This document shows, in pieces, positions 1 through 64,000 of a stretch of 64,000 nucleotides of DNA. Every line of letters starts with the position of its first letter. Within the stretch, counting starts at the first letter, position 1. The position numbers and the translations under genes were made by a program. Source of the stretch: Stentor roeselii (lineage: Eukaryota > Ciliophora > Heterotrichea > Heterotrichida > Stentoridae); NCBI GenBank assembly GCA_006503475.1, contig RSEH01000035.1:144830-208829 (forward strand), read 5' to 3'. The notes under the pieces are model-generated. The model made no database searches. It worked only from the letters and a program-made list of their open reading frames with translations, and was not told where the DNA came from.

Positions 1-1
1 T

Positions 2-1279
2 CCTGTTTTGTCACCGGCTGTGAATTCGAAACTCACTCATCGACGAGTTTTATCTGATGGATGTCCTACTCTTAGTCAAGGGGTGTTTAAAGGGAAAGAA
101 CAGGAAAGTGAGAGTTCGAAAGTGGAAGTTAAAGTGAAACAAATACATACAAAGTCACAGTCTTTGGCGAAAATCAAAAAGTTTAATGAAAAATCTCCTG
201 AGTTCTTTCAGAGGTGTCAAAGCCCTTCTGTTGCTGAAATTTATGAAAAAAAATCACTTGTTAAGTATATTTCTCAGCATTTTTCTCACTTTTCGGCTTG
301 TCCTGAAACTACTATTGAGTTTTATAAGGTCGTTAATCTTATTGGCAAGGGAGCTTTTGCGAAGGTCTTGCTGTGTGAACATAAATTGACTGGGAAAAAA
401 GTTGCTGTTAAGGCGATTCCTAAGATTTCTTTACAGAATACACGATCGCAGAAAAAAGTGATACAGGAAGTTTACATTATGAAAAAAATCAGAAGCAAGT
501 TCGTAGTAAAAGTTTTAGAAGTCTTCGAGTCCGAAAAAAACTTCTTAATAGTCATGGAGCACGCAGGAGGGGGTGACCTTCTGCACTACGTCCGAGACAA
601 AAAGCGTTTAAAAGAAGAAGAAGCAAAAAGAATATTCAAGCAAATCCTGCTGGCAGCCCAAGCAATCCACCAAGCAGGAGTCCTTCACCGTGACTTCAAA
701 CTGGACAACATCCTTCTCGACTCAATCTACTCAACAATAAAAGTATGTGACTTCGGAGTATCTAAAATAATAAAAGAAGGAGAAGTGGTCTTAGATCAAT
801 GCGGGACTCCAGCATATCTAGCTCCTGAAATCATTAAAGGCGAAGGATACGAAGGCTTCGGTGTCGACGTTTGGAGTCTAGGAGTCGTTCTTTACACGAT
901 TTTATGCGGAACGATTCCGTTCAAAGCGACGAATATCAACGATTTGCATAAAGTCATCCTTTCTGGCAACTTCGATCTTCCCTTTGAACTTTCTGACCAG
1001 GCAAAAGACTTGATCAGTAAAATGATTAAACTCAACCCGAATGAAAGGATTTCTGTTGAACATGCACTTAAACATAACTGGTTCTTTGTCAGGGCCAAAG
1101 AAGTTGATAGGAGTAATCCTCAGTTTTTTCCTAGGATTTTTAAAGAAAAAGATGAGGAAATTAGGGAAAGTGTGGTTTTAGCTGTCAGTGAACTTGGGTT
1201 TGAATATGAGTTTATTGTGAAATCTTTGAAAAATTGTGATATGAATCAGGCAACTGCCAGTTATTATTTGATGATATAA
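2..1279 (+). CDS. Partial CAMK/SNF1-like Ser/Thr protein kinase (5' end outside window)
   Basis: The reading frame is open to the left edge of the window, so the N-terminus is missing; the first in-frame TTG is not a credible eukaryotic start. A basic N-terminal stretch precedes a complete kinase domain. Visible motifs are the glycine-rich loop GKGAFAKV, the ATP lysine in VAVKAIP (about nt 401-420), catalytic HRDFKLDN (about nt 687-710), DFG in CDFGVSK (about nt 748-768), the APE motif in YLAPEII, and DVWSLGVVLYTILCG. All catalytic residues are present, so it should be active. The order of motifs and the HRD/F-K-L-D-N form resemble the CAMK/AMPK group. A short C-terminal stretch (about nt 1160-1279) looks like the UBA-type helical segment seen after the kinase domain in SNF1/MARK kinases; that is a weaker inference. 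Substrate and pathway are unknown. Confidence 0.9.
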   Translation, partial: PVLSPAVNSKLTHRRVLSDGCPTLSQGVFKGKEQESESSKVEVKVKQIHTKSQSLAKIKKFNEKSPEFFQRCQSPSVAEIYEKKSLVKYISQHFSHFSACPETTIEFYKVVNLIGKGAFAKVLLCEHKLTGKKVAVKAIPKISLQNTRSQKKVIQEVYIMKKIRSKFVVKVLEVFESEKNFLIVMEHAGGGDLLHYVRDKKRLKEEEAKRIFKQILLAAQAIHQAGVLHRDFKLDNILLDSIYSTIKVCDFGVSKIIKEGEVVLDQCGTPAYLAPEIIKGEGYEGFGVDVWSLGVVLYTILCGTIPFKATNINDLHKVILSGNFDLPFELSDQAKDLISKMIKLNPNERISVEHALKHNWFFVRAKEVDRSNPQFFPRIFKEKDEEIRESVVLAVSELGFEYEFIVKSLKNCDMNQATASYYLMI

Positions 1280-1382
1280 GTTTATCTAAGATAAATAAGT
1301 CTTTAGAAAGGTTTTTTAAGTTTTATTCTGAGTTTATTGACATTAAATAGCAATTAGAAACTCGTAAAATATCATCTAATAA

Positions 1383-1964
1383 ATGTCTCAACCATCTCGT
1401 TGCTTTTCGCTTACCTGCCTATCCAGAAATAAGTCATCTTCGCAGGAAAAGCTCAAACCGCCTTTAAAACTTCCTACAATGCGCGAGTTTCTTAACAGTC
1501 ACTCAAACGCAGGTACTCAAACCCGAACAACAGACTCATTTTTTTCGAAGCCAAGGGATTTTCTTTCAATATCATCTAAAAACACGTCAACTCCAAACGG
1601 TCACAAGTCAACAATAGCGATAAGAAGAGGAGCAGCCTTTCAGCCAATGAGTTTTCCAGAGAAAAGCTCAAACCAGTCAGTGGTCTCCAATGTCCGACAA
1701 GACACTCAAGACAAAACCTTGTTCATGTCCTTGCAGTCATTTGACAGCATGTTTGGGAAGAACATTGAAGAAAAAAAAGAACCTCGAGCGGACCCGTTTG
1801 TTTTTTCTGGACCTGCAAAACCGAAAATCAAGCCAGTTACGCCCATGGGCTGGAAAAGAAACCCTGGGTGTAAAGGATTGGCGAAAAACAGCTTTTTTAC
1901 TGGAAGTTTGTTGCAAGAATTAAGAAATGAAAATTTAGGGTCTGTAAATGACAGTAAATTATGA
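1383..1964 (+). CDS. Hypothetical basic, Ser/Thr/Lys-rich protein (193 aa)
   Basis: The ORF starts at an ATG in the context ctaataaATG, which recurs in front of many genes here. The protein is basic, rich in Ser, Lys, Pro and Asn, and has no transmembrane segment or recognisable domain. It is probably largely disordered. The final codons read into a possible 16-nt intron (GTAAATTATGATTAAG, starting at nt 1954). If it is spliced, the tail would change to about 10 other residues before a TGA. I see no evidence to choose between the two ends. I do not recognise the family. Confidence 0.6.
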   Translation: MSQPSRCFSLTCLSRNKSSSQEKLKPPLKLPTMREFLNSHSNAGTQTRTTDSFFSKPRDFLSISSKNTSTPNGHKSTIAIRRGAAFQPMSFPEKSSNQSVVSNVRQDTQDKTLFMSLQSFDSMFGKNIEEKKEPRADPFVFSGPAKPKIKPVTPMGWKRNPGCKGLAKNSFFTGSLLQELRNENLGSVNDSKL

Positions 1965-2524
1965 TTAAGTTTATATCGGGTTGAGGGTTGAGGATTGTTG
2001 ATTGATTAGAGTTGGAATAAGTTAGAAAAGGGATTCGATTGGGGATAAATTGTGATGGTCTTGGCCTATTATCGCAAAATATTTCTTCAAAGAGCTGCTC
2101 TTATCAGGTCCTATTATTTTCCATCAATATTAACCTTAATTCAAAGATTTTCCATTCTTCTAAACTTTCTATTCTTCTAAACTTCCACCCCACACTCAAA
2201 TCATCCAAACCCTCTCTAAAATCCCCAAACAAAATCATAAAAACCTCAAAAATTTCCAATCCCATAAATCTATCCACATCTTTAAACTTACCTAAAAAAT
2301 GCCCACAAAACACCATCAACCCTCTCCAAATAAACCCCCAAACCCCAATCCCCAAAACCCTTCCCACAAAAATCCCTTCCCCCTTTCCCCCCTTTCCCCC
2401 CCTTCAAAACCCTCCAAACCCCATCCCTTCACTCCCTTAAAATTTCAACTAAACTCTAAAATCAATCTTCAAAAAGACCTTCAAATTTCTTCCGTAAATT
2501 TAAAAAACTAATGGCTATACTTAA
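1965..2524. other. Intergenic spacer with a G-depleted, C-rich block
   Basis: No credible gene is seen. From about 2130 to 2510 the + strand is almost free of G and rich in A, C and T, with long C-runs at about 2334-2402. The complementary strand therefore carries several closely spaced G-runs. ORFs can be drawn here in both directions, but they are low-complexity Pro/Asn/Lys or Gly/Phe translations of the biased composition. The block lies just upstream of the first centrin-like gene and fits the G-poor upstream flanks of other genes. Confidence 0.6.
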
Positions 2525-3055
2525 ATGAAACGAGGAGGATATGAGCCAGCTTCCAGAAATGTCGCTTCCAAAAGTAAGTCCCCAAGTGGAAGACGTGGGG
2601 CTGAAAAGCGAGGACTGACCGAGGACGAAATCGAGGAGATTAAAGAAGCTTTTAACTTATTCGACACTGACGGCTCTGGCACTATCGACCCGAAGGAGCT
2701 CCGAGCGGCGATGCAGTCTCTTGGATTTGAGTCGAAAAACCCGACGATCTATGCAATGATCGCTGATTTGGATAGACTCGGCTCTGCCATTGACTTTGAC
2801 ACTTTCTTAGACGCCATCACTGATAAACTCGGAGATAAGGAATCAAGAAGTGGAATTGAAAAAATCTTCGAATTATTTGATGATGATAAAACTGGAAGCA
2901 TTAACTTGAATAACCTTAGAAGAGTTGCTAAGGAACTTGGAGAAACTATGACTGTTGATGAACTTAATGAAATGCTCGAACGAGCTGCCTCGAACGGACA
3001 TGAAATTACTAGAGAAGACTTTTATACTATCTTGACCAAACGAGCCTTTCCTTAA
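2525..3055 (+). CDS. Centrin-like EF-hand protein, divergent (176 aa)
   Basis: A stop codon (TAA, 2522-2524) directly precedes the ATG, so the start is certain. The layout is that of centrin: a basic N-terminal tail, then four EF-hands. EF1 is canonical ([12 protein letters not shown], residues 47-58). EF2 has an 11-residue loop (starting DRLGSAID) that lacks Asp at position 3 and Glu at position 12. EF3 is centrin-like ([12 protein letters not shown]). EF4 ([11 protein letters not shown]) is also 11 residues and starts with Ala. The neighbouring centrin downstream keeps 12-residue loops at both sites. The protein probably binds Ca2+ mainly through EF1. Centrins act in basal bodies and in contractile filaments of ciliates; which role applies here is inference. 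It is a tandem paralogue of the gene at 3741. Confidence 0.9.
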
Positions 3056-3740
3056 TTAGGTAAATTATTGAAGAATTGGGTGTTTTGAGTTTGGAGGAAT
3101 ATGAAAGGACTTGGAAGATGGGAATTTCGAAAGGGGTTATTTAGGTTGTTTTAAGATTTTTGTTGTGAGATTTGGTTTAGGCTATTGGATCTTTGCCATT
3201 CAATTAGGGGATAAAATTTAAATATTTTTTTTCATGGAAATGAAGGATTTCACTGTTTTTTTAGAATTGTTTGTATTGTTTATTTAGGATTTGGATTTGA
3301 GGGGTTTTGGGTTATTGAAGATGAGGTTATTTTAATGAGGGAAGGATTCATATGGAGATCTTGATGGTTAGAAGAATGGAAAAACTTTAGTCATTGTTTG
3401 GAGGCTTTGAATGTTTTGTAGGGAGGTGGTTTTGCAAAATAGAAGGTTTTGGAATGATTCAGGCGAAAGAGAAAGTAATGTCTTTAGAGATTAGAAGAGA
3501 GTTTAACTAGTCTAATCGATTTTTAAACAGGCTCTAGTGGACGTAGAGAGAAATTTTAACAATTTCAACCTTTCTCTTTCATGTTCACTTTATCTACTCT
3601 TTCAGAATCTTTACCAATCATTCCTATGTGATCACTTCAAAAATTCCCAAATTCCAACCCCCAAAAAAATCTAATAATTCTTCATAAGGCTAAAATTTAA
3701 ACCCATAATTTAAATTCCCTTCATTTTTATCCACTAATAA
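3056..3740. other. Intergenic spacer between the two centrin genes with a skew switch
   Basis: No ORF of note. From about 3060 to 3480 the + strand is poor in C and rich in G and T, as after other stop codons here. From about 3550 to 3740 it turns poor in G and rich in C and A, as before other start codons. The switch near 3530 plausibly marks the boundary between the 3' flank of one gene and the 5' flank of the next. It ends in ctaataaATG. Confidence 0.6.
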
Positions 3741-4271
3741 ATGGCAGGAAGAGGAAAAACTGCAGCAGCTCCAGCAGTAAGTCAACCAAAAGCATTCAAC
3801 CCTAAGCAATACGAGAGACCAGGATTGACTGAGGACGAGATCGAAGAAATCAAGGAAGCTTTTGACTTGTTCGACTCAGACGGGTCAGGAACAATCGACC
3901 CAGCGGAGCTTAAGTCAGCCATGCAAAGTTTGGGCTTCGAGGCAAAGAACCAGACTATTTATCAGATGATCAGCGACTTGGACAAGGACGGTTCAGGTGC
4001 TATCGACTTTGATGAGTTCCTCGATATGATGACTGCCAGAATGAGTGACAAGGACACCAGAGAAGACATTAACAAGGTCTTCAGACTCTTTGATGACGAC
4101 AAGACCGGATACATCACCATTAAAAACTTGAGAAGAGTTGCTAAAGAACTCGGAGAAACCATGACTGATGAGGAACTCATGGAAATGGTTGAAAGAGCTG
4201 ATTCTGATGGTGATGGGCAGGTCAGTGCTGAGGACTTCTACAACATTATGACCAAGAAGGCCTTCCCTTAA
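3741..4271 (+). CDS. Centrin (176 aa)
   Basis: A canonical centrin with a short Ala/Pro/Lys N-terminal tail, the segment [18 protein letters not shown], and four EF-hands: [12 protein letters not shown] (45-56), [12 protein letters not shown] (81-92), [12 protein letters not shown] (118-129, the usual weak third hand) and [12 protein letters not shown] (154-165). It ends in [11 protein letters not shown], matching the conserved centrin C-terminus that carries a phosphorylatable Thr/Ser before Lys-Lys. Centrin is a Ca2+ sensor in basal bodies and, in heterotrich ciliates, a component expected in contractile myonemes. It lies 685 nt downstream of its divergent copy on the same strand. The downstream neighbour is convergent, with 30 nt between stops. 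Confidence 0.97.
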
Positions 4272-4301
4272 GTAAGATTAGAAATTAGACTTTAATTTCG
4301 A

Positions 4302-5459
4302 CTAACACCCTGAAAATATCTCTGAATTCCCTGGAAATGACTTAAAATCCTCATCTGAATCACGGTCTTTCCCGCAACTTGAAAAACAACTGAATAAGTT
4401 CCAAGGTCGATTTATTGAAAACTTCAATAAAGTCCTTCCAATTTGAAGTTTTAATGGAAAATCTTGATCGATTATCAGATTTTTTCTAAGTCTTACAACA
4501 GTCCCGAACTTTGAGTTGAGGTCTTGCAAGAAGAGTCCAGAGGACTTGATGTTGACTAAAGCGTGGCTTCGAGAGACTGAAATGTCTTTAAACTTCAAGT
4601 CGCAATCGTGACTTCTGCCGAATTTCAACACTTTTCGATTTTCTAGTGAAATTACGTGTAATAATCTTGAGGATTTTACACCTGACCTGATCACGATGAA
4701 GTTCGTTAAAGGCTTCTGGATTGTGATCAGGTCGATGAGGGACCCGTGAAGATTGACCTTGGATGGGTATTTAAAACTGCAGAGTTCACAGTGAAAAGAC
4801 CTCCATTCGTAGATTTTAATGTTTTTGTGAATGTTTTGAATCATTTTACTTGAAAGCCAACTTTTTAAACAGTTTAAGTGAGTTGTTCCCATTGTTCCTG
4901 AACAGATACAGAGGGAGATTAATGGGTCACTTGGGGAAGACTCGTCGCATAAACAGATTCGGCAGGTTCCTTCGGTTTCTTTTAATTCGAGGGCTTTGAA
5001 GTTCTTGGAGGTCTTTGATGTTGAACCGGCACCACCGTTTATTAGGGATTTTGAGTGGATTGAAGATTTTTTGTTATCGCTTTGACGGAAACCGCTGATT
5101 TCTTTTATTTTTAAACAGACTTTACCAACTTTTAACTTGTCGCCTTGGCTTAGAAGGTACTCGCTGGGGGTTATTGATTTTACTACTAGCCATGGCTTTT
5201 GTTGGATGGTTGAAGAAAAAGACTCTGGACTAATATAAAAATTTTTGTTTGTTTTATGAATCGATGTCAGCTGCTGGCTTGTTTCAGAGCTGGTAGTCGA
5301 TAGTTTTTCACCCACTCTAAATAAATTACTATCATCTTCTAGTTTTATGATATTTTTTGTGTATGCATGGCTTTCATAATCAAAAAGTCCGTTTGTATCC
5401 CTTCCCCATGTCAATGACTTGATTTTGATGCTTATTAGGACTTACCTACAGTCTGTCAT
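4302..5459 (-). CDS. RING-CH (MARCH-type) zinc finger + FHA domain protein (380 aa)
   Basis: Two exons joined across a 15-nt intron (5431-5445). Exon 1 encodes only MTDCS and the downstream exon continues in frame. Residues about 161-222 form a RING-CH zinc finger: CRIC, CICSG, HLNC and CELC supply the Cys4-His-Cys3 ligands, as in membrane-associated MARCH ubiquitin ligases. No transmembrane segments follow. Instead residues about 250-350 form an FHA domain, with FGRSHDCDL, SVSRSHA and LQDLNSKFGT as the phosphothreonine-binding signature. The likely role is an E3 ligase directed to phosphorylated partners; that is inference from the domains. The start was placed at the upstream ATG because the frame of the second exon lacks one. 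It is convergent with centrin. Confidence 0.85.
5431..5445 (-). other. 15-nt spliceosomal intron
   Basis: GTAAGTCCTAATAAG on the minus strand. Removing it joins the ATG-containing first exon to the RING-CH/FHA frame. Its size matches the other short introns in the window. Confidence 0.85.
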
Positions 5460-5630
5460 TTTAATTATTACAATTTTACAAGAGTAAATCGATAAAAATC
5501 AAAGAAGTTGATGAAATTTAAAGATTTTATGAAAAAGTTGTAATAAACACAAAGAATGATTAATTCAACTTTAAAAACTTTGCCATATATTTAAAAATCT
5601 TTATTGTTACAACTTAATGCTCTATATCAA

Positions 5631-6065
5631 ATGAACAACTATCTCCAAAAGCATAAAAATACCAACTTTATCAAAGACTCTCATTATTCAAGCTCAACCA
5701 GCGAGACCCCTGTCCTTCTTCCAGGATCCTCTGAAACCTCAGGAATAATATTCCCAAGCCACCATTCATTCATGCCGAAAAACTTAAGACCACTCTACGA
5801 CAAAACACCATTCTACAATCTCACTCAATTTCAAGGAAATTCCAAAAAAATCGATTCACTTCTCAATCTTGAACACAGAAAAAACTTAAAATCAGCTTTA
5901 ACATTACGAAAGCTAAATATCTATAAACCTAATTTCACATCAAAATCACGAGGAAAGTTCTCAGAACAATTCAAAACCCGTTCAATTCCCTCTCACCACC
6001 CATTAAAAACCTTAAAAATCCAAGACCTCTTCCAAGAAACCGAAAATTTCCCAAAATATCGATAA
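5631..6065 (+). CDS. Hypothetical basic protein (144 aa)
   Basis: I placed the start at the first ATG (5631); the frame is open for nine codons upstream from a TTG that is not used as a start in ciliates. The protein is rich in Lys, Ser, Asn and His with no membrane segment or known domain and is probably disordered. It is divergent from the RING-CH/FHA gene, with 171 nt between starts, and convergent with the guanylyl cyclase gene, with 11 nt between stops. Codon use resembles neighbouring genes. Function not recognised. Confidence 0.55.
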   Translation: MNNYLQKHKNTNFIKDSHYSSSTSETPVLLPGSSETSGIIFPSHHSFMPKNLRPLYDKTPFYNLTQFQGNSKKIDSLLNLEHRKNLKSALTLRKLNIYKPNFTSKSRGKFSEQFKTRSIPSHHPLKTLKIQDLFQETENFPKYR

Positions 6066-6076
6066 CCCAAAAGTCA

Positions 6077-9000
6077 TTATTCTTTACTTAATAAAAAAGT
6101 TCTAATTTTTTTGTTTATGGTCACAAAGTTCAACTCTTTATTAAACACGAAGTTGAATCTAGCCTCCATATTCAAAAGTAACTCACGAGTGGCATCACTG
6201 ACGTTAATTCTTCCAGGAGACCCATTGCTTTCCATCTGATTAGCAACAAGGACATCAGGTCCATAAATATCGTACCTCACGACATCAGTGCCGACAATTC
6301 CAGCAATCATTGAACCTGAGTGAATTCCAATTCTGATATTCAAATTAACAGCGAGTTCTAAATTGACTTCTTTCATCACTTCTATCATGGCTAAAGCCAT
6401 TTGAACAACGTTTAAACACTCAAGTCCAGGGTTTCTTTGACTAAAGTCCAGATTTCCAAGTACCACGTAACAGTCTCCTATTGTATGCACCTTGTAAACG
6501 TTGTGCCTCAGGCACAACCTGTCAAATCGACTGAAAATTTCAGATAAAACATTAACGATTTCCTTTGGAGACTTCTTGGAACTCCATTCAGTGAACCCGA
6601 CGATGTCAGAGTAAAGAAGAGTAACATTATGTACTTTTTCTGTTAAAGTCTTATGATTTTTCATATTTTCCACTACATGTGCAGGCATCATCTGTTTTAA
6701 AAGGTCTTCAGTTTTAAGTAGGTCTTTTTCAGTAGCTGTTTTTAACTGGGTGTAGTTGACGATCTGCGTTTCTCTGTTGAAAATCGCGGAAGTGTTAACA
6801 AAGTAAAAAACAGTCAAGACTATCAAGTCGAATACTCGGTTGTAAGTCACTTTTCGAGAGGACTGGATGTAGAGGTTTGGAAAGATCAGGACTGGGAATA
6901 AGAAGATTAGGGACCTGGAAGAAAAACCTGAACAGTAGATGAGGATCAGGTAGATGAACATGTGGTCTAATATTTCTAAACTTTCTTCACCTACCTTTTC
7001 TTTCATGCGGATCTCTTCGATACTTGACGTGCTTAGCAGGAAAAAAACCAGGAACAGGATAATTAAAGAGTAAAAACGCCGAAGGTATACCTTTTTAAAT
7101 ACCAGGATCAATAAAACTATTAAACAGAAACAACAGCATCGCATGATAAATGATAATTCATCTCCCTTCTCTCCGAAATGCATTCCATAGATTGACCTTG
7201 AAATTTCTACTAAATAGTTGACGAGACATGTGAGAAAAATTGGAGTTTGAATGTCTTTGTTGCTTTCCATTTTATTTATACGGATTTTCTTGTCTTTTTC
7301 ACTTTCTAGGACCTGAAAACTGCAACATTCGCTGTTTTTGTAAAATAATGTCGCGGTACGGAAATTCATTTCTAATAAACTCAAATTTTCATTTGCGAGT
7401 TTTGTCTCGTAATGATAGCCTGTACCTGTTATTGCACTTGCGGTTTTGTTGGAAATTGCATCGTCGAAAGTACCTGTTGGCTCGTTGAACCCGGGGATTA
7501 CTACAAAAGTGTTCATTTCGCCTTTCCCTTTAGCGAAAATAGTACTTGATGTGAATTTTAAGTTTGTAACGTCGGGAATCATGTGGAAAGTATTTGAGGA
7601 GATTTGTATTGCGTTTTTTGATTTTAATGTTGAACACATTCTGGATGCTGTGTTCACTGTATCTCCAACAAGTGAAAACTGCGGCTTATGATACCCAACA
7701 ACTCCCGCTGTAACCGGACCTGAATTGATTCCAATTTTCACCTCAAGTTTTCTTTTATTCTTCATTAAAAACCTTTCAGCTTCTTCAATCACTGCCAGTG
7801 AAAAGCTGATACTTCTCTTGGTATGATGGATCATTTTCACTGACCCATCCATTTCAGACTCACTGTCTTTAAGTCCTGAGCAAGCCATGTACGTCTTTCC
7901 AACAGTTTCGATTTTGCTGATTCCGTGAATTTTGCAGAGAGTGTCAAGCTTCTGAAAGAAACTATCCAAAAATGATATCAACTCGCTTGGGGTGTACTCT
8001 GCGCAGATCATGTCGAAGTTGTCGATGTCGCAAAAAATGATTGAAACTGTTCCTTGGTCTTCTGCTATGTATCTTACTCCATCCTTGACTCTTTTTCTAA
8101 CAAACTCTGGTAACATAACACTTAAAATCCTTTGAGTTTTTTCATAATTTTGTTCCTGTATCTTAATAAGTTTATATTCTTCCCTATAAGTAGTTTCAAT
8201 AGCTCTGGCTAAGAATGCAGAACTAACATTAATAATAACAATTTTCGTCAAAATTTCAGATATTTTTAAGTTATTATAAACTTCTGGGCTGCATAGATAC
8301 TCGACTATCAAGTACTCTACAATTCCCAAAGCATTCAAAACTGAAACTTTCAAGAAGTCCACATTAAAAAAGATGTAAATGATTGAAGGCATTATTCCTG
8401 TCAACATTAAAGAAATATTCTTCGACATAATTTCGATGACAAGCTTGAACAGAATTCCTACAAAAATGAAAAAAAGTATAACTTTAGCATAGTAAGTCTT
8501 AAAAAAAGAGGTAAACGCTATTAAAGACAGCAAAATCATCAAAATTGAAAATACAGCATTCACTATCAGCAGTTCCAATGATTTCATGCTTATCAGCGGG
8601 TCAATCACTGCCCAGAGACAGTTCAAAATCGTGATGACAGAGATGAGAACTCTCATTACTTTGATATTTGATTGGATAAAGTTAAGTTGATAAACGTTTT
8701 CAATGTACGAAATCATGAATTTCAAAGAATACTTGTTAGTTTCGTATAAGTCTTTCACTATTTTAATTGATTTTATCTGGTGTTTGTAGATTGTGGTTAG
8801 TTTGCTTTGCTTTGCCTTGACGAAAACTTTGTTTTTTAGATTAATTAAGCTGAAAATCAATAGGTGGGCTACTGTTTTTAAGACAAGGGTTGTAAGAGGT
8901 ACCATCGCTAGTTGAACTAAGCATAATGGGGATGATAGTAAATGATTGTAAATTCCATGGTAATCGCTTATTGTGCTTATTTCGTATAAAACAGAGAATA

Positions 9001-12000
9001 GGATCAAGGCTGATAATGAAATCATCAATGATGAGATTAAAAGTGGAGTAAAAATTGAGACATTTCTCATCACTTCTACCCAAAATGTTAGAATTATTGT
9101 TATAAAAAGCCTGAAAAATAAAATTTCTGAATTGTCGGTCTTACCTGAAGCATTTAAAATTATGTCATCGTTGAAAATTAGCAGGAATACAAATATGGTT
9201 AAACAGTCAATGAAAGTATTCAGTAAAAGGATGAAAACACTCATAGTGTTTAAATCACTAAACCAAAAAACTGAAAAATTTTGATGAATGAAAGATTTAC
9301 GATCCTCTAAGTATTCTAGAATCATAACAAGTAAAGGAAGAGTAACCCAAGAGTTCAAGCATATTTTGAAACAAATGCTATAAAAAGAATTTAGAGAATA
9401 TTCACATCTGGTCATATAAGCAAAAATCACAGTGCAAGCTAGAATGTTTTTGTAAAGAAATAAATGAAAAAACATTGAGATCTTCTTGGAAATTGATGGT
9501 CCAGTAGAATGAATTAGTTCTTTCAGGTCATGAAAACTAGAAAATTTGATATCATGATAACTTAGTTCCTCTGATAATGACTTTTTCATGTAAAATCCAA
9601 TATCTGCTGACTGCATCATCGGGATATCTTCTAACCTGCTTCCCACGGCGCCTACAAAAGGCTTAAATGACAAGTTTTCCTTCATCATCTGAATGATATC
9701 TTGCTTATCTTTATTGGTAAGTTTATAAAAACACACTGATTTCGCGGAAAAAAGCAAGCAAATCAATAGTTTCACAGTATTTGGGTTTGATAGTGCAGTA
9801 CGGAAACTAACCCGATCAACAAAAACAGAAAACTCATTCTTTAATACACTAGCAGGTTCCTCAATTTTCTGCATAACTCTTTCCTCTAAAGCACGAATAT
9901 TCGAGTTGAAATGGTCCTCATAAATCAAATTATAACTATTGATACTTCTGCTAACCTTAACAGTAGAATTAATCTCCGAAGCAACATCAAGATGCACCGA
10001 GAACTTATTCTCAAAAACATTCAAATCATCTAACTCCCCACAAGACTCCTCCAAATAAACATTCTTCAAAATAGCATCTGCAAGGACCCTAAGACAAAGT
10101 GAATAACTTTCCACCCTCCTCATAAAAATAATAGAAGACCCATCATCAATAATTCCACTTTTCAAGCAAGCTGAAAAAGTCGCAGTTTTTTTATCAGAAC
10201 TTGCAACCCAGAGCCTAGTTCCTGTTTTTTTAATAGAATGAACTGCCTGAACAGTTTCAGGTTTAACCGAGTCTTCAACTCCACAAATTCCAAGAAATTT
10301 GCAGCTTTTTTCAAGTTTTTGAAAAACTTTTTCCAGTCGTTTTTCTTTTTGTTCAGGAAAACTTTCAGCATTATTAATTTCTTCCTTGATCCAGGAAATT
10401 TCTTTGGAATTAAGATTTTTTTTTCCAAGGACAAGAAAAGCGAGTCCTTTTATTTTAAATTTTTCGATTTTTGGAAAAATTTGGTCTTTAATGTGAGGGT
10501 CGATTTCAAGTTTATTTAAAAGTTTTTTTTCTGTGCCTCGAACGTAAAGAGTCCAGTTTTCGTCATTGTTTTCGATGATTGTTCTGATGTTTTTGCCTTT
10601 ATTGGTTAGAATAATGCTGCAGGCGATGATTTGATCTGCGATGTTTAAGATGACTGAATGAGGGTTTAACGAGTAGACATAAGCACCGATGTCTTTACCG
10701 AAAGAGTTTATTGCTTGGTCATCGTTGGACCTGGTAAGTGATTTTTTTGAGTTGGTTTTTAAGTTGCATAAAAGAAGACATTTAAAGAACTCCTGCGTTT
10801 TTTCATTGGAAAGGTCTTCGTGTAGGTCAGTGAAGTCCTGGTCAATGTCGTGAAATAGTGAAAAGTCTGAATTTGCTTGGTCCAAGTCACTGACTGTTAA
10901 GTAATTCACAGATTTTCTGTAAAGTTTCGAATAAACTATACTTAAAGTCACTTCATACTTGTTCTCAGTGATTGCTCCAGTCGAACTAGTCACAATGTAC
11001 TTCAAGGCTTTTAAGTTTTCTAAAATGTCCATGTTGTTAATTGAACAGCTTTTTATTGTTAGTTTGTAGAAAAGTAAAATAAACTCGTAAAGGATAAACA
11101 TGCTTATTGGGATCATACTGGAAAATAATATCAAACATTCTCTGAAAGTTAAGAAAAAACTTGTCACTGATGAGTGGCTGTTGGAATTCGTTGACATCAC
11201 CGAGAGAGATGTTGTTAAGAACAGGTAAAGAAGTATGTAAAAAAATAAAAAGTTTTTTAATTTCACTTGTAAAAAATTTCGCTTTTTTGATTGCTTCTGG
11301 ATACTGGAAAATGCTTTCGTTTCGTATCCTGCGTAGAGGATTATACCGATTATGAATGAAACGCCTGATAATCGAGAAGACATCAGGAGTAAATTTTTGA
11401 ATCTTAAATCTATGTACTTTGGATTTTTCATTAGACTCATCTTTCCGCTGAATTCAGAGTAATTGGGTGAGGGATCAGTAAAATAAATCTTCCCAATCAT
11501 TTTTTCTTTAATACTCTCCTCAACCCCTCCTTTAAAAATCTGCTGAGTTTCAAAAACACTCATCTTCCTATCAAATTCAGTTCTAGCAGTGACTTCTCCC
11601 AAGTCACAACAAAACCCACCATCAATACTAGAGCTAAAAACCACAAGTAAGTCAGCCGGGCATTTCTGTCCTTCTAAAACTTTAACAAAGTTTCCAACAA
11701 CCAACTTTTCACTTTTGGTCAATTCAAAGTTTTTCCCGTTCCAAACATCGACAAGTGCTTCATTGATTTTTTTCTCTTCACGAAGTTCAGCCCTCAAAAT
11801 AATGACGTTTTTTAATAAATTGATAAAGATCAGGACCAAAAAAGGCAGAAGAATCGACCCGAAATAGTCCTTTTTGTCCATATCAAGCAACTCAAGAATC
11901 AAAATAAATAAAAAAAACACAGGGGCAGGACTCAGAAACTGAAAAAAAATGCTTCTTGGGACCAGGTCAAGCCATGTGAACCGAGTAAAGTTAATTTTGT

Positions 12001-12070
12001 TTGCAGGATAAGGTGAAAAAAGTGAAGGTATCGATGAAAGTCTGATATTTCTTGAGAAGCTTTCAGACAT
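6077..12070 (-). CDS. P4-ATPase-like/guanylyl cyclase fusion (1997 aa), alveolate type
   Basis: Single long exon. The N-terminal half matches P4 (lipid flippase-type) ATPases in layout: two early membrane hairpins, an actuator-like segment, a large cytosolic loop and later membrane spans. The phosphorylation site that should read DKTGT reads SSTGAITEN (about residue 365), so the acceptor Asp is missing; the hinge GDGxND is also changed (VGSRLEDIPMMQ). After more membrane helices comes cyclase domain C1 (about 1335-1500; FCDIDNF, ETVGKTYMA, SLVGDTVNTASRM), then six or so more helices, then C2 (about 1810-1985; SDIVGFT, HTIGDCYV, YDIYGPDVLVANQM). C1 keeps the transition-state Asn/Arg and a Glu expected to read guanine but has Lys for the second metal Asp. 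C2 keeps both metal Asp residues but lacks the Asn/Arg. Together they make one active site, in reverse order to mammalian adenylyl cyclase, as known for Paramecium and Tetrahymena enzymes. Product cGMP; membrane bound. Confidence 0.95.
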   Translation of the reverse strand: MSESFSRNIRLSSIPSLFSPYPANKINFTRFTWLDLVPRSIFFQFLSPAPVFFLFILILELLDMDKKDYFGSILLPFLVLIFINLLKNVIILRAELREEKKINEALVDVWNGKNFELTKSEKLVVGNFVKVLEGQKCPADLLVVFSSSIDGGFCCDLGEVTARTEFDRKMSVFETQQIFKGGVEESIKEKMIGKIYFTDPSPNYSEFSGKMSLMKNPKYIDLRFKNLLLMSSRLSGVSFIIGIILYAGYETKAFSSIQKQSKKRNFLQVKLKNFLFFYILLYLFLTTSLSVMSTNSNSHSSVTSFFLTFRECLILFSSMIPISMFILYEFILLFYKLTIKSCSINNMDILENLKALKYIVTSSTGAITENKYEVTLSIVYSKLYRKSVNYLTVSDLDQANSDFSLFHDIDQDFTDLHEDLSNEKTQEFFKCLLLCNLKTNSKKSLTRSNDDQAINSFGKDIGAYVYSLNPHSVILNIADQIIACSIILTNKGKNIRTIIENNDENWTLYVRGTEKKLLNKLEIDPHIKDQIFPKIEKFKIKGLAFLVLGKKNLNSKEISWIKEEINNAESFPEQKEKRLEKVFQKLEKSCKFLGICGVEDSVKPETVQAVHSIKKTGTRLWVASSDKKTATFSACLKSGIIDDGSSIIFMRRVESYSLCLRVLADAILKNVYLEESCGELDDLNVFENKFSVHLDVASEINSTVKVSRSINSYNLIYEDHFNSNIRALEERVMQKIEEPASVLKNEFSVFVDRVSFRTALSNPNTVKLLICLLFSAKSVCFYKLTNKDKQDIIQMMKENLSFKPFVGAVGSRLEDIPMMQSADIGFYMKKSLSEELSYHDIKFSSFHDLKELIHSTGPSISKKISMFFHLFLYKNILACTVIFAYMTRCEYSLNSFYSICFKICLNSWVTLPLLVMILEYLEDRKSFIHQNFSVFWFSDLNTMSVFILLLNTFIDCLTIFVFLLIFNDDIILNASGKTDNSEILFFRLFITIILTFWVEVMRNVSIFTPLLISSLMISLSALILFSVLYEISTISDYHGIYNHLLSSPLCLVQLAMVPLTTLVLKTVAHLLIFSLINLKNKVFVKAKQSKLTTIYKHQIKSIKIVKDLYETNKYSLKFMISYIENVYQLNFIQSNIKVMRVLISVITILNCLWAVIDPLISMKSLELLIVNAVFSILMILLSLIAFTSFFKTYYAKVILFFIFVGILFKLVIEIMSKNISLMLTGIMPSIIYIFFNVDFLKVSVLNALGIVEYLIVEYLCSPEVYNNLKISEILTKIVIINVSSAFLARAIETTYREEYKLIKIQEQNYEKTQRILSVMLPEFVRKRVKDGVRYIAEDQGTVSIIFCDIDNFDMICAEYTPSELISFLDSFFQKLDTLCKIHGISKIETVGKTYMACSGLKDSESEMDGSVKMIHHTKRSISFSLAVIEEAERFLMKNKRKLEVKIGINSGPVTAGVVGYHKPQFSLVGDTVNTASRMCSTLKSKNAIQISSNTFHMIPDVTNLKFTSSTIFAKGKGEMNTFVVIPGFNEPTGTFDDAISNKTASAITGTGYHYETKLANENLSLLEMNFRTATLFYKNSECCSFQVLESEKDKKIRINKMESNKDIQTPIFLTCLVNYLVEISRSIYGMHFGEKGDELSFIMRCCCFCLIVLLILVFKKVYLRRFYSLIILFLVFFLLSTSSIEEIRMKEKVGEESLEILDHMFIYLILIYCSGFSSRSLIFLFPVLIFPNLYIQSSRKVTYNRVFDLIVLTVFYFVNTSAIFNRETQIVNYTQLKTATEKDLLKTEDLLKQMMPAHVVENMKNHKTLTEKVHNVTLLYSDIVGFTEWSSKKSPKEIVNVLSEIFSRFDRLCLRHNVYKVHTIGDCYVVLGNLDFSQRNPGLECLNVVQMALAMIEVMKEVNLELAVNLNIRIGIHSGSMIAGIVGTDVVRYDIYGPDVLVANQMESNGSPGRINVSDATRELLLNMEARFNFVFNKELNFVTINKKIRTFLLSKE

Positions 12071-12189
12071 TTATTAAAAATATTAAGATTCAGGCACTTA
12101 AAGCCTTAAAACACTGAAACCTTCTCAATATAAAAAAAAATTTTATCCTTACTTTAACCTTCTTATTTCTCATCAATTACCATTCATAA
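12071..12189. promoter_or_regulatory. Short divergent promoter region (guanylyl cyclase / OGDH)
   Basis: Only 119 nt separate the two start codons, so control elements for both genes must lie here or inside the genes. It is AT-rich, with taataaATG on the minus side and attcataaATG on the plus side. No specific factor site is recognised. Confidence 0.5.
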
Positions 12190-15069
12190 ATGTGGCGAGC
12201 AACCAGCAAGTTCTGTAAAAGCCCCAAACGTCTCTTCTCAGACAACTTCTACTCTTCAACTAACGCTATTTACATCGAAATGCTTCATGAGAAGTGGTTG
12301 TCTAATCCAACTTCTGTGCATCCTTCTTGGCAAGCTTTTTTTTCAGCGACTGATGCGAACTTGTCAACAACTTTCACTGCTCCGGACTTCTCGAAAGTAG
12401 GAACTTCGGATAAAAAGAGTTCCACTTATGTGAATGATGTGTTAAAAGTGCAGAACTTGCTTCATGGGTATCAAAGATATGGGTACATGATTGCTGACCT
12501 TGATCCTCTTAAGTTGAATGAACTGGTTTATATTCATAGCCCTGATTTGAGGATTCCTGGACCTATTAGGATGGAAAATTATAAGTTCACTGAAGAGGAC
12601 ATGGATAGGGAATTCGATATTGGAAGTGAAGTACTCTCTGGGTTCATGAAAATTGATGGACCTACACGTGGCAAGTGGAAGTTGAGGGATTTGATTGAAC
12701 AGCTGAAAAATGTTTATACGAAAAAAATTGGATTTGATTATATGCATATTCCTTTTCGTGATGAATGTAATTGGATTAAAGGGAGAATTGAAACTGAGGA
12801 ATTATTTTCGAATACCAAAGAACGAAAACTGGAAATCTTCACAAAGCTTGCGCAAGCCCAGCTACTCGAAGAATTTTTCCACAAGAAATTTTCAACTCAC
12901 AAGCGCTTCGGAATGGACGGATGCGAAGCAGCAGTGCTAGCAGTTCACAGTTTGATAGAGCGTGCAATAGAAAACGACGTGGATAACTTTGTGATCGGGA
13001 TGCCTCACAGAGGTCGTTTAAACATAATGTCAAACATTTTAGACACTTCTTTAAACGAGATGTTCAGTTTATTTTATGGTATGGGTTACCGTCAAACAGA
13101 AGAAGGCGACGTGAAATACCATTTAGGCCAGACAACAATTCGAGAGATAAAAGGTCGAAAAGTGACAATAACACTTCTCGCAAATCCCAGTCACTTAGAA
13201 GCCGTTGACCCTGTCGTTGTCGGCGTGGCTCGAGCGATTCAGAACAAGCAGTTAAACCGAAGAAAGACCATGGCGATTATCTTGCATGGCGACGCTGCTC
13301 TAGCCGGGCAAGGAGTCGTTTATGAGACTCTTCAAATGGAAGACTTGTTCGACTATGGAACTGGAGGCGCTGTGCACCTTGTCATCAATAACAACATCGG
13401 ATTCACCACCACTCCTAGAGAAGCCAGGTCTGGGCAGTTCCCGACTGAAATTGCTAAATCTATCTTCGCACCCATCTTTCATGTCAATGGAGACTGCCCT
13501 GAACATGTCGATTATGTCTCAAGACTCGCTGCGGACTGGAGAACTGAATTTCGTAATAGCGTCTTTATTGATATCATCGGGTATCGACGATTCGGACATA
13601 ATGAACTAGATGAACCACTTTTTACCAATCCGAAAATGTATCAAATTATTCATAAACATACAACAGTCCTTAAAAAATACACCCAAGACCTTATTGACGA
13701 AAAGATTTTCACTCAAGAAGAGGCAGATGAGATTAAAAAGGGAATCATTGATGACTTTGAAAGAGAATTCGCTAAAGTTAAAAGTAAATCAGAAGCTAAA
13801 GTTGAAGTAAAACATTTGGAAAGACAAGGAATTTCTGATGTTTTTAGAACTGGGATCGAAGTCGATAAGTTAAAAGAAATCGGAGTAAAAGTCCATAGTT
13901 TACCAAGTGATTTAAAACCACACCCACAAATCACTAAGATTTATAATAACCGTAAAACTGCCATTGAAAGAGGCACTGGAATTGACTGGGGAACTGCAGA
14001 GGCTCTTGCTTGGGCTTCTATTTTAAGTGAGGAAAAAATGGATGTCAGGATCAGTGGCCAAGATGTCCAAAGAGGAACCTTCTCTCACCGTCATTCAGTC
14101 ATTCACGACCAAACCGTCGATAGAAAAAAATATGTTCCACTTAACCATATTGCCTCAAATCAAGGAAATTTCACAGCAGCTAATTCTCATTTATCTGAAT
14201 ACGCTGTTTTAGGATTTGAACATGGATACACTCTTGCTAATCCTAATGCTTTAGTTATGTGGGAAGGACAATTTGGAGATTTCATGAATGGAGCTCAGAT
14301 TATCATTGACCAGTTCATTACAAGTGGAGAGGCAAAATGGGGGCAAGAGTCCGGCCTTGTATTACTTCTTCCTCATGGTTACGACGGCCAAGGCGCCGAG
14401 CATTCATGTGCAAGACTAGGCCGATTTCTTCAAGCCTCTTCAGAAGACCCATACACGATACCCTCTGAAATAATAAAAGACTACAAACAATGTTTTTTCA
14501 ACAACATCCAAGTAGTCAACCCATCAACCCCAGCGAATTACTTCCACTTTCTAAGACGTCAAATAAAACGTGAATTCCGCAAGCCATTAATCGTCATGTC
14601 TCCAAAGCGCCTTCTCCGTCACAAGCTTGCCGTGAGTGACTTATCAGAACTTTCAGAAGACCGGGTAAAGCGAGTGATTGACGATTCTCTCTTCGACAAC
14701 CTTTCAGGTCCAAGGGTTCGAAAAGTCATTCTCTGTTCAGGTCAGGTCTACTACGACCTATTCGAAGAAAGATCAAAAAGAAACATCGCCGACATAGCAA
14801 TTATAAGAATTGAGCAATTAGCTCCTTTTCCATTTGAAAAAATTCAAGACGTGGGCAAAAAGTACCCGAATGCGCTTTTCCAATGGGTGCAAGAAGAGCC
14901 TTTAAACCTCGGCGCCTGGCAATACGTCGAGCCTCGCATTTTGACAAGTATCGGGAACTCGAAAGACGTGTCAGTCGTTGCAAGGCCTTCAAGTGCAGCG
15001 GCAGCGACAGGTTATCATTCAGTTCACCAAGCGGAACTTCTGAATTTACTGGACCGGTCGATGAGTTAA
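12190..15069 (+). CDS. OGDH: 2-oxoglutarate dehydrogenase E1 component, mitochondrial (959 aa)
   Basis: Full-length E1 subunit of the 2-oxoglutarate dehydrogenase complex of the TCA cycle. It uses thiamine diphosphate to decarboxylate 2-oxoglutarate and pass the succinyl group to the E2 lipoyl domain. The N-terminus (MWRATSKFCKSPKRLF) is basic and amphipathic, a typical mitochondrial targeting peptide. It is followed by the segment SSTNAIYIEMLHEKWLSNP typical of the OGDH N-terminus. Key motifs are GMPHRGRLN (about 270), GDAALAGQGVVYETLQM with NNNIGFTT (about 366-400, the ThDP/Mg2+ site) and RRFGHNELDEP (about 467). The C-terminal transketolase-like half includes SGQDVQRGTFSHRH and GYDGQGAEHSCARLGRFLQ. 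Length is close to the family norm of about 930-1020. Convergent with CFAP36, with 24 nt between stops. Confidence 0.98.
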   Translation: MWRATSKFCKSPKRLFSDNFYSSTNAIYIEMLHEKWLSNPTSVHPSWQAFFSATDANLSTTFTAPDFSKVGTSDKKSSTYVNDVLKVQNLLHGYQRYGYMIADLDPLKLNELVYIHSPDLRIPGPIRMENYKFTEEDMDREFDIGSEVLSGFMKIDGPTRGKWKLRDLIEQLKNVYTKKIGFDYMHIPFRDECNWIKGRIETEELFSNTKERKLEIFTKLAQAQLLEEFFHKKFSTHKRFGMDGCEAAVLAVHSLIERAIENDVDNFVIGMPHRGRLNIMSNILDTSLNEMFSLFYGMGYRQTEEGDVKYHLGQTTIREIKGRKVTITLLANPSHLEAVDPVVVGVARAIQNKQLNRRKTMAIILHGDAALAGQGVVYETLQMEDLFDYGTGGAVHLVINNNIGFTTTPREARSGQFPTEIAKSIFAPIFHVNGDCPEHVDYVSRLAADWRTEFRNSVFIDIIGYRRFGHNELDEPLFTNPKMYQIIHKHTTVLKKYTQDLIDEKIFTQEEADEIKKGIIDDFEREFAKVKSKSEAKVEVKHLERQGISDVFRTGIEVDKLKEIGVKVHSLPSDLKPHPQITKIYNNRKTAIERGTGIDWGTAEALAWASILSEEKMDVRISGQDVQRGTFSHRHSVIHDQTVDRKKYVPLNHIASNQGNFTAANSHLSEYAVLGFEHGYTLANPNALVMWEGQFGDFMNGAQIIIDQFITSGEAKWGQESGLVLLLPHGYDGQGAEHSCARLGRFLQASSEDPYTIPSEIIKDYKQCFFNNIQVVNPSTPANYFHFLRRQIKREFRKPLIVMSPKRLLRHKLAVSDLSELSEDRVKRVIDDSLFDNLSGPRVRKVILCSGQVYYDLFEERSKRNIADIAIIRIEQLAPFPFEKIQDVGKKYPNALFQWVQEEPLNLGAWQYVEPRILTSIGNSKDVSVVARPSSAAAATGYHSVHQAELLNLLDRSMS

Positions 15070-15093
15070 GTAGTTAACCTTCTAAAGCTAAGT

Positions 15094-16311
15094 CTAATTA
15101 AGTTCGGAGTTACGCAACTTGTTGACTACGTTTTTGCGACGCTCCATTTCTTCTGCACTTACTATCGGAGGCAGATTTCCCAAGTCTTTCTTCGCTGATA
15201 GGTCTGTGCCTCCGTTTTTTAAGTAGTTTTGCATCTCGACTGCACGTTCTTCTTGCTTCTTCTTTAAAAGCAGCTCACGCTGCTTTTTTAAACGTTGGGT
15301 TCTTTCTTCTAGACTTTCTCCTACGGGGGCAGCGTCTGGCTTCTTTTCGGAGTACTTTGAGGCGATTTTTTTGTTGATTTCGTCGAGCTCGGCTGATTCT
15401 TTTATCTCGCCGCTTACGTCGAGCTTTTGGAATTCGCTTAGGTCGACGTTTGCTGTTTTTTTTAATGTTACTGGAGGAAGGTGCTTTTTTTCTTCTTCTA
15501 GTTTTTTTTGCTCTTTTTCGAGCTTTCGACGGGTTTCTTCTTCTCTTTGCTTGTCTCGAAGAAGGGCTTGTTCTTTTTGCTTGAATTCTTCTTCTTCTTG
15601 TTGCTTTCTTAATTGCTCGTCTCGGCGTTGCTTTTCGTATCTTTCTTTTTCGTCTTGCTTCATCTTTGCTAGCTTTTCGTCTTCTTTTCTTTTGAACTCT
15701 TGGGCTAAAGAGAGAGCCTGAGCTTTTTCGCTTTCTTGCTGTCTTTTATACTCTTCTTCACTTTCTCTCATGATCTTTCTAATAAGTTCTTCTTCCTCTT
15801 CTTCTAGACGTTTGCGTTCAGCTTCTGCAGCTAAAGACAAGGCCATGATGTGCTCGATCTCAGCTTGTGCACTGTCAGCAGCAACTCTTGAGACTTCATC
15901 TGCATGCACATGTCCTTCGTTCTGAAGCATTTGCATTGCTTCTAATTCGAGTTCTTTGTTCCTTTTGACCATCAATTTCTTAAAACTCATGAAATTCAGA
16001 GTCGCCAGGATCTGTTCGAAGTACTTCTTGTGGTTCGGGTTTTTTAGACCTGCCTTCACCACCTTAAAAAACATGTCATGAGTGGCTCCAAGTTCAATGC
16101 AAATATTATTGAGTAGTAATTCGATCATTTCCTCGAAATCCTACCTAATAGTTACCTTATGAACTGCGGTGTACTCGAACTTATTTTCATCCTCCATATC
16201 AAAGATAAAACATCGTTCATCAATAAAGCTCATAATAGGTATCTTCCATCCAGGACTTGCTAGAAATTGCAAGGTGTAGTCGTAAAGCCATTCCTCAGGC
16301 GAGTCAACCAT
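15094..16311 (-). CDS. CFAP36: CFAP36 (BART-domain ciliary protein, 400 aa)
   Basis: Two exons joined across a 15-nt intron (16141-16155). Exon 1 gives MVDSPEEWLYDYTLQFLASP followed by GWKIPIMSFIDERCFIFDMEDENKF in two parts, and exon 2 continues with DFEEMIELLLNNICIELGA. Together, residues 1 to about 115 make a BART (ARL2-binding) domain of the CFAP36/CCDC104 type, which binds ARL3-GTP in cilia. The rest is a highly charged Glu/Lys/Arg/Gln coiled coil, as in CFAP36. Without the first exon the domain would lack its first helices, which supports the intron. The role in ciliary ARL3 signalling comes from the animal homologue. Divergent from the LpxB-like gene with 92 nt between starts. Confidence 0.85.
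16141..16155 (-). other. 15-nt spliceosomal intron in CFAP36
   Basis: GTAACTATTAGGTAG on the minus strand. It contains an in-frame stop and its removal restores a complete BART domain. Confidence 0.9.
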
Positions 16312-16403
16312 TTATTATATCCACCATCCACACCTTCCAAAGACCTCTAGATAAAAAAAATATTCCAATTCTCACTCCTTCATGCCATCTCCATTCCATA
16401 TAA
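16312..16403. promoter_or_regulatory. Short divergent promoter region (CFAP36 / LpxB-like)
   Basis: The 92 nt between the two ATGs must serve both genes unless elements lie in the coding regions. The plus-strand sequence is C-rich and G-poor near the middle, with tatataataaATG on the minus side and ccatataaATG on the plus side. No known factor site is identified. Confidence 0.45.
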
Positions 16404-17894
16404 ATGCTGATTCGAGCAGTCAGACAAATGAGCTCAGGGCGAGTAGTATGTCTTTTAGCGAACTCTCAAAAAGCCGACCGTGTAGGAGCCGATCTGATGA
16501 AAAACCTGAAGTCAATAAGCAACACCCAGCTGAAATTTATTGGTTCAGGTGGTCCTCTGATGGAAGCTGAAGGAATGACGACTTTTTACTCAACAGACGA
16601 GTTCCACCCGAAACCGTTCGTTCCATTTCGAGGTACAATGGCAGAAGAAGTAAACCTTTGGCTGTGGCTGAAGCGAAACCCGATAACGAAGACCTACACA
16701 GGCCCGATGCACAACGTGTTGAAAGCATTTGATTCAAAAGACCTGGTGACAAGGATCATGGGGTACAAGCCCAGCGTTATCATGACTCTCGACCATGACA
16801 TGCTGAGCATCAAGCAACATCGGAAGTTCGTCGAAGCTTATCGAAAATCTTCGCTGATTAAACCGAAACAGGTCCATATGGGGCGCTTTATTTACAGATT
16901 TAATACTGATCAACTGAAAAACGCCATTGACCATGTCATGTATACCATTCCTATCAACCCTCGTAATTGGAGTGGATTTCAGTTTCCTTCTACTTTTATT
17001 GGACAAAGCTCGTTTGAACAAGCTTATAGGTTTTTACTTAAGAGAAATGGAGGGGATCATCTTCTTACTAAGGATTCGGTTCAGATGAATATTGATCATT
17101 TCTACTCGGAAACTGAGAATTATATTGAATTGGAGAGAAAAAGTTTTAGGAAAAATTTTGATATTAGTGATACTGCTACTGTTTTGTTTTTATCGCCTGG
17201 GAATAAAGAAAGTGAATACAAGTGGAGTTTGCCGATCCTAAACAAAACCGCAAACGACTTCATCAGCCAATACGCAGAGCCTTACAACACTTCCGCAGGT
17301 TCTCCACCAATAAGTGAATTCGTAGTAGCAATTCCAGTAAACGATCAAAACTCAAGACAAATCGATTCCTTAGTGCGAGTAGCAGGTTGGAAGTCACGTG
17401 TAATCCTTCTCGAAACCGAAGACCAACGAAGATCAGCCCAAGCCGGTAGCGACTATTCAATCTCTTACAACGGTGACGTGGTATTCGAGAACCTAGCAAA
17501 CCAGCTTCCAACGATAATAATCGAGAACATGGGCAAGTGGGAGTATTACTTCGTTCTCGCCTGGAACAGGTTCAACAACGACTTGAACATCATCGCAGAC
17601 GGTGACCTTTTCCCAGAAGTGATCGAAGGCCAGGCCCATCCTCCGAAGCTTGTCGAACTTCTGAACACTTGGCATGCTTCACCCGCGCAGAGGTTTTGGC
17701 CACTTCAAGGATATGAAAATATCCTTCATAAGCTCCTGCCGGTTAAAGTTAGAGAAATGGGGATGGGCACTCATCATGAGTATTATTCTCCTGATCAACT
17801 CGCGGCTCAGACCCTCTGGGAATTCATTCAAAATGCCCCTGAGCGAACTTTCGCTGAAGAGGAAAACTTATTTTTAAGCAACTTGAGAGGGTAA
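16404..17894 (+). CDS. LpxB-like (lipid-A-disaccharide synthase fold, GT19) protein (496 aa)
   Basis: The protein matches bacterial LpxB along its length. The segment VVCLLANSQKADRVGADLMK with FIGSGGPLMEAEGM aligns with the LpxB N-terminal nucleotide-binding half. YKPSVIMTLDHDML aligns with the Asp-containing PDVFxGIDAPDF region, STFIGQSSFEQAY with the FIGH region, FLSPGNKESEYKWSLP with LLPGSR, and GDVVFENLANQLPTIII and IIADGDLFPEVIEG with the C-terminal donor site. Several residues typical of active LpxB differ: the GExSGD loop reads ANSQKAD and GSR reads GNK. The N-terminus is compatible with a mitochondrial targeting peptide (MLIRAVRQMSSGR). It is longer than LpxB (about 380 aa) because of insertions. 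It may be a diverged mitochondrial protein rather than a lipid A enzyme; the function is unknown. Family match fairly sure, activity doubtful. Confidence 0.75.
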   Translation: MLIRAVRQMSSGRVVCLLANSQKADRVGADLMKNLKSISNTQLKFIGSGGPLMEAEGMTTFYSTDEFHPKPFVPFRGTMAEEVNLWLWLKRNPITKTYTGPMHNVLKAFDSKDLVTRIMGYKPSVIMTLDHDMLSIKQHRKFVEAYRKSSLIKPKQVHMGRFIYRFNTDQLKNAIDHVMYTIPINPRNWSGFQFPSTFIGQSSFEQAYRFLLKRNGGDHLLTKDSVQMNIDHFYSETENYIELERKSFRKNFDISDTATVLFLSPGNKESEYKWSLPILNKTANDFISQYAEPYNTSAGSPPISEFVVAIPVNDQNSRQIDSLVRVAGWKSRVILLETEDQRRSAQAGSDYSISYNGDVVFENLANQLPTIIIENMGKWEYYFVLAWNRFNNDLNIIADGDLFPEVIEGQAHPPKLVELLNTWHASPAQRFWPLQGYENILHKLLPVKVREMGMGTHHEYYSPDQLAAQTLWEFIQNAPERTFAEEENLFLSNLRG

Positions 17895-17923
17895 TAGGCT
17901 AGCTCTAGATAAGCTTATATAAG

Positions 17924-18565
17924 ATGAAAGATAGCAAATATTTACACAATTTTCCTAAGTTTTCACCATTCACTGAAATGTATAAAAAACTCAACTTCAA
18001 CCCCAAGATCTTTAAACTTGCTAAACTTTTCAGCAAAAATAACTTGAATTACTTGAGTTCTGAGGAAAAACCGAAAAATCACTCGATTCCTCGACCGAAA
18101 GTAAAAAAAGAACAGAATCTTTTAGTTGATGAAGGGAAGTCAAAAGTGCCTCATCTTCCTAAACTTCCTACTTCTGAAGAGCATAAAATTGTGTATTCTT
18201 ATGAGTTCCGTAATGTGAAATTCTCAAAAAGAAGTAAAAATCCTGAAAAAACTGAAAAAAATTACCTTCCTGCTCGAAAAACTTCTGAACCTGTCAAGTC
18301 CAGTGTCCAGACATTTAACTTCAGTCCATTAGTCGAGGCGAGGACTACTTCGAACTCAGGTCTGCCTTCGAAGTTCGATGAAAGTTTTCAGAAGTCACGA
18401 GAAACCTTTCCTAGACTAAAAGACGATGAAAAAATCGCAGAAAACATCAGAAGAAAAATAATCTACTCGAAAAGAAAACACAGTGTCGGGGTTAAAGACT
18501 TTTCATCTTTTTTTGACTACCAAGACGGGCAGATTCCGCTTTACTCTTCTTTTTCGAACCAGTAG
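17924..18565 (+). CDS. Hypothetical basic protein (213 aa)
   Basis: ATG at 17924 follows the LpxB-like gene by 29 nt. The protein is basic and rich in Lys, Ser, Phe and Pro, without membrane segments or a recognised domain; it is probably disordered. It ends in TAG at 18563-18565. The next ATG follows after nine nucleotides in the same frame, so read-through would fuse it to the coiled-coil protein downstream. I do not recognise it. Confidence 0.6.
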   Translation: MKDSKYLHNFPKFSPFTEMYKKLNFNPKIFKLAKLFSKNNLNYLSSEEKPKNHSIPRPKVKKEQNLLVDEGKSKVPHLPKLPTSEEHKIVYSYEFRNVKFSKRSKNPEKTEKNYLPARKTSEPVKSSVQTFNFSPLVEARTTSNSGLPSKFDESFQKSRETFPRLKDDEKIAENIRRKIIYSKRKHSVGVKDFSSFFDYQDGQIPLYSSFSNQ

Positions 18566-18574
18566 TTAATAATA

Positions 18575-19837
18575 ATGGAGGAAGACATCCAGACCCGCAT
18601 TCTTACTCTTGAAAAACAATTGGAAGACGTAAGAAAACGCGCTCGGAACTCACATATGCAGAAAGAAGACACTTCTGAAAAAGACTCTTTCAGCTTCTCA
18701 GAAGACTCTCAAACTAATGAAAAAAACTCTTCTTCTAGCTTTTCCTCAAGTTCTGAATCAGCGAAAATCCCTTCTTTGCCGCAAGGTGGAAGTTTTTACC
18801 CAATGTTTTACCCCCAGCCTGATATGAGACAACAAGTCGAGTATCTTCACTTTCAACTCAATCAAAACTCACAGGTTTTCATGCAGCATGAGAAGAAATG
18901 GCGAGAAGATATGCAAAAAGCGAAAGAAGACCTAAACAAGTTAAAAGAAGAAAATCTTGCCTTGAAAGAAACAATAAAAAAAATTAAAGCTAGAGACGAC
19001 ACTGCCCTTAAGGAAAAACTGGAAACAACAGAAAATTCTTTGAAAAACCTGGAAAATGAAAATAAAAAAATTACTGAAAAAAATACAGAACTGGAAAATG
19101 AGAACTCGAAGTTAAAACATCTTCAAAACAAGCAAAAGAAAACTGAAGATAGTTCAAAAGAAGAAAGTTTTAAACATGAAATAAAAAAACTCACTGAAAA
19201 AATCGCGTTTTTAGAAAATAAAGTCGATAGTGACAAAACCGTGATTGACAACTTAAAGAAAGAACTTTCAAAGTCAGATGACAAAATCGCGAATTTAGAA
19301 GACTCTTTAATAGAAAACCGAAACAACTTCTCCCAGATCAACAAAAAGCTCAGCATCGAAAACGATTCACTAAAAAAACAGCTAAACGTCCAAACTCGTT
19401 CAAAAGAAATAAAAGAATCAGATGAAATGAGTAAGTTAAAACAACAGCTTTATCAAAGAAATAAAGAAATCGAATGTCTTAAAGCTGAAAAATCCGTCGA
19501 AGAAGAACAACCCGACCCTGTCGAGATAAAAGTCAACAAAAGGAAAAATATTATCAGCTCTGAAAGACTCGCAAATCTCAGAAAAGCCACTCGAGCCAAT
19601 GCGCGAGAGGAAAATCTTCAAGAAGAACTTGAAGATCGAACTGAAACTTTGGAAAATCATCTTATTCACCTTCAGATAGAAAAACAACGACTGGAAAATG
19701 AGTATATCAAACTTCCGGAGTTTTCGAGAAATCTTGCTTCGAAGATTCGTAGAGCGGAGGTCGAAACTGAACTTGATAGCCTTACTAAGACTATTCAAAG
19801 TGTTAAGACTAAGTTGAGGTCTTTAAATTTGATTTAA
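18575..19837 (+). CDS. Coiled-coil protein (420 aa)
   Basis: A Ser-rich, acidic stretch (about residues 25-70) is followed by GSFYPMFYPQPDMRQ, then long heptad-like Lys/Glu/Leu/Asn sequence from about 85 to 310 and a second helical region from about 330 to 420 that contains SERLANLRKATRANAREENL. It is most likely a structural cytoskeletal, basal body or cortex component, but coiled coils alone do not identify a family. It starts nine nucleotides after the preceding stop codon, in the same frame. The next coiled-coil gene begins 64 nt downstream on the same strand. Confidence 0.75.
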   Translation: MEEDIQTRILTLEKQLEDVRKRARNSHMQKEDTSEKDSFSFSEDSQTNEKNSSSSFSSSSESAKIPSLPQGGSFYPMFYPQPDMRQQVEYLHFQLNQNSQVFMQHEKKWREDMQKAKEDLNKLKEENLALKETIKKIKARDDTALKEKLETTENSLKNLENENKKITEKNTELENENSKLKHLQNKQKKTEDSSKEESFKHEIKKLTEKIAFLENKVDSDKTVIDNLKKELSKSDDKIANLEDSLIENRNNFSQINKKLSIENDSLKKQLNVQTRSKEIKESDEMSKLKQQLYQRNKEIECLKAEKSVEEEQPDPVEIKVNKRKNIISSERLANLRKATRANAREENLQEELEDRTETLENHLIHLQIEKQRLENEYIKLPEFSRNLASKIRRAEVETELDSLTKTIQSVKTKLRSLNLI

Positions 19838-19901
19838 TTGATAGAATTTATATAAGAGTTTTATTTTCCATTAATTTTAGCTTTATCATCAGGAAATTAA
19901 A

Positions 19902-21761
19902 ATGGAATTTGCTTCTTCAACCCCTGCTAGCTCGAAAGGAAGCTCTTATGGCGACTACCTCAATCCAAGAACCTCGAAACTTGAGAATCAATTGAGAGCT
20001 AAACGTCTGACATCAGAGGATACGATCAGGAATCTGATAAAAATGCTTGAAATTCAACTTCAACGCATTGATGTCTCAGTTAGTCTTGATATTAACTCGG
20101 ATGACCCGCTGCTTAGAGTGGTCGAGGCAGTCAAGACCTGTGTCGACGAGATCAACGACGTGAAAGAACGACTGAAAATGAACAGTTTCGTCTCAAATCA
20201 CAGTGAACTAGACAGGTCTCAGTCACAACAAGACCTGAGCTTCAGAGCAACAGCTGAAAAGTTGACAGCAGCCAACAAACAACTCAAGCACTTCGAACGT
20301 CTTTTATCCAAAAAAGAAAAAAACATAATCGAAAAGGAAAAAAACCTTTCACAACAGTTAAAAGAACTAGAAAAAGAAAAAGAACAAATCGAACTCACTA
20401 AACATAGACTAAAAAAACTTGAAGAATCAGGCCTATCCTCAAAAATCCACTTCACAAACGATGAAGACACTGTAAAATCACTTGCTTTCAGACTTTCAAC
20501 TGAAAAACAAGCTCTAGAAGCAAAAAAAGTCGAAATCGCCGAGCATTTAAAAATCCTCGAAGACGGCATCGAAAGAATAGAAAGAGAAAAACTTGAAAAC
20601 AACGACCTTATCGAGGAAAACAAAAAACTTCTGGAAACTCTCGCTAAGGAGCGTCAAGAAGTGCAAGAAACAAAGCGATTCATCGAGAAACAGAAAAACG
20701 AGATGCAAGAAATCAAGTCAAACAACGAGAAACTCCTGACAATGGTGAGTAAAGAAAGAGCGAATTTGAAACTAGAAGAGGAAAAAATCTTGAAGTTAAA
20801 ATTCGATCATGACGCGAAAGTCGTTTATTTCAATCGAGAAAAAAATGACTTTTCTAAGACCTTAGCTGAGGTCGAAAGCGAGCGAAATAAACTTTCTAAA
20901 GAAAAAGATCAACTCAACAAATTCAAACAAAAGATCCTCGACGAAAAAGACCTCTTAAAGCAGGAATTTTCATCATTAGAAGAAATAAAAGAACAACTCT
21001 CTCTACAAAACCGTCTGGAAATCGAGTCAAAAGAAAGAATTCTTCAACAACGCGAAGAAGAACTAGAAAATTCCATCATCGACTTAAAGATCCAAGTAGA
21101 AAACTACAACTGCCAAATGGACGAGCGTGAAAACCTGCTGAAAGAACGGGAAGAAAACATTCAACTTAATGAGCAAAAAATTCGTGTTGGTCTCGCAAAT
21201 ATCCGCCTTGCTGAAATGAGTTTAATTGAAAGTAAAAGTCAAGCTGAAGAGATTATGCAGAGTCTTATACCCAACATTGAGAACTGTTATGAAGAACTTC
21301 AAGGAATTTTAAAGGATTCCTTTGAAAATAAGCTTAGCATCGAAAAAGCACTTTCAGCGGGCCCTGGGAAGTTTGTTTGTGCGCATTGTAACTATTCAAT
21401 CACTCAGGATCATCGTGATTCGCAGATTAAGGAAAATTTGGAACAGGTAAATTCTGAGATTCAGGCAAAAATCAGGTTTTTGACTGGAAAAGAAGAAGAA
21501 ACAAGACTTCTTGAATTGAAAAATATTGCAACTGCTGATAGACTTCAAAGGGCTTTAGATGAATTTGAGGAAAAGAAAAAAAAGTATCAGGATGAAATGG
21601 CCGGGGATAAGGATCGACTTAAGAAAAATTTTGCACAGCTTGATAATAGTTTGAAGATGATTAAGGAAAAGGAAGCTGAGTTGAATTTAATGAAAAGTGA
21701 ACTGGTGGAAAGGGAAAAGATTTTGAGGGCTTGGGAGAAAGAGTTTAAACAAAATAATTAA
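19902..21761 (+). CDS. Coiled-coil protein with a small Cys/His cluster (619 aa)
   Basis: A short Ser-rich head (about 1-25) is followed by an ordered segment (about 30-95, EDTIRNLIKMLEIQLQRID). Continuous coiled coil runs from about 120 to 470 and again from about 505 to 615, with abundant Lys/Glu/Leu/Gln heptads. Between them, about 483-500, lies FVCAHCNYSITQDH, a CxxC plus His cluster that may bind zinc. The architecture suggests an elongated scaffold. No specific family is recognised. It is third in a same-strand group with the two genes before it. Confidence 0.75.
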   Translation: MEFASSTPASSKGSSYGDYLNPRTSKLENQLRAKRLTSEDTIRNLIKMLEIQLQRIDVSVSLDINSDDPLLRVVEAVKTCVDEINDVKERLKMNSFVSNHSELDRSQSQQDLSFRATAEKLTAANKQLKHFERLLSKKEKNIIEKEKNLSQQLKELEKEKEQIELTKHRLKKLEESGLSSKIHFTNDEDTVKSLAFRLSTEKQALEAKKVEIAEHLKILEDGIERIEREKLENNDLIEENKKLLETLAKERQEVQETKRFIEKQKNEMQEIKSNNEKLLTMVSKERANLKLEEEKILKLKFDHDAKVVYFNREKNDFSKTLAEVESERNKLSKEKDQLNKFKQKILDEKDLLKQEFSSLEEIKEQLSLQNRLEIESKERILQQREEELENSIIDLKIQVENYNCQMDERENLLKEREENIQLNEQKIRVGLANIRLAEMSLIESKSQAEEIMQSLIPNIENCYEELQGILKDSFENKLSIEKALSAGPGKFVCAHCNYSITQDHRDSQIKENLEQVNSEIQAKIRFLTGKEEETRLLELKNIATADRLQRALDEFEEKKKKYQDEMAGDKDRLKKNFAQLDNSLKMIKEKEAELNLMKSELVEREKILRAWEKEFKQNN

Positions 21762-21833
21762 TGAGGTGTTAGGTGGATATATGGAAATCAAAATTGATTT
21801 TTTTAAAAATATTGAGATTTTTATAAATAATAA

Positions 21834-24800
21834 ATGTTGAAATGCATTAGACATCAGATGCTCTTTTTTGTGATAGTCTTTTATTGTGTTAATTCTGATT
21901 TGATACTCAGTCATCTTTTTTACAAGAACTTCGGGCAGAGATTTATTGATTACTCAAACAACGGGTTTGACGGAATCAATGGAAAGTACACATGTGCCGA
22001 TCCTTGTGACGTCACCAATACCGACCGAGGAATTAAACTCTCTGACTCAAATCATCAAGTAACAATTCCTTATGAAAACAGGTTTGGGCAGCTTTTGCTT
22101 AATTATACAACATTTTCTATAGCTTTATGGATCAAAATAACTGAGAATTCTTCTTCGAAAAGAAACATTTTAGCAAGATTCATTTCAGATGACACTTATT
22201 TTAGTATAACTCATGACGGTAAATTTAATCTTGAGGTATCGAGAAACAATCCAATCCTCAGTCAATCATTCGATGATGTCACTTCAAGTAAATTTTAAAT
22301 AGACTCTTGGGTGTTCCTCGGACTTAGCTTTGAAAATGAGAACTTAAAATTCTATTTGAATAAAACTCAAAATTCTTTAACTCTTAGCAAGACTTGGGAA
22401 GAAAAAAGCAGAGGAAATTTTTCAATAGGTTCAAAAACAATTCAAAATTCTTTTAAAGGATTTGTATTTTACTTGAAAATGAAAAATGAAGCACTTCAGC
22501 TGATTGACTATGTAGGTGATAAAACTTCCGATTGTTTTCATGGCGTTTGTTTTGGAGATACCTGGGAAATTTCAGTAGTTGTTGAAAATTATTTTAAAAT
22601 TTTAACGAATTTCACAGACATCACTCAAGATTCTTATGGAAACGATTGTAAAAAATGTAAAAACTCTTGTTATATTTTTGGTTCTAGTACCACTTGTCTC
22701 GACTGTTCTTGCAAATATTTATCATGTGTGCTTCACTCAGGAAAAGCTGCATGTCACTGCAACTCAACTACGGCTTCACCTACTTCTAACGATTGTCTCT
22801 GTTCAGGTAATTTATATTATGATGGCTTCACCTGTCAATCCAAGTCACCAGGCACAAAGTATTGCATGTATTCAACTTCTAATATATGCTACCTCTGCAG
22901 TGACACTTCATTAATTACTATGGAAAACGAATGCTTTTGCTCTAAAAGTTGCAAAGAACAGCCAACTTGCTCGGATTGTGACCCTAGTTGTGATAGGTGC
23001 AACCCTGATAAATGTGTGAATTGTATATCGACTAATGCTAGTCCTTCATCGAAAAACATGCAAGAATGCTCCTGTAATGATGGATTTTATAATACTAGTT
23101 TTATTGATCATATTGATGATTGCAAACCTTGTCATACTTCTTGTAAGACCTGCGCAAATAGCTTGAGTTGTTTGACTTGTATTTCGAACTTAACATCGTA
23201 TAATAAAACATCTAAACTTTGTGATTGTAAAGAAGGGTATTATTTGAATCCTGAAATTAACAGTAGCAACTATTGTCTGCCTTGCCATGAATCATGCAAA
23301 ACTTGTTTAGATGACTCAAGATGTCTGACTTGTGTTGACGAAGGAGTTTTCGATGAATCCTCTCAGTTCTGTAAATGTAAAGAAGGGTATTACAAGAATC
23401 CTCAAAGTAAAAGTAAGAACTATTGTCTACCTTGCGATGATTCATGCAAAACTTGTTTAGATGACTCAAGTTGTCTAACTTGCTTTGATGAAGGAGTTCT
23501 CAATCAATCCTCTCGGCTCTGTGAATGTAGAGAAGGGTATTACATGAATCCTCAATTCACCAGCAACAACTTTTGTCTATCTTGTCATGATTCATGCAAA
23601 TCCTGTTTAGATGACTCAAGTTGTCTAATTTGCGTTGATGAAGGATTTTTCAATCAATCCTCACAGCTCTGCGAATGTGAAGAAGGATTTTACTTAAACG
23701 AAACAACTAAAAAATGTGAAAAATGTCATGAAAACTGCCTTTCATGTGAAAATTCAACTATATGTAAAGTCTGTAAATCTGAATTTTCACTTCCACATAT
23801 CGAAAACGAGTGCATTTGTACTGAAAATTCTAAACTAATAAATGAAAAATGCGTTTGTAATTCAGGGTATTACAGAAATCAATCAGAATCCTGCTTTGAA
23901 TGTCCAAAGTACTGCAAAGATTGCAGCTTTAACAAAAATATTTATTGTACAAAATGCGAAACAGGGACAATACTAAGATCAGGTTTCTGTTATTGCAGTA
24001 ATGGAGACATGTGGAATGGATTTGAGTGTTTTGAATGTGGAAAGAATTGCTCAGCATGTGAGAATAAAGAAAAATGTTTAAAATGTTCCTCAGGGTACTA
24101 CTTGGATCTCGATGATTTATGTGTTGATGACTGTGGAAATGACTTTGAAGTTAAAAATGGCTTCTGCATGATTAAATGTGGATCAAAATGTAAAACTTGT
24201 GGAAGAAGGCAATGTGAAGAATGCATTGAAAATTCAGTCCTGGTAGGCAAAAATGAATGTGAATGCAACTCAGGTTATGAAGGAGACTCTAAATGTGAAA
24301 GGGTTACCTTTAGTGGTACTGTTCAAGTAATCAGTAATTCAAGTTTTATACTGATTTTCAATCAATCATTGAAAAATGAACTGGGTCAGAATGATTTTAT
24401 TTTAACTTGTTCAGGGAAAGTTCTGAAATTCACACTTAATATTAGCTTGAATAAACAATACATGTTCTTGGTGCCTTTGAATTCAACTGAAAATTGCTCT
24501 CTTTCCCTTGAAGTGATTACGGATGTTGAAAGTGTCTCGAATTCAATTCTATACCCTAAAAGTTTTAAGATAACAATTGAATCTACGAAGGATGATGAAG
24601 TTTCTAGCGAAAGTAGCGTTTTAATTGAAAATATAGAGATTACTGAGCAAACTGCTCAGGCAGCTAATGCTACAAGTACAGCTGCTAAGGTAGCAGTGAC
24701 TTCATCAGCAGTAGCTGCAGCGGCTTCTACCCCATCAAGTTTTTGGACATTTTTCAACATAATAGAGTTCATTTCATTTCTTTCATTAAACGCAGTACCT

Positions 24801-25850
24801 TACCCAACAAAACTTCGAGAATTCATCAAATCTTTAGGTTCTAATTCAATGATTCCTATTCCTTACAATTCATTTAACCTTAACTCAGGTCCTGAACCTT
24901 ACAAAGAAGCCAAGATATATGGACTAGAAACTTCCTTATTCCTATCAAATTCAATCATTTTTCTCTTAACTTTCGCTATTTTTCTATTGATTTACCCGAT
25001 TCTCTACATAAAAAAATTAATTAAAGTAAAAATCATTGAAGATTATCTAGAAAAAAAACAAGCTGATTACAAATTCAACTTTTTTATACGTTTTTGGCTT
25101 CAAAGCTACCTTTCTATTGGTATTATGGCTGCCATTCAGATAAAGTCATGGTTTGGCTACTCATATGAAGAAGTTAATGATTTTGTTATTGGGAACTGTT
25201 GCTTTGCAGTTATTATTATCGCTTTGGGTTTAGCTTCTCCTGTTGTTTTGATTGTTGCTATTAAGAAAAATCAAATTTCTATTGAGAATGGTGAGGAAAG
25301 ATTTATTAATAGGTTTGGAAGTTTTTGTGAGGAGTTCAAGAACGATAGAGGGTTTTTAAGTATGCAATTTTACTCAATATTTACCATCAAAAGGATTTTA
25401 TTTATTGCATCTCAAGTATTCTTAAATGACTTCCTCTACTTGCAAGGAGTTTTAAATATACTTGGATCTTGCATCTTTTTACTCTACATGATGATATATT
25501 TCCCATTTAAAGACAATATCACAATGTTCAGTATGATATTTGGTGAAATTTGCACATTATTGATAATAATAGCTTCCTTCTTTTTCATAAACAACCAAGA
25601 CCAGAGCTCAATCGATTTATTATCAAAAATAATAACCTACTCTATTTTATCAATGATTTCAGCACAAATCCTAATATCCCTAGTTTCTCTAGTCAAATCT
25701 CTACGATCCTTTTTCCAAAAACTTCGAAATCACAATAAAATCGATGCTCTCCCCACATCCACAATGAACCAACAAAATGAAAATATCCATACAATCGACC
25801 ATTCTAACCTAAAATCCAAGGGTATTTCAATAACAATTCTCGATAGTTAA
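21834..25850 (+). CDS. Secreted-domain/multi-pass membrane protein: LamG-like + Cys-rich (furin/EGF-like) repeats + 7-or-so TM (1333 aa)
   Basis: Two exons joined across a 15-nt intron (22288-22302). An N-terminal hydrophobic signal (MLFFVIVFYCVNSDLIL region) precedes a concanavalin A/LamG-like domain (about 25-230) that the intron interrupts. Then comes a very cysteine-rich region (about 250-810) of CxxC-type furin/EGF-like repeats, including three 50-residue units repeated almost exactly. A short beta-rich domain and an Ala/Ser/Thr-rich linker (about 945-985) follow, then about seven hydrophobic helices (about 1040-1300) and a cytosolic tail. This is the typical ciliate layout of a large cell-surface receptor-like or channel-like protein; the exact family is not clear. 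Many Asn-X-Ser/Thr sites fit a surface location. Convergent with the double-FHA gene, about 19 nt apart. Confidence 0.85.
22288..22302 (+). other. 15-nt spliceosomal intron
   Basis: GTAAATTTTAAATAG. It contains an in-frame stop; removal joins ...DDVTS to NSWVFLG and restores the LamG-like domain. Confidence 0.92.
23231..23680 (+). repeat. Tandem 150-nt coding repeat, three units
   Basis: The string agaagggtat recurs at 23231, 23381 and 23531 and in altered form (agaaggattt) at 23681, an exact 150-nt (50-codon) spacing. Each unit encodes EGYY...NP, then CLPC-type, CKTCLDDS and CLTC cysteine pairs. High similarity between units suggests recent duplication inside the Cys-rich ectodomain. Confidence 0.9.
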
Positions 25851-25869
25851 TTTCTCACTATTAATTATT

Positions 25870-26802
25870 CTAATTCGCCAAAGTAGCCTAGATATTCTTT
25901 ACCTGGATCAAAGTCTGATTATACTTAAAAATCATGCCATTATAAACCTCAATTTCTTCAGTCACATAAAGCCAGGTGCCATTAAGACTCTCTTTCTGTT
26001 GGTCAAAGTCTCCATCAATCAAGCTCCATCCATTGACAAGGTCATAAAAAATGCAGCACTGGACTTTAGAAATAAGAAAATCATCAACAAAAACATCACA
26101 ATTCTTTTTCCTTCCAATAGTCCCAAATCCTTTAACGAAATCAGCAGCATCAAAGCTTCTAACTGTTGATTACTTGATATTTCCATTATCATTCCCACCG
26201 AACTTCTTAACCGTTAGTCTTGGAGGACTGAGATGAAAGACCTCGATTTGAAAGACCAGAAAAGTTTCACCAATGTTTATCATCCAGTTGTTTTTAATGG
26301 CCTGTCTTTGAATTACTGTTGAATGGACAAGTTTCACAAAAGGACCGTAACCTTTGCCCAGGTCTTTCAAGAAAAACGAGTCTTTATCAATGTGATAGTA
26401 AATCATGAAGTTCCGACTGGCTGTTAGAACTGGTTCTGAATCTTGAAGGGGAATTGAAATGTCGTTGATTATTGTTGTCTCGTTTTTTAGAAGGCAGCCG
26501 AAGTAAGTGTTTCCGTCTTTTTGGGAACGAGGAGAGTTTTCTAAGCCTTTTGGGTAAATTGTGAATTCTGTGTTTTTTAGAAGGTTTGAAGAATTCATTA
26601 CTTTTAGTTGAAGGGTTTTAGAAGAGTTCACTGTTTCTAATACCTTCATTCGCACTGCAAGGTCGAAGTCGGAGATTTGACCTTTTGGTGAGAGGAAACT
26701 GTTGAAACCTAGAAGGGATAACTTGTTTTTAGGAGAGGTTATGTTTAGTTCTAAGGATTTTCCTGGATGGGCTTCGCAGCAGCTGCAGACTCCTCCTCCC
26801 AT
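25870..26802 (-). CDS. Double FHA-domain protein with possible N-myristoylation site (about 300 aa)
   Basis: The N-terminus MGGGVCSCC suggests N-myristoylation plus palmitoylation. A first FHA-like fold (about 95-200) is degenerate, with a core around FMIYYHIDKDSFFLKDLGKGYG. After a 15-nt intron (26159-26173) the protein continues with a clear second FHA domain: GTIGRKKNCDVFVDDFLIS, then WSLIDGD and SLNGTWL. The tail may be shortened or extended. If a second 15-nt intron (25888-25902) is spliced, the protein ends QATLAN at 25870; if it is retained, the protein ends VKNI at 25888. Likely a membrane-attached phosphopeptide reader. The second half is lost if splicing is ignored. Confidence 0.8.
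25888..25902 (-). other. Possible 15-nt intron near the 3' end
   Basis: GTAAAGAATATCTAG on the minus strand, phase 0, ending with the apparent stop TAG. It fits the length and GTAA...TAG form of the other introns, but the unspliced end is also plausible. Confidence 0.55.
26159..26173 (-). other. 15-nt spliceosomal intron in the double-FHA gene
   Basis: GTAATCAACAGTTAG on the minus strand. Removal bypasses a TAA and opens the second FHA domain. Confidence 0.9.
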
Positions 26803-26927
26803 TTATTGTTTAAGGTTTTAAGATTTGAATTTAGGGAGTTTTAGGATTTGAATGTGCAAGATTGATTAAACAACAGAAACCCATCTCCTCCATATTCTCT
26901 CAACATCTTCTTTCAGATTTAAATAAA
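26803..26927. promoter_or_regulatory. Divergent promoter region (double-FHA / TPR-like)
   Basis: 125 nt lie between the two start codons. The half next to the minus-strand gene is C-poor on the plus strand and the half next to the plus-strand gene is C-rich, so each side is G-poor on its own coding strand. Starts are caataaATG (minus) and aaataaaATG (plus). Confidence 0.45.
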
Positions 26928-28139
26928 ATGCAAAAATCCGAATCCGAGACGTTGATATCCGAATGTAATGAAAATTCAGCAGAAGTTCCAAAGATGTTAA
27001 CAGAATACAGCCTGGTCGCATTTGCGCTGATCCAGCAAGGCCAATACCACCAATCATTAGAGCTTCTAAGCCAAAGCGAGGAGTTGCTAGAAGCAGTGAC
27101 AAGCCAAGGAGGCAGCGTCGACCTCGACTTCATCCTTCTAACAGTTCACAATTCAGCCTACTGCTACTCCAAGTAACAACCACTCAGACTTGGCCTGTTG
27201 TCAGAAAGCATGTCATACGTTGATGCCTGCATTTTCAACTCAGAGTCAAAAAAATCTCTCACTTCTGACATCTCAGGTCCCGCAATGCTTTTATCAAGCC
27301 TTAAAAAAGAAAAATACGAATGTGGCATTCATCTTAGTTTCAGTGCATCTCTCGCTGCAGCTTTAAACCATGAGCAGTCATTAAAGCACAGTAAAATCGC
27401 TTTGAAGAAAGGACTGAACTGCATGAAAATCTGTTATAAAATATGTGTCGAGCACCTCAGTCGACACAGCAAATTGATGAACACTGACTCTATAAGAAAA
27501 AGACTTAACAAGCACTTTCAATATAACTTGATTCAAAGTCCGCATTACCAAAGTTATCATAAACTGGTTCAACAAGCAATGCCTTTTTTGCAGTACTTTT
27601 ATAATAAGTACTACTCAAGTTCTTCGAAGGTCTCGAAGCTTAATTTGAAGTCAGCGTTTTTGTTGTTTTATTCTGATGATGAACCTGCTTTATCTGCAAC
27701 TTTAGATGAAATCACTGAGTTGAGACCTTTGAATCCTGCTGTTATGAGCACGAGTTTAGGAATTTTTACTGAAATTTCAAAGGAAAATTTAGTGCAGAAG
27801 ATTTTAGTGATTATTGCTAGCATGTATAATATCGCACATGAACTCAAGTTCTTTCCTGATGGGAAAGAAAAGGCGAAGGTCTGGCTTAAGAAAACTATTA
27901 AAAATGCACAGGATTTACTTCCTCAACATTGCATGATTTTGAAGCAGCTTAAGGAAAGTTATGTCAGGGAGTATAATAAACTTGATTTTATTTCGTCGAA
28001 AAAAAGGCAGAATACTGTTAGTTACAGGACTCGAACTCCTGTTCCGATCACTATTCACAAGCCTTGGAATCATCATCAGAGTGGCTTTGACAAGGAATAC
28101 ACACAGATCAAACTGAGTATTAAGAGCAAAGAGATTTAA
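26928..28139 (+). CDS. TPR-like helical repeat protein (398 aa)
   Basis: Two exons joined across a 15-nt intron (27173-27187), giving NSAYCYSKLGLLSESMSYVD across the join. The start is the ATG at 26928; the longer frame begins only at a TTG. Residues about 25-150 read like tetratricopeptide repeats: LVAFALIQQGQYHQSLELL, TVHNSAYCYSKLGLLSESM and LSFSASLAAALNHEQSLKH are typical helix pairs. The rest is helical and basic with no known domain. Likely a protein-interaction scaffold. Divergent from the double-FHA gene. Confidence 0.75.
27173..27187 (+). other. 15-nt spliceosomal intron in the TPR-like gene
   Basis: GTAACAACCACTCAG. It contains an in-frame TAA; removal completes a TPR helix pair. 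Confidence 0.92.
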
Positions 28140-28319
28140 ATAATGTTAAACTATTTAGAAAGAATGATTTTAAGGAATATGAGGAAATGACTTGATTTTT
28201 TTTAATCAAGATTTTTTAGATGAAGAATAATGAATTTGATGGAAAATAGGAAAATTTTTGTTTTTTTAAAGGTTTAAGAATTAGGGTCTTTTATTATTTG
28301 TTAGAAAAGGGTATACATT

Positions 28320-28324
28320 AAAAA
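28320..28324 (-). terminator. Pol III terminator of tRNA-Met
   Basis: Five consecutive T on the minus strand directly after the tRNA 3' end (one base after the discriminator), the usual RNA polymerase III stop signal. Confidence 0.75.
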
Positions 28325-28325
28325 G

Positions 28326-28398
28326 TGCGGCTTGTGAGGCTCGAACTCACGACCTCGAGATTATGAGACTCGCGCTCTACCGACTGAGCCAAAGCCGC
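28326..28398 (-). tRNA. tRNA-Met (CAU), elongator type, no intron
   Basis: A 73-nt cloverleaf on the minus strand: acceptor GCGGCTT paired with AAGCCGC, D arm GCTC-AGTCGGTA-GAGC, anticodon loop CTCATAA with anticodon CAT, five-base variable loop AGGTC, and T arm GTGAG-TTCGAGC-CTCAC, with discriminator A. The G1:C72 pair and the TTCG T-loop mark it as elongator rather than initiator, which in eukaryotes has A1:U72 and AUCG. A T31-T39 mismatch in the anticodon stem is shared with the human elongator tRNA-Met. Confidence 0.97.
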
Positions 28399-28635
28399 TG
28401 AAGATCTTTCAGTCAATTAGTATTCATTCAAGGTTCCACAAGTCCAACCATGATAAAATCCCTCAACCATAACCCTCTAAATACTTTACCTAAAAAAATT
28501 CCCAAATCCAGAAAAACTTCATCTAAACCTTAAACAAACTAAAATTTATCAAAAAAACCTCAACTCAAACCTAAACAAAAAAAATCACATTAAAAAATCC
28601 TTAATCAATTCAAAATCTTTTCAATAAACTCTCTA

Positions 28636-29424
28636 ATGTGGTTTATCTACGACGCATGTGGTATCGGTTGTTGTGTAGCGACTTACTGCATAATGCTTTT
28701 TGTGAGTTCAATGGTAACAAAAGTATCAATTCTTCCCTTATCATCAGAATCCTACATCTCAAGCTCTCTATTTATCGGGATTTACATCTTCCTTCTAGGC
28801 CTCGCAGGTTTGAGCCACCTTCGATGCATGTTGACAGACCCAGGCTCCATTCCCCGAAACTCTGTGCAGATCCCTACAGAAGAAGGAAAAGTTTCAAGTC
28901 AATACTGCTTAAAATGCAGATGTCTTAAAATTGACAGGACTCATCATTGCTCAGTCTGTGAACGTTGCATATCGAAAATGGATCATCATTGTCCTTGGGT
29001 CAATAATTGTGTTGGCGCTTGTAATCAAAAACACTTTGTCTTGTTTCTCTTTTATATTCAAGTTTCTTGTGTTTATAGCTTTATCATGCTTATTGTTAGA
29101 GCTACTTTTTGTGCTGGAAACAAAGAAGCTGCACTTTGTATGAGAAAAAGAGAACAGGTCGCTGCGGACTTGCTTATTGGAATGGCTGCTTTTTTTGTTG
29201 GAGCTATTTTTTTCTTGTTTGTTACTGTCATGCTGTATGATCAACTTGTTTGCATTTCAAATAATACCTCTGGAATTGAAATTTTGAAAAATAATGCTGT
29301 TGAAAAAAGACCTGCTAGGGAAAATTTTGAGGAGACTTTTGGAGGGAAGTTTGGGATTAAATGGTTTTTACCTACTCGTGTTCCGATGAAGTTGTCGAGG
29401 ATTATGGAATTTAATGAGACTTAG
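28636..29424 (+). CDS. DHHC-type protein S-palmitoyltransferase (262 aa)
   Basis: Four hydrophobic segments (about 8-28, 42-62, 133-155, 175-200) flank a cytosolic DHHC cysteine-rich domain (about 88-138). YCLKCRCLKIDRTHHCSVC and ERCISKMDHHCPWVNNCVG hold the zinc ligands and the catalytic Cys of DHHC (116-119). A DPG motif (about 68-70) follows the second helix and a TTxE-like motif reads NTSGIE. This is a complete small DHHC acyltransferase that attaches fatty acids to Cys residues of proteins; Golgi, ER or plasma membrane location is not predictable. It lies on the other side of the tRNA from the TPR-like gene and 32 nt before the LRR gene. Confidence 0.96.
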   Translation: MWFIYDACGIGCCVATYCIMLFVSSMVTKVSILPLSSESYISSSLFIGIYIFLLGLAGLSHLRCMLTDPGSIPRNSVQIPTEEGKVSSQYCLKCRCLKIDRTHHCSVCERCISKMDHHCPWVNNCVGACNQKHFVLFLFYIQVSCVYSFIMLIVRATFCAGNKEAALCMRKREQVAADLLIGMAAFFVGAIFFLFVTVMLYDQLVCISNNTSGIEILKNNAVEKRPARENFEETFGGKFGIKWFLPTRVPMKLSRIMEFNET

Positions 29425-29456
29425 ATAGGTTTGAGGTTTAAGTAGTTGGTATAAAT

Positions 29457-32126
29457 ATGACCGCTTTAGAAGAATACTCATGTTACAACGACAATATCGA
29501 GTCCCTTTCCGAAATAAAAGAATTCCAATTCCAAAAATACGGAAAAATCCGAATCCTTCACTGCGAAAACCTAATCTCAATGGAAGGTCTAGAAGACCAA
29601 GTAGACCTTCTAGATCTAAACCTATCTTCAAATTCAATCCAAAGAATGGAAAGTTTGCACAACATGTCAAACCTTCAGATCTTAAACCTTTCATGCAACA
29701 ACATCCGAGTTCTTAACTGTTTATCAGGTCTTTTCAGTCTACAAAAGCTGAATCTTTCCTTCAATAAAATTTCAGGACTTGCGAACTTGAAGCAACTTTA
29801 CGGCCCGAACTATTCCAACTTCTCAGTCTTCGACATTCGAGGCAACAACGTAAGCCTCTTGGCTGAGCTTAAGTTTCTCTCAGGTTGCGTTTATTTAAAT
29901 GATGTGGCATTCGCTGGAAGTGCGGGAAACAACCCGGTTTGTAATCAAGGCGAATATTTCTATACAGTGGTCAAAGCTTTGCCAAGTCTCAAGTTTTTAG
30001 ATCAAAAACCAGTCCATAAGTCCCAAGAACTGGAAAATCCGAAAAAATCAGTCAATTTAAAAAAACCTGATTCTCCAGAAAAAGTTAAAAAAAATTCAGA
30101 AGATCAAGAAAATCAAGAAAAAGTTGAAAAAAGTGAAAAAGTTGAAAAAGAACTTTTCAAGGAAGTCGAAATGAAAACAAAGGAAAATAAACAACTTGAA
30201 AATGACCTGGAAGAACTTTACTCTGCTTATAAGGAACTTTCTTACAAATTCAGGAATAATGAAGAGTTCTGGACCACTTCCAGCAAGAAACTCGAAGAAC
30301 AAGCTTCGAAACTCGCAACTTCCAACAAAGAACTAGACTCCGAATGCAAAAGACTTCGAAGAAAGCTCCTAGCAAAGACCACAAAAGTAAATGACTTAAA
30401 AACCCGCCTCAACTCGCTTCCTCTTCCAAACCCAGCAAAAGAAAAAGCTTTTGAAGACATTCACTTCCAAATCGCCAACCTAATGAAAGACTTAGGCGAA
30501 AGTCAAAGAACTGCCCAACAAGCCTTAGACGAGGTCTACAAAAAACAAGAAAAACTGAAAATCTCAGAAAAAAAGAACTACGAACAAAAAGCTGAGATAA
30601 AAAAACTTGAAAGTCTTTTAAAAGACTTGCACAATAAATCTCTTGAAAGTGCTCAACAAGCCCTTAAGAAATTCGAAGACCTTCAGATAAAATTCCAAGA
30701 AAGTCAATCAGCACTTCAGGTGAAAGAAGGCGAAAATGAAGCCCTTCGGCAGAAATACTTGGAAATCATGGACTTAAATGCGAAGTTCGATGAAAATTGG
30801 GCGACAAAGTACCGAGAAGCGATTCACTCACGAGAAACTCAAATCTCGTCATTAAGAGAAGAACTTTCTCGATGCACTTTAAATGAAAAGTCAAAAACCC
30901 AAGAACTGATTTTCTCTGAAAAAGAAGAAAACAGGTCGAAAATCTGGGAACTTGAGCAAAGAGTAATGAACTTAAATCTTGAATTCCAAGAAAAACTTCG
31001 AATTAATGATGGAAAATTCACTGATTTAATCAGGGAAAATTCAGACTTAAAGGAAATGCTGAAACTTTCAGTGGAAAAAGAAGTGAAAAGTCGAGAATGC
31101 ATTGAAGACCTCACTGATCTCATCAAGCAGCTCCAGGTACAACTGGACAAAGAACTCACTGAAAAAAACCTCGCGAAAAAGTCTTTAGACGACCAGAAAA
31201 AAGACCTGGAAGCTGAAACTTTGTCCTGGAAATCTAAGTTCGACAGTCTTAAAACTCGGATGGAAATCACTGAAAAAGACGCTCATATGTCTGAAGACTC
31301 AGTCCACATCAAAAATCGAGAAATTGCTCGACTGAAAAGAGAACTTACTGAATCTTCTCTTCATGTTGAAGACTTGGAAGAAAAATTAAAAACTATCAAG
31401 TTAAAAATGGAAAAAAACTCGAATTCTTTTGAAAGAGAAATTGAAGAACTTCAGGAACAAGTGAAGGAACTTGACTTGAGCTTGAACACGAAAAATGTTA
31501 TCATTGATGATCAAAATGAAAGTATTAAGGAAATGAAAAATTTGATCAGTCAATATGAACTGGAAATTGATAACTTTAACAATAAAAAAAATACTCATAA
31601 GGAAAACTATCAGCGTCAATTAACTGATGCTTATGACGAGATCGAAACTCTTAAAAGTAAACTTCTTGGAACTGAAAATGTTTTAACTGAAATTGAAAGT
31701 CAGGTGATTGACTTCCAGAACAAGAAAAATGAATACGAAGAAGAAATCTCAGAACTTCAAAAACAAATCAAAGAAAAAAATGAAGTCTTAGAGTACGTTG
31801 AAGTAGAAATTTCTGGAATGAAGAAAGAAAAAGATATAGAAATCGCTGGAATCACTCAGGAAAAAGATGTGATTATCAATGACTTGAAAAAATTCAGAGA
31901 TGAGTTGACTTCCAAGTCAATACATCAGGAGCGAGAACTAAAAGAAAAGACTTTAAAAATCAAAGAACTTGAAAACGACTTGCAAATAATCGCATTAGAA
32001 CTAAAAAACGAGTGCATAAAAAACGAGAACATGCAAGAAGAGATAAAAGCCCTTCTAAGAGAAATGGACAATCAAAAAAAACAAGCTTCTGAAAAAATCA
32101 GTCAACTTTCCAAGATGTTCTCTTAA
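29457..32126 (+). CDS. LRR + long coiled-coil protein, LRRCC1/VFL1-like candidate (889 aa)
   Basis: Residues about 1-170 carry SDS22-like leucine-rich repeats (LLDLNLSSNSIQRM, LQILNLSCNNIRVL, LQKLNLSFNKISGL) closed by an LRR cap (GNNPVC...ALPSLKFLDQKPV). The remaining 700 residues are nearly continuous coiled coil. This order and size match centrosomal/basal-body proteins LRRCC1 (animals) and VFL1 (Chlamydomonas), which work with centrin in basal body orientation. The assignment rests on architecture, so another LRR-coiled-coil protein is possible. Convergent with the next gene, with six nucleotides between stops. Confidence 0.75.
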   Translation: MTALEEYSCYNDNIESLSEIKEFQFQKYGKIRILHCENLISMEGLEDQVDLLDLNLSSNSIQRMESLHNMSNLQILNLSCNNIRVLNCLSGLFSLQKLNLSFNKISGLANLKQLYGPNYSNFSVFDIRGNNVSLLAELKFLSGCVYLNDVAFAGSAGNNPVCNQGEYFYTVVKALPSLKFLDQKPVHKSQELENPKKSVNLKKPDSPEKVKKNSEDQENQEKVEKSEKVEKELFKEVEMKTKENKQLENDLEELYSAYKELSYKFRNNEEFWTTSSKKLEEQASKLATSNKELDSECKRLRRKLLAKTTKVNDLKTRLNSLPLPNPAKEKAFEDIHFQIANLMKDLGESQRTAQQALDEVYKKQEKLKISEKKNYEQKAEIKKLESLLKDLHNKSLESAQQALKKFEDLQIKFQESQSALQVKEGENEALRQKYLEIMDLNAKFDENWATKYREAIHSRETQISSLREELSRCTLNEKSKTQELIFSEKEENRSKIWELEQRVMNLNLEFQEKLRINDGKFTDLIRENSDLKEMLKLSVEKEVKSRECIEDLTDLIKQLQVQLDKELTEKNLAKKSLDDQKKDLEAETLSWKSKFDSLKTRMEITEKDAHMSEDSVHIKNREIARLKRELTESSLHVEDLEEKLKTIKLKMEKNSNSFEREIEELQEQVKELDLSLNTKNVIIDDQNESIKEMKNLISQYELEIDNFNNKKNTHKENYQRQLTDAYDEIETLKSKLLGTENVLTEIESQVIDFQNKKNEYEEEISELQKQIKEKNEVLEYVEVEISGMKKEKDIEIAGITQEKDVIINDLKKFRDELTSKSIHQERELKEKTLKIKELENDLQIIALELKNECIKNENMQEEIKALLREMDNQKKQASEKISQLSKMFS

Positions 32127-32132
32127 TGTATC

Positions 32133-33665
32133 TTAACTATTATCAAAACTTTCCAGGTCTTTTCCTTCTGAGACTGAGAAACTCTTCGGCTTTGCAGGGG
32201 ATGAATGAAGACTTCTCGCGTTTTGCACTTCGTAGTTTCGACGTCTTTTTAAATTTGACAACAGGTCTTTATGCACTTTTATCTCTTCTGCAACTTGTGA
32301 GAGACGTTGATGTTTTTCCAGGATTTTTTCTTTGTATCTTACAAAGTTTTCCTGAGTTTTGTTGTATTTTGCGGAATGTTTTCGCTCTCTTGAGTCGTTT
32401 TTGTACTTTTTTTCCTCGTAGAGCTTTTCGATTTTATTTTTTATCACGTTGAAGGTTTTTTGCTTTTCTGAGTCCCTTTGCTCGATTTCTTCGAGTCTTC
32501 GACTTTCAGCTTCGTTGATGTCTCTCACTCCTCGTAACTGACGGTCGAAGCTTCTTTCGATGTGAGTTTTTAATTTTTCTGCATTTTCTTGGTACTTTTC
32601 GCACTTTTTATCCTTTTTTTCTTCACAGACAAGAGTTTTGTTTATAATTTTTTTTAGTTTTTCTTCTTGCTTCACAGAATCGTCTCTGACACTTTTGGTG
32701 AATTGTTGCTCGACTTTGATACTATGACTTCGAGCAGTTTGGATCCTTTTCTTAACATTTCTTTCATAAGTCTTAACTCGTTTTTCTACTTTACTTTGCA
32801 ATTCCCTGATTAAAAATTCAGCTTTTTCTTCTTCTTGACGAATTTTCATTTCATCCATGACGATTTTTTGAAAGTCGTTGTTGATCCAAACTTTGATTTT
32901 TTCCTGTTTTCTTCTTAACTTATCTCTAAGTATTTTTTTTTCCCTTTCAGTGAGTTGTTGCATTCTCATTTCAAGTTGTCTTCCAATTTCCAAGCACTGT
33001 TCATTGATATTTTCCTCTATCTGGTATTTTTTCACAAGTATCTGTTTACGTCTTTCAGTTCTTTGTTCTTTGTTTTTCTCATGTTCTTCTTCCTTCTTCA
33101 CCTTATCAGCTCTAAGTTTTTTTTCCCTATCTTCCATCATTTTCATCTTCATTTCATTTTTTTTCCTTTCAATTTCTTTCAAATTGGAAATTTTTTCAAT
33201 CATGTTAAGCGACCTTTCATACTTTTCCTTCTCTTTCTCGTAGTTGTACTGAATCACGTCTTGAGGCTTGTGAAAAGTCTTATAAGGCTCAGGAATCGAT
33301 AAAGAAGCTGCCTTTGAGCCTCGTCTTTGACTGTTAACTGGAATTCTTAACTGCTTCATTAAGGTTATCGTGCTTTGGCTTCGGTAGAGGTGGTTTTCTG
33401 TGCTTGATGCGATATCTGAAGAAATTTTTAAGATCTTCGCGATTCGGTTTTCTTCGAAATGCATGAATCGAATGTTTTCTACCTCGCTTGGCGAACCTTT
33501 TTCATGGAAGAATTCTTTTGGTTTTGGAAGAAGGTCTGAAACGTGGTAACCGGCGGAGTCGCATGTTGATTTCAGGTCTTCGTAGAAGAGACTTGTTAGC
33601 TTTTTTAATAGCTTGTTGATCAGGATTTTGTCGATTATTGAATCCTTTTTTTCTTCGGTGTCCAT
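32133..33665 (-). CDS. Charged coiled-coil protein (510 aa)
   Basis: A short ordered N-terminus (about 1-110) is followed by very Lys/Arg/Glu/Gln-rich helical sequence from about 140 to 475 with repeats such as EKEKYERSLNMIEKI and REKKLRADKVKKEEEH. The end is Ser/Pro-rich. It is likely a cytoskeletal or ciliary structural protein, but no family is recognised. Upstream, about 33,670-33,800, the plus strand is G-rich and C-poor, so its coding-strand upstream flank is G-poor like other genes here. Confidence 0.7.
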   Translation of the reverse strand: MDTEEKKDSIIDKILINKLLKKLTSLFYEDLKSTCDSAGYHVSDLLPKPKEFFHEKGSPSEVENIRFMHFEENRIAKILKISSDIASSTENHLYRSQSTITLMKQLRIPVNSQRRGSKAASLSIPEPYKTFHKPQDVIQYNYEKEKEKYERSLNMIEKISNLKEIERKKNEMKMKMMEDREKKLRADKVKKEEEHEKNKEQRTERRKQILVKKYQIEENINEQCLEIGRQLEMRMQQLTEREKKILRDKLRRKQEKIKVWINNDFQKIVMDEMKIRQEEEKAEFLIRELQSKVEKRVKTYERNVKKRIQTARSHSIKVEQQFTKSVRDDSVKQEEKLKKIINKTLVCEEKKDKKCEKYQENAEKLKTHIERSFDRQLRGVRDINEAESRRLEEIEQRDSEKQKTFNVIKNKIEKLYEEKKYKNDSRERKHSAKYNKTQENFVRYKEKILEKHQRLSQVAEEIKVHKDLLSNLKRRRNYEVQNARSLHSSPAKPKSFSVSEGKDLESFDNS

Positions 33666-33870
33666 TATTTATTGAAGATTGGAAAGGTGATGGAATTGAG
33701 GGAGTGGTGAGGATGAGAATGGCGGAGATTTGCATGGGTTTAGGGTTGGGTGTTGAGAGGAAGGGCTTTGATTGGTGGGTTATTGGGTTTGGGTATGGAA
33801 TTAGTTATTATAGAGCATGAGAACAACTTTAAAAAACCATTACAAACTACAATCTTATAAAATCTTCCCT

Positions 33871-35526
33871 CTAATTCAAATACTCTGATTTAAAAAACGC
33901 GATTCTCCTTAACTCCCTCTTATCCTGACTCTGCAGAGCTTTTTTCAATTCAGAAAGTGACTTAAGTGGCATTCTCATATGTTCAAGCTGAAGTTTTTCT
34001 TCAAATTCAAGCTGATAAGGTGGTTTGATGATATCATAAACTTCATTTTCATTTTCCGACCCGCTGCTGTCTTCACCCAGGTCAAATTTCATATAATTCC
34101 TATAAAAGCTCAAACTAGCGACTTCCTTTTCCCCATGAACCTCTTCACAACTAGAAGCAGTCCAATTTCCACTAATAGAAAAAATCCCAAACAAGTTCTC
34201 TCCAGAGCCAGTGACAATTCCAGCAGGTTCCAAAGAAATAAAAACACTTTCATCAATAGGATTCGTGTAAAACTGCCAAGATCCATGATAAACTCCAGAT
34301 TCTCCTTCTTTTTTCTTAATAAAACTGAAATTCGAAGAATGTTTCTCATCAAGTTCCCATTTTCCAATAAAATTATAAAAAACATCATCAATAGTTGCAA
34401 TTTTTTTCAGTTTTCCAGTGAAAATAAGTTTATTTCCATTGGTTTCAGGCATGATTTTAGGTTTTGTTTCAGGAAGAGGGTTTTTTCTAGGTCTTCCAGG
34501 TCCTCTTTTTTTCGGGATGTCGTCTTCTTCAACAGGTGAAAAGTCTGAGTCTTCAAAGTCGAACTCATTGATTTTTTTCTTGACAGCTAAACTATTGATT
34601 TTTCGAGTGAGGTTCGAAATTTTTCTATTTCTTTCTTGTTCATTTTTAACGAAATCTTCAGTCATAGAAGAAAGGACCCTTGCAAGTTCGAAGCTTTTAA
34701 GAGTTTGCAGGTACTCAATCAAGTCTTTAACACCTTCAATGGTTTTAGCGACGAGGGAAAATCTGCCGTTGAAAGTCTTGTAAATTCGACAGTCGACATT
34801 GTTGAAGTAAAAGTAAACCGCTCCTTGTGAGTCGCTTCCAATGGGGAGGACCCGCTGCTGTTCGATGGGGACGTAGTTGAGTTCATGTAAAATTTCTTCT
34901 TCGGTCTCGAGTTTAAGAAGACATAAGTAGTGGATGACGATGACACGCTTGTTGACAGGAATTTCTCCTAAACTTAAGAACTTTTCTTCTTCTTCGCCTA
35001 GGTCGGAAGAGTGCTCAAGGTACTCGTCTGTGTATTTTTTCTTGTTTTTCGGTAAAGAATTCGTCTGGGAACGGGTTTCTCGGAGTCGTGATGATGTCGG
35101 CTTTGGTTGAGGAGTTTCTTCTATCTTTGGCGTCGTTACGAGTTGGACGAATGGGTTGCCGCCGAGTTCTGTCATCATTTTTACGACTAGTTTGCTTGCT
35201 GTGCTCATTTTTTCGTTGTTTTGGGATTTTGAGTACTTTAAGTATGTCCTCTGCCAGGAGGCGATTTGCTTGTTGAGCATGTCAGACCATTTTATGAATG
35301 GGTAACCTTCCCCAGGTGGAAGGTCGCGGCGTGTGCCGCTCCGTTTAAGAAGAAGTTTTGACATAAGTTCAGAACACAAAGCTGACTGAATCGGTGCAAG
35401 AATTGCTTGTTCTAGCTCCTCCGGCGTCACCAGGTCCATATTGAGAGAGCCTCTGAAGAGTTTGATGAACTGACAGATGTAAGGTATTTGCCACATGTCC
35501 TGAAGTGACCGGAGCTCAGCTTCCAT
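33871..35526 (-). CDS. DDT/WHIM-domain chromatin protein with AT-hook (551 aa)
   Basis: The N-terminus (about 8-70; IPYICQFIKLFRGSLNMDLV, ELEQAILAP) matches the DDT helical domain of ISWI-complex partners such as RSF1/CECR2/BAZ. Residues about 190-290 (VNKRVIVIHYLCLLKLETEE, LPIGSDSQGAVYFYF) match the WHIM/WSD motif that follows it in those proteins. An AT-hook KKRGPGRPRKNP lies at about 338-350. The C-terminal 140 residues form a beta-rich region (YNFIGKWEL, VYHGSWQFYTN, IFSISGNW) that I do not recognise. There is no bromodomain or PHD finger. Likely a DNA-binding accessory subunit of an ISWI-type remodeller in the nucleus. Confidence 0.75.
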   Translation of the reverse strand: MEAELRSLQDMWQIPYICQFIKLFRGSLNMDLVTPEELEQAILAPIQSALCSELMSKLLLKRSGTRRDLPPGEGYPFIKWSDMLNKQIASWQRTYLKYSKSQNNEKMSTASKLVVKMMTELGGNPFVQLVTTPKIEETPQPKPTSSRLRETRSQTNSLPKNKKKYTDEYLEHSSDLGEEEEKFLSLGEIPVNKRVIVIHYLCLLKLETEEEILHELNYVPIEQQRVLPIGSDSQGAVYFYFNNVDCRIYKTFNGRFSLVAKTIEGVKDLIEYLQTLKSFELARVLSSMTEDFVKNEQERNRKISNLTRKINSLAVKKKINEFDFEDSDFSPVEEDDIPKKRGPGRPRKNPLPETKPKIMPETNGNKLIFTGKLKKIATIDDVFYNFIGKWELDEKHSSNFSFIKKKEGESGVYHGSWQFYTNPIDESVFISLEPAGIVTGSGENLFGIFSISGNWTASSCEEVHGEKEVASLSFYRNYMKFDLGEDSSGSENENEVYDIIKPPYQLEFEEKLQLEHMRMPLKSLSELKKALQSQDKRELRRIAFFKSEYLN

Positions 35527-35539
35527 TTTTATTAGAATT

Positions 35540-35954
35540 TTAAATGCTTTCCAAATCTAGGTCTTCTGTAAGTCCCATCATTTTCAACTCTTTATGAAAC
35601 CTTTCTGATTTTTTAAGTAAGATGTCTAAGAATTTACTGATTTTTTTACCAAAAACACTGGAAACTTCGATGTTGACTTAATTCATGATTTTTTTTATTT
35701 CTTAAACTTTATTGATTTTATTTACAGTTAACTTCACTCCTGGTTTTCCTTCTTCGAAACAGGTCACTTCTCTGAATCTTCAACAAAGGAGCGAAGCCGA
35801 ACGAGTATCGAAAAATAGATTCAACATCTTTTAATTTCTGCTCAATTCCTTCATCAGAGCAGAAATTCACTAATTTCACATCAACTCTTGAATAATTTTC
35901 CGTATCATGAATATCTTTAACCTTGTTATTTTTCATTGAAACACAAGATCCCAT
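35540..35954 (-). CDS. Small possibly N-myristoylated protein, candidate with a 49-nt intron (121 aa)
   Basis: The first ORF starts MGSCVSMKNN (a candidate myristoylation signal) and stops after 78 codons at 35718. Further along the same strand another open stretch, IEVSSVFGKKISKFLDILL and onwards to a TAA at 35540, looks coding. Removing 35677-35725 (49 nt, GTAAAT...TTAAG) joins them in frame (RSEVN to FNIEV), giving 121 residues. If that intron is not used, the product is the 78-residue form. No family is recognised. It ends 13 nt before the DDT gene start. Confidence 0.45.
35677..35725 (-). other. Candidate 49-nt intron
   Basis: GT...AG boundaries (GTAAAT to TTAAG), several stops inside, strongly AT-rich, and in-frame joining of two ORFs. 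It is over three times longer than the other introns, so it is less certain. Confidence 0.4.
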
Positions 35955-35988
35955 TTACAATATCTTACAAAAAGTATTAATAATTAAA

Positions 35989-36873
35989 TTATACACGGCC
36001 GTAGTTGTAAAGTAAATGAAGCAAAGTCCTCCTTGCAGGAGTTAAAACATGTGAACTAGTCGATATACTAAGTGCTTCAACAAGCATCATAACACTTGAG
36101 TCTTCTTCTTCCCAATCATTTTTCCTGACTTCCTGATAAATCAACTGTTTATAAGGAGTATCTGCCAAGTTTTTCCCTTCAGCATTCACCTGAAACCCAA
36201 CAAAATTTTTAATATATTCAAATAAAAACTCGCTGTCTTTGACCCGACTGTAGTTAAAAAAAGTGACTTTAACATTTTTGTTATCCAGAACAATCAAACT
36301 CCAGGTGTTACGCGTTCTGCAAATCAAAGGAAATAAAATAAACCTGTCTGAGCCTTACTCGAATTTCAACAAATTACTCCTCGCTGAAAAAGAATGACCT
36401 GAAAAAAGCTTCTCAGTGAAACTCGTCTTTCCAATAAGAACGCGAGAATAATCATCAGACCTTCTCGTCAATTCTCTGTTTTTTTTCTTGATCACACTTA
36501 AAGTACAGTCAATCAAGTTCCGCGAAAGCGAGTGTCCTAAAAGCAGTTCTTTCAGTTCATTCACAGAAATCTCGTGATTATGAATAATCAGCGCGATTTG
36601 GTCACTTGAACTATGCAGGATGTACTTCGAAAACTCTTCAAATGTTGAACAACGGTTTGAGTCTCTTAAGTCTTTTGAGTACTTCTGAAGGATTTTCGGC
36701 TTCTTTGGGGATTTTTCAGGAGACTCTTGGAAGTCATTTAAAAGATCAGTGGGACTTGGGGTGAACTTTAAAAAAGCAGGAATCGAGATTTTTTTTAAGT
36801 TGTTTTCTGAGTAAATCCTTTGAAAAGCTGGAGTGCTTTTTCGACAGGAGGACTTAGAAAAACTTCTTTTCAT
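35989..36873 (-). CDS. Ulp1/SENP-like pseudoprotease (289 aa)
   Basis: Two exons joined across a 15-nt intron (36344-36358), which restores the fold: LLLGHSLSRNLIDCTLSVIK matches the SENP start (LNDEVINxYxxLL), then VLIGKTSFTEKLFSG, then across the join FILFPLICRTRNTWSLIVLD and VKVTFFNYS. In C48 peptidases the catalytic His lies in NHW, Asp in YYDS and Cys in DCGVF. Here those positions read NTW, FNYS and DSSVM, so all three catalytic residues appear replaced (T, N, S). It probably binds SUMO/ubiquitin-like proteins without cutting, or has lost that role. The N-terminal 90 residues are basic and disordered. Homology is inferred from motif order and is moderately sure. Confidence 0.6.
36344..36358 (-). 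other. 15-nt spliceosomal intron in the SENP-like gene
   Basis: GTAAGGCTCAGACAG on the minus strand. It contains the stop codon of the first ORF; removal continues the SENP-like fold in frame. Confidence 0.88.
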
Positions 36874-36925
36874 ATTTATTTGAAAAGGAGAAGTTTTGGT
36901 GAAAGTTGGAAGGAAAGATATATAA
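36874..36925. promoter_or_regulatory. 52-nt divergent promoter region (SENP-like / ATG8)
   Basis: Only 52 nt separate the two start codons, the shortest divergent spacer in the window. The plus side ends gatatataaATG and the minus side caaataaatATG, so an A/T element abuts each ATG. No other motif is clear. Confidence 0.5.
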
Positions 36926-37282
36926 ATGTCGACTTTAGAACTTACTCAGTTTGAAGAAAGGCTTAGACAAGCGGAAAGGTTTAAGAATAGGTTTCCTGGG
37001 TCTTTGCCTGTTGTTACTAGGAGGGACTTGCATTGTTCTTTGCCTGAGAGTTTGCATAACCAGTTGTTTGTTGTGCCGAAAAATTTGCAGGCTTCTGAGT
37101 TTTTAGCTCTGATCAGAAAAAAGGTTAGTCTTGCCAGGACTCATGCTTTGATGTTGTTTATTGATAATAAGGTACTGGTCACTGCGGATAGTACTATTGA
37201 AGCACTTTACTCCAAGTTTTCATCTCCTGATGGTTTTTTATATATTCTTTGCACTGACCATGAAACTTTTGGTGCCTGTTGA
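36926..37282 (+). CDS. ATG8: Autophagy ubiquitin-like protein ATG8/LC3 family (118 aa)
   Basis: The typical Atg8 size and sequence order are seen: two N-terminal helices, then FPGSLPVVTRR (the KYPxRIPVI region), LFVVPKNLQASEFLALIRKK, ALMLFIDNKVL and a C-terminal PDGFLYILCTDHETFGAC. The conserved Gly116 is followed by two residues, so Atg4 cleavage would expose it for lipidation to phosphatidylethanolamine. It acts in autophagosome formation. The C-terminal Ala-Cys tail is short but normal. Its stop lies one nucleotide from the stop of the convergent importin gene. Confidence 0.93.
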   Translation: MSTLELTQFEERLRQAERFKNRFPGSLPVVTRRDLHCSLPESLHNQLFVVPKNLQASEFLALIRKKVSLARTHALMLFIDNKVLVTADSTIEALYSKFSSPDGFLYILCTDHETFGAC

Positions 37283-37283
37283 A

Positions 37284-40164
37284 TTACTTAATTATATAAG
37301 ATAAAATTACCTCGTCGTTTGCATTCAACTGTGAAAATAATGCATTTAAGTCTTCTCGACCACGAAGGAAATCTATAAATTTTTTGTAAGTTTCAGTCGG
37401 GTCCTGCGACTCAAAGTAAAACGTGAAATTATTCACAGGCTCAATCCCATAAGGATAATCATCATAATCTTCTTCCTCTTCAGAACTGCTATCATGTGTA
37501 TGAACATTCCAGTTCAACTGCAAATCAACATTATGAACTTTCCTAATATTCTCACTATTAAGTTCATCATATTTGGTCTCTTTCGCAGTTTCAAACAAGA
37601 CTTTGAAGTACCCAGGCAAGTCCGGCAGGACTTCTTGCGGAATCTGAACAAGAGTAAAAACCGAGGCCAATCCTAAAATCAAATGAATTTTCGCCAGATA
37701 CTCTGCAAAATACTTCAAATTACTCGACGCGTACATCAAAAAAGGCCTAACAGCAGGATAAGAGCAAATGCAAATATCAGGAGAATTCCAAATCAAAGTA
37801 AAAATAACCTGACAACAGGCGATTTTATATTTTTTACTATGATCCTGTTGAAAAACTGAAGAAATCTCAGAGATCAAGAAGTTCATCAACAGTTTAACTC
37901 TTGAGTCTCTGAAGTTTTCCAACACGACTAATAAAATCTGACATGCCAAAAACATGAAGTCCTCATCAATCCTCAGCAACTTACAGGTGTTCACAATGAT
38001 CCCCTCGATGTTTTCCAAGCTTTTTTCAGGAAATTTCGTGATAAAGTTAGCAAAACACGGGAAAATATCCTCTGTGTTGCCCGGGTCAATCAGGTAGTCA
38101 CTTCCATCTCCTGAAAGGCCGAGAACAGCGAGCCACATTGCTTTAAACACTGAGTAAAGCTCTTCTAAAGCGTTATTAGGTGTTGAGAAAAGAATACCTG
38201 AGAGAATATTGCAGAATTCTTCAGTGTAGTCCTTCATCATGACCAGTTTTTCAAGCAGCGGCTTCAAAAGGACTCCGAGTTTGACAAGAGTTTCAGAGTC
38301 GTCGCTGATGACTTCGACGATTTTCGAAATCGTGTTTAAAGTAGAGAAAGCTGGAAGGTTGTTGTCGTCTTTTTTCTCTTGCGTGTACTTTTCGAAGTTA
38401 CTTATGAGGAACTGGGTCAACTCACAGGCGAATGGCTGCATTTCGCTTGGGAAGACTGAAATTATGCTCTCGAGAGACTCGATCACTTCTTCTGAATCAG
38501 TCTCTTCAATTAGCTTTAAGTAGATTGTCAGTAGGGACTTGATCTCCGAGGAGAGTTGGGACTTGCTTACTTCCCAGCTCAGGAAACGTGAAAGGGCCAG
38601 TGACGCTGAATAACGGACTGGAAGGTCTGGGTCTACCATTAGCTGGCAAGTTCGCTTTAGCACTGGCTCCATTATCGATTGAGGGATTAGCTGGGCACTT
38701 GCAAATTTCGAGAAAACCCAGGCGCATCTATATTTTAGGAAAGGGTTTGATCCGAGATAATCGGATAGAACTTTATTTTGTAGAAGATTTTGGAGTTCTG
38801 GTTGAATCCGATCACATTTCTTACACTGATCACTAACACATCCAAGGGCAGTATAAAAACAATCTTTCTTAAGGTAGTCTAAGTTGTCCATTTTCAGTTT
38901 ATTAAGAATACTAATCTTATTAACCATAACCTATCCTTAATCACGGAAGTTTCATAAGTTCAGCATTCAAGTAATTAAAAAACGGAACAATAAAGCCTTT
39001 TTCGCACAAACTCAAAATCAAGCTAGTCGCCGAGGTCTTCTTCGAGTAATAAGCCTTAATCTCATCTTCACTTTTCCTAATAAATTCAATAGGGTCATCA
39101 TTCCAGGTTTCCAAGTCGCTTTCTTTATTTCCAAGAAGTGGCAAACAAACCTGAATCATAATTTTTCCAATTAATTCCGGTCGAAACTCCCTAACAAGAG
39201 GTTCAAATTTGATAGACTGAGTGATAAACTTCAAATAAAAGTTAAGTACCGAGTCAGTCAAGTACTGATTTTTCACATTCAAGACAGAAGTGACATAAAC
39301 CTTGAAGAAATTTCCAGCCCAGTTATTTTGAAAATACTCGCAAATGAACAGATTCAACTCTCTAAGATAGACCTTGATGAAAAACCTGCTGAAAAAACGG
39401 TAAACTATCTGAGCGGACCACTTTTTACAGATCCACTGAGGACTTGACTCAGCTTCAGCCCCTCGAAGAAGGGGGTCCAAGGGGGGGTCAGAGGAAATCT
39501 TCATGAAACACTTCAACCATCTTTCAAGTGACTCGGCAGTGGCGAGGTTTTCAGGTACTTCAAAGTAAAACACCACCCAATAAGTGTTTAAAATGATTTG
39601 GACGTATGGAAAGATCTGTGATTGAAGGTTTTCTAAAAGTTTTTCTAAAAGCATGATAAGGGTCGGCATGAATCTTTTGGAAAGATGTGATAAAACTTCT
39701 CTTTTTTCTTTGGTGGTTGAATATTCGTAGTTTTTGCAGATCTGGAATAAAAGAGTTAGACCTGAATATAGGGTTTCTTCGTTGGATAAGGAATTTTGGA
39801 GCTGTGAAAGGGTTTCTTCGCTTGGGATCTCATGTTTGTAGATGTTGCTTGATATTTCTTCGAATTGGTGACGGATCTTGTCGGGAACTGATGGCTGTAG
39901 GAAGGGGAGAAGGTTTTCTCGGATGTTGATTCGGTCTGATTCGGACCAGGAAGGTTCTGACCAGTTCTTGCTCAGGTTTTTGATTAATATAGCTGACATC
40001 TGGGAAATCTCTATTGAGTAGTTTTCGTATATCAATTCCATCAGCACTCTTGTAAAACCCGGGGAGGACTTGATAGACTCCAAATAAGTATATGCTTCTT
40101 GTCTCAAAATATTATCAGATCCAATACTTGCTTGAAGAGCCTTTGATATCAGAGACTTATCCAT
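37284..40164 (-). CDS. Importin-7/8-like nuclear transport receptor (948 aa, two exons)
   Basis: Two minus-strand ORFs together match one importin-7/8. The first (to about residue 406) has the importin-beta N-terminal layout, with AYTYLESIKSSPGF, INIRENLLPFL, WICKKWSAQIVYRFFSRFF and WNDDPIEFIRKSEDEI as in IPO7/8. The second continues with YLKKDCFYTALGC, YRCAWVFSKFA, DPDLPVRYSASLALSRFL and an acidic patch (SSSEEEEDYDDY) near the C-terminus, in the same order as the human protein. A 34-nt intron (38911-38944) joins them in frame as MKLP-ILNK. HEAT repeats throughout; RanGTP-dependent import of cargo such as ribosomal proteins and histones is the known family role. Confidence 0.85.
38911..38944 (-). 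other. Candidate 34-nt intron in importin gene
   Basis: GTGATT...ATTAG boundaries with stops in it; the only nearby GT-AG pair that keeps the importin frame. It is longer than the usual 15 nt, so either a rare long intron or another explanation such as an assembly error should be considered. Confidence 0.6.
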
Positions 40165-40371
40165 GAAGATTATCTTTTTAATAATGTAGAGAACGAAGGT
40201 AAATTACTTAATTATAGATTCCTATGAATCCATGTTCCAATTTTTACCTAATAGAAAATTCAAAATTTCTATATATATGTCTCAAATAAAGCAAACTTCA
40301 TCAGTCCAATCAATACACATAAGGTTCATTCAAATTGATTAACTAATATAATAAATAAATTATAGACAAAT
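40165..40371. promoter_or_regulatory. Divergent promoter region (importin / zinc-binding protein)
   Basis: 207 nt of AT-rich sequence between two start codons, with no gene or clear factor site. Compositional asymmetry is weak here compared with other upstream flanks. Confidence 0.35.
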
Positions 40372-41883
40372 ATGAGTTTAGTATCATCTAAAGCGCAGGA
40401 AATAATCAACTTATTAGGTTCTACCTACTATACAAATATTCAAAATCAATCAATGAGCTGCTCACTGTTTAACTTATTTATTCATCTCTTCAACCAATAC
40501 GGTAACCCCTTTTACGAATTGATTCAAGCCATAAGCCTAAAGCATGAAGTCGATTTTACTATTTTAAAGACTTACATTGACAAATTAATTCAGCAGAGCT
40601 CATCTGAATACGAAACAAAAAATATTATCGCACGTATACTGAAAATTACCAACTCACATCACGAAAAAATTAATGAAGAAAAAACAATGATTAAGCTTTC
40701 CTTAGCCCTTGGGATCAAAACGATTATGATCAAGTTAACCCAACAAGGATTAAGAAAAAAAGTATTCGGTTTAGGACAATATGAAATCGCGCTGTTCGTA
40801 GAGGAGCAAAATTCATCAATATATGGGTTTATTGGTTTTTCAATGGATGCATTGGATCAATTAATCATATCTAACTATGAGCAACCATCATTTGGTAATG
40901 GGGAATACCGATATAATGAAAAAAAAGGACTTGATCAGTTTATAAATCAATCATCAAATTATAAATGCTTAAAATGTAAGACAGACCTAAACAACACTGA
41001 AAGTTGTGATTTTTGCCTGACTCCTATCTGCAGAAGGTGCTCAATTAATAAATCACAATTTACCTGCACGAAATGTTGGTTCTTTATTACTCAGAGCAGA
41101 GGGTCATCTTCTGCAAATTCTAATAGATCTATAGGAGCGAAAACTGGAAATAATATTATTCAACAAGGTTCTTATTATAAACAAGCTCCAGATCTTCCTA
41201 ACAAATCAAATAATCCCCAGAATGCATCTCCTCCGTATAAAAATGAAGGAGAAAATTATAGTAATAATTTACCAACTCCAAATGAAGGAAAATTTCACAT
41301 TTCAGGTCATTTCCCTCCAAAACAAAATTTACCCATTAACCAAAATTATTCGAATCTTGAAAAAATCCTTCCCCATAGCCCAGCACTAGCAGCTTTACCA
41401 GTAATTCCAATGAATCCAAATAATGGCTTCCCTATGCCGAAACCACCGTTAGGTCCTCCTGGGTTTAATTTAAATGATCAGCCTTTGCCGAATTTTCAAT
41501 GCAGGAATTGTGAGAATTTTAAAAACCATGAATGTGAAACAAAGAAGAAAATCTTGGAAGAAGTACCATCTGGAAAGGTACAAAAGGTAAAGAGTAGTTT
41601 ACATTGCAAATGTAAAGACTTTCAACCTGGTAACTTGATAGGTGTTCATGTAAGTTGCAAAGGAATAAAATACTCAGCAGAAGACATTAAATTACCTGAT
41701 TTTTTATTGGCTGATAAAAATCCAATAGCGATGATATCTGATCGTAGCAGCTGTGGTCATCAGAAGAAAAAAAGTCAAGATAAACAAAAACCTTGTTTGG
41801 TTTGTCATTACTTTTCTCCTGCTATGGAAATAGACCTCTCACTTCAATCACTTGAGGACTTATTAAAAAAATTAGATAATTAA
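40372..41883 (+). CDS. Cys-rich zinc-binding-like protein with Pro/Asn-rich linker (503 aa)
   Basis: Residues about 1-185 form an ordered helical domain I do not recognise. Residues about 199-232 carry CLKCKTD, CDFCLTPICRRC and CTKC, a pattern of paired cysteines like a FYVE/B-box-type zinc site. A disordered Asn/Pro-rich region (about 240-380) follows. A second Cys set near the C-terminus (CRNCENF, CKCKDF, SCGHQ, CLVC) may bind zinc as well. There is no catalytic motif. Sequence composition is more evenly AT-rich than in neighbouring genes. Function unknown. Confidence 0.7.
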   Translation: MSLVSSKAQEIINLLGSTYYTNIQNQSMSCSLFNLFIHLFNQYGNPFYELIQAISLKHEVDFTILKTYIDKLIQQSSSEYETKNIIARILKITNSHHEKINEEKTMIKLSLALGIKTIMIKLTQQGLRKKVFGLGQYEIALFVEEQNSSIYGFIGFSMDALDQLIISNYEQPSFGNGEYRYNEKKGLDQFINQSSNYKCLKCKTDLNNTESCDFCLTPICRRCSINKSQFTCTKCWFFITQSRGSSSANSNRSIGAKTGNNIIQQGSYYKQAPDLPNKSNNPQNASPPYKNEGENYSNNLPTPNEGKFHISGHFPPKQNLPINQNYSNLEKILPHSPALAALPVIPMNPNNGFPMPKPPLGPPGFNLNDQPLPNFQCRNCENFKNHECETKKKILEEVPSGKVQKVKSSLHCKCKDFQPGNLIGVHVSCKGIKYSAEDIKLPDFLLADKNPIAMISDRSSCGHQKKKSQDKQKPCLVCHYFSPAMEIDLSLQSLEDLLKKLDN

Positions 41884-42064
41884 TCTCTATCATCTCTTTA
41901 ACCAAATGAAACAATAAGAAACTATTTTTAACTAGTCTTAAATACCCTTTCTTTATATTTTATTACTAATTATTATTGTAAAAATTCTGAAGTGAAATAA
42001 TGCGAGTTATCAACAACCAAGCTCAATTTAATGAAAGTTAATGAAATCTAAATCAACACTTAAT

Positions 42065-42478
42065 TCAGTTAGTAAACAAACTACCACCCTTATCTTTAAT
42101 CTGAAACAATCTGAACTCTCTGGCATCTTCACTGACTTCAATAGAGTTACTCCTTCTCAAATTAAAACTCTTGACTATAGGCTCTAACTTTTTCTTGGCT
42201 CCAAGCTGAATAAGTCTCTGTTCAATTTTAAGCCAATCATACCTTGCAGTGATATTTTTACAAGAAACATTCTCAAGTTTAACAAGTTCTTCATCGACTG
42301 AACTGGTATTAAAGTTTAATTTCTGCAAAGAAATCGAATTTCTAGCTTTAAAGACTTGATTTTTCCTTAAAACATCTCCAGCATCAAGAGTTTCTTGAGC
42401 CTTTCTATTGATAGATGTTTTGCTTTTGCCCTTATTGCCTTTGAAGTTTTTGTTAATATATTTCGAGTTTCTTCGCAT
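42065..42478 (-). CDS. Hypothetical basic protein (137 aa)
   Basis: It starts at an ATG only three nucleotides after the stop (TAG) of the RING gene, in the same frame. The protein is Lys/Arg/Asn-rich at its N-terminus with a short ordered part (about 65-125, YDWLKIEQRLIQLG). No family is recognised. It could be an independent gene or an extension of the RING protein by TAG read-through; the sequence does not decide. Confidence 0.5.
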   Translation of the reverse strand: MRRNSKYINKNFKGNKGKSKTSINRKAQETLDAGDVLRKNQVFKARNSISLQKLNFNTSSVDEELVKLENVSCKNITARYDWLKIEQRLIQLGAKKKLEPIVKSFNLRRSNSIEVSEDAREFRLFQIKDKGGSLFTN

Positions 42479-42481
42479 ATC

Positions 42482-43270
42482 CTAATTTTTATTTATTCTT
42501 TTTAAAGTTATCAATTTTTTCATCTCTCTGTCAACAGGTACAAGAGTCTCATCAATGAGTTGAATTGACTTGTACCTTGTTTCCAGGTCTTTTGAAAGAC
42601 GTTCGACATGATTTTCAGATTTTTTTAAATGCGTTCTGACTAAATCCAGTTCTTTTTCGCAGTCTTGGATTCGTTTCAAGATTTTTTCCTCTTCTGTCTG
42701 CAAAATTCTTTGGCCGAGCTCTTCTTCTTGGATGCGCTTTTGAAGGATTTCGATTTCTTGAATGTTGTTTTCTTTTTCTTGATGAAGGATGTTGTACCGC
42801 AACTCGTACATCTCGATTTGGTTGTCGTAAGATTCTTGTGGTTTTTCTTCGGTTGGAAGTTTTACGTTGTTTTCTTTGGCGTAGGCTACGATTATGTTTT
42901 GAAGGGATAGGTTTACAGCTTGGCTTACGATTTTTTCACGGCACCAGGGACATATTTTTTTACCTGTTTTTAAGTTGGTTTCTATGCATTGTCGGCAGAA
43001 TGTATGACCGCATGGAAATAGAAGCATTGGGGAATGTACTTTAGGCAACATCAACTCAAAGCAAATCGAGCAAGTATTAGTTTCGACTTCAGAAGCAACA
43101 GCTTTTTCAATATTTTTCTGTATTTTCGGTAAATTTTTCGTTAACTTATCAGTCAAAGCATTGACAAGGTCTCCAGGAGAAAGTTCAGGAAAATTCTGTT
43201 TTTCCAAATCAATCTGCCTCTGACGCATCCACTGTTTTTGCCTTTCTTTAATAGCCTGCAAATCCTCCAT
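42482..43270 (-). CDS. RING-finger coiled-coil protein, likely E3 ubiquitin ligase (262 aa)
   Basis: A C3HC4 RING finger spans residues 67-110 (CSIC, CGH, CRQC, CPWC) with all eight ligands present. An N-terminal helix (1-60) precedes it and a coiled coil (about 140-260) follows, resembling the RING + coiled-coil plan of many E3 ligases without a B-box. It ends in TAG with an in-frame ATG three nucleotides downstream. It begins 14 nt after the WDR7-like gene stop. Confidence 0.85.
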   Translation of the reverse strand: MEDLQAIKERQKQWMRQRQIDLEKQNFPELSPGDLVNALTDKLTKNLPKIQKNIEKAVASEVETNTCSICFELMLPKVHSPMLLFPCGHTFCRQCIETNLKTGKKICPWCREKIVSQAVNLSLQNIIVAYAKENNVKLPTEEKPQESYDNQIEMYELRYNILHQEKENNIQEIEILQKRIQEEELGQRILQTEEEKILKRIQDCEKELDLVRTHLKKSENHVERLSKDLETRYKSIQLIDETLVPVDREMKKLITLKRINKN

Positions 43271-43284
43271 GAAAATATAACCTA

Positions 43285-46284
43285 TTATTGGAAATTATTG
43301 ACTTTTATGTTATATTCTTGTTTATTTTCCCTATACAGCAAGAAAGACCCTCTAGAAGTCCACCTAATCCTGGTGGTTTTAATCATTTCTTGATAAGAGT
43401 TAGTTTCCGGTTCGACTTCATGCAAAGGAATCATTTCAGTGACTTTCAAATCTCCTCCAGAAAGAAAAAGATTCGGTTCCATCTTGACGAGCTTGACAAA
43501 AGACTCTTGCGAGCTATACCCAACAATATTCAACTCCAGAATGTCCACTGAAGTGATGGTCGTCTCAAAAAGTCGAAAAGGTTTCCACTTCTTATTCGAC
43601 TTGAAGTCGTAAACCAACAGAAACCCAGTGGGCAGGCCACAGACCAAGAAGCGAGCGTCAAGCGTGTGACAAGTCATCGGAAGAAGCCCTACAAGGGTCT
43701 CGAGGACTGTCGAAAAGTCAGCCGAGAACCTTTTCGACCCAATACTTGACTTAAGTTCATGAGAACCTAATAAGAAGTCAGCAATTTCTTCAATCACTGA
43801 AGTGGCTTGCAAGAAGTGGTTGATTATAAAGTGCTCGATTGTGAAGAATATCTTGTGGTGAAGTTTGCCTTTTTCTGAAAGTTTTATGTAGTTTGTAAGG
43901 GTTTTAATGAATTTGCTCACTGAAAGTAAACCGACTGAGATGAGTGATTGGTAAAAATATTCGTTTTCTGAAGATTTCTTGAAACTGCAACTGCTGCTTA
44001 GAAGGGACTCGATTAGGCTTGTGATGTTTTCGTCGTTTATGTAAAATTCTAAAGAGGATGAACCACTTATTAGAAGTTGGCAGGTGAAAAGGGAAAATTC
44101 GTTTGAGTTGCAGTGGAGGAGAGTTGTTGTGTCTTCGAGAAAATGACTTTTGTGCCTTGATGGGTGAAGGAGACTGTTTATTATGCTGGTTGATAGAAGA
44201 ATCACCTCGGATAAGGAAAGGATTTCTTTGTTTGAAATAATTTTTGGAAGGTTTTTGCCTGAAATCGTGTTTTTCAGTATTAAATTCCCAGATTTTTCTA
44301 TAAAAGACTTCAAAATCGCGTCTTTTTCACTAAATTCAAATAAAACCCTTTTAAATTTGCTTTCAGGATGCAAGGACATTATCAAAAGCTGAAAAAAATC
44401 AGAAGGTTCTTCTAAAATTTCATCATAAAACTGGTAAAAACTGACAATTTTCACAGAATTATAAAGATTTGAAGATTTTTTAAACTCAAATGAAACCTCA
44501 CGAGTTTTCGCAAAAAAAGCAGGGACCAGGAAAGAGTTTTCCCAAATTTTTCTCAAATCTTTCACGATTTTCAGGCATTTTTTCTGTGCAACGATTGAAT
44601 TTACATTAAGAACAGGTATGAAAGTCTCATTGATAAAGCAAAAGCTAACTTTTAAAGGTTTTTTCGAGTAGTGTGGGGTGACCGAGTTAAGAAGAACAGA
44701 AAACCTGTCAACTTTGGCAGATTTATCAAAATAATGGAAGTTAAAAACCGCGTCTCCAAAGATATCACGTTCAAGGACCAAGGAAATCATGTTAAAAATG
44801 TAAATATGTCCATTTTCACAGTACACCTGAAGATACTCCAGATGCACATGAAGCCTGGCACTGATGATAGACGATTTAAGTGCCTGAAAATAAGAAATAA
44901 TACTTTGAGCATCAACATCAATCAAAAGAATCGCTCCAGTTTCAGTTTGTCCCATCAAAATACTTTCCCAGTGATTTTCACAGTTCTTTTCATTGACAAA
45001 ATCAAGCGGAATGATCAACTTCAAGTGACTTGTCCAGACTTCTAAAACCTTTCGAGCTTCATTTGTGAATTTCACGGCAGGGTCAGGACAAAAGTCCCAA
45101 AAAGCCAGGTTTTGTGAAAGAGTCGCTGCCAACAAGCAAGACTTGTGCAGGGCGATGAAGGTCACAGGAGACCTTTCATGAAAACAGACGAGTTTCAATT
45201 CAGAAAACAAGGAAAAAATGATGACTCTTCCGATGTCAGTGCCGAGAGCTAGAAAAACTTCGTCTCCGAGCAAGATGTTCCTGGTGACCACGACTTCTCC
45301 CACGTTAAGCATCGGGAAGTCGCCCTGGGCGTGGACTAACTTGAGTGATCTTCCTGTTTTTCCCTCGATGTCGAATTCAAAGACCTGGTCTTCACACCCG
45401 CAGCATAAAAACCTGTCAAAACTCCAAAAAACTCTTACTTTTTCACAGGCTAGTCTTATAACTTCAGGTAAAATCCTGAACTTTTCCTCGTAAAAGGCCT
45501 TGATAACTTCTTCAATTCTGTAAAACTTGAACACATTTCCAGAAACTGCGATTAAACCGTTTAAATTCCAACAAATCCAGTCTAAAGGCAGGTCCTGGAC
45601 TACTTTTTTCATTAGAATTTCTTTTCCTTTCTTGAAAATCTGTAAATCTTTCCCGTTGCTCACAGCGACAAAGGCTGAGTTACAAGCAAGAAGACTTGAA
45701 AAGCAGGGGTCGACTCTATTTTTAATAATCAACTCTTGATTTCTATCATTTTCGCTTTGTAAGTTAAACTTATACAGCTTTTCTTGAGTCTGGGTCCAAA
45801 TTTCATTGTTAAAGCTGCTGAAGGCGAAGATCTGACTGTCACAGCAGAGGTATTTGACTGACTGCATCCGATAAGCATCTACAATAAAGACCTCGTTTTT
45901 ACCTTTGACAGCAACTTCAAATTCTGAGAGTTTTAAAAGACTGTCTAGTTCATTTTGACTGGAAAACAAGTCATGAGAAGTCATTATGCATCGACCTGAC
46001 TCAGTCCAAAGTCGAAGCTGGCTCCTGCTGTGAAGGGAAAGAATCACTGTTGATGTGCTGAAAAGACTACTGAGCTCTGCAGGAGGTGAGAGGGTTAAAA
46101 GACTTTGGCATTTTAGAGACTCTTGGATTGTTAGAGTTGATAACACGTCTCCACTTGAATGTGATCTGATTAGGATCTCGCCTGAGTCACCTCCTGTCAG
46201 GATCAAGGACTTTGTTGAGGCTCCTGAGGAGATACTGTGAGAAAAACTGCTGGGGAAGGCAAAAGATGCTGAGACTTCAGACAT
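43285..46284 (-). CDS. WDR7/rabconnectin-3 beta-like protein (999 aa)
   Basis: Weak WD40-type beta-propeller sequence at both ends with a long helical middle (about 560-880), the plan of WDR7. Specific similarities are LRLWTESGRCI followed by a VFIVDAYRM stretch, as in the WDR7 N-terminal propeller, and the C-terminus MIKTTRIRWTSRGSFLLYRE with QEYNIKV, close to the LIWTSN...EHRFMV end of WDR7. WDR7 with DMXL1/2 forms the RAVE-like factor that assembles the V-ATPase. The match is distant, so another WD40 protein is possible. It starts 122 nt after CDC5 ends. Confidence 0.55.
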   Translation of the reverse strand: MSEVSASFAFPSSFSHSISSGASTKSLILTGGDSGEILIRSHSSGDVLSTLTIQESLKCQSLLTLSPPAELSSLFSTSTVILSLHSRSQLRLWTESGRCIMTSHDLFSSQNELDSLLKLSEFEVAVKGKNEVFIVDAYRMQSVKYLCCDSQIFAFSSFNNEIWTQTQEKLYKFNLQSENDRNQELIIKNRVDPCFSSLLACNSAFVAVSNGKDLQIFKKGKEILMKKVVQDLPLDWICWNLNGLIAVSGNVFKFYRIEEVIKAFYEEKFRILPEVIRLACEKVRVFWSFDRFLCCGCEDQVFEFDIEGKTGRSLKLVHAQGDFPMLNVGEVVVTRNILLGDEVFLALGTDIGRVIIFSLFSELKLVCFHERSPVTFIALHKSCLLAATLSQNLAFWDFCPDPAVKFTNEARKVLEVWTSHLKLIIPLDFVNEKNCENHWESILMGQTETGAILLIDVDAQSIISYFQALKSSIISARLHVHLEYLQVYCENGHIYIFNMISLVLERDIFGDAVFNFHYFDKSAKVDRFSVLLNSVTPHYSKKPLKVSFCFINETFIPVLNVNSIVAQKKCLKIVKDLRKIWENSFLVPAFFAKTREVSFEFKKSSNLYNSVKIVSFYQFYDEILEEPSDFFQLLIMSLHPESKFKRVLFEFSEKDAILKSFIEKSGNLILKNTISGKNLPKIISNKEILSLSEVILLSTSIINSLLHPSRHKSHFLEDTTTLLHCNSNEFSLFTCQLLISGSSSLEFYINDENITSLIESLLSSSCSFKKSSENEYFYQSLISVGLLSVSKFIKTLTNYIKLSEKGKLHHKIFFTIEHFIINHFLQATSVIEEIADFLLGSHELKSSIGSKRFSADFSTVLETLVGLLPMTCHTLDARFLVCGLPTGFLLVYDFKSNKKWKPFRLFETTITSVDILELNIVGYSSQESFVKLVKMEPNLFLSGGDLKVTEMIPLHEVEPETNSYQEMIKTTRIRWTSRGSFLLYRENKQEYNIKVNNFQ

Positions 46285-46406
46285 TGTGAGTGTTTGATTT
46301 AAGTATGGGATTTTTTGGGTTTAATTTAGGAGGAATAATGATTTAATGGCTTTAATGAAGGAATTATCATTGGTAAAGGTTTAGTTTTAAGAGTTATGGA
46401 CAGGGG

Positions 46407-48440
46407 TTATTTTAATGATCTGCACCATTCCCATGCTGAAATCCTGGACGTTAAAGAGGTCAGAGAGTCTATTGCTTCTCTTTCCTGTCTTTCTAGTTCT
46501 GTCACTTTAGACTTCCAGTAGTCAAGACGATTGTGAAGGGAAACATTTTCAGTTGTCCTTAAAGTATCATACAATTCATTCTCCATCCTTTTTTCCAAGA
46601 GTTTCGCTTGTTTTTTCCTGATTTCATTTTCAAGTTTTTTCTGTTTTTCCAAAAATCCCTGACATTTTTCTTTAACCCCTTCAGACATTTCCTGGTTTTT
46701 TTTAATCATCTTTTCAATCCTAGCCGAGTTGTATTTGATATTAATCTTTGCATTAAACAACAAATCCTCAAAACTCGCAGAACTAGCAGGAATGGCTTCT
46801 TTTCTCTGAAATGAAAAAACATATTCTTTATGCAAATTTTTTAAATCAATCTTTTTTTCCGATATTTCATTCCTGACCATATTAATAACGACATTCATAG
46901 AATGATTGTCAATAAGTTCTTTATCAACACAGAACTCAAGAGTTTTTGCGCCTTTCATAGGAAACTTGTGCATGTCATACAAGACAAGACTAGTGACTTC
47001 ATTTTTGACAGGGTCTTGGCTTCCATTCAAGTACCTTTTAGGGTTAAACACATAAGGCCGAGGAAGTTTCTTCTGAACTGCACTGGAATCGACTGCCAGA
47101 GACTCTTCTTCTGAGAAGGACTCGCTTTTAGACTTGGAGTCGTCGCTTGAACTTGACTCGTCAAGTTCGTAGTCATTTTCAGCAGCTGGAAGAAGGTCTA
47201 AGTAACTTTTTATTGCTGGTCTTTTTGATGGCTCAGGGATTTCTGAAGGCTCTGCCTGGCTTTTCGAGGAGTGGACTAGTGATGAAGGACGCTTGAATTG
47301 AATTGGAAGGATTTGGGTCTCGGAATGGTCTTGAGGCAGAAGTGGAGTCGCGGAGTTGCTTCTCCAGTATGCGTTGTAGGCCTCGAGAAGAACTGAGTTG
47401 TCTGAACAGTCTCTTGGGTGGTCTTTTGGGTTTACTAAAGCTTCTAGACTTGCCTTGCTTTCGACTAGAAGGTCAGTCACTGCTCCTGTTTCACTGCTTG
47501 TTACTTTTCCTAGTTCGTAGATTTCACCTTCTGAAAGACGCGCTTTTGGCAGCTCGAGTTTTTTTCTTTTAATCGGTACCTTAACCTGATTCAATCCATT
47601 AATTTTTTCAATAGCAGCAGGTAAATTAAGATCCTTCATCCTTTTCATTTTCCTTTCATCCTCCAGTTTTTTCTTGGCTTCCTGTTCAGCCCTCATACTT
47701 CCCTCAATATGTTGTGCAGAAATCATAAGTTCATCTCTAGTAGAGCTAATTTCTTGATCCTTATCAAACCTTCCTTCCGGTACCAAATGTTCAAAAGGAA
47801 TCTCCACATTATAATTCATTTCCCTGACCTTGGGTTTGATTCTTTTCTTGAGTTCCATTTCAATTCCAGAAGCCCTGAGTTCTCTTTTCCTCTGAACAGT
47901 TGCAAGTCGTCGTCCTTCTTCAAGTTGTTTTTCCCTCATTTTCCTTTTAGCCTTTTTTCCCCTGGTATTAGAAAGTCTTGCCCTTGCTTCTTGCAACATT
48001 TCCTTCTCATCTTCGTCCATATCGACAGGGTCCGGCCTCGGCGGCCTTGTTTCAGGGCAAGGGTCGACTTCTCCAGGCCGAAGCCTTCGGGGGTCGTTTT
48101 CGCTGTCGTAAAGTTTGCCTGCCGCTTCTTCAAGTAGTTTTTCGTAGTGTTCCAAGCATTGAGCAGGGGTGCGCCCGATGCCGGGCGCGATGGTTCTCCA
48201 TTGGTTCGGGAAGAGTTTGGCAAGATGCAGAAGTTTTTCTTCTTCAGCTTTGCTCCATTCTGTCTTTTTTATCGAAGGGTCAAGCCATTCGTACCATCGG
48301 GCCTTGCATTGTTTCGCTGACTTTCGCACCAGCAGTGAGGAAATACGGGACCATTGGTTCAGACCGTATTTCATGATCGCCGCTTTTAGGATCTCGTCCT
48401 CGATGTTCTTCCACAGACCTCCTTTGATCATAATTCTCAT
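46407..48440 (-). CDS. CDC5L: CDC5/CDC5L/Cef1 spliceosome protein (677 aa)
   Basis: The N-terminus MRIMIKGGLWKNIEDEILK is nearly identical to CDC5 from other eukaryotes, which fixes the start. Two Myb repeats follow (about 7-55 and 58-105; WSRISSLLVRKSAKQCKARW, WRTIAPGIGRTPAQCLEHY), then the conserved block DPRRLRPGEVDPCPETRPPRPDPVDMDEDE and KKAKRKMREKQLEEGRR. The C-terminal part is helical as in the family. CDC5 is a core subunit of the NineTeen complex, needed for spliceosome activation, here for very short introns. The ATG lies nine nucleotides after the TAG of the MORN gene, in the same frame. Family length is about 600-800. Confidence 0.97.
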   Translation of the reverse strand: MRIMIKGGLWKNIEDEILKAAIMKYGLNQWSRISSLLVRKSAKQCKARWYEWLDPSIKKTEWSKAEEEKLLHLAKLFPNQWRTIAPGIGRTPAQCLEHYEKLLEEAAGKLYDSENDPRRLRPGEVDPCPETRPPRPDPVDMDEDEKEMLQEARARLSNTRGKKAKRKMREKQLEEGRRLATVQRKRELRASGIEMELKKRIKPKVREMNYNVEIPFEHLVPEGRFDKDQEISSTRDELMISAQHIEGSMRAEQEAKKKLEDERKMKRMKDLNLPAAIEKINGLNQVKVPIKRKKLELPKARLSEGEIYELGKVTSSETGAVTDLLVESKASLEALVNPKDHPRDCSDNSVLLEAYNAYWRSNSATPLLPQDHSETQILPIQFKRPSSLVHSSKSQAEPSEIPEPSKRPAIKSYLDLLPAAENDYELDESSSSDDSKSKSESFSEEESLAVDSSAVQKKLPRPYVFNPKRYLNGSQDPVKNEVTSLVLYDMHKFPMKGAKTLEFCVDKELIDNHSMNVVINMVRNEISEKKIDLKNLHKEYVFSFQRKEAIPASSASFEDLLFNAKINIKYNSARIEKMIKKNQEMSEGVKEKCQGFLEKQKKLENEIRKKQAKLLEKRMENELYDTLRTTENVSLHNRLDYWKSKVTELERQEREAIDSLTSLTSRISAWEWCRSLK

Positions 48441-48449
48441 TTTACTAGA

Positions 48450-49484
48450 CTATTGTTCATGCGAAAATACTCCCTCAAACCATACACCGGAAATGGTGAG
48501 GCCCTCAGCGAGTTTGTGCAATTTACCTAAACCGTGCTGCTTGCCCAGCCTCCAGGCGCCATCATAGAACTCACCATTAGCGAACTTCATAACCCCGACC
48601 CCATCAGGTTGCCCAGCGAACAAATCTCCTTCATATTCACTAGAGTCCGGCCAGATCACATGTCCCTTGCCATGCATTTTTCCATTAACCATATCTCCAC
48701 AATAGCATTTTCCATCAGGCCACAGATATTCTCCAACTCCAGTGATTTTATCATCATTAAACTCTCCTTCATATTTTCTTCCATCAGCCCAGATCATTTT
48801 GCCATGTCCATGTTTCATTCCCTGTACAAACTGTCCTTCAAAGCAGCTTTCATGACGGTCTTGCTCTTTTCCATAGCCTTCCTTCATGCCATTGAAAAAG
48901 TCTCCAATATAAACTTTTCCATTAGAGTCAATCAAAGTGCCCGAGCCTGACATGTGTCCGTTTTTGAACTCGCCTTCGTAGATGTCGCCGTTCTTGAAGA
49001 TGAGCCGCCCTGCTCCGTGACGTTTGCCGTGTTTGAACTGGCCGCAGTATTTTTCTTGTTGAGAGGCCGAGTAGCTGGTCCCTGAACCGTGAGGCGTCTT
49101 TGTCACCATGTCCCACTCGCCTTCATACAGAAAGTTTGGAAGTTGCACAAGAGGATGACGAATTGTGTACTCGCCAAAGGAACTGTGAGCGTTGTAGACA
49201 CCGTATTCTAACTCTGATAACTTTATTGTAGAGGATTCTTGCGAGGACATTGATGATCCTGCTAATGGGTATGGCAGGTTTAAATTTTTTGGAGACTTCG
49301 TCAGTGAGATGTACTTTTGAACTAGGTAACGACGGGTCAGGCTTTGGATTGTGTTTTGAGTCTCTCTTTGGGGAAAATCTTGGTTGTTGTCCGGGTTTGT
49401 TTCTGAGGATAACACGTTTACCAACTCGATTGATTTTTGGGAATTTGAATTTGGAGGATCTATGCATGAACAAACTGCTCCCAT
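48450..49484 (-). CDS. MORN-repeat protein with possible N-terminal acylation (344 aa)
   Basis: The N-terminus MGAVCSC fits N-myristoylation plus palmitoylation. A Ser/Asn-rich linker leads to about nine MORN repeats (about 115-330; e.g. YEGEFKNGHMSGSGTLID, FEGQFVQGMKHGHGKMIW, YEGDLFAGQPDGVGVMKF). Such proteins link membranes and cytoskeleton in ciliates and apicomplexans. It ends in TAG, with the CDC5 ATG nine nucleotides further on the same strand and in frame. It is the last gene of the dense part of the window. Confidence 0.93.
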   Translation of the reverse strand: MGAVCSCIDPPNSNSQKSIELVNVLSSETNPDNNQDFPQRETQNTIQSLTRRYLVQKYISLTKSPKNLNLPYPLAGSSMSSQESSTIKLSELEYGVYNAHSSFGEYTIRHPLVQLPNFLYEGEWDMVTKTPHGSGTSYSASQQEKYCGQFKHGKRHGAGRLIFKNGDIYEGEFKNGHMSGSGTLIDSNGKVYIGDFFNGMKEGYGKEQDRHESCFEGQFVQGMKHGHGKMIWADGRKYEGEFNDDKITGVGEYLWPDGKCYCGDMVNGKMHGKGHVIWPDSSEYEGDLFAGQPDGVGVMKFANGEFYDGAWRLGKQHGLGKLHKLAEGLTISGVWFEGVFSHEQ

Positions 49485-51857
49485 ATTTATTTTGAGTTTG
49501 AATGAAAGTTACTGATATGGTTTGGGTGTTGAAATTATTTGATTTAGAGGATGGATTTTTTATGTTGGAGAGGTTTATAGGAGTTATTATTGAATAATCA
49601 TCGATTTTTGGAAGTGGTCTATCGAATATCAAGATAAAGTAGAATTTATTGTTATCTTATGTAAATTATGTAAGAAAACTTTAATAACTGTGATATATAT
49701 TAGTTCCTATTGAATAGCTACCTCATTCAGCGTATAATTGTGAACTAAATTTAAATTTTTTAATTGCTGAGTACTTGATGACTGAAATTTGTTAAGTACA
49801 AATTAGATGTAAAAATTTAGAACAACTGAGATTTACTGATTTAGATGAAAATAACTTGAAGAAAGGTAGGTATTTATTAATGTTTTTGGAGTTATTTTCT
49901 TATAGTCTAAAATAGAGTGATAATCTATAGGATTAGGATCTCTCTTCAATAAAGGTTCAAATGTGACAGAAAAATCACCAATTTGCTTTAAGCACCTTTT
50001 CATTGTACCATCACTTTTCCAAACTCAAAGAAACTCTACCTAATATTTGACTGCTGCCAAAAGAATATATCTCAGTACAAAAAAAGTATTTCCAATAAGC
50101 CGAGATCTTTATTTCAACGAGATTCTATTATGATTAGTAGAGCATCACAAATTTAAAAATATAAGATGCTAAAAAGTCATTCTAGAGCTTACTTATAGCT
50201 TTCAGACTATCTAAGATGCTTAAAGATAGTCGATTATCTGGTCCTGGAAATACTTTAGAGTGCAGGTCCCGAGAAATGATTAACTGCTACTTGATGGGAT
50301 TTGAATTATGAGTAGATTATTGGTATCCTATTGCTACCCTTAGAGTCTTAATAAACCCTTAATAAATAAAGATGAGCGAATTAACAGTTATTTGATGACT
50401 AATTAACTTACTCTTTGGAGCTATAGAAAGTCGTATTCAAGAGATTAGACCTAAATAATACTGTTATATATAAATGATAGAAATTTTTGATTGGTTTATT
50501 GAGATTTTTACATAAAGGGATTGGTATTTAATTGAAAGGGCTATAGGATTCAAGCATGATGATAACAAGCAGATGCTACATAGCTGGAGGTTACTTAGAT
50601 CAGTAACTTGATTATTTAAAATTTCTGTGATTTACGGATATTCAGTGATTTATATAAAAACTCTCTGATTTTTCGATATTTAAGTTTCATAATTTCAAAT
50701 TTCTTTTTCATATTCAAATAAATTTGAAAAAGTGTCTAATCACTGTTTCAAGAGGTGCTAGCTCAAATTATAACAAAAAAGGCAGTATTTGTAAATTTTA
50801 TTGCAGAAAGACTGTCTGCTAGGTACTAGAGTGTAAGGCAAGTACCAATAATTAATTATTAGCCTGGTCCTGCATATCAATATCGAAGATATGAAGATGT
50901 TAATGTTTTCAGTTTATTTTGTGCTTTTTGATACAGGATCAAGTGATAACCTAATAAAAGTATGAGGCACTCATACTAAAAAGAAAGATCAATTCAATAT
51001 TTTTTCACCAAATGGTGGATTCAAGAATATGTTTATTATTAAACTGAGAAAATTCACATAAACAAGAAGAATTTCGACAGGTTTTAGATGAAGTAAATTT
51101 ATTTCATTTTAATCAAATTGAATCACATAATTATAGGATCTCTTCAAAGAGAACTAGAAGTATGCTGCATAAACAAATTTTAATAAAATTTAGAGAAAAC
51201 TTTTTGTCAAGAATGATCTCAGTTGAATGAAAATTAAAATTCATAGGGAAACACAAAGAGTATCAAATTATAAAATAAAAATTAAACTATGAGATTTGAA
51301 CAAAATCCTTAAAACTTAAATACTTAAAATAGACTAAGATGCATTAAAATTAAATAATCAAACACATAGAGTTTATAATAAATACTAAAAGCTTGATATA
51401 ATTGAGGATATTGATATAAAATATATAAGATGCTTACAGTTTTGGATTTAAAATAGTTAAAATTACTCATAAATTATTTTTAATGTCTTAGTGTTTGTTC
51501 TCACGATGTATTCAAAACTATGACTTAAATGCATTTGAATAAATATAAAATAAGGACTACATATAAGTAAAAACTCTTTGTAAGTGACTCTGCTGCTTAT
51601 AGGCTTGCCTTAAAAATATAATAAAATAATGCCAAAATAACATAACACTGCTCAATCCCAAATTACTACAGCCTAACTCTTAAGTTAAAACTCAAAATGG
51701 CTTAAAATACAAATCTAAAGCTTATTCAAGTATTTATTTAACACATCTAGATATCCAAGAAATTGATGAATTTAAATTACCGATAATAAAGTTCTAAAAA
51801 AATTAATCTATAATACTTCAGATTTTTTTACTCAAAGCATTTAAATTATAATTTACA
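49485..51857. other. AT-rich intergenic region, about 2.4 kb
   Basis: No ORF of significance, no rRNA or snRNA sequence recognised. Near the MORN gene the plus strand is C-poor, as expected for its upstream flank. From about 49,650 the sequence is very AT-rich and without clear skew. A stretch near 49,930-49,970 has a GGTTCAAAT box but does not fold into a tRNA by eye. This region marks the change from dense to sparse gene packing. Confidence 0.6.
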
Positions 51858-54800
51858 ATGGGAAATAACCAAAAAAAATTTCAAATGAAATTTTCGAAAA
51901 CTCTCGAAAATATCTCCCTAGAGCAAAAGATTAATGATAACTATTCGATCTATTCAACTCTCAAAACCCAAAACTCCTATCTCCCTTTTACTTGGCCTTT
52001 GAACAAAACAATAATCAAGAAAAATGCAATCGAAAATATTTCATTAGCTCCTTATAGCGAATATATCGGATACTCAAGAGGTACTAAAGTAGTGATAGTA
52101 ATTTTATCCAATACAAGGAAAGTTTTCTCAAAATACAACCATCAAAAGCTAGTGACAACTTTATCATTCTCCCCGAATGGCAGATTAATTGCTTCAGGAT
52201 CTGAAGATAAATTAATAAAACTTTGGGATTTTCAAAATAAAGAAGAACATATCAACAACTTAGAACATCCTTCATCAGTTTACTCTTTGTCATTTTCCCC
52301 TAATAAAAAATTTTTAGCTTCTGGGTGCAATCTTGGGTTATTGATAGTCTGGGATTTGAATTCACTCAATCAACATTTTTCACTTGAAGGCCATTATCTT
52401 AAGATTACCTGTTTGTCGTTTTCTCATGATGGAGCCATCATCGCGACTGGGTCTGCAGACTTGACTGTTAAAATTTGGAATTTTTTTGATAGACAAGAAG
52501 AGTTTAAATTTGTTGGACATAAAACTGAAGTTACTTGCTTGGGCTTTTCATTTGATAGTTGTTTTCTGGCTTCTGTTTCTAATGATAAAATCATGAAAGT
52601 TTGGGTTCTTGAAGGAAAGTTTTATGAGTTAAATATTGGAAATCCGATAAATGTCAATTCTTTGGCATTTTCACCGAAGGAATTTTTTATTGCTGCTGCA
52701 TGTGAGGACGCAAGAATACGTATTTGGAATGTTCAGGAAATGAGAAAAGTAGCTTCTTTTGAAGGGCATACTTCATCAATAACAAGTATTTGTTACTCAC
52801 CTGATGGTAATTCATTAGCAACAAGTTCTAAAGATAATTCAATAAAAATCTGGAATATTGAGCATACAAGAGATGAAATGGCTATCCCTCCAAATTCATA
52901 TACCATCCAATCAATTTCATTTTCAAATGATGGTAATTACATCGCAGCAGGATTATGTTTATCAGGTATTAAAGTATGGAGTATGTTAACCAAAGAAGAA
53001 TTGACTTTTTTTAGACATATATATAAAGTTAATTGTCTTGCTTTCTCACCAGATTCTTTATACATTGTTTCAGGCTCAGAAGACAAAACGATTAAAGTCT
53101 GGAACATTCAAACACAAATAGAAGAATTTTCACTCAACGGGCACCTTTTTTCAGTAAACTGTCTCTGCTTTACGCTTGATGGAACATTACTTGTGACTGG
53201 ATCATCTGATTTTCAAGTGAAAATATGGGATTTTATTGAAAGAAAAGAAAAGTTCTTATTAAATGGACACAGTTCTTTTGTCACTTCTTTGGCTTTGAGG
53301 TCTGATGACTTGTTTTTAGTTAGTGGCTCAATTGATAGCATAGTTAAAGTTTGGAATTTGATAGAAATGAAAGAAGAGTTATACTTTTATGTGAATTACT
53401 CAGTATATTCTCTAGCATATTTGAGGGGCGACAATCATATAGCGGTAGGCACTTTAAGTTATGTTATATATATTTACAATCTTCAAGAACGAGCTATTGA
53501 ATTTACACTATCAGGACATACAGGTTCAATAAATTGCCTTGTGTTTTTACCTGAAGATAACCTCTTAGTCTCAGGATCAGAAGACCAAAGAATCATCATT
53601 TGGAATTTGAAAGAAAGAAGAGAAGAAATTTCAATTTTAAGACATTCACTTCCAGTAAAATGCATGGCTGTTTCACCAACGAGCGATCTAATCGCTACTG
53701 GTTCAGAAGAGTTACCTCTTAAAGTTTGGAACATAAAAACTAGATCAGAAGCTTTCACCTTAATAGGCAATTCATGTTGGGGAAACGTATTGCCATACTC
53801 ACCTAACGGCAGGTTCATGATAACATACTTCGAAGGCTATAGAATCTTTGACTTTCAACAACAAATTGAAATTATCCATATTCCAAATGCATCAGCTTTA
53901 ACAAGTCGCTTTACTTTTTCCAATGATGAGAAATATTTCGCGATATCCTCAGGTATTAAAATGATCAAAATTTGGAATTTAGAACAAAATGTTCAAGAAA
54001 TTATTTTAACAAGTCCAAAGTCTGAAACTATCAATCTTTGTTTCTCGAATGATGGAGAGCTTCTCGCTGCTGGCTTCAAAAATAATACCGTAATGATCTG
54101 GGATATACAAAATCGGTTGAATCCAACGACTATTAAAAATATTGATTTTTTGGATTGCTTTGTTTTTTCTCCGACTGATAAGTTTTTGATTTTATGTCAG
54201 AAGTCAATTATTAATATCATTAGACTTGAAACTGGTAAAACAGAATTTTCAATAAAAATAAGCACAATTTATGAAATTAATCATATGAAATTCTCAAATA
54301 ACCTCAGGTTTTTAATATTGTTCACTGATAATCGATGCTACCAGGTCAACTTTATAGATAAACTTGGTTTTCTGCTTGATATTTTTATTGCTAGCTGCAT
54401 TGAGAAAGAAACAAAATTAAAAGTTATTTACAAATATGCAGAGGCTGGTCTTTTTTTCTTTGAATGTAATTCAGAACACTCACAATGGTTAAAAACTCTT
54501 AATTTAAAGTACAGAGATATTTTATCTGAATCGATTATTCATTTTTCAGATGCGAAATCTCTTAAGCTTTTAAAGAATATAAAAAAATTCACAAATATTG
54601 GAATTCTTCCTGAATTTTTCAATGAAAAAGCGATGAAAATCCTTCATAATCATTTTCTTAAAAAAGGGCAGGTATTAACAGATACTCAAGTAGACTATCA
54701 AGACCTTCTCATTATGTTTTATCATGATAAGCTAAAAATTTTAGAAGACCAAAAATTAGCTGATTGTTACTTTAATCAAATAAAGAAAATTAGACTGTTT

Positions 54801-55712
54801 AAAGAGAAACAAGAGAATTTTGTTCAGATTTTGACCTCTTTTATTTCGAAAAAAAAAATAATATTCGAACAGATCTACGATTGGCAAAAAATTAACTCAA
54901 TTTCCGAAAAATTCTATAAAGTCAGTTATTTCGAAGCTAATTACTTTTTTAACCAAGTTCTAATAAAAAGGTATTCATTTAGTGTTACTATTTTAGAAGT
55001 TTTTAAGAAAAACATTCAGATAGAACAGGAAAAAGAGGCTAAGTGCTTTGAACTATTTGATGTGTTTAAAAGTGAGTCTAATTGTTTCTGTGATTACTTG
55101 GGATGTATTGATACTCAGAGTGGGTTTTACTTGGTCATTAAAAATCATGGAAAGAGACTCGATACTTTCATAAAATATTTTAAACAAGAAGGACTGAAAA
55201 TCCCTGAATTCAATATTACAACTATTGTTCTATCTTTACTCAAATCTTTCTCTTTAATAATAAGCAAAAACATCTTGCATCGAAATATTGGCTCTGAGTC
55301 TTTCCTTATAGATGACAACTACAACATATTCATTATAAACTTTCTTTATTCAGCGATTAAATCAGAAGATGGTACTTTTAATCCAGAAAACAACTATTTG
55401 CCTCAAAAATCAGGGGATTATCAAGCTCCTGAAGAATCTAACTTAAGTGTTGAATTAGACCTTGAAAAATGTGATGTTTTTTCATTAGGTATGGTAATTC
55501 TAGAACTGATGACATTAGAAAATATACAATTATTGAGAGAAAATATTGACCATTTTCTAAGACTAATGAAAAATAGTAATATTTTATGGCTTGAAAAGCT
55601 ACTCAAAATCATGTTGGATCAAAATCCTGATAAACGGATGAGATTTCCAGAATTAATTAATTTTATCGAGCATGATATTTCTGAGACTATGTCGAATTCT
55701 ATGGCTTATTGA
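51858..55712 (+). CDS. WD40 array fused to C-terminal pseudokinase (1284 aa)
   Basis: Single exon. The N-terminus MGNNQKKFQ may be myristoylated. From about residue 60 to 780 I count about 16 WD40 units by their closing strands (IKLWDFQ, LIVWDLN, VKIWNFF, IRIWNVQ, IKVWNIQ, VKIWDFI and others), enough for two propellers. After a helical linker, residues about 1010-1275 form a kinase-like domain: VLIKRY (possible ATP lysine), ILHRNIGSESFLI in place of HRDxKxxN (about 1138), INFLYS in place of DFG (about 1158), but intact YQAPEE and DVFSLGMVILEL. Loss of the HRD and DFG aspartates argues for a pseudokinase. Likely a signalling scaffold; no known partner. It heads the WD40-rich group. Confidence 0.85.
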   Translation: MGNNQKKFQMKFSKTLENISLEQKINDNYSIYSTLKTQNSYLPFTWPLNKTIIKKNAIENISLAPYSEYIGYSRGTKVVIVILSNTRKVFSKYNHQKLVTTLSFSPNGRLIASGSEDKLIKLWDFQNKEEHINNLEHPSSVYSLSFSPNKKFLASGCNLGLLIVWDLNSLNQHFSLEGHYLKITCLSFSHDGAIIATGSADLTVKIWNFFDRQEEFKFVGHKTEVTCLGFSFDSCFLASVSNDKIMKVWVLEGKFYELNIGNPINVNSLAFSPKEFFIAAACEDARIRIWNVQEMRKVASFEGHTSSITSICYSPDGNSLATSSKDNSIKIWNIEHTRDEMAIPPNSYTIQSISFSNDGNYIAAGLCLSGIKVWSMLTKEELTFFRHIYKVNCLAFSPDSLYIVSGSEDKTIKVWNIQTQIEEFSLNGHLFSVNCLCFTLDGTLLVTGSSDFQVKIWDFIERKEKFLLNGHSSFVTSLALRSDDLFLVSGSIDSIVKVWNLIEMKEELYFYVNYSVYSLAYLRGDNHIAVGTLSYVIYIYNLQERAIEFTLSGHTGSINCLVFLPEDNLLVSGSEDQRIIIWNLKERREEISILRHSLPVKCMAVSPTSDLIATGSEELPLKVWNIKTRSEAFTLIGNSCWGNVLPYSPNGRFMITYFEGYRIFDFQQQIEIIHIPNASALTSRFTFSNDEKYFAISSGIKMIKIWNLEQNVQEIILTSPKSETINLCFSNDGELLAAGFKNNTVMIWDIQNRLNPTTIKNIDFLDCFVFSPTDKFLILCQKSIINIIRLETGKTEFSIKISTIYEINHMKFSNNLRFLILFTDNRCYQVNFIDKLGFLLDIFIASCIEKETKLKVIYKYAEAGLFFFECNSEHSQWLKTLNLKYRDILSESIIHFSDAKSLKLLKNIKKFTNIGILPEFFNEKAMKILHNHFLKKGQVLTDTQVDYQDLLIMFYHDKLKILEDQKLADCYFNQIKKIRLFKEKQENFVQILTSFISKKKIIFEQIYDWQKINSISEKFYKVSYFEANYFFNQVLIKRYSFSVTILEVFKKNIQIEQEKEAKCFELFDVFKSESNCFCDYLGCIDTQSGFYLVIKNHGKRLDTFIKYFKQEGLKIPEFNITTIVLSLLKSFSLIISKNILHRNIGSESFLIDDNYNIFIINFLYSAIKSEDGTFNPENNYLPQKSGDYQAPEESNLSVELDLEKCDVFSLGMVILELMTLENIQLLRENIDHFLRLMKNSNILWLEKLLKIMLDQNPDKRMRFPELINFIEHDISETMSNSMAY

Positions 55713-56351
55713 AGATCTTTTATTAGTTTAATTTTTATTTTTTTGACTTCTTTCATAATGGAAATCCTATAATATTTCCCTCCTCCTCTATCCAAACCCT
55801 ACAAACTCTACTTAATCTTGGATTTCTACCAAAATGATTGCATCATACATTAAATAAAATTATTTCAACAAAGATTGTGCATTTAATTAAGCAAAATACA
55901 AACAGTACTAGAAATATTTTGCAAGCTCCTCATAATACTCCAAGAATGAAGAAAGTCATTATAGCCTTTTTACAAATTTTAGACTATCCAAGAAGGCTAA
56001 AAGACAGTTGCTGAAATAGAAAATCATCAGGTGTACCATCTTTGGTCCATTACTCAGTAATTAAAACAAAATTTTACATTAATTTATTTTTTAATGGTAA
56101 AAATATACTTTGAAAAATTTGATAAATCCAGTGAAATAATATCCTTAACATAGATTTTATAATTTCTCCCAATATACAGTTACTTATCTTTCCTAGAGAT
56201 ATTTAAAAAAGTGCGTAAATAAAAAAGCTTTTGATTGTTACCTGCTGGAGAATCGCGCTATCATTAGGTGATTGACTTCTGGATTATTATTCTTATAATG
56301 TTAATAAGTTCATTATAAATAAAGACGAGTAAGTTCAAAGTTCTTAACTAT
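55713..56351. other. AT-rich intergenic region between convergent WD40 genes
   Basis: About 640 nt between the stop codons of two convergent WD40 genes. AT-rich, with no ORF, RNA gene or repeat recognised, which is long compared with 1-30 nt between convergent genes in the dense region. Confidence 0.6.
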
Positions 56352-57995
56352 CTAATTTGCTAAATCTAACTTCCAGATAATAAACGACATAAATTGAATC
56401 AAAATCATATACTTTTGATTTTTTGTTATAAGATACACATCTTCAAGCTTGCCCTTATGATAAAGATGTTGAATCTTATCAGCATAAAGTTGCCAAATAG
56501 TAATTTTATTTCCATCTTCATTTCCAACAATCAAAGAATCATCTCCAGCTACAAATATCTGAGTAATTTTATTTTCACATTTTAATACTCTTGTCATTTC
56601 CATTGTATTTCTATTCCACATTTTAATGAAGAAGTCTCCTCCAAAGCTAGCAAGTAACTCTTCATTTTGACAAAAGTTCAAACAACTGACACAACCTTCA
56701 TGTGCATTCATTATTGATACAAATGATTGATCATCAATTTTCCAAATATATATTGAATGATCGTGCCCTCCAGTAGCTAAAAAATTCCTAGATTTCGAAA
56801 GAGCAATTGAAGAAATTTCATCAAGATGGCCATCAAGTAGGCTTTTAGCACATCCATCATCAATATTGAGAGTTTGAATATCATTATTATATCCTAGGAT
56901 CATTAAGTGATTATGCTCTAGTGTTTGAACATAAATACATTTAATTTTCAGATCTATTTTCTTGGAACAACTTCTAGTAAGGAGGTCCCATATTATCAAG
57001 TAATGATCTTGACCTCCTGAAACAATTTTCGAAGAACTTGAAATAAATGCAAGAGTTTCTATTTGAGATTCATGAAGTTCAAAATTGAAGAAATTTTTTA
57101 AATCAGAAAGTAAATAAACCGTGATTATTTTATTCTTAAATGCTAATCCAATATAGTTATTGTCTTGACTTAATGCAAAGCAAGTAGTTTTATTATATTG
57201 AAGATCAATTTCTATAGTATAGCAGCATTCTATTATATCAAAGACTTTCAATTTTTTTTCATGGTGCCGTGAACAAAAATAAATTTTGTTGCATTCTGAA
57301 ATTTCAATGAAACTTAAGTTAATACCACAGTTCATTTCACCAATATATTCGAAATTATCTGCTGAGAATAATTTTATTCTATTATATTGGCCTGCAATCG
57401 CTAGGAATGCATCATTTATTTTAATATTTGTCAGAAATCCTATTTCTGCTAAACTTTTAATTTCTATTTCGTTTTTATTGTAAAACCATATTCCAAGAGT
57501 GGAATCATTAGAATAGGCTATGTATTCATATTTGGTAGAAAGGGCTATGCTAAATTTGTAATGAAGGTTGTTGTTGGTATGTCTTAAAATTTTGAATTTC
57601 TTTATTTCTTTGAGTTTTGAGTTTTTCGAATAGTCCCAGATAATGATTTCGTTTTCTTCATTGAGGGTTGCAACGATTTTTGAAATTTGGTTGAATGCGA
57701 TACTTAAGATTGTACTTGATGATGAAACTATTGAAGTATTGATCAGTTTTGAGACTAATTGAGTAAGTATATTTAACTTGATTGAATAGGGTTTCGCCCA
57801 AAAACTTATAAATTCAAGGGCTTGAGTTTTGAATAACTTTAAGAATGAAAAGATATCTATGAATCCTTTGATCAATTCTGAAGTGTTTACACGGATTTTT
57901 CTAAGATAAGTTCTACTATGATTATCACATAATCTCTGTTGAATACAAGAACATCCAAATGTATAAGGATTTGTGCAATAGTAGCACGTATTCAT
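56352..57995 (-). CDS. WD40-repeat protein with N-terminal Cys/His motif (547 aa)
   Basis: The first 30 residues (MNTCYYCTNPYTFGCSCIQQ then RLCDNH) hold a C-x2-C-x6-C-x-C...C-x2-H cluster like a small B-box-type zinc site. A helical part (about 30-85) is followed by about nine WD40-like units (about 90-547; e.g. NEIIIWDYS, HYLIIWDLL, HSIYIWKID, FFIKMWNRN). No catalytic domain. Start ATG in the context tatataaATG. It is convergent with the WD40-pseudokinase gene and appears to be part of the same local gene group, though the repeats are more divergent. Confidence 0.8.
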   Translation of the reverse strand: MNTCYYCTNPYTFGCSCIQQRLCDNHSRTYLRKIRVNTSELIKGFIDIFSFLKLFKTQALEFISFWAKPYSIKLNILTQLVSKLINTSIVSSSSTILSIAFNQISKIVATLNEENEIIIWDYSKNSKLKEIKKFKILRHTNNNLHYKFSIALSTKYEYIAYSNDSTLGIWFYNKNEIEIKSLAEIGFLTNIKINDAFLAIAGQYNRIKLFSADNFEYIGEMNCGINLSFIEISECNKIYFCSRHHEKKLKVFDIIECCYTIEIDLQYNKTTCFALSQDNNYIGLAFKNKIITVYLLSDLKNFFNFELHESQIETLAFISSSSKIVSGGQDHYLIIWDLLTRSCSKKIDLKIKCIYVQTLEHNHLMILGYNNDIQTLNIDDGCAKSLLDGHLDEISSIALSKSRNFLATGGHDHSIYIWKIDDQSFVSIMNAHEGCVSCLNFCQNEELLASFGGDFFIKMWNRNTMEMTRVLKCENKITQIFVAGDDSLIVGNEDGNKITIWQLYADKIQHLYHKGKLEDVYLITKNQKYMILIQFMSFIIWKLDLAN

Positions 57996-60008
57996 TTATA
58001 TAAAGAAAAATAAAATAAGTTAGTTAAATCGATTGTTTTATTATAAGTAGCATACTTATCTTAGAAACGATAGAAGTAAAGAAGGATTATTATTTTGGTG
58101 AAGCCTTAATCCAAATATCATGTAAAAGCTGTAATAATTAGAAGATTTTTATGTTAATTATATTATAAGCTTATAATTTGAATAGATATATTTTAATAAG
58201 AATAGCTTCTGCTTTAAAGGTAATTTTAGTTAGGATCAGCTTTCAAGCAAATTGATTTTAATCACGTTTAAATGAAACATATTTTGATATTAGCAAGTGA
58301 AGTGAGTGATAAATATTAAAAGACTTGTATACAAAAGTGTCTTCATTAAAGCAAACTTATCTAAAAAATTTTTCTGATCCAACATAAACAAAATCTCAAT
58401 ATAATAAGTGAAATATTCGAATATTAATTATTAAAATTATCCTAATTTTTTTTAAGTTTATTAATCTCAATTGAATTTCAGTTCTTTATTTTTATCATAT
58501 AGAGAAAGTTTGGCTTTCCTTAATAAAGATTGATGATGAAAAATAGTAACCATTATAACAAAAATACTATCTGCTCCACAATAAACAGCAAGTGAAAGAT
58601 GAATTCAAGTTTCTATTTATCTTCTCCTGAGCAGAATCTGCAATACTCATAAATTTCTACAAAATTATCTTAGATATTTTCAGATACCCAACTATTTTCA
58701 ATGAAAGACTAGCCAAGTGAAGTTTCTGATATCTTTTCTTCAAGTGTTTAAGTCAACTTAATTTGAAAGATATCAGTTAAAAACTATTCAGACCTGAATT
58801 TGGATTCACTACTTTCAAGTATTTCAAATATTTGGATCGCTCTATTCTAAATTCATCTTAAAACAAGGCTCGAATTGTGATTAATAGATGAATTAAAAAC
58901 TCATGCTTTTCAAATAATTTTATATTGAATGGCAAGAGTTTTCTGTAAGCTTTTCAATAAACATCCTTTTAGAGACATTAATTCTTTCTTTTTCTCTGTT
59001 TTAGTTCAAAACAAGTGAGCTATCTTTAATTTTCTCAGTAAAAATTAGGATAAAATTATCATAGTACATCATAATCATATCAGTGATGGGAAATCAATAT
59101 TTTTGATTATAAAGAAAGATTGATTTGAGCTCTAATAATATTTGTAGTTGTTAACTGATTTTTTATTCTATGATTTAGATAATAAAGATGAATTGATCTC
59201 AGATTCATTTGAAATTCAATTATTGATTTTTCTTATACAAGCTAATTACTTGAATTAAGTTTACAACTATGGAAATTACTTAGAAAAATTCAAATAAAAT
59301 TCATTAAATCAAATCATCTACCTTAATGTTTATAGTTAATTAATTTACTGTTCTTTGAGACAAAATGTTGCACTTATTCATAATATATGAGAAGTTATTT
59401 ATTAACTGGAAATCAATTGATAAGTAAGAAACTAGTTGTCATTTTTAAAAATCTGATTAAGTCAATAGCTAATTAATAAAAATTTATGGTAAAACTGCAA
59501 GTTTAAATTTCCAGGTATGAAAATAAAACAAGAATCTTATCCAAAAAATCTCCTATTTGAATGAATTCGCAAATCAAATGATTTGAAATATAAAAAATCA
59601 TAAGTCTTTGACTATAATAAATAAGTTTTTAGAACTAAAATACATAAAAATTTTCTTCATAATCATATTTGACTTTACCTCATAAATTTCAAATCCTAAT
59701 CCTACTAAAGACCTTATACTTACCTAGCATTTAAAATCCTTATATTTAATCTAGTTCAGATTCTTAATAAGCATAATTTAATGAATGATTATCTAGGATT
59801 TCAAACTCAAATCTTTTCAGAATTTCATTTCATATAAAGTCTTCTACGAATCTAAAATCTACTAAAATTAAGGATTTTGAGCATATCACTGACATTCTAA
59901 TCCTCAGCAATTTAATTTTAATGAGCATTATCCTTAACAAATTCACTAGTTGATAACTTAAAATGATATTTTAGAATTTCAAGTATCAAGCTCCAAGGAA
60001 AGTTGATT
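57996..60008. other. AT-rich intergenic region, about 2.0 kb
   Basis: No ORF or RNA gene recognised on either strand; strongly AT-rich with many homopolymer tracts. I see no repeat unit or transposon end by eye. Weakly decayed gene fragments cannot be excluded without a translated search. Confidence 0.55.
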
Positions 60009-62640
60009 ATGAATCAATATTTTAGCAAAGCTAAAATAAGAAACCAAAGAATACAGTCTTCCAAAGTAAACTCAATTGCATCTAGTGCAGATTAAGAATA
60101 TTTTGCAAGTGCTTCTGATGACAAAAAAGTTATAATCAGGAATGTAAATAATTGGTCAACCTATACTCTTTTGAAGACACTAAAGAAGTGACCTCTGTAG
60201 ACTTCACCCCAAATGAAAAACAAGTAGTTAGTGCGTCAAATGATAGCACTGTGAAATTATTTGATATAAAAACTAAGAAATTAGAGCACAATTACGAAGT
60301 CCATATCTTTGAGGTTAACTCGGCGACCTTCAGTTCAAATGGAAAACATTTGGTGAGTTGCTCAAACGACAAGTTCATCAAAGTCTGGGATGTTGATGAA
60401 AAGAGAAATATGCAGACTTCGAAGACATCAAGATAGGGCCAAATTTGCTTTTTTCAGCCCAGACTAGGAGGTGATTGTCAGTGCCTCAACTAATAAAACA
60501 ATTAAACTATGAGACATAAAGCAAGATCCAGAAGATTTTGATTTAACTGGACATACTTTGGGGTAAATTCAATATCTTACAGTCTGAACGGGAAATTCAT
60601 AGCCAGTGGGGCAGGTGATGGCACTATAAAGGTTTGGAACGTTACTGAAAAGCGAGAAGAGTTTCAATTGCAAACTAGCTCACCTTTTATTAATTCAGTT
60701 GCTTTTCATAAAGACAACGAAATTATAGCAAGTGCAGGATCAGATGGCAGAGTAATACTCTGGACTCTATGAATTCAGTAATATTCAGTCCTGATGGAAA
60801 AATTCTTGCGAGTGGTTCTGAAGACAAAAAAATTATTATTTGGAACATAATGTCGAAGAGAGAAGAATTTAAGCTTGAGGGCCATTTTGCAGAAGTTAAA
60901 GTTGCCTTCACTCCAGACAGTAAACTTCTTGTTAGTGGGTCTTCTGATAAAACGATAAAAGTCTGGAGCCTTGTAGATAAAAAAGAAGAGTTTGAATTGA
61001 AGGGTCATAGTAAAATTGTAAAGTCTGTTGGTGTCAGTCCTGATGGCAAATTTATTGGTAGTGGATCAGTTGATTGTAGAGTAATTGTGTGGAATATTAA
61101 AGAAAAATCAAGCTTTTGTTCTTAGAGGTCATACCTGGACTGTTACTTCAGTCGCATTCAGTCAGAATTCAAAGTTAATTGCAAGTGCTTCATAGGATAG
61201 ATCTACAAGAGTTTGGTTTATAGAAAATAAGTCAGTGGAAAATTTGTTTGAAGAACATTCAAGTTATGTTAATTCTGTCGTCTTCGGTCTTGATAGAAAA
61301 TTAATCGTTACGGCTTCAAGTGATACAACTATAAAAGCACGAAGCATTACAGAAGAAAAGACAAACAAGATAAGTAGTGAAAATAAAAAACTTTCAAAGA
61401 ATTAAATTTCATAGAGCATTTATCAACTAATCAATCAGTAGCTTTCAGTCCAGATAGTAGATATTTTGCAAGTGCCTCCATGGAAAGTGTTAAGCTATAT
61501 AATTTCAGTGAAAAAAAAGAAATATATCAAATGTTTTGCAACCTCAGTTGCCTTTAGTTCAAACAGTAAGCATCTAGCTATCGGACTATTTGACTCCCAG
61601 ATAAAATTTTTCGATCTGAATGAAAATCGAGAGGTAGCAACTTTAAAAGGACACTCAAGTGTGTAAATTCAGTAAGTTTCAGTCAAGATTGTAAAAGACT
61701 GGCAAGTGGCTCATCGGACCTGTCAATTAAAATTTGAGATCTGCTTTCTATGAAGGAGAAATTTACTTTTACTGGGCACAGTTCAATCGTCAAGTAAGTA
61801 TCTTTCAAATCTGATGGCAAGTACTTAGTTAGCGGGTCACTAGACTGCAAAATCAAAGTCTGGAGTCTTGAATTAAAACAAAAATCTTTCACACTTGAAG
61901 GTCATTCTGCTGGAATTACTTCAATAGATATTACCCCAAATGGAGCACTGATTCCAAGTGGCTCTATGGATGAAGATGTGAAAATTTGGGATTTGCCAAA
62001 ACATACATTAAACATACTTTTCGAGGGCATTCAACAAGTATCTTAGCTCTTTCGTTTTGCCCGAGTGGCAAATTTATTTCAAGTGGTTCTTGGAATCAAA
62101 TAAAATTTTGGAATATAGATGAAAAACGACAAGAGTTTCAATTTATAAATTTGAAGGGGCAATTAATACTATTGCATTCAGTCCGAATGGAAATATATTA
62201 GCAACTGTATCACAGAATAAATCGTAAAATTTTTGAATATATTAGAGAACAAAAAACAAAACCAAATCTTAAAGAAAATATTTGCAGTAAAAACAGTTGC
62301 CTATAGTCCAGATAAACGCTTAATTGCATAGGGATCAAATGACAGGACCATTAGAGTTTATAATACTGAAACTCAAAGGAAGAATCAATTCTTAAAGGAC
62401 ATCGATGGAGATTAATCATTATTCTTCAACTCCATGATTGTAACGGATGGAGTAAGCTGCTCAATCATCTTCATCAGAAAGGATCTAGCTTTGATGGAAC
62501 AGCAAAAAATCAAGAGCAGAGATCATGTTGGAAGTCTTCCAAAGCCAAAAATTTCTAAGAAGGCCTCTAAAAAAGTGACCAAAGCAGCAAAGAAAGAAGA
62601 TAAATCAGAAAAAAGAGCGCAAAGATAAAATCCAAATTCA
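60009..62640 (+). pseudogene. Decayed WD40-repeat gene with Lys-rich tail
   Basis: Across all three plus frames the sequence encodes recognisable WD40 units (e.g. STVKLFDIK, KFIKVWDVD, GTIKVWNVT, KKIIIWNIM, KTIKVWSLV, CKIKVWSLE, EDVKIWDLP), at least a dozen. The reading frame is broken by at least six frameshifts (about 60,150; 60,420; 60,570; 60,770; 61,115; 61,660) and several in-frame stops, two of them TGA where Trp is expected (about 60,510 and 61,735). No 15-nt introns fit the breaks. A Lys-rich tail (KASKKVTKAAKKEDKSEK, about 62,560-62,628) follows. It is most likely a pseudogene of the local WD40 family, starting near the ATG at 60,009. Programmed frameshifting is unlikely given the number of breaks. 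Confidence 0.85.
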
Positions 62641-63125
62641 AAGAGCTCTACTTCGATGAAGCATTGTTACTCGAATATGTTCCAGCAAATGTAAGACTTG
62701 TCTATTTATCCTAACATGGAGAACTCTTACATTGCATTTTAAGAAAGCTATTGATTGACAGAGATCTGGCTGAGATAAGACGCAGAATGATGCAGGCGAA
62801 AGCAATTACTTCTGCAAAAAAAAGGAAAAGAAGGATCAAGAAGCTCAATCAGCTCAGCCAAAAGCTGATAGAGCGAAGAGATGAACCCAGTCCCAAGAGC
62901 CATTACCAAAAAAAGAACTCGAAAAAGCTTCAACCTTATCCAAGTGGACTTGAGAATAGGCTATCTGGGTATGACCGACTGAGATATACCCAGAACCAAC
63001 GAAGAGGTCGAAATCAAGTCAAAAAAGTGGACCAGAATTCTCGAAAAGATTGCTGAAGAAAAATCAAAAGAACAGTTCAAAAGCAATTGGAAAAACTCAG
63101 GAACTACCACAAAAAGTCGCTAACT
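62641..63125 (+). pseudogene. Possible decayed coding remnant, charged helical
   Basis: Broken frames read like a charged protein: FKELYFDEALLLEYVPANVR with VYLS, then after stops LLIDRDLAEIRRRMMQAK and KRRIKKLNQLSQKLIERRDE, then in another frame VEIKSKKWTRILEKIAEEK. The frame shifts at least twice and has in-frame stops. It may be the C-terminal part of the preceding WD40 pseudogene or a separate relic. No family recognised. Confidence 0.4.
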
Positions 63126-64000
63126 TCACCTCTTTCATGGAGTATATCGTGTAAATCTTGAGATAAACACAGTTTTCATGATCTCCTGAACTGAAAGCTC
63201 AAGTTAATCTACTAGTTATTAAGTTCAATTTAATTAGTCACTTGAAACTAACTCTGTTTGAATCAACCAATAACAGAACTATTTCTTTCTGAAACTTATT
63301 CATTGTAAATCTGAGTCTTATTGAAAGCAAATCTAAAGGTTTCATGACTCGAGAAAAATCACCCCTAGCTGAATTTTTTAAGCTTATGAATTACCTTCTG
63401 TTTAAAATCTTAAACTCAAATATCATAAAGAAAACCTCTAATGGTATTTTGACACAAGGAATTCTGAAACAAAAATTGTTTAAGCAAAAATTAGCAAAGT
63501 ACCAAGAGAATTTAAAAGGAATTTTCCTTATCCGATCAGCGAATTATAATTTAAGTATTCCCAATCACTTTCTTTAAAATTCATTTCCATAAAATTCTTA
63601 TTCTTTACTTTTATCACTTCTATGAATGATTAATCCAATTTTTCATATGAATTTGAATCCCTTGAATACCTTGAAGTTCGTGAGTAAGTGAATAACTAAT
63701 TTTCTTAGATTAAGGCCTTCTCTTCAGATTCTTTCTTAAGTTTAAGTATTTCTAAATTTGGTGATTATTTAATATGTATATAAACGAGTCTTGATAGTCC
63801 TAAATAATTTTTAAGAGTTTTTATTGATTTTTATCAGAGATTATAACTAATTTTTTAGAGAAAATTGATAATTTGAACTTTTTCAGAGGTTTTTAGAATT
63901 AAAGAATTCTAATGATCTTTTGGCTAAAAATCTAACTCTATAAATGGTGAAATCTGGTTCAAGCAATAGACAGAGAGGAGAGATACTCAAAACCCTTGAA
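63126..64000. other. AT-rich region to window end
   Basis: Mostly without recognisable genes; contains one small doubtful ORF (63,344-63,577). AT-rich, no repeats, RNA genes or element ends seen. Confidence 0.5.
63344..63577 (+). CDS. Doubtful small ORF (77 aa)
   Basis: ATG to TAA, Lys/Leu/Asn/Ile-rich with no domain. It lacks the ATAAATG-type start context and lies next to a decayed gene, so it may be chance or a relic fragment. Confidence 0.2.
   Translation: MTREKSPLAEFFKLMNYLLFKILNSNIIKKTSNGILTQGILKQKLFKQKLAKYQENLKGIFLIRSANYNLSIPNHFL

What the first reader, a model, noticed from the sequence alone, without database searches (positions are those of the whole stretch)
51858..55712. WD40 double propeller fused to a pseudokinase
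About 16 WD40 units are joined to a C-terminal kinase fold that keeps APE and the DVFSLGMVILEL helix but has HRN for HRD and NFL for DFG. I do not know a described family with this order. With the neighbouring WD40 gene and WD40 pseudogene it suggests an expanding, fast-evolving sensor or scaffold family. Long arrays of similar repeats fused to signalling modules occur in fungal and bacterial recognition proteins, but here such a role is only a hypothesis.
Basis: partly seen in the sequence, partly recalled or inferred. Interest (0 to 1): 0.7.

Follow-up and report, generated by a model that had tools for sequence, protein, structure and literature searches.

The report
Repeat-sensor proteins fused to dead kinases
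In what looks like a single-celled ciliate, this gene belongs to a large family of proteins that join a long array of repeats, in some members very similar to each other, to a kinase-shaped domain that lacks the residues a kinase needs; the arrangement recalls recognition proteins of fungi, but its function is untested.

Summary
Window 51858-55712 encodes 1284 aa: a WD40 array, a predicted helical domain (841-993) and a confidently predicted kinase fold (996-1283). It is not a decayed single copy. In 30 aligned family tails of the genome (the window's own and 29 paralogues) the HRD Asp, the catalytic-loop Asn and the DFG Gly are each present in 0 of 30, the APE Glu in 30 of 30. The one relative outside the family that I read keeps HxD...N. 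Eight paralogues carry 126-bp WD40 units, 77-91% identical within seven measured genes. They turn over much as in fungal HET-D/HET-E receptors, and the four fastest codons (35, 19, 17, 16) include three of the four sites reported as selected in Podospora. The window copy has old, divergent repeats. Most likely this is a lineage-specific recognition or scaffold family with a WD40 sensor and a pseudokinase output. The recognition role is inferred: the same positions also vary in a WD40-only gene, and a local selection test is weak.

The parts
51858..55712 (+). WD40-helical-pseudokinase gene, 1284 aa, single open frame
51858..52082 (+). N-terminus (res 1-75): starts MGNNQKK (Gly-2, myristoylation-like, by eye); by eye shares the motif LEQKI..NYSIYS...FTWPL with paralogues (ELQKKIYKYY..YS.Y...YSWPM)
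   Evidence: the signal was not tested
52101..54377 (+). WD40 array (res 82-840): 17 unit matches to residue 777, then weaker blade-like sequence; divergent repeats in this copy
54378..54836 (+). helical domain (res 841-993), 7 predicted helices; most of it is shared with kinase-less paralogues
54843..55706 (+). pseudokinase domain (res 996-1283)
54966..54968 (+). beta-3 Lys 1037 (VLIK); Lys in 26 of 28 family tails with data
   Evidence: position counted by hand
55035..55037 (+). alpha-C Glu 1060 (EKEAKC); Glu in 28 of 29 family tails with data
   Evidence: position counted by hand
55278..55286 (+). HRN in place of HRD (res 1141-1143); Asp in 0 of 30 family tails
55338..55346 (+). NFL in place of DFG (res 1161-1163); Gly in 0 of 30 family tails
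55425..55433 (+). APE (res 1190-1192); Glu in 30 of 30 family tails
55473..55508 (+). alpha-F DVFSLGMVILEL (res 1206-1217)
56352..57995 (-). neighbouring WD40 gene, 547 aa, Cys-rich N-terminus; no kinase match among the 25 of 34 families printed
60040..62430 (+). broken WD40 array (51, 57 and 71 stops in the three frames over 2.8 kb), up to 49.5% identical to paralogue L045 over 109 aa; no match of the family tail at this place in the genome search

Best explanation
A lineage-specific, multi-copy family of intracellular scaffold/recognition proteins. The WD40 propellers bind a partner with their top face; in several members very similar 126-bp units are exchanged, so that binding surfaces diversify. 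The helical domain couples this to a C-terminal pseudokinase, which should not transfer phosphate and would signal allosterically, by docking a partner or by changing its exposure when the WD40 array is occupied. Shown: architecture, predicted kinase fold, family-wide loss of catalytic residues with purifying selection on the tail, unit turnover, and excess change at top-face positions relative to the global synonymous rate. Inferred: that the arrays recognise variable partners, that the pseudokinase is the output, and that the window copy, with old fixed repeats, binds a constant partner.
For: Kinase fold. Census of 30 family tails, window included: HRD Asp 0/30, catalytic-loop Asn 0/30 (Ser 28), DFG Gly 0/30, but beta-3 Lys 26/28, alpha-C Glu 28/29, APE Glu 30/30, alpha-I Arg 29/30. 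Tail constraint: pN/pS 0.46 among 9 close paralogues; 0.47 for the kinase part of window vs L039, its most conserved part. Repeats: within-gene nucleotide identity 0.77-0.91 by gene (7 genes, printed before its script stopped). 64 units of 8 genes: within-gene 0.840 vs between-gene 0.811 (difference 0.0284; largest of 2000 label shuffles 0.0105); same-index units of two paralogue pairs no closer than other units (0.841 vs 0.836; 0.817 vs 0.815); 56 distinct 4-residue combinations. Per-codon pN over global pS: 35=2.71, 19=1.81, 17=1.52, 16=1.49, bootstrap intervals above 1; the other 38 codons together pN 0.110 against a global pS of 0.229. Podospora sites 7, 9, 25, 27 fall, by an offset of +10 that I set from the WD40 consensus, on 17, 19, 35, 37, ranks 3, 2, 1 and 5 of 42. 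On 42 disjoint pairs from 85 units these four give 1.53 (1.27-1.86). In the window-L039 pair positions equivalent to 16, 17, 19 and 35 are 32% identical against 46% elsewhere in the array.
Against: The window copy lacks homogenised repeats. In a WD40-only gene of the same genome (C314, 11 units) positions 35, 16, 22, 17, 4, 12 and 19 are the fastest, ratio up to 1.43 at pS 0.50, so variability there is partly a general WD40 property. Within the four Podospora codons the nonsynonymous excess over local expectation is not significant (N 114.4, S 25.6, P 0.38; P 0.025 for the set 16, 17, 19, 35, chosen after the fact), and codon 17 alone drops to 0.95. In one search codons 12, 18, 37 and 38 also lie above 1 with intervals that include 1. 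31 of 404 tail codons exceed 1.5, so single codons are noisy. Only 27 of 64 units have their closest match in their own gene. No binding partner, expression, polymorphism or phenotype is known. Arrays may be mis-assembled.
Confidence: 0.5

Rival explanations
1. Structural scaffold family: WD40-pseudokinase proteins assemble cellular structures with constant partners, and similar repeats reflect only recent duplication and gene conversion, with top-face residues relaxed rather than selected.
For: Top-face positions vary also in the WD40-only gene C314; local selection test weak; the window copy and L039 align over 1280 residues end to end.
Against: Nonsynonymous change at codons 16, 19 and 35 exceeds the global synonymous rate in both analyses; units lack positional orthology in the two paralogue pairs tested.
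Confidence: 0.3
2. Cell-death or immune effector: the pseudokinase with the preceding helical domain is a switch-and-executioner module like MLKL, triggered by WD40 recognition.
Against: MLKL is tied with ordinary kinases, so the match is at the level of the fold; the helical domain was not searched alone; five loci have the array and most of the helical domain without a pseudokinase.
Confidence: 0.1
3. Degenerating family: catalytic loss and repeat decay by drift, with no shared function.
For: Several copies are truncated or broken: one match with 9 in-frame stops (C124), and short open frames at C118, C413, the right end of C92 and the left end of C257.
Against: Tail pN/pS 0.46-0.47; beta-3 Lys, alpha-C Glu, APE and Arg kept; of the 11 long paralogue frames that I listed, 9 open with ATG right after a stop codon, one at codon 4 and one at codon 10, and each reaches the tail.
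Confidence: 0.05

Closest known systems
Fungal HNWD NLRs (HET-D, HET-E, HET-R of Podospora anserina)
   Same: 42-aa/126-bp WD40 units of high similarity, unit turnover in concert, variability at the top-face positions (offset +10 to the sites 7, 9, 25, 27 of PMC1805685), multi-gene family with broken copies.
   Different: No NACHT or HET domain seen (among the 25 of 58 Pfam families printed for the window protein; tail alone gives only kinase); the kinase-like domain is C-terminal and the array comes first; probably a ciliate, not a fungus.
MLKL (helical domain plus pseudokinase)
   Different: No WD40 in MLKL (recalled); the fold match is tied with active kinases; no evidence of membrane action here.
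VPS15/PIK3R4, LRRK2 and bacterial PkwA-type WD40 kinases (all recalled, no call)
   Same: A kinase or pseudokinase and WD40 repeats in one chain (recalled).
   Different: In those the kinase precedes the WD40 repeats (recalled); here it follows, with a helical domain between.
Kinase-like 530-630 aa genes of the same genome (one read, L063)
   Same: Relatives of the tail outside the WD40 family; kinase-like C-terminus.
   Different: L063 has no WD40 match at E 0.01 and keeps HND...N and DFD.

Membership tests
Protein kinase superfamily (fold) | bilobal kinase fold | tested here: met
Active protein kinase | catalytic Asp of HRD, Asn of the catalytic loop, DFG | tested here: not met
   0 of 30 with the HRD Asp, 0 of 30 with the Asn, 0 of 30 with the DFG Gly
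Pseudokinase | kinase fold with catalytic residues lost in a conserved family | tested here: met
Pseudokinase | no phosphotransfer; ATP binding or not | not testable with these tools
   beta-3 Lys mostly kept; the glycine loop looks absent by eye
Fungal HNWD NLR | NACHT/NB domain | tested here: inconclusive
   none among the 25 best of 58 Pfam families printed for the window protein; tail alone gives only kinase
Fungal HNWD NLR | high internal conservation of WD40 repeats (over 85% identity over at least 100 aa in PMC4986451; over 80% in PMC12222747) | tested here: inconclusive
   paralogue L045 is borderline (consecutive units mean 0.85 aa, range 0.81-0.90, n=7; nt mean 0.906); other paralogues 0.40-0.79 aa; window gene 0.36, below either limit
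Fungal HNWD NLR | diversifying selection at top-face sites | tested here: inconclusive
   excess over the global synonymous rate, but local test P 0.38 and a similar ranking in a WD40-only gene
MLKL-like effector | four-helix bundle plus brace before the pseudokinase | tested here: inconclusive
   7 helices predicted; helical domain not searched alone

The most novel reading that the evidence does not exclude
A protist (probably heterotrich ciliate) immune or self/non-self recognition system: dozens of WD40-pseudokinase receptors whose sensor units are exchanged and diversified as in fungal HET-E, evolved independently and using a dead kinase, instead of a NACHT-driven effector, as output.
Probability: 0.28. 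Interest if true: 0.85.

Novelty: new variant of a known kind. Interest (0 to 1): 0.62.

Why it matters
Recalled knowledge: few recognition systems are known in free-living protists. A family that combines exchanged WD40 units, top-face variability and a uniformly dead kinase domain would be a candidate for one, with a built-in test (strain polymorphism at defined codons). It would also show the HET-E mode of receptor evolution outside fungi and outside NLRs, and give a pseudokinase family of at least 30 aligned members in one genome for studying how dead kinases signal.

Tried and rejected
Simple decay of this copy: rejected. Subtelomeric family: suggestive only. Of 30 family tails (window included), 15 lie within 10 kb of a contig end (7.7 expected), 20 within 15 kb (10.1 expected) and 25 within 25 kb (14.7 expected); of 8 ordinary kinases used as a small control, 1 lies within 15 kb. 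21 of 30 tails point towards the nearest end (P 0.04), and of 18 contigs with a WD40 hit starting within 6 kb of base 1, 16 have the array's 3' side facing that end (P 0.001, list typed by hand from the 150 best hits). But arrays of similar units break assemblies, some contigs end inside arrays, and an exact run of three CCCTAA was not found, so I do not claim it. Prokaryote relatives: none confirmed (one peptide pattern). Full-length model of paralogue L045: failed, pLDDT 44.1. A structure search of the helical domain alone was not made.

Literature: searches listed no paper that I could recognise as describing this family; only listings were seen, most subscription papers and preprints are not held, so this is not proof of absence. 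PMC9882060 version 1 (Stentor mRNA) is listed as holding the words WD40 and pseudokinase, but the version held has neither, so that passage was not seen. Papers of which passages were seen: PMC4986451, PMC12222747, PMC1805685, PMC12881547, PMC9815663. All others: search listings only.

Left out: of 103 scored matches only 30 tails were aligned, and only one of the 530-630 aa relatives was read. In some searches units were used: the 70 less the first unit of six arrays. itself had left out units that are not 42 residues long and also, by no fixed rule, four that are (two of L046, one each of L053 and L056; compare). The 85 units were gathered afresh by a pattern from loci L039-L062. The C314 control used the 11 units that fit a pattern. 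Of 8 array loci without a tail match that I fetched, five are short forms, two run off the contig (C119 right end, C287) and one is the WD40-only gene C314.

Full report

Not a decayed copy. The tail (residues 880-1284) was searched against its own genome: 103 scored matches, the best non-self at 53% identity. I aligned 30 tails, the window's own and 29 paralogues, and counted motifs: HRD Asp 0 of 30; catalytic-loop Asn 0 of 30 (Ser in 28); DFG Gly 0 of 30, its Asp kept in 19, Asn in 7, Glu in 4; beta-3 Lys 26 of 28; alpha-C Glu 28 of 29; APE Glu 30 of 30; alpha-F Asp 25 of 30; alpha-I Arg 29 of 30. The tail is under purifying selection: pN/pS 0.46 among nine close paralogues, and in the pair window-L039 the kinase part is the most conserved (55% identity, pN/pS 0.47, synonymous change near saturation). 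The one relative outside the WD40 family that I read (L063) keeps HND...N and DFD, so catalysis was probably lost once, in the ancestor of the WD40 family (inference from one outside gene).

The repeats of the paralogues. Of eleven paralogous long frames that I listed, nine open with ATG directly after a stop codon, one at codon 4 and one at codon 10. Eight genes (L044-L048, L053, L054, L056) carry 42-aa units, spaced by 126 bp for most of the array (L048 was not among the frames). Pairwise nucleotide identity within a gene averages 0.77-0.91 in the seven genes printed before its script stopped. In 64 units, within-gene identity exceeds between-gene identity (0.840 vs 0.811; the difference, 0.0284, exceeds the largest of 2000 label shuffles, 0.0105), while units at the same index of two paralogues are no closer than units at other indices (0.841 vs 0.836 for L045-L053; 0.817 vs 0.815 for L044-L047), which points to unit turnover rather than positional inheritance. 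27 of 64 units have their closest match in their own gene, so exchange or recent ancestry between genes is also likely. The units show 56 different residue combinations at positions 16, 17, 19 and 35; Podospora showed 55 in 69 units at its four sites. Only L045 comes near the limit used for fungal high internal conservation (PMC4986451).

Selection. Over 274 within-gene pairs the nonsynonymous proportion divided by the global synonymous proportion is 2.71, 1.81, 1.52 and 1.49 at codons 35, 19, 17 and 16, with bootstrap intervals above 1; codons 37 (1.22), 12 (1.15), 38 (1.10) and 18 (1.08) have intervals that include 1; the 38 codons other than the first four together have pN 0.110 against a global pS of 0.229. 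Paoletti et al. 2007 (PMC1805685, passages) found selection at codons 7, 9, 25 and 27, each pair around a conserved site. With an offset of +10, which I set from the WD40 consensus, these are 17, 19, 35 and 37, ranks 3, 2, 1 and 5 of 42 here. On 42 disjoint pairs from 85 units the four give 1.53 (1.27-1.86), but codon 17 alone falls to 0.95 and the within-codon test is not significant (P 0.38); the set 16, 17, 19, 35, chosen after looking, gives P 0.025. A WD40-only gene (C314, 11 units) has 35, 16, 22, 17, 4, 12, 19 as its fastest codons, with a maximum of 1.43 at pS 0.50, so part of the pattern is what WD40 top faces generally do. I therefore call diversifying selection likely, not shown.

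The window copy and the short forms. In the window gene three consecutive pairs of units average 36% identity, and it aligns end to end with L039 (1280 aligned residues, 45% identity); positions equivalent to 16, 17, 19 and 35 are 32% identical (n=56) against 46% (n=608) for the rest of the array. Its repeats are old and fixed. Of eight array loci without a tail match that I fetched, five (C127, C441 left end, C517, C281, C161) carry the similar units and most of the helical domain and then stop at nearly the same place without a kinase; two run off the contig; one is the WD40-only gene. So the family has long and short forms.

Organism. 15-base GTA...AG candidate introns, a P4-ATPase/guanylate-cyclase fusion at 6077-12070 and long frames under the standard stop codons suggest a heterotrich ciliate with the standard code. 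This is an inference; the meaning of these marks is recalled, and in the crude intron scan non-canonical motifs of other lengths also passed.

How it may work. The WD40 array binds; the helical domain couples; the pseudokinase, keeping the Lys-Glu pair and the C-lobe core but not the catalytic residues, serves as an allosteric switch or docking module. Architecture and loss of catalytic residues are shown; the sensing role and the output are inferred. Some members begin MG (window gene, L039, L040 and L051 from their first Met), which might allow membrane anchoring (untested).

Known and new. Fungal HNWD receptors use the same kind of unit array (PMC12222747, PMC4986451, PMC1805685, passages), but have NACHT and HET domains, which were not seen here among the families printed. 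Kinase domains are listed among the N-terminal domains of fungal NLRs (PMC9815663, passages). The order WD40-helical-pseudokinase was not found in the searches named in Tried and rejected. I rate it a new variant of a known kind.

Noticed in passing
6077-12070 (-): 1997-aa fusion of phospholipid P-type ATPase parts and two guanylate cyclase stretches, an arrangement recalled from ciliates and apicomplexans.
   Followed up: no
56352-57995 (-): WD40 protein with a Cys/His-rich N-terminus that may bind zinc (by eye); no kinase match among the 25 of 34 families printed.
   Followed up: no
60040-62430 (+): Broken WD40 array related to the repeats of the family, followed by Lys-rich sequence instead of a kinase tail.
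   Followed up: partly
L059 (C127), L061 (C441 left end), L065 (C517), L066 (C281), L067 (C161): Short forms: WD40 array plus most of the helical domain, ending at almost the same place without the pseudokinase.
   Followed up: partly
contig ends of the genome: WD40 arrays cluster at contig ends and point outward more often than expected; either a subtelomeric location or assembly breaks.
   Followed up: partly
L063 and other 530-630 aa frames: A second group of kinase-like genes; the one read has DFD in place of DFG and keeps HND...N.
   Followed up: partly
L064 (C314:15000-18000): WD40-only gene with a long array (open frame of 999 aa in the stretch fetched).
   Followed up: partly
22288 and 27173 (+), and one on the minus strand: 15-base GTA...AG candidate introns.
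   Followed up: partly
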